A stretch of DNA of 17,053 bases from a bacterium (GTDB lineage Bacteria; JAJVIF01; JAGGVT01), in NCBI GenBank assembly GCA_021157815.1, contig JAGGVT010000155.1:1-17053 (forward strand). Reading direction: 5' to 3'. A program made the translations under genes and the position numbers. The notes under the pieces are model-generated. The model ran no database searches. It worked only from the letters and a program-made list of their open reading frames with translations, and was not told the DNA's origin. The first letter of the stretch is position 1; each line of letters begins with the position of its first letter. This document shows, one piece after another, positions 1 to 17,053 of the stretch.

Positions 1-90
1 AGGTGAATTAAGCATCAGACAGCATTTGGACAGCTGAATTCGTGATTAAGCAAACCTGAATCTGAATTCACGTAAAATCGATGAATATCC

Positions 91-145
91 GTCCAAAACA
101 CGCATTTTTAGGTATGATAATTCAGAAACTTAAAATGTTTTGGAC
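91..145. repeat. 10-bp perfect inverted repeat upstream of first gene
   Basis: GTCCAAAACA at 91-100 is the exact reverse complement of TGTTTTGGAC at 136-145, with 35 bases between. The bases after the left arm (CGCATTTTTA, 101-110) resemble CGCATTTATA at 156-165 after the right arm, so a partial direct repeat is superimposed. It lies about 50 bp upstream of the first gene and could be an operator or a remnant repeat. The rest of 1-191 holds no gene or RNA that I can recognise. TATACT at 170-175 is a possible -10 box for that gene but has no convincing -35 partner. Confidence 0.35.
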
Positions 146-191
146 AGCAATGTACGCATTTATAAAAAATATACTTGCACACCCCTAATAG

Positions 192-983
192 ATGACAGAT
201 TCAAGAGCACAGACAGTCGAATCTTTAGAAACGCAAAAGACTTTTCATTTTGTCTATACGAAACCGTTGATGATTCTTCTTCTGGTTTTCATTCCCTACT
301 CTGTCGGGTTTTTCATTGGGAATAAGTTCATTCTTCCACTTTTAACCGCGATTCCGGCAGGCCTGGTTTTGATTAGGCATATTAAGAACGGCAGGATTGC
401 AATTGCTGTGCTTGATATGATTATCTATGTGCTCTGGTTAAGCGTGATTGGAATTGCGCTTATGTATTTTTTCCCGGCAAAAGCGTCTTCGGTTGTGATG
501 AATGGAGATAAATATTTAGCCGAGATGTATCCCTGGTTATGTGGGGCAATGTCGAAAGAGGGCACTCCGGCTCAGTTCATTCCAGAGCATATGCTTCACA
601 TGGCGATTGTTGCTGTCGCTTCATTAATCTCCGCCGGTGTGATTTCTCTTATTTTCGGCACTATTCTAATTAATTACATGAACCACTATGTTTCATGGCT
701 GATGCTTAACAGCTCACAGCCACTGCTTATGGCGGTAATAGGATGGCATCCGTGGAGTATATGCCGGGTCATTTCCTTTATAATTTTAGGATGTGTCTGC
801 GCAGTTCCAATATTGAAAGGCTTGAGAGGACATGAAAAAAGCGATTACAGGAAATATATCATAATGATAGCAGCTGCAATCGCGCTTGAAGTTTTAGATA
901 TTGTATTGAAAACCTACATAGGCTCAGGCTGGCGTGATCTTCTTGTGATGAATCTTGAAAGCGGTGTTTTCGAAATACAATAG
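192..983 (+). CDS. Polytopic inner-membrane protein of unknown function
   Basis: This 263-residue protein is not recognised. It has a short polar N-terminus (1-22) and about six hydrophobic segments near residues 25-43, 46-63, 70-93, 135-160, 188-208 and 221-243. A soluble loop of about 40 residues (94-134) separates helices 3 and 4, and a short polar tail follows helix 6. No catalytic motif or transporter signature is visible. The ATG directly follows an in-frame TAG at 189-191, so the frame cannot extend upstream. I see no Shine-Dalgarno sequence; a TATACT at 170-175 would give a very short or leaderless mRNA. The gene ends in tandem stops TAG TGA and points at the small lipoprotein gene beyond the 8-bp repeat array. 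Reading-frame length and the clear alternation of helices and polar loops support real coding. Confidence 0.8.
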   Translation: MTDSRAQTVESLETQKTFHFVYTKPLMILLLVFIPYSVGFFIGNKFILPLLTAIPAGLVLIRHIKNGRIAIAVLDMIIYVLWLSVIGIALMYFFPAKASSVVMNGDKYLAEMYPWLCGAMSKEGTPAQFIPEHMLHMAIVAVASLISAGVISLIFGTILINYMNHYVSWLMLNSSQPLLMAVIGWHPWSICRVISFIILGCVCAVPILKGLRGHEKSDYRKYIIMIAAAIALEVLDIVLKTYIGSGWRDLLVMNLESGVFEIQ

Positions 984-1123
984 TGAGCGCCCCTACAACA
1001 ACCTGCTAACTTACTAACCTGCTAACTTGCTAACCTGCTAACTTACTAACCTGCTAACTTGCTAACTTGCTAACTTGCCAACCTGCTAACTTGCTAACTT
1101 TCTAACGTTTCTACATAGTGAGC
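976..1123. repeat. Imperfect direct repeats flanking the 8-bp array
   Basis: TACAATAGTGAGC at 976-988 and TACATAGTGAGC at 1112-1123 differ by one inserted A and bracket the tandem array. The left copy spans the stop codon of the upstream membrane-protein gene. The right copy contains the last codons of the convergent lipoprotein gene. TAGTGAGC is identical in both. This could be a target duplication, a recombination footprint or chance. Confidence 0.6.
1003..1106. repeat. 8-bp tandem repeat array, 13 units
   Basis: Thirteen back-to-back 8-bp units follow the pattern YTRCTAAC, with a few deviations. The main variants are CTGCTAAC, TTGCTAAC and TTACTAAC; TTGCCAAC and TTTCTAAC occur once each near the right end. 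The array fills the gap between two convergent genes: it starts 19 bp after one stop codon and ends 4 bp before the other. The unit length is not a multiple of three and no frame reads usefully through it. The alternation of C and T in the first position suggests some higher-order (16-bp) duplication. Confidence 0.95.
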
Positions 1124-1515
1124 ATGGATCTGTCTTTGATCATTTCAGCGCCGTTTTCCAAAGTGTATTTGCAGACGGTTACTTCATCGCCGTCAACAAG
1201 TGAGCCGAAAACCATAAATTCCTTTTGTCTGTTTCCCTCGTCGGCAAACAATGCCTCGCCTGCAATCTGAGTAACTTGAAAGGTAATTTTGGCGAAATTG
1301 GATCTTGCTTTCTGTTTTACAATGTAAACACGAATGAACTGGCGTCGCTCCAATTCTATGTGGTCGATATTCTTGCTGAGGAATTCATCCTCGCTGATTT
1401 TCTGCCTGGTTATCTCCAATGTGGTTTCCCATGCTTTTTCCTGAGCGGCATGGCATCCCGTGAATACTGACAGAATAAGAATGGAAATCGCAGATAAAAT
1501 GATGAATCTAATCAT
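1111..1515 (-). CDS. Small putative lipoprotein, function unknown
   Basis: This predicted 134-residue protein is not recognised beyond its export signal. The N-terminus is a hydrophobic stretch ending in VFTGC, a plausible lipobox, so the mature protein would start with a lipidated Cys at about residue 21 and sit in the envelope. The mature part of about 114 residues is polar, with a Lys/Glu/Arg-rich region followed by alternating hydrophobic residues suggesting beta strands. An upstream in-frame ATG at 1527 would add four residues, but only the ATG at 1515 has a good ribosome site (GAGGT, 5-nt spacer), so I chose it. The gene lies 89 nt downstream of another small lipoprotein gene on the same strand and may be co-transcribed with it. 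I see no sequence similarity between the two. Confidence 0.75.
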   Translation of the reverse strand: MIRFIILSAISILILSVFTGCHAAQEKAWETTLEITRQKISEDEFLSKNIDHIELERRQFIRVYIVKQKARSNFAKITFQVTQIAGEALFADEGNRQKEFMVFGSLVDGDEVTVCKYTLENGAEMIKDRSMLTM

Positions 1516-1520
1516 TATTA

Positions 1521-1525
1521 ACCTC
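1521..1525 (-). promoter_or_regulatory. Ribosome binding site setting the start at 1515
   Basis: On the minus strand GAGGT lies 5 nt before the ATG at 1515. The longer in-frame start at 1527 has no such site, which decides the start of this lipoprotein gene. Confidence 0.6.
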
Positions 1526-1604
1526 ATGTTCTAAAGGACTGTTCACTACAAGAAAATAATATAAAATAATTAAGGATTTAACCTTTTGCTATTACCATGT
1601 AAAG

Positions 1605-2015
1605 CTATTTAACGTCTCGCAGACTGTATATGCCTGGCTGACCCATAACTCTGGGATATTCATTGGAACCTCTTTGAAGAGTCAGTCCGCCGATATCATC
1701 ATCGGAGATCACATCATCATAAGCCCAGCATGAAAGTTTATACCGTGGTTTCTTGTCTTTTGGATAGGACATCCACCATAAAGTTGCAGCTTCCATAAAA
1801 ATTTGAGATTTTTTCAATGGATGAGTATCCTTTTTAAACGCTATTTGCATTTTGTCACGAAAAATCTTAATATCAACCACTTCTTCAGGATATTTTTCCA
1901 TAATGGTGGATATAGCTTTATCCGCTGCTTCTTTATCGATTCTACCAATTCCCGGACAACCGAGGCTAATCGTTAAGACAAACATGATTAGAAAAATAAA
2001 TGAAAGTTTTTTCAT
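1605..2015 (-). CDS. Small putative lipoprotein, function unknown
   Basis: This predicted 136-residue protein begins MKKLSFIFLIMFVLTISLGC: two lysines, a hydrophobic core and a lipobox SLGC, a textbook type II signal peptide with lipidated Cys near residue 20. The mature part has a short helical N-terminal half (DKEAADKAISTIMEKYPEEV), a strand-like KIFRDKMQIAFKK and an aromatic WWMSYP segment. I do not recognise a family. An in-frame ATG at 2087 would add 24 residues ahead of the signal peptide. The start at 2015 is preferred because the signal peptide begins there and AGGAG lies 8 nt upstream. The gene is divergent from mreB and precedes the second small lipoprotein gene. Confidence 0.8.
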   Translation of the reverse strand: MKKLSFIFLIMFVLTISLGCPGIGRIDKEAADKAISTIMEKYPEEVVDIKIFRDKMQIAFKKDTHPLKKSQIFMEAATLWWMSYPKDKKPRYKLSCWAYDDVISDDDIGGLTLQRGSNEYPRVMGQPGIYSLRDVK

Positions 2016-2023
2016 TCTTGATG

Positions 2024-2028
2024 CTCCT
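2024..2028 (-). promoter_or_regulatory. Ribosome binding site setting the start at 2015
   Basis: AGGAG on the minus strand sits 8 nt ahead of the ATG at 2015 and directly before the lipoprotein signal peptide, ruling in favour of the shorter start. Confidence 0.6.
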
Positions 2029-2058
2029 GATACTGAAATCATTACTGACAGAAATCGA

Positions 2059-2087
2059 ATATTATCATTTTCCTTTTGTATAAACAA
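2059..2087 (-). promoter_or_regulatory. Possible promoter for the lipoprotein pair
   Basis: Reading the minus strand, TTGTTT (2082-2087) and TAATAT (2059-2064) are separated by 17 bp, upstream of the start at 2015. Both boxes are only partial matches to the housekeeping consensus. The same 227-bp divergent region must also hold the mreB promoter, for which I see no clear pair of boxes. A small inverted repeat TGAATT-AAT-AATTCA lies at 2203-2217, 26 bp before mreB. Confidence 0.3.
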
Positions 2088-2242
2088 ACGCTGAAAGCCT
2101 TTTTTTCTTGCGACTTTGGCGTTCCCATGATATATTTCGTATTCCGTCCCGTCATTGAGGGGGCATATTGGTTTATATTGCGTATTATCAACTGCTTAAT
2201 GGTGAATTAATAATTCAGTATTGGGTTGAAAGCGGATAAAAA

Positions 2243-3274
2243 ATGCTTGACTGGCTATATAGAAAATTCAGCCACGATATCGGGATAGACCTCGGAACGG
2301 CAAACACTCTTGTTTATGTTAAGGATAAGGGGATAATCCTTCGTGAGCCAAGTGTAGTCGCGATAAACACTGACACGGGTGAAGTTCTTGCTGTGGGCAA
2401 CGAAGCAAAGGATATGATTGGCCGCACGCCATCATCAATTCGAGCTGTAAGGCCTCTCAAGGACGGTGTTATCGCTGATTTTGAGGTTACCGAGAAGATG
2501 CTCCGGTATTTCATTCACAAGGCGCGGCAACCGCATCAGTTTATCGCGCCGCGACTTGTAATCGGAATACCGTCCGGAATCACCGATGTTGAAAAGCGAG
2601 CCGTTGTTGACAGCGCAAAAAGCGCCGGCGCGCGTGAGATTAGACTGATTGAGGAGCCTATGGCTGCCGCGATAGGAGCCGGTCTTCCGGTTACGGAACC
2701 ATTCGGAAGCATTATCGTTGATATCGGCGGCGGTACAACGGAAGTGGCTGTTATTTCACTTGGCGGAATTGTATCATCACAATCCATTAGAATTGCCGGG
2801 GATGAATTTGATGAAGCGATAATTATGTACGCAAAGAACAAGTTCAAGTTGAGCATTGGTGAACGAATGGCGGAACGTGTGAAGATCGAAATCGGAAGCG
2901 CGACTGAACTTGAAGAGGAAAAGTCGATGCTCATGCGAGGACGCGATCTTCTAAAAGGCCTTCCCAAAACAGTTCGTGTTACAAGCCCGGAAATTCGAGA
3001 GGCTATTGCTGATTGTCTTGAGGCTGTTGTCACCGCGGTTAAAAATACTCTTGAGGAAACATCGCCTGAATTAAGCGCTGATATTTTCGATCGAGGAATA
3101 ATTCTCGCCGGTGGTGGAGCGCTTCTTATAAATTTACACAAACGAATTCAGCTGTCAACTGGCATCGCCACATTTATAGCTGATGATCCAATGTCATGTG
3201 TTGTTCTGGGTACTCAAAAAGTTCTTGAAGGAAATTTTTTCGATCTTCTTTTCAATACGAACAAGCAGAAATAA
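2243..3274 (+). CDS. mreB: Rod-shape actin homologue MreB
   Basis: MreB is a cytoplasmic actin-like ATPase that forms membrane-associated filaments and guides the side-wall peptidoglycan machinery. At 343 residues it has the normal family length. Visible motifs are phosphate-1 GIDLGTANT (14-22), the connecting [10 protein letters not shown] segment with the probable catalytic Glu (E138), phosphate-2 [12 protein letters not shown] (159-170) and the adenosine loop ILAGGGALL (287-295). The N-terminal [10 protein letters not shown] is amphipathic and fits a membrane anchor. The ribosome site is weak (GAAAGCGG region). It is the first gene of a tight plus-strand cluster; mreC starts 4 nt after its stop. 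The order mreB-mreC-mreD-mrdA is the classical elongasome arrangement. Identification is very secure. Confidence 0.98.
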
Positions 3275-3278
3275 TGGG

Positions 3279-4100
3279 ATGCTAAAACATCTGAACATCC
3301 ATTCCTGGTTTAAACTTCTCTTTTTAATACTTGTGATTATTTTGGTCATCTGGCTTTTAACCGCTCGCCATGGCACTGAAAGAATTGCTCTTGGTATTAT
3401 TCCCTCAATACAAAAGAACATCGAAACCAAATCGCAGCTTGTAAAGGACAAGAAACAACTTATCGAGGAAAACGAGCAGCTCAGAAAAGAAAACATGGAA
3501 TATTCAGCCATGATAAGCATGCTTGTCGATGAGAATCAGTCATTATTGCAAAGGAACGAGATAAGCCGATTCTGGGAGGAGAATCCGGGAATTTATGGCG
3601 AAATCGCAAGGATATTCCTGAAAGACCCTTATGGTTTATATTCAACTTTTCTCATCAATAAGGGACTCAATCACGGCATAAATAAAAACATGCCGGTTTT
3701 GGGAATGAATGAAGTGATTGGCAGAGTAATTGAGGTGCATCCGGAATTCAGCCGTGTCAGAACCATTGAGAGCCCCAATCTCGCCTTTGGCGCTGTTGTA
3801 AAGCGAACTCGTGAACTTGGAGTGATTGTTGGAGGCAGAAAGGAACTTAAACTAACCTATCTAACAATCAATTCCGATGTTTCCCCGGGTGATGAGATTA
3901 TCACATCAGGCACAACTGACATTACTCCCGCAGGCCTTCCCCTGGGCACAGTAAGAGAGGTTGTCAGGCTTGAGCATGAGGAGGAACTTATAGTAAAGGT
4001 TGAATCATCAGAGGATATTGGCAAACTTGATTTTGTCCTTGTGGTAACCGCCACACAACTGATACACGCTGATGTCTTCCTTGAGGAGGGCAACAGTTGA
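3279..4100 (+). CDS. mreC: Rod-shape determining protein MreC
   Basis: MreC is a bitopic elongasome protein whose periplasmic part binds PBP2 and helps activate it. The 273-residue product has one transmembrane helix (11-28), a Lys/Glu/Gln-rich coiled coil (about 45-95) and a C-terminal beta domain (about 105-265) with the family-type segments GRVIEVHPEFSRVRTI and DEIITSG. The frame is open further upstream inside mreB (ATG at 3183), but those 32 extra residues would be read within mreB codons. The ATG at 3279, just ahead of the membrane helix and 4 nt past the mreB stop, gives the usual topology and is chosen. No strong ribosome site is seen, so translation is probably coupled to mreB. Its stop overlaps the mreD start. 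Confidence 0.95.
   Translation: MLKHLNIHSWFKLLFLILVIILVIWLLTARHGTERIALGIIPSIQKNIETKSQLVKDKKQLIEENEQLRKENMEYSAMISMLVDENQSLLQRNEISRFWEENPGIYGEIARIFLKDPYGLYSTFLINKGLNHGINKNMPVLGMNEVIGRVIEVHPEFSRVRTIESPNLAFGAVVKRTRELGVIVGGRKELKLTYLTINSDVSPGDEIITSGTTDITPAGLPLGTVREVVRLEHEEELIVKVESSEDIGKLDFVLVVTATQLIHADVFLEEGNS
4083..4090 (+). promoter_or_regulatory. Strong ribosome binding site for mreD (TTG start)
   Basis: GAGGAGGG within the last mreC codons lies 6 nt before the TTG at 4097. It supports the TTG as the true mreD start and the TTGA overlap of start and stop codons. Confidence 0.7.
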
Positions 4101-4588
4101 TTCGCGGGTATCTAATTCCAGCACTGCTTCTCGTTATTACGATTTACATAATGCACCAGCTTAACATTATGTGGGACCCGGTTTTCGTGATTCTAGTTTT
4201 TTTCAGTCTCATGCATCGGAGCATAATATTTCCAATAGCAGGCATGATTTCATGTGTCATAGGCGACCATCTTCTTCTTGACAGTTCAGGGTTTTTCACA
4301 TTTGCCGGAATTATTATCTACGGCAGCGCTATATGGTTGAGGGAATCATTTCCGCTCGCGCGAAAACCGCTTGTGATTATCATGGCTCCGGTATATTCGC
4401 AGTTTTTATGGTTTATGCTGCTTTTCGGTTACTATCTAGGAGAGGGTTCAGGAAATGCCGGTGTTGGTTATTTCGCCCCATTTCTTATCGGAAACACGTT
4501 AATTACAATCTGCCTTGCATTTATTTTCTTTAGCCTTCGGGCAAGAGATACCAGAAAGGATTTCAGTCCCGGTTTACTTAAAGGATAA
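4097..4588 (+). CDS. mreD: Rod-shape determining protein MreD
   Basis: MreD is the polytopic membrane member of the elongasome. The 163-residue product is almost wholly hydrophobic, with about six helices near residues 5-20, 26-40, 43-56, 66-80, 91-114 and 126-146 and a basic C-terminal tail (RARDTRKD), matching the size and topology of the family. MreD is poorly conserved, so position between mreC and mrdA carries much of the identification. The start is a TTG whose last two bases and the next A form the mreC stop (TTGA overlap). It is preceded by a strong ribosome site at 4083-4090. mrdA follows after 6 nt. Confidence 0.9.
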   Translation: MIRGYLIPALLLVITIYIMHQLNIMWDPVFVILVFFSLMHRSIIFPIAGMISCVIGDHLLLDSSGFFTFAGIIIYGSAIWLRESFPLARKPLVIIMAPVYSQFLWFMLLFGYYLGEGSGNAGVGYFAPFLIGNTLITICLAFIFFSLRARDTRKDFSPGLLKG

Positions 4589-4594
4589 ACACTA

Positions 4595-6412
4595 TTGGTT
4601 TTACATTACAACCAGAAAAAGATCAGGAGCTTTAATGCAAAAGGAGCTTTAATTCTCTTTGTTATAACGCTAATGATGGTTGGGTTAATCACGAGACTAT
4701 TTCAACTTCAGATAATACAGGTTGGTGTGTATCAACATGAATCGAGCTTGAATCATATTCTGGAAATTCCTTTAAAGGCGCCGAGGGGAGATATCATTGA
4801 CAGAAACGGAGTCAAACTGGCGCAAAATCATATTCAGTATGATCTTTACATTTCAACAATCGGGGATGAAGAAACTGACAATCGTCACCTTGAGGCAATA
4901 GCAAAACTTGCCGGAATCAGCGATGAAGAAATTGATAAGGCAAAAAATATAATGGAGAAAGCATCAGGAGAGGCGCCAGTACTGATTAAAAATGACATAC
5001 CTCTTGGCCTTGTTGTTGAACTTAAGGAAAAAGGTGATGACTATCAGTTCGCGCTTGTTGATAAATCATCAAAACGTTCATACCCGTATGGCAAACTGAC
5101 ATCCCATATTCTGGGATACCTTAGAGAAATCGATGATCAACGCTTGAAAGAACTAAAAGGCATGGGATATATCCCCGGCGATATCGTCGGCGACAACGGA
5201 ATCGAACGCCAATATGAATCAAACTTGAGAGGTTCAACCGGAAGAAAATTCATGGAGGTTGATAACAAAGGGCATTGGGTCGGGCTTCTCAAGCGATGGG
5301 TCGAAGCTGATGACGGCACATGGATGCGAAAAACTCAGCACTTTCCACCGGGCAAGGGTAACGATGTCAATCTGACAATTGATATCGATCTTCAGAAAAG
5401 ACTAGCTGCTGAGATTGGGGAAAATGTTGGCGGCGCTATTGTTATGGATGTGAATTCCGGGGAAATACTCGCGATGTACGCCTATCCCGGTTTTGATGCA
5501 AACCTTTTTGTTGGTCCCGTCATGTCCGTTGACTGGTCGGATATAATAAATAATCCTGACAAACCGATGCAGAATCGCCTTATACAGAATGCCTATCCAC
5601 CGGGGAGTTTGTTCAAGGTTGTTGTTGCTCTGGCAGGTTTGATGGAAAAAACAATCACTACAAAGACAAGAGTAACCTGCAAAGGCGTGTATCAGGTAGG
5701 TAATAGAGAATTCAAATGCTGGAAAAAGTACGGTCATGGCGTTGTGGATATTAACCGAGCGATTTCTGAATCATGCGATGTTTATTTCTACACACTTGGC
5801 GAAAAACTCGGCTCAGAGAAAATAATCAAATATGCAGAACTGTTAGGACTTGGAAACGAAACCGGAATAGACCTTCCCGGAGAGAAATCAGGGTTTTTGC
5901 CCACGCCTGAATGGAAACTCGACAGAATTGGTGAAAGATGGTACACGGGTGACACTATTAACATGTCAATTGGCCAGGGATTTATCCAAGTGACTCCAAT
6001 TCAAGTTCTCAGGGTTTACGCTCTTTTTGCGAATGGCGGAAAACTGATAAATCCACATCTTAATATGGCAGCTCAAACACGCGATGACACACCCGATGAG
6101 TTAAAGGGTATCGATCCTGAAATAATTGAGATAATTAACAAGGGGCTTTTAAATGCTGTTACAGTTGGCACTGCAAGAGGATGCAGAATAAACGATTTCA
6201 CTATCGCCGGAAAAACCGGAACAGCTGATGACCCTCCCAGGAAATTTCCTCATTCATGGTTTGCAAGCTTCGCTCCTGCTGAGAATCCGAGTGTGGTTAT
6301 GGTTGTTTTCGGCCAGAATGGAGGCCATTCGGATGAACTCGCTGTGCCAATTGCGAGGAGGATTTATGAGAGCGATGAGATGCGGGGTTACATTCTGGAT
6401 GATGATAATTAG
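4595..6412 (+). CDS. mrdA: Penicillin-binding protein 2, elongation transpeptidase
   Basis: PBP2 is the class B (monofunctional) transpeptidase that crosslinks new side-wall peptidoglycan. The 605-residue protein has a cytoplasmic N-terminus, one membrane helix (about 17-41), a dimerisation/pedestal region starting at APRGDIIDRNG (62-72), and a transpeptidase domain from about 270. Active-site motifs are SLFK (338-341, nucleophile S338), SCD (393-395, the SxN/D motif) and KTG (540-542). C362, C375-W376 and GHG at 380-382 form the Cys/His cluster typical of PBP2 proteins. The start is TTG at 4595, with AAGGA nine nucleotides upstream, 6 nt after mreD. RodA, its usual glycosyltransferase partner, is not encoded next to it; a transposase relic follows instead. 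Identification is very secure. Confidence 0.97.
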   Translation: MVLHYNQKKIRSFNAKGALILFVITLMMVGLITRLFQLQIIQVGVYQHESSLNHILEIPLKAPRGDIIDRNGVKLAQNHIQYDLYISTIGDEETDNRHLEAIAKLAGISDEEIDKAKNIMEKASGEAPVLIKNDIPLGLVVELKEKGDDYQFALVDKSSKRSYPYGKLTSHILGYLREIDDQRLKELKGMGYIPGDIVGDNGIERQYESNLRGSTGRKFMEVDNKGHWVGLLKRWVEADDGTWMRKTQHFPPGKGNDVNLTIDIDLQKRLAAEIGENVGGAIVMDVNSGEILAMYAYPGFDANLFVGPVMSVDWSDIINNPDKPMQNRLIQNAYPPGSLFKVVVALAGLMEKTITTKTRVTCKGVYQVGNREFKCWKKYGHGVVDINRAISESCDVYFYTLGEKLGSEKIIKYAELLGLGNETGIDLPGEKSGFLPTPEWKLDRIGERWYTGDTINMSIGQGFIQVTPIQVLRVYALFANGGKLINPHLNMAAQTRDDTPDELKGIDPEIIEIINKGLLNAVTVGTARGCRINDFTIAGKTGTADDPPRKFPHSWFASFAPAENPSVVMVVFGQNGGHSDELAVPIARRIYESDEMRGYILDDDN

Positions 6413-6489
6413 TCGTACCTGAAGAAGCCCAAAACACCTGTATTTAAGGGGTTTACAAGTGGAGTAGGGCCAGCTAAAAATGCAAGGTA

Positions 6490-7001
6490 TTGTTGGAAAA
6501 CGTTATAAACCTGGTGAAGGCTGCAAAGGCGCATGATATCAGGCTGAGGCAGAATTATGTTCGGCTTGGGAAGCGTGCTCTGATTATGGTGGGCCGTTAT
6601 GCCCACGCTCGCCAGATGAAAAGAGCGCGCAAGAAGATCAAGAAACTGAAGAATTATCTTGGGCGTGTTGCTCGTGACATAGAGCGCAAAACCAGTGGTG
6701 ATGCGCAAAAGGAGGGCGGCGATTGAGCCGCTGATCGGGCATGAAAAACGATGGCCATCTCGACAGAAACTATCTCAAAGGCATTGAGGGCGATAAAATC
6801 AATGCGGTGCTGTGCGGATGCGGACAGAATATGAGAAAGCTTCTTGCCTCGCTTTCTTTTTTGCGCTTTTTTTCACCTGTTTTTACATCCTTGGAACCCG
6901 CATTTTGGTTTATAAAGAACGTTGGTCAGGTTTTTGAGTGTATTCACAACATCCTGAGGAAATCCAACTGGAAATCCAAACCGATACTCAATTGTTCATA
7001 A
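6490..7001 (+). pseudogene. Decayed DDE transposase (IS5-like), three frames
   Basis: Three fragments in different frames look like parts of one DDE transposase of the IS5-like type. First, 6490-6700 encodes NLVKAAKAHDIRLRQNYVRL, then GRYAHARQMKRARKKIKKL and YLGRVARDIERK, matching the mid-region of such proteins as I recall them. Second, 6704-6742 in the next frame gives RKRRAAIEPLIGH, the segment carrying the last catalytic acid (Glu of IEP). Third, 6741 onward in another frame gives MKNDGHLDRNYLKG, then INAVLCGCGQNMRKLL, the normal continuation. The N-terminal third is missing, as is most of the stretch between RDIERK and the IEP segment, where intact relatives have roughly a hundred residues. 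The gene is therefore 5'-truncated, internally deleted and frameshifted. No terminal inverted repeats were recognised. The assignment rests on remembered family patterns. Confidence 0.8.
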
Positions 7002-7372
7002 CTCAAAACATAGTTTTCCAGAGACGACTAAATAAAGCAGTTACAGTACGCATATCCGCCGTAAATCATTGAAAAAGCCTTGAAACCACCACCGAAAAAC
7101 CATCCTCAACCCCAATCGCGGATTTTGGGATATTCCCTCCATCTTGCTAATATCCTCAAATGGTAGTAAAATTATAAGAAAGCCGGGTATTTCCATGTAT
7201 TATTTGTGTATCTAATAATATATATCAGTAATTTATCAATCAAACGGGGTTAACTATTGGATTTCAAAGACACATGACTCGAAACTCGCACATGAGTTAC
7301 CACCATATATCATGAATGAGGAAATATTTACGAGCATTTCATTATTATCAACCTTACTGAGAGGTTTTTCTA
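7002..7372. other. Intergenic stretch without a recognisable gene
   Basis: No open frame with coding character, no tRNA and no strong hairpin are seen in these 371 bases. The first half may be worn-down mobile-element DNA continuing from the transposase relic; 7085-7130 is C-rich on the plus strand. The second half is AT-rich (TAATAATATATA near 7214) and probably holds the promoter of the large lipoprotein gene, but no convincing -35/-10 pair stands out. GAGAGG about 8 nt before the ATG at 7373 is the ribosome site. Confidence 0.5.
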
Positions 7373-10300
7373 ATGTTATTTTCATCAAGGTTTTTTTTAC
7401 TGATAACGACAATCATTCTAATCCTGGTGATTTCAGGCTGTTCGGGGGGAGGGAAAACTCCCGCGATGCCTGATATGCCATCCGGTGATTTGATAGCTGA
7501 TTCAAATAACGGCGCGGCGATAGAGGGAATCGCAACAGGCCTTCTGGGTGTGTATCAGATTGCGATTGACCTGGGCACTATGGAATCCGAAATCACGCCA
7601 TCCCGTAAACTTGGTTCGATAGGAGATATCGCTCTTCCAGATGTTACCCAATATTTCATATCAACACCATGCGGGAATTGTTTTAATATCGATGCTCTCG
7701 GAATAACCGATGAGGGCTGGCTGGATATCGTTTTCAAAATGAAGCATCCATACCAGGAAACATCAAAGAGAAAGGATCTCGATGTTTTTGATGTCCGTGG
7801 AATCATGATATTCGAGGGTGACACCACATTCAACGCGTTGCCGCATATCGATCTTGACGGCGATGGTTTTGTTGATTCACCTCCACAGGGAAATTTCGAT
7901 AAACTGGCAAATGCCGATGGCTATACTTTCCATTACGATAATGTCGCGCTGGATTTGTTCGGGCTGGATATCGAGGGAAGTTTGAATCCATACAGGAATT
8001 TCTTTGTGGAGAATAATCCTGATCCTGATTATGACGGGGTTTTCATTCCGTGGCATAAAATGGCTCAGGGCTCACCCTTCGACAAGAAGCACTATCTGAT
8101 AAAACTCGATGATGGCGGCGAAACTCTGAATCTGATTTTTGTGATTGAGGCATCGTATGGCCAATCCGCCATTTTCAGTGTTCCATCCGGTGATCCCGGA
8201 AGCCGCTTGAATCCGATGTATTTCAATCCCGAGTTTAACCGTAAGGAGGCATACGATATCAGAGTCGATCCGATTGAAAATCTGACCGCCGCTGATTTAC
8301 ATTCAGAAACAACGGTTACAATCCATGTTGAGGACTGGCAGAACAGCCAGAGTCCGGATTGGAATATGGAAGATCCCGGATCGATTCGCTACAGGAGCAA
8401 TGTGGCATCCGTCTATTTAAGCGTTCCTGAAATCTCATCAACACTCTATACCACGACAACGGCCGATTCAGGCAACGGAACGCATTTGAATCCCTACGTT
8501 TTCTCTTTTGATGTCCTCAATGATCAGGGAGCGTTGGAAGGTGAATATACAGGTTTGGTCGCTGTAATGGATCAGTATCAAGAGGATGGCAGAACGGTTT
8601 ATGGAATCTCTCCAAGCGTCATGTTTACAACGTTCACCAACTATGAAGCGATTACAATAATTGCTGAGGAAGGATTTGTGAATAACGATCCGGTGGCGGT
8701 TGGAAGCGCTGACCCGAATCCGGCTGAATCAGATCAGACTATAAGCCTTATTGATGGGGATTCATACGATCCCGATTTTGGCGATTACATCGCGAAATAC
8801 GAATGGGATTTTGATATTTCCAACGGAGTTAATTTCACCGATTCCATTTCAACATCACCAAATCAGGCGCAAACATCATATACGAATACAACAGGCAGTA
8901 ACATTGAAATAACAGCACGCCTGCGAGTTACTGATAGCCATAACGCGACTGGCACAACCGATGTGATTATTACAGTTCAATCCACAGATAACACGCCTCC
9001 TGTCGCGGTTGGCAGCGCGGTTCCGAATCCGGCTAATCACAATCAGAGTGTAACGTTGATAGACAGCGATTCACACGATGATGATCCCGGTGATTATATC
9101 GCGCTCTACGAGTGGGATTACGATGACAGAAACGGAGTCGATTTCCTCGATTCAGTTTCCACCACTCCCAATCAGGGTCATGCGATATATCAAAATACAT
9201 CCGGTTCGGATATTCAAATCACAGCGACTCTAAGGGTTACTGACAGCCATTCGGCGCCTGATACGACAGAAGTAATAATCACTGTTCACACTGAACAAAC
9301 CAGCAACAATGACCCTATCGCGATTGCGAACGCGAACCCGAATCCTGTTACAAGCGGTCGCGATGTTCAGCTGCTCGATATTCTGAGCCATGATCCCGAT
9401 GACCCGCCGGACTATATCGCCACCTATAAATGGGATGTGGATATCTATAACGGTGTCGATTGGGATCATCCTGATTATGAGTCAGATCAGCCGAATCAGG
9501 CAATACATGTATATTCCAACACCGGGCTTGATCCGATTCAGTTCACTGCGCGGTTAAGAGTTTACGATTCACATGGCGCGTGGGGTGAGGATGATATAAC
9601 GATTACTGTCAATCCGAATCAGCTGCCTGTCGCTGTTTGCGACGCTGAACCTAATCCGACTCGCGGTGGTATCGATGTTCATTTCATTGACAGCGACAGT
9701 TATGATCCTGACCCGCTTGGTGAGATAATCAAATTCGAGTGGGATTTCGATTACGATTTAGTCACATTTGATATTGACCACACATCTCCCAACCCGGATG
9801 ATGCATACCACGCGTATGAGAACATGACAGCTGACACGATTATTTTCACCGCGGCATTAAGAGTTACTGACAATGCTCTTACAACGGATATCTGCACTGT
9901 CGATGTTACAGTTGAGCCGAATAATCCGCCTGTCGCGGTCGGTTATGCCGACCCGAATCCGGTTATCGCCGAGTTCGAAACAGTCCTGCACGCCGAGGGC
10001 AGTTATGATAATGATCCCGGCGATTCGATTTCGAAAATCCAGTGGGATTTCGAGTATGAAGGAACGTTTGAAATTGACGAGGAATCAACCGAAGTAACTG
10101 ATACGTTTCCTTACATTTATCACAACGCAACACCAGATCCGATTGAAATAACGGCAATGCTGAGAGTTTTCGATGAGTCGGAACTCTACGATGATATGGA
10201 GGTAATTGTTACAGTTAATCCGGAACTGCCGATACCTGTAATCACACACACTGAGAACAAAACGATGAATAACACCGGTTTGACTTTCACAATGAAGTCA

Positions 10301-10924
10301 TTTAACACGCAAGCCACAAATATCGCCTGGAACGGAATTGGATATTGGGATTTCACAGCGTTTGGAACATCCAGCACCTATGTCGAGGAGTTTATCGATC
10401 CTGACGGCGCTGAGTTTACCGGATACCGCAGTGATTATCCTGATGCCACAACGGTATTCAAAGCGCCGGGAAGTATCGGTACAGGTTACGGACCGCGTTA
10501 TTATGATAACACTGGCAATGGGTATCAGTGCGAACTTGGCCAGGAAAGCTCCGCTCTGGGACCGGGCAATGGATACCTGTACAACAATCCGGTTAAAATA
10601 CCATTCCCAATGGATATCAACTACACCGAAATGCTGTTTGCAAATGGCATGATAGCCGATATTCTGGCTTTCTCAATGACATACCATATTGATGCTGTTG
10701 GTTACGGCCTGGTTAAAACCGAACTTGGAACATTCAACTGCCTTCTGGTTCGCACATATACTTTGGTTTCAGTACAGGGAATGGATGATGAGGAATTTAT
10801 TACATACGAGTGGCTGTCGGATGAGGGCAGGAAAATTGGCACTGCGTCAAGCCAAACATTTGATCCGATAACTTATGTTCCGCTAGGTTCGATAAAATGC
10901 GCTCGCCTGACCAGTCATAATTAA
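7373..10924 (+). CDS. Giant lipoprotein with five PKD-like repeats
   Basis: This 1183-residue protein is predicted to be surface- or envelope-anchored. The signal peptide ends in VISGC (lipidated C23), followed by a Gly/Ser linker. Residues about 40-436 form an unfamiliar N-terminal region with a PCGNC pair, the segment DLDVFDVRGIMIF and a calcium-type DLDGDGFVDS loop. Five Ig-like repeats follow at about 437-539, 540-644, 645-748, 749-849 and 850-950. Each starts with NxxPVAVxxAxPNP, carries an aromatic-x-WD core such as YEWDFD, and ends in (L)RVxD and a VTV-type strand; this is the pattern of PKD domains. Residues 951-1183 form a beta-rich end domain containing GYGLVKTELGTFNCLLVRTY. There are no catalytic motifs, so binding, adhesion or a structural role is likely. 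The start has GAGAGG upstream. It is convergent with the sigma-54 activator gene. Confidence 0.9.
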   Translation: MLFSSRFFLLITTIILILVISGCSGGGKTPAMPDMPSGDLIADSNNGAAIEGIATGLLGVYQIAIDLGTMESEITPSRKLGSIGDIALPDVTQYFISTPCGNCFNIDALGITDEGWLDIVFKMKHPYQETSKRKDLDVFDVRGIMIFEGDTTFNALPHIDLDGDGFVDSPPQGNFDKLANADGYTFHYDNVALDLFGLDIEGSLNPYRNFFVENNPDPDYDGVFIPWHKMAQGSPFDKKHYLIKLDDGGETLNLIFVIEASYGQSAIFSVPSGDPGSRLNPMYFNPEFNRKEAYDIRVDPIENLTAADLHSETTVTIHVEDWQNSQSPDWNMEDPGSIRYRSNVASVYLSVPEISSTLYTTTTADSGNGTHLNPYVFSFDVLNDQGALEGEYTGLVAVMDQYQEDGRTVYGISPSVMFTTFTNYEAITIIAEEGFVNNDPVAVGSADPNPAESDQTISLIDGDSYDPDFGDYIAKYEWDFDISNGVNFTDSISTSPNQAQTSYTNTTGSNIEITARLRVTDSHNATGTTDVIITVQSTDNTPPVAVGSAVPNPANHNQSVTLIDSDSHDDDPGDYIALYEWDYDDRNGVDFLDSVSTTPNQGHAIYQNTSGSDIQITATLRVTDSHSAPDTTEVIITVHTEQTSNNDPIAIANANPNPVTSGRDVQLLDILSHDPDDPPDYIATYKWDVDIYNGVDWDHPDYESDQPNQAIHVYSNTGLDPIQFTARLRVYDSHGAWGEDDITITVNPNQLPVAVCDAEPNPTRGGIDVHFIDSDSYDPDPLGEIIKFEWDFDYDLVTFDIDHTSPNPDDAYHAYENMTADTIIFTAALRVTDNALTTDICTVDVTVEPNNPPVAVGYADPNPVIAEFETVLHAEGSYDNDPGDSISKIQWDFEYEGTFEIDEESTEVTDTFPYIYHNATPDPIEITAMLRVFDESELYDDMEVIVTVNPELPIPVITHTENKTMNNTGLTFTMKSFNTQATNIAWNGIGYWDFTAFGTSSTYVEEFIDPDGAEFTGYRSDYPDATTVFKAPGSIGTGYGPRYYDNTGNGYQCELGQESSALGPGNGYLYNNPVKIPFPMDINYTEMLFANGMIADILAFSMTYHIDAVGYGLVKTELGTFNCLLVRTYTLVSVQGMDDEEFITYEWLSDEGRKIGTASSQTFDPITYVPLGSIKCARLTSHN
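8681..10222 (+). repeat. Five PKD-like domain repeats within the lipoprotein gene
   Basis: Five consecutive units of 303-315 bp encode the PKD-like domains. They are clearly homologous at protein level (PVAVGSADPNP, PVAVGSAVPNP, PIAIANANPNP, PVAVCDAEPNP, PVAVGYADPNP at their starts) but diverged at DNA level apart from short shared stretches such as CCGAATCC. This points to old duplication rather than recent expansion. The first two units are closest, sharing a long S(T/V)S(T)xPNQ segment. Confidence 0.9.
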
Positions 10925-10940
10925 GCGCGAGCAATCGTAT

Positions 10941-10967
10941 TTTAATTCGTACCCGGTACAAATTAAA
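10941..10967. terminator. Palindrome between convergent genes, likely two-way terminator
   Basis: Thirteen-base arms at 10941-10953 and 10955-10967 are complementary with a single C/A mismatch, centred on C10954 (core GTACCCGGTAC). It begins 16 bp past the lipoprotein stop and ends 2 bp before the activator stop codon on the other strand. The AT-rich outer arms provide short A and T runs on both sides, which fits a bidirectional terminator, though the T tract is not classical. A protein-binding palindrome is the alternative. Confidence 0.55.
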
Positions 10968-10969
10968 TT

Positions 10970-12592
10970 TTACTTCAAACCATGTTTCTTCATCCATTTG
11001 TGAAGGGTGGGAGCGGATATGCCAAGACGTCTCGCGGCTGCCGCGCAATTTCCATTTTCCAGTTCAAGCGCGCGTTTTCTCATCGTGATGATTACACTGT
11101 CCTCAGTAACGCCCTCCATTACGGCATAGAAATCTTTCTTGATTTCAACAGGTTGAATCATGTTATCAAGCGCTTTTATGTCTATCAATTTTCCATCCGA
11201 GTGAATCACAAGGCGCTCAATGAGATTTTTAAACTCACGAACATTTCCCGACCACGGCATCATCTGCAGTTTCTTTAAAACGTCATCATCAATCTCAATT
11301 ATCGGCTTGTTGATATTGTTACATTCCCTTCTAATGAAAAAACTCGCCAGTTCAGGTATATCATCCAGCCTCATTCGCAACGGCGGTATTTCAATTGTCA
11401 AAACATTCAGGCGGTAATAGAGATCCTCTCTGAACTGGTTTTTACTTACAAGTTCCTGCAGATTCCTGTGTGTCGCCAAAACAATTCTCGCGTTCGATTC
11501 TTTAACCACCTCATCGCCCAGTCTTCTGAAATTTTTATCATCGAGGAACTGAAGAAGTTTCACCTGCGTTCCGGGAGTCAACTCGCCGATTTCATCCAAA
11601 AATAAAGTTCCATTCTGCGCCTGAGCGATATATCCCTGATGATCCTTTACAGCGTCGGTGAAGGCTCCCTTGACATATCCAAAAAATTCCGCTTCAAACA
11701 GGGTTTCAGGAATACCGCCGCAATTCATCACAATGAATGGGCCAAGCACTTTGGAACGGCGATGTATTTCCTCCGCGACCACCCTTTTGCCTGTACCCGT
11801 TTCACCGGTTATCAGAACCTGCCTTGGAAGAGACGCGTAACGGTCGATTAATTCATCGATATGTTTCATGCCGGCGCTTTTCCCAACCATGACTCTGTAT
11901 ACATTCTTGCGATCTTTCTGGAGAGATTCCAGCTTACGCTCTGACAGCAGGACATTCTCATACAGCAGCGATGCCAGTGTCGCGAAGTCACACAGAAAAG
12001 GAAGGTCGGTTTCATCCAGGTCCTTCCCAAGTTCCCTGCTGTCGATATATACAACTCCGATAATCTCTTTTGATGATTGTATTGGAGCGGCTATAACTGA
12101 AACAATTCCCCCTCTCATTATCGAGCCGGAACCGTAAAAATCGCTGGTGTTCGTGATGTTCTTTTCGTAAACGCCTTCACCAGTCGTAAGGACTTTCTCA
12201 ACGACAGTCTTGCTGTACGGAAACTCCTCTGATGAATTCTCCGGATACCTGATAGCGGGAAAAGTTGATTTGTGGAATTCATCCATTAAAACAATAGCGC
12301 CTGAATTCGCGCCTGTTATGCATACGGCTCCTGACAGCGCGGCAGGGAGAATTTCATCCGCATTCTTCCCGGAAACCATCAGCCTGACAGCATCCATCAG
12401 AATCTTGATTTTCTTTTCAGGAATGGACGATACGCTGTCCCCCTGATTAGCTCCGGATACAAGCCTGTCGAGATCATTTATAAGACTCGTAAGCTGTTTG
12501 CCTTGAAGTATGGACACATCATCTGCAATTTCCCTGACAACGTTAATACGTCCACTGATGCGTTCAATTAAATCGCGTAAATCGTCAGTCAT
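10970..12592 (-). CDS. Sigma-54-dependent activator, GAF-AAA+-Fis
   Basis: The 540-residue protein is a bacterial enhancer-binding protein, which uses ATP to open promoters bound by sigma-54 RNA polymerase. Residues 1-65 are helical. A GAF sensor domain spans about 66-215, with the typical GVVYIDSRELG strand-helix. The AAA+ domain spans about 233-465: Walker A GETGTGKR (263-270), GAFTDA (309-314), Walker B TLFLDEIGE (329-337), FREDLYYRL (387-395) and WSGNVREF (447-454). A Fis-type helix-turn-helix closes the protein (about 503-540, CAAAARRLGISAPTLHKWMKKHG). The sigma-54 contact loop reads GAFTDA instead of GAFTGA. There is no receiver domain, so control is by ligand at GAF, by a partner, or by the adjacent kinase, which lies upstream on the same strand after a 256-bp gap. 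The ATG has only a weak ribosome site. Confidence 0.95.
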   Translation of the reverse strand: MTDDLRDLIERISGRINVVREIADDVSILQGKQLTSLINDLDRLVSGANQGDSVSSIPEKKIKILMDAVRLMVSGKNADEILPAALSGAVCITGANSGAIVLMDEFHKSTFPAIRYPENSSEEFPYSKTVVEKVLTTGEGVYEKNITNTSDFYGSGSIMRGGIVSVIAAPIQSSKEIIGVVYIDSRELGKDLDETDLPFLCDFATLASLLYENVLLSERKLESLQKDRKNVYRVMVGKSAGMKHIDELIDRYASLPRQVLITGETGTGKRVVAEEIHRRSKVLGPFIVMNCGGIPETLFEAEFFGYVKGAFTDAVKDHQGYIAQAQNGTLFLDEIGELTPGTQVKLLQFLDDKNFRRLGDEVVKESNARIVLATHRNLQELVSKNQFREDLYYRLNVLTIEIPPLRMRLDDIPELASFFIRRECNNINKPIIEIDDDVLKKLQMMPWSGNVREFKNLIERLVIHSDGKLIDIKALDNMIQPVEIKKDFYAVMEGVTEDSVIITMRKRALELENGNCAAAARRLGISAPTLHKWMKKHGLK

Positions 12593-12738
12593 ATCAACTC
12601 AACCCCGGAATAAAATTTTCTAATTTTTCAAGATGATTCTAATGATAAATGTTGAATATTTTACATTGCCACTAGATTATGATAGCAGTAAAGCATAAAT
12701 ATTTCAATTAGAAATCAAGAGGTTTTTGGAGTAATAAA

Positions 12739-12813
12739 ATGCGAAAAAGGAGGTTAAATATGTCGCATCACTCGAAATCCTGGATAATTATGTACAAGTT
12801 TGCATCGCTATAG
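12739..12813 (+). CDS. Possible 24- or 17-codon small ORF with strong ribosome sites
   Basis: Between the kinase and activator genes, on the opposite strand, ATG 12739 opens a frame reading MRKRRLNMSHHSKSWIIMYKFASL. GGAG (12728-12731) lies 7 nt upstream of it. A second in-frame ATG at 12760 is preceded by a full AAGGAGGT (12747-12754) with a 5-nt spacer, giving a 17-residue version. The product would be basic with a hydrophobic-aromatic C-terminal half. No convincing promoter is visible: TTGCCA at 12666-12671 has no good -10 partner. It may be a genuine small peptide or a chance A/G-rich stretch. Confidence 0.25.
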   Translation: MRKRRLNMSHHSKSWIIMYKFASL

Positions 12814-12848
12814 TTGAGCAAGTCTGTGTGGGGATATCTGGATAAAGT

Positions 12849-15800
12849 CTACTGCTTTTTCCACTTCTCAGGATCAAATATCTTTCGATCACCTCTGAAC
12901 TGGAACACTCCGGCATTTATTGGTGATATTGGGTAGAAATGGATGTTATTGTTTATATCAGCCAGCATAATACTGTAAGTGCCATCATTATAGAAATCTG
13001 CAATTAGTGGATTAAATTTTTCAATTTCTGGAATTCTATGCGACCAAAGGAGTTTAAATTTATTGGCTTCCTGATTGATTGCAAGAATCTGTGCAATTTT
13101 AATCCTGGTTTCGTTTGAAGAATCATTTCGCGTGTCGGTTTCGAAAGTATAAGCCATAACGGGAACATCATTAACATTTGCACGACATTTCGCAGCAGTC
13201 ACATCTCCAATGAAGGAGAATTCATCCAGAATTTCACCAGATGATGCGGCGATCAATTTAAAGACATTCAGTGTATCCGATGATGCGTTGCTGTTTTCTT
13301 CCACGAGCGAATTGGTAAGCGTGTCCAGGATTACAATTCGTTTGTTATCATTGTTGGATAGATCGTCAAATGTTTGAATCATGCTACAGGTTACCGACGC
13401 CTGATTGGGCCATGGACACGGGCAAACTCCAGCATTTTCAAGATCAAAGAATCCCAAATGATAACTGTCATCAGAATAAAGGAAATAGCTCTTTTGATCA
13501 ATCTGCATAACATGGTCGTTTCCACATCTTAGGCCATAATCAAACGAACTGCATGTAAAGCCACTTATATCTTTTTCATTGTATTTGGGTTTATCATTTA
13601 CAAAAAGGTCATCAATACGAATTTGTATCATTTTGTTTAAATGAGGGCTAATTCTATTTTCATTCCCCAAAAATGCGACATATTGTTCATTTTCACCAGT
13701 CCTGTATGGAATCACGCATGTTGGCAGATAATAATCAAGTTTGATATCATCAATAATGCTGACCATACGATTCTCATTCTCATCCCAGCGCAGGAACTTG
13801 ACCATTGACACTGGTTTATCAAAATTTGCGCCTGATCTCATATCTTCCGGAAGATAACATGAGAAAATAAAGATATTCCCCCTTAAGTCAGTTTCAAGCA
13901 AATATCCGTAGCTGTACCAATAGTCAGAGCGTTCAATTTCCCAGATATTGGCATTTTTCTCAGGTGAATAAATAACAGCGCCACTACGAGCGCCAGTGAT
14001 AAATACATCCTCAACGCCATCATTGTCAAAATCCTCCACCAAAAGTTGATTGGCTGCATTGTCGACACCTATTTTCGGAATCACTTTCTTCACAGGGACA
14101 GAATCACTGAAACCGATTTCCAGAATGGCGCCATCCGTTCTTCGTGTCGGATAATAAATTTTCTTATCCCCTTGTGCAGTCATCGTTATCACAGGCTGAT
14201 TTAATATATCGTTTTCAAGGCACAATACATAGTCCACAGGATCCTCCTCAGCGTTCACGCAAACGAACTGCCCCTGAATTGTACCCGTGACTAATTCCAT
14301 TCCACCATCCAAATCAATGTCCGCGGCAAGTAATCCGTGCCATATTTCATTTGCATTCTCAATTTTATAATTCCCCGATTTTACTGTTGGGTAAAAGTGC
14401 CAAAACACTCCCGCGTTTATATTTGCCTTGGCAAAAAGAACTGAATCATGCACTTTCACACCTAAAGGTTCTGTCCAGATTTCCTGAGCATTAAGACTCA
14501 AACAATCATTGCCAATTTTAATAATACTCTTGCCGTCGTAATCATACAGCCCTATTTCACCGCTGTGATTGGCAATTGCAAAACGAACATCGTTTTCATT
14601 TGGGCTTATCGGATCAATAAAAAACACTGGTGAAGAGCTGCAGCAATTGAATGTACCATCGGTTTTCTTCATTTCCCATTGAACGGATTTCATCAGCTTG
14701 GATTCAGCGCTGTATTCCATGATATGGATTACGCCTGTTAGAGTTGCCACAACAATTTCCGGTTTTCTGTCAGCATTTAAGTCCGCAATACCAGGCGATC
14801 CGACAATCTTCGATGTTGGATAATGCGCCAGTTCACTTCCATCCTCCCCGGAGACAATTACCGTGCCTGCTGGCAGGTATTCAGGATTATAAGCCGTATC
14901 CTTTGGTTCAGCAGTGCAAATCACAATATCCAGAAAACCATCATTGTTGAAATCGTAAAATGCAGGAGTGGAATTTTCAAGAATGGCATTGAATTCAACA
15001 TGGTTTTGCCACTTTAAAGAAGATTCCTTTTCCCAGACAGGACGCCCATCTGTTGTATCAAGCAGGTATAATTTGCCGTTTGAAGTGGGTACGACAATCA
15101 CATGCTCGCCATCTTCCTTAATCTGAATGACAGAAACTGACGAGCTTAACTGCACATCATCCAGTTGAAGTTGATTATCCAAGTCAGGCCATATAAGTGA
15201 ATTGTCATCCCCGGAAATGCAAACAACGGTTGAAAACAGGACATCGGATTTATATCCGCTGATGGCAAAAATGATATCCTCGCAACCGTCATCATTACAG
15301 TCAAAATGCGCCGGACCGGCCTCCTCAACCATTCCTTCAATTCCACTGGGCCAGATTTCCTCGAAAACTCCGCTTATGCCGTTAATTCGATACATCTGAT
15401 GGGACGACGCAACAACAACCTCATAACGACCATCACCCCGAGAGTCAAATATCATTGGATGCCCCAGGAATGGCTTGCTCTTTCCCTCAGGCTTGCCAAT
15501 ATCAAACATCCAGTTTACAAGCGGTGTTTCATACAGTTTAAGATCAATGTTACAGGTTATTTTATCGTTTGAATTAACATGGATTTCCTTATAATGATTG
15601 CAATAACCATCCCGTTCGAATCGCAATGTGTGATTTCCAGGAGTGATTCGGTGCGACTCCCCATCATTTAAATTTTGCTCTTCACTGTCCAGAAATACTT
15701 GCGCCTGATTGGGCTTGATATTAAAGTCAATTTCAGCGGGACGAGGTATCAATTGATAAATCAAAAATACCAGGGCAAAAACAAGAATCAGGTATGCGGA

Positions 15801-16667
15801 TATTTTAATGAGTTTTTGGTGCTTTTTAATTCGAATTCGGTTTCTTATCGCTGATAGTTTTGTAGTTGACGCAAAGATACTGGAACCTGAATGGGTTTGC
15901 TCATCGATGATATCGAGAATCTCACGCGCAGATGGCCTGTTGCCGGACGAAGCATCGCACATGATTTCCTTCAAAGAGAGAATCCAACGCGGGACATCCG
16001 ATGCGACTGTCTCACCCAGCATTTCCTCCAGTGTTCTGCCAAGCGAGTAGATATCGGACGCTTTACTGGCTTTGCCCCCTACCCTTTTCAATTCAGGCGC
16101 GGAATATTTCAACGTGCCACGGAAAGCATCGGGAGCGGTTATTGTGCGTTCGAATTCAAATCGAGCCAGACCAAAATCGAATATTTTCATCTTTGCGGGA
16201 GTTTCAGAATCACCAGCATCAAGCAGGAAAATGTTCGACGGTTTTAAATCCCTGTGAAGAACCGGCAGTTCCCTTTCATGCAGCATTGCGACAATTTCAG
16301 CAATTGCCCGGATAATCCGAACTGTTTTTCTCCAGTCAGGAGAATTCCGCTTGAGGTAATCATCCAGCGTTTCATCCTCGATAAGTTCAATCGCGTGATA
16401 ATAAAGATCTCTCCCGGCGACATTCGCGACATTGGATTCATAGACTTTAATAATGCCCGGGTTATCTATCTCTGACAGTATTTTCCCCTCTCGAAGAAAC
16501 AGCCTTGTTATTTCAGGATCCTGCCTCGCATGGAACTCATGAATTACTTTCAGTGCAATCTTTTTATTTTTAAAGGTATCAAGAACGCGATATATGCACG
16601 CCTCGCCGCCTCGAGCGATTTCCTCAATGATTTCATACTTGTTAATCTTCTCGCCTTTTGAGAGCAA
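12849..16667 (-). CDS. Membrane Ser/Thr kinase with extracytoplasmic beta-propeller
   Basis: The 1272-residue protein is a Hanks-type receptor kinase. The cytoplasmic kinase domain (about 11-256) has a glycine loop ARGGEACIY (19-26 region), K40 in IALKV, E60 in the C helix, HRDLKPSN (138-145), DFG (164-166) and APE (190-192), so all catalytic residues are present. A basic juxtamembrane segment (270-284) and one helix (285-307) follow. Residues 311-378 resemble a PEGA-type domain. The remainder (about 379-1272) contains at least seven FG-GAP/VCBS-like DxDxDG loops, near 408, 456, 572, 629, 783, 879 and 1224, predicting a calcium-binding beta-propeller outside the inner membrane. The start is TTG at 16667; an in-frame stop lies 8 codons upstream and no ATG fits before the kinase fold. 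It lies 56 bp downstream of tRNA-Arg and upstream of the sigma-54 activator. Confidence 0.93.
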   Translation of the reverse strand: MLSKGEKINKYEIIEEIARGGEACIYRVLDTFKNKKIALKVIHEFHARQDPEITRLFLREGKILSEIDNPGIIKVYESNVANVAGRDLYYHAIELIEDETLDDYLKRNSPDWRKTVRIIRAIAEIVAMLHERELPVLHRDLKPSNIFLLDAGDSETPAKMKIFDFGLARFEFERTITAPDAFRGTLKYSAPELKRVGGKASKASDIYSLGRTLEEMLGETVASDVPRWILSLKEIMCDASSGNRPSAREILDIIDEQTHSGSSIFASTTKLSAIRNRIRIKKHQKLIKISAYLILVFALVFLIYQLIPRPAEIDFNIKPNQAQVFLDSEEQNLNDGESHRITPGNHTLRFERDGYCNHYKEIHVNSNDKITCNIDLKLYETPLVNWMFDIGKPEGKSKPFLGHPMIFDSRGDGRYEVVVASSHQMYRINGISGVFEEIWPSGIEGMVEEAGPAHFDCNDDGCEDIIFAISGYKSDVLFSTVVCISGDDNSLIWPDLDNQLQLDDVQLSSSVSVIQIKEDGEHVIVVPTSNGKLYLLDTTDGRPVWEKESSLKWQNHVEFNAILENSTPAFYDFNNDGFLDIVICTAEPKDTAYNPEYLPAGTVIVSGEDGSELAHYPTSKIVGSPGIADLNADRKPEIVVATLTGVIHIMEYSAESKLMKSVQWEMKKTDGTFNCCSSSPVFFIDPISPNENDVRFAIANHSGEIGLYDYDGKSIIKIGNDCLSLNAQEIWTEPLGVKVHDSVLFAKANINAGVFWHFYPTVKSGNYKIENANEIWHGLLAADIDLDGGMELVTGTIQGQFVCVNAEEDPVDYVLCLENDILNQPVITMTAQGDKKIYYPTRRTDGAILEIGFSDSVPVKKVIPKIGVDNAANQLLVEDFDNDGVEDVFITGARSGAVIYSPEKNANIWEIERSDYWYSYGYLLETDLRGNIFIFSCYLPEDMRSGANFDKPVSMVKFLRWDENENRMVSIIDDIKLDYYLPTCVIPYRTGENEQYVAFLGNENRISPHLNKMIQIRIDDLFVNDKPKYNEKDISGFTCSSFDYGLRCGNDHVMQIDQKSYFLYSDDSYHLGFFDLENAGVCPCPWPNQASVTCSMIQTFDDLSNNDNKRIVILDTLTNSLVEENSNASSDTLNVFKLIAASSGEILDEFSFIGDVTAAKCRANVNDVPVMAYTFETDTRNDSSNETRIKIAQILAINQEANKFKLLWSHRIPEIEKFNPLIADFYNDGTYSIMLADINNNIHFYPISPINAGVFQFRGDRKIFDPEKWKKQ

Positions 16668-16723
16668 GTGACAATAGACCCCGAATATTCACGACATGAA
16701 AACAACAAGGAAATAATAAAAAG

Positions 16724-16796
<73 letters not shown>

Positions 16797-16810
16797 TTGC
16801 AACAATAGTG

Positions 16811-16838
16811 ATTATAACATATATATTAACTATCTTGA
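16811..16838 (-). promoter_or_regulatory. Promoter of tRNA-Arg
   Basis: On the minus strand a perfect TATAAT (16811-16816) lies 14 bp ahead of the tRNA 5' end. TCAAGA (16833-16838) 16 bp further upstream is a weak -35. The same promoter could also drive the kinase gene 56 bp beyond the tRNA, unless transcription ends in the T-rich stretch between them. Confidence 0.55.
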
Positions 16839-17053
16839 GACACTGGTGTCCGGTTAAGTTATTGACCAATTGCCGGATTGATGATTAACAGAAGATATAC
16901 CGGCTTATTGGGATTTTCAGACATGAACCGAAAGTGAACACCGAATCGTTCTATCCGTAAAAAGGGGACAGTCCACATAGGCTTCAAATCTGACGTTATC
17001 AATATACCATACTGCAAACCCTCTTTTATACTGTATTTATTCACATGGTTGGG
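16839..17053. other. Right edge: non-coding, inverted repeats, possible mobile-element end
   Basis: No gene is recognised. GACAC-TG-GTGTC (16839-16850) is a short dyad followed by CGGTTAAG. A longer imperfect hairpin pairs CCAATTGCCGG (16866-16876) with CCGGCTTATTGG (16900-16911) across 23 nt. Further right are GGTTCATG-type and GTGAACACCG motifs (about 16920-16945) and GGGGACAGTCC near 16967, which recall sequences near some insertion-sequence ends. A minus-strand open frame here (17044 to 16859, GTG start) has no family character and is not called as a gene. Confidence 0.35.

Follow-up and report, generated by a model that had tools for sequence, protein, structure and literature searches.

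Introduction

The system in which a Hanks-type kinase acts on a sigma factor, PknS–EcfK, has a homologous case in PknT–EcfP. In Xanthomonas citri, the transmembrane Hanks kinase PknS phosphorylates its cognate sigma factor EcfK (PMC13147305). This pair is a precedent for a Hanks kinase acting directly on the transcription initiation machinery; its target is an ECF sigma factor, whereas the locus described here encodes an AAA+ sigma-54 activator. Closer to the sigma-54 system, Jelsbak et al. reportedly proposed in 2005 that myxobacterial sigma-54 activators carrying FHA domains are targets of Ser/Thr kinases. Relatives of this form are present in our sample (L148, L051), whereas the activator considered here lacks an FHA domain and instead carries a GAF domain whose lid reads S-x-T. 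Its GAF–AAA+–HTH architecture is that of NorR and NifA, from which it differs in the S-x-T motif, a kinase neighbour, and a GAFTDA loop in place of GAFTGA. A survey of sigma-54 systems classes GAF activators as ligand-type and names histidine kinases among the neighbours (PMC3162934).

On the kinase side, PknD of Mycobacterium tuberculosis shares an N-terminal cytoplasmic Hanks kinase, one transmembrane segment, and an external beta-propeller (PMC6213207); the kinase described below differs in its FG-GAP type of propeller, its much larger ectodomain, and the sigma-54 activator encoded next to it. A literature search, with most subscription papers outside its scope, found no described pair of a Ser/Thr kinase and a GAF activator. 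Here we analyze such a pair in a window of 17,053 nucleotides (contig C28 of genome G000, which is 3.2 Mb and 91% complete). Judging from sequence, we hold with somewhat more confidence than doubt that the two proteins would constitute a receptor-kinase/sigma-54-activator pair that gates sigma-54 transcription.

Results

Architecture of the kinase and activator genes

The initial annotation placed a Ser/Thr propeller kinase directly upstream of a GAF-type sigma-54 activator on the same strand, and its coordinates and domains were borne out (Table 1); there is no intervening gene. The kinase domain was recovered with Pfam (Pkinase, E=1.8e-29, residues 11–219), the HRDLKPSN, DFG, and APE motifs are all intact with the full standard set of catalytic residues, and K40, E60, D140, and D164 are invariant in an alignment of 27 partner kinases. 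By these motifs the protein is catalytically complete, and kinase activity is predicted. A single transmembrane segment and an outer sensor domain, in the orientation we deduce, give it the makeup of a Hanks-type receptor. The predicted exterior spans ~960 residues, and its assignment as a propeller is taken solely from the Pfam repeats (FG-GAP_3, 3.2e-18; FG-GAP, 1.2e-7), the AlphaFold model of the ectodomain (pLDDT 34) having been left unused.

In the same genome, a paralog on contig C57 (L041:1737-4085) is 51% identical to the window kinase over the first 318 residues and has a different type of propeller (SBBP) on its exterior, such that the same kinase appears with a swapped sensor. On another contig, a single open frame of 1264 aa (G000:C133:7617-9998) encodes three tandem Ser/Thr kinase domains.

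Table 1 Positions of the kinase and activator features within the window
Feature	Position	Strand	Basis
Ser/Thr receptor kinase of Hanks type, 1272 aa from a TTG start	12849..16667	(-)	ORF + Pfam
Cytoplasmic kinase domain, residues 9-219, with K40, E60, HRD D140, DFG D164, APE	16011..16643	(-)	
Single transmembrane segment of kinase, residues 289-307	15747..15803	(-)	Hydropathy
Predicted exterior of kinase: stretch resembling PEGA by eye, followed by propeller repeats of FG-GAP/VCBS type	12852..15746	(-)	Pfam FG-GAP_3, FG-GAP
Intergenic gap from kinase to activator, 256 bp	12593..12848	(-)	
GAF-AAA+-HTH sigma-54 activator, 540 aa	10970..12592	(-)	ORF + Pfam
GAF domain of activator, residues 77-209	11966..12364	(-)	Pfam
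S127-K128-T129, S-x-[ST] motif at GAF lid helix N-cap	12206..12214	(-)	AlphaFold model + alignment
AAA+ sigma-54 interaction domain, residues 235-401	11390..11890	(-)	Pfam + motifs
GAFTDA loop of activator (GAFTGA with D at position 5)	11651..11668	(-)	
HTH_8 DNA-binding domain of activator, residues 507-536	10985..11074	(-)	Pfam

The downstream protein matches GAF_3 (3e-8), Sigma54_activat (3.7e-60), AAA_lid_14, and HTH_8 (5.6e-6) in Pfam; Walker A (GETGTGK), Walker B (FLDEIGE), and the R-finger (FREDLYYR) are all intact, and the AlphaFold model of the whole protein has a mean pLDDT of 77. With these AAA+ motifs, a C-terminal HTH, and one rpoN in the genome, it qualifies as a sigma-54 activator (bEBP). 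Pfam gave no Response_reg match, so the protein lacks the receiver domain of NtrC-type activators and has a GAF domain in its place; the same search returned no FHA domain, which sets it apart from FHA-type activators. The GAFTDA loop is present in 12 of the 97 receiver-type activators in the sample and can thus be regarded as an accepted variant of GAFTGA, and for this reason we rejected the idea that it marks a dead activator. In NorR, the equivalent change (G266D) releases the protein from repression by its GAF domain (PMC2941729), so a NorR-like repression of the loop may not operate here. In the activator tree, the protein has a very long branch (1.9) and no supported placement.

The junction between the two genes does not obviously resemble that of an operon. 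The gap contains a sigma-70-like site (TTGAAA-17-TATCAT with a TG extension, 12707–12679), and the 256-bp length together with this possible promoter of the activator's own argues against tight co-transcription. The site itself is weak, given that sigma-70-like sites in the scanned region were no commoner than after shuffling (three observed against 4.7 expected); co-transcription is therefore possible, not indicated. Beyond the 5′ end of the kinase gene, the window closes with a short palindromic repeat (16960–17053) ending in AAAAGGGGACWGTCC, and the contig ends within this copy; a further copy is found, for example, at G000:C57:1579-1685. Its termini number 99 in the genome against none for the reversed control and often occur in inverted pairs ~93–108 bp apart, as in a MITE- or REP-like element.

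The pair in its own genome and in relatives

The genome contains eight Pkinase matches in about six Ser/Thr kinase proteins, together with seven sigma-54 activators, of which the window protein alone has a GAF domain and alone adjoins a kinase; the other six were classed by script as receiver type, although one of them (L044) looks PAS-like from its sequence. Given these numbers, the adjacency of kinase and activator in this genome exceeds chance. Three further genomes of the phylum were compared and none has an orthologous pair, so conservation of the exact pair cannot be shown, and an ortholog search with the activator alone across the named genomes found nothing. Two of the three phylum genomes have GAF activators (L058, L059), neither of which adjoins a kinase; both are only about one third identical to the window protein and may not be its orthologs. 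The first of these (L058:1-11000, from G001, same class) lies among several large exported propeller-repeat proteins (DUF5122, SBBP-like) with no kinase.

One may postulate a scenario in which the activator is a one-component sensor whose GAF domain binds a small molecule, while the kinase has other substrates and the adjacency is incidental. Separate genes with a gap and a possible promoter between them would fit this scenario, as would the lack of the pair in the three phylum genomes and the location of the L058 and L059 activators away from kinases. We nevertheless regard it as unlikely, because kinases are enriched around GAF activators across the class and are in places fused to them, and because the window GAF domain has the S-x-T lid typical of kinase-linked activators, unlike the G-x-G of NifA-like proteins.

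Kinase linkage of GAF activators recurs across phyla

Using an HMM constructed for this analysis, we looked for Ser/Thr kinases in the neighborhoods of activators, and counted an activator as linked if a kinase was fused to it or lay within 1.5 kb. Two sets of activators were blind to kinases: one, from 59 genomes, ordered solely by how similar its members are to the window activator, and one near-random set of 80 named loci, mostly receiver-type, among the listed matches to a profile made from linked activators. Ranking by that profile gave a third set, which is therefore biased toward linked activators. In the kinase-blind sets, among the matches listed, 11 of 28 GAF activators were linked compared to 0/66 receiver-type activators (Fisher p=3.1e-7, with near relatives counted separately in uncollapsed sets), and the remaining 17 of these 28 had no kinase neighbor. 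Across all three sets, again among the matches listed and with near relatives uncollapsed, the corresponding counts were 39/69 and 0/96. Linkage of Ser/Thr kinases to GAF activators recurs in multiple phyla.

Three layouts were observed, with the kinase upstream, downstream, or fused, and these are distributed over several clades with 10 changes on the tree. Where the genes are separate, 20 of 31 pairs overlap or are at most 100 bp apart (the window pair is counted, and the gap limit is 1.8 kb); the genes overlap, for instance, at L053 and L049. Eleven single-chain fusions each contain kinase, GAF, and AAA domains, two of which (L054, L055) read STK–TPR–GAF–sigma54–HTH by Pfam. Linked examples include a Myxococcaceae MAG (L062) and Acidobacteria bacterium Mor1 (L103), in which the activator is followed 6 bp on by a kinase with a PD40 propeller; the partner kinase of L053 likewise has a PD40 propeller, such that a propeller kinase is found beside a GAF activator in at least these two loci. 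A simple hydropathy scan identified a transmembrane segment in the L053 kinase and none in that of L103. PEGA domains are present in 10 of 27 partner kinases, and at L169 and L171 the kinase and activator are separated, as read from the sequences, by a lipoprotein and an exported TPR-like protein, which fits an envelope theme.

As GAF-type activators are repeatedly found beside or fused to kinases and receiver-type activators never are in the sample, the window kinase and activator probably form one signaling route, and the pairing is a module that recurs rather than a rare arrangement. The initial annotation had proposed a single signaling unit of an uncommon kind. The first part finds support at the level of the class, while none of the three phylum genomes compared has an ortholog of the exact pair; the second does not agree with the recurrent occurrence of the arrangement in genomes of distant phyla. 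It had also held that the proposal would fall if the genes were not neighbors in relatives, and this holds in part, since the three phylum genomes lack the pair even though the pairing recurs in distant phyla.

A second alternative is that the kinase acts indirectly, through an FHA adaptor or another phosphorylated regulator, and that the activator is not its substrate. Candidate adaptors exist in the genome, in which a protein with two FHA domains is encoded on contig C39 and a further, FHA-bearing kinase on C51, and some linked activators elsewhere carry FHA domains themselves. The L148 activator, divergent from its kinase and 67 bp away, has this phosphothreonine reader above the Pfam cut-off, which also speaks for the paired route; the relative L051 has a weak FHA-like region. 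The window itself contains no FHA protein, however, and the fusions unite kinase and activator in a single chain that would require no adaptor; we consider indirect action quite improbable. A search of the genome with the PP2C_2 family returned no phosphatase of that family, which counts against the proposed pair.

A motif in the GAF lid marks the linked class

The N-cap position of the lid helix in the GAF domain was taken from the AlphaFold model of the activator; there, 44 of 45 kinase-linked activators have Ser, and 38 of these have S-x-[ST]. Among unlinked activators, 7 of 24 have the G-x-G of NifA-like proteins, and in NifA-like sequences on the tree, such as L069 and L143, this G-x-G lid goes with a lack of kinase neighbors. 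The window activator, with S127-K-T129 and an adjacent kinase, has both features of the linked group. Change of the lid Ser maps to just two events on the tree, so the motif is a clade marker; we retained it as such and rejected it as independent proof of kinase coupling. We suggest that S127 and T129 are a candidate phosphosite or phosphate-binding site.

Sigma-54 promoters and lipoprotein genes

The window contains no credible −24/−12 site; matches with up to two mismatches number seven against 9.3 expected, and none lies upstream of the kinase, the activator, or the lipoprotein gene at 7373-10924(+). The latter encodes 1183 aa with repeated PKD-type domains and had been put forward as a possible target of the pair. 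We found no support for this, as the gene is convergent with the activator (stops 45 bp apart) and has no upstream site at that threshold.

Neighboring genes are often regulated by sigma-54 activators, and it could accordingly be argued that the kinase gene or envelope genes are expressed under the activator's control, with the kinase as output rather than input. The lack of a −24/−12 match (up to two mismatches) upstream of either gene and the position of the kinase in fusions, where it occupies the place of an input domain, both speak against this reading, which we view as very improbable.

In a genome-wide search of the kind that the initial annotation had suggested, exact matches to TGGYAYRNNNNTTGCW number nine, compared to six for the reversed control pattern; five of the nine lie at most 120 bp upstream of a gene on the same strand, while all six control sites lie inside ORFs. 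Three of the five genes behind such sites encode lipoproteins, against 16/118 ORFs by a rough lipobox rule. One of the three, a lipoprotein gene on contig C57 (L041:68-1438), has a near-consensus −24/−12 site, TGGCACAGGATTTGCT, 43 bp upstream, counted from its likely start, and it lies directly downstream of the 51%-identical paralog of the window kinase. Position thus connects this family of kinases with sigma-54 and a surface protein at C57, and the C57 lipoprotein is a better target candidate than the window lipoprotein, but nothing ties C57 to the window activator.

Discussion

The explanation that we favor is that the FG-GAP propeller would bind or detect some cue at the cell envelope, and that this would make the Hanks domain in the cytoplasm more or less active. 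The kinase would in turn control the activator, most likely by Ser/Thr phosphorylation of the GAF domain or N-terminal regulatory part, at a site and with a sign that we can only infer. The ability of the AAA+ ring to remodel sigma-54 RNA polymerase would depend on this control, and the promoters concerned would lie elsewhere in the genome, plausibly in front of lipoprotein genes.

A broader proposal is that GAF activators with an S-x-[ST] lid, with separate or fused kinases and spanning phyla, are controlled by Hanks receptor kinases that phosphorylate the lid, which would constitute a third main input to sigma-54 transcription, with the window pair as its propeller-receptor version. This interpretation is tentative, and in its full extent we find it rather doubtful.

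Sigma-54 activators are usually assigned to histidine kinases or ligands. If the route proposed here is correct, a sizeable set of “orphan” activators would gain a predictable input, and envelope-sensing Hanks kinases would gain a direct path to promoters.
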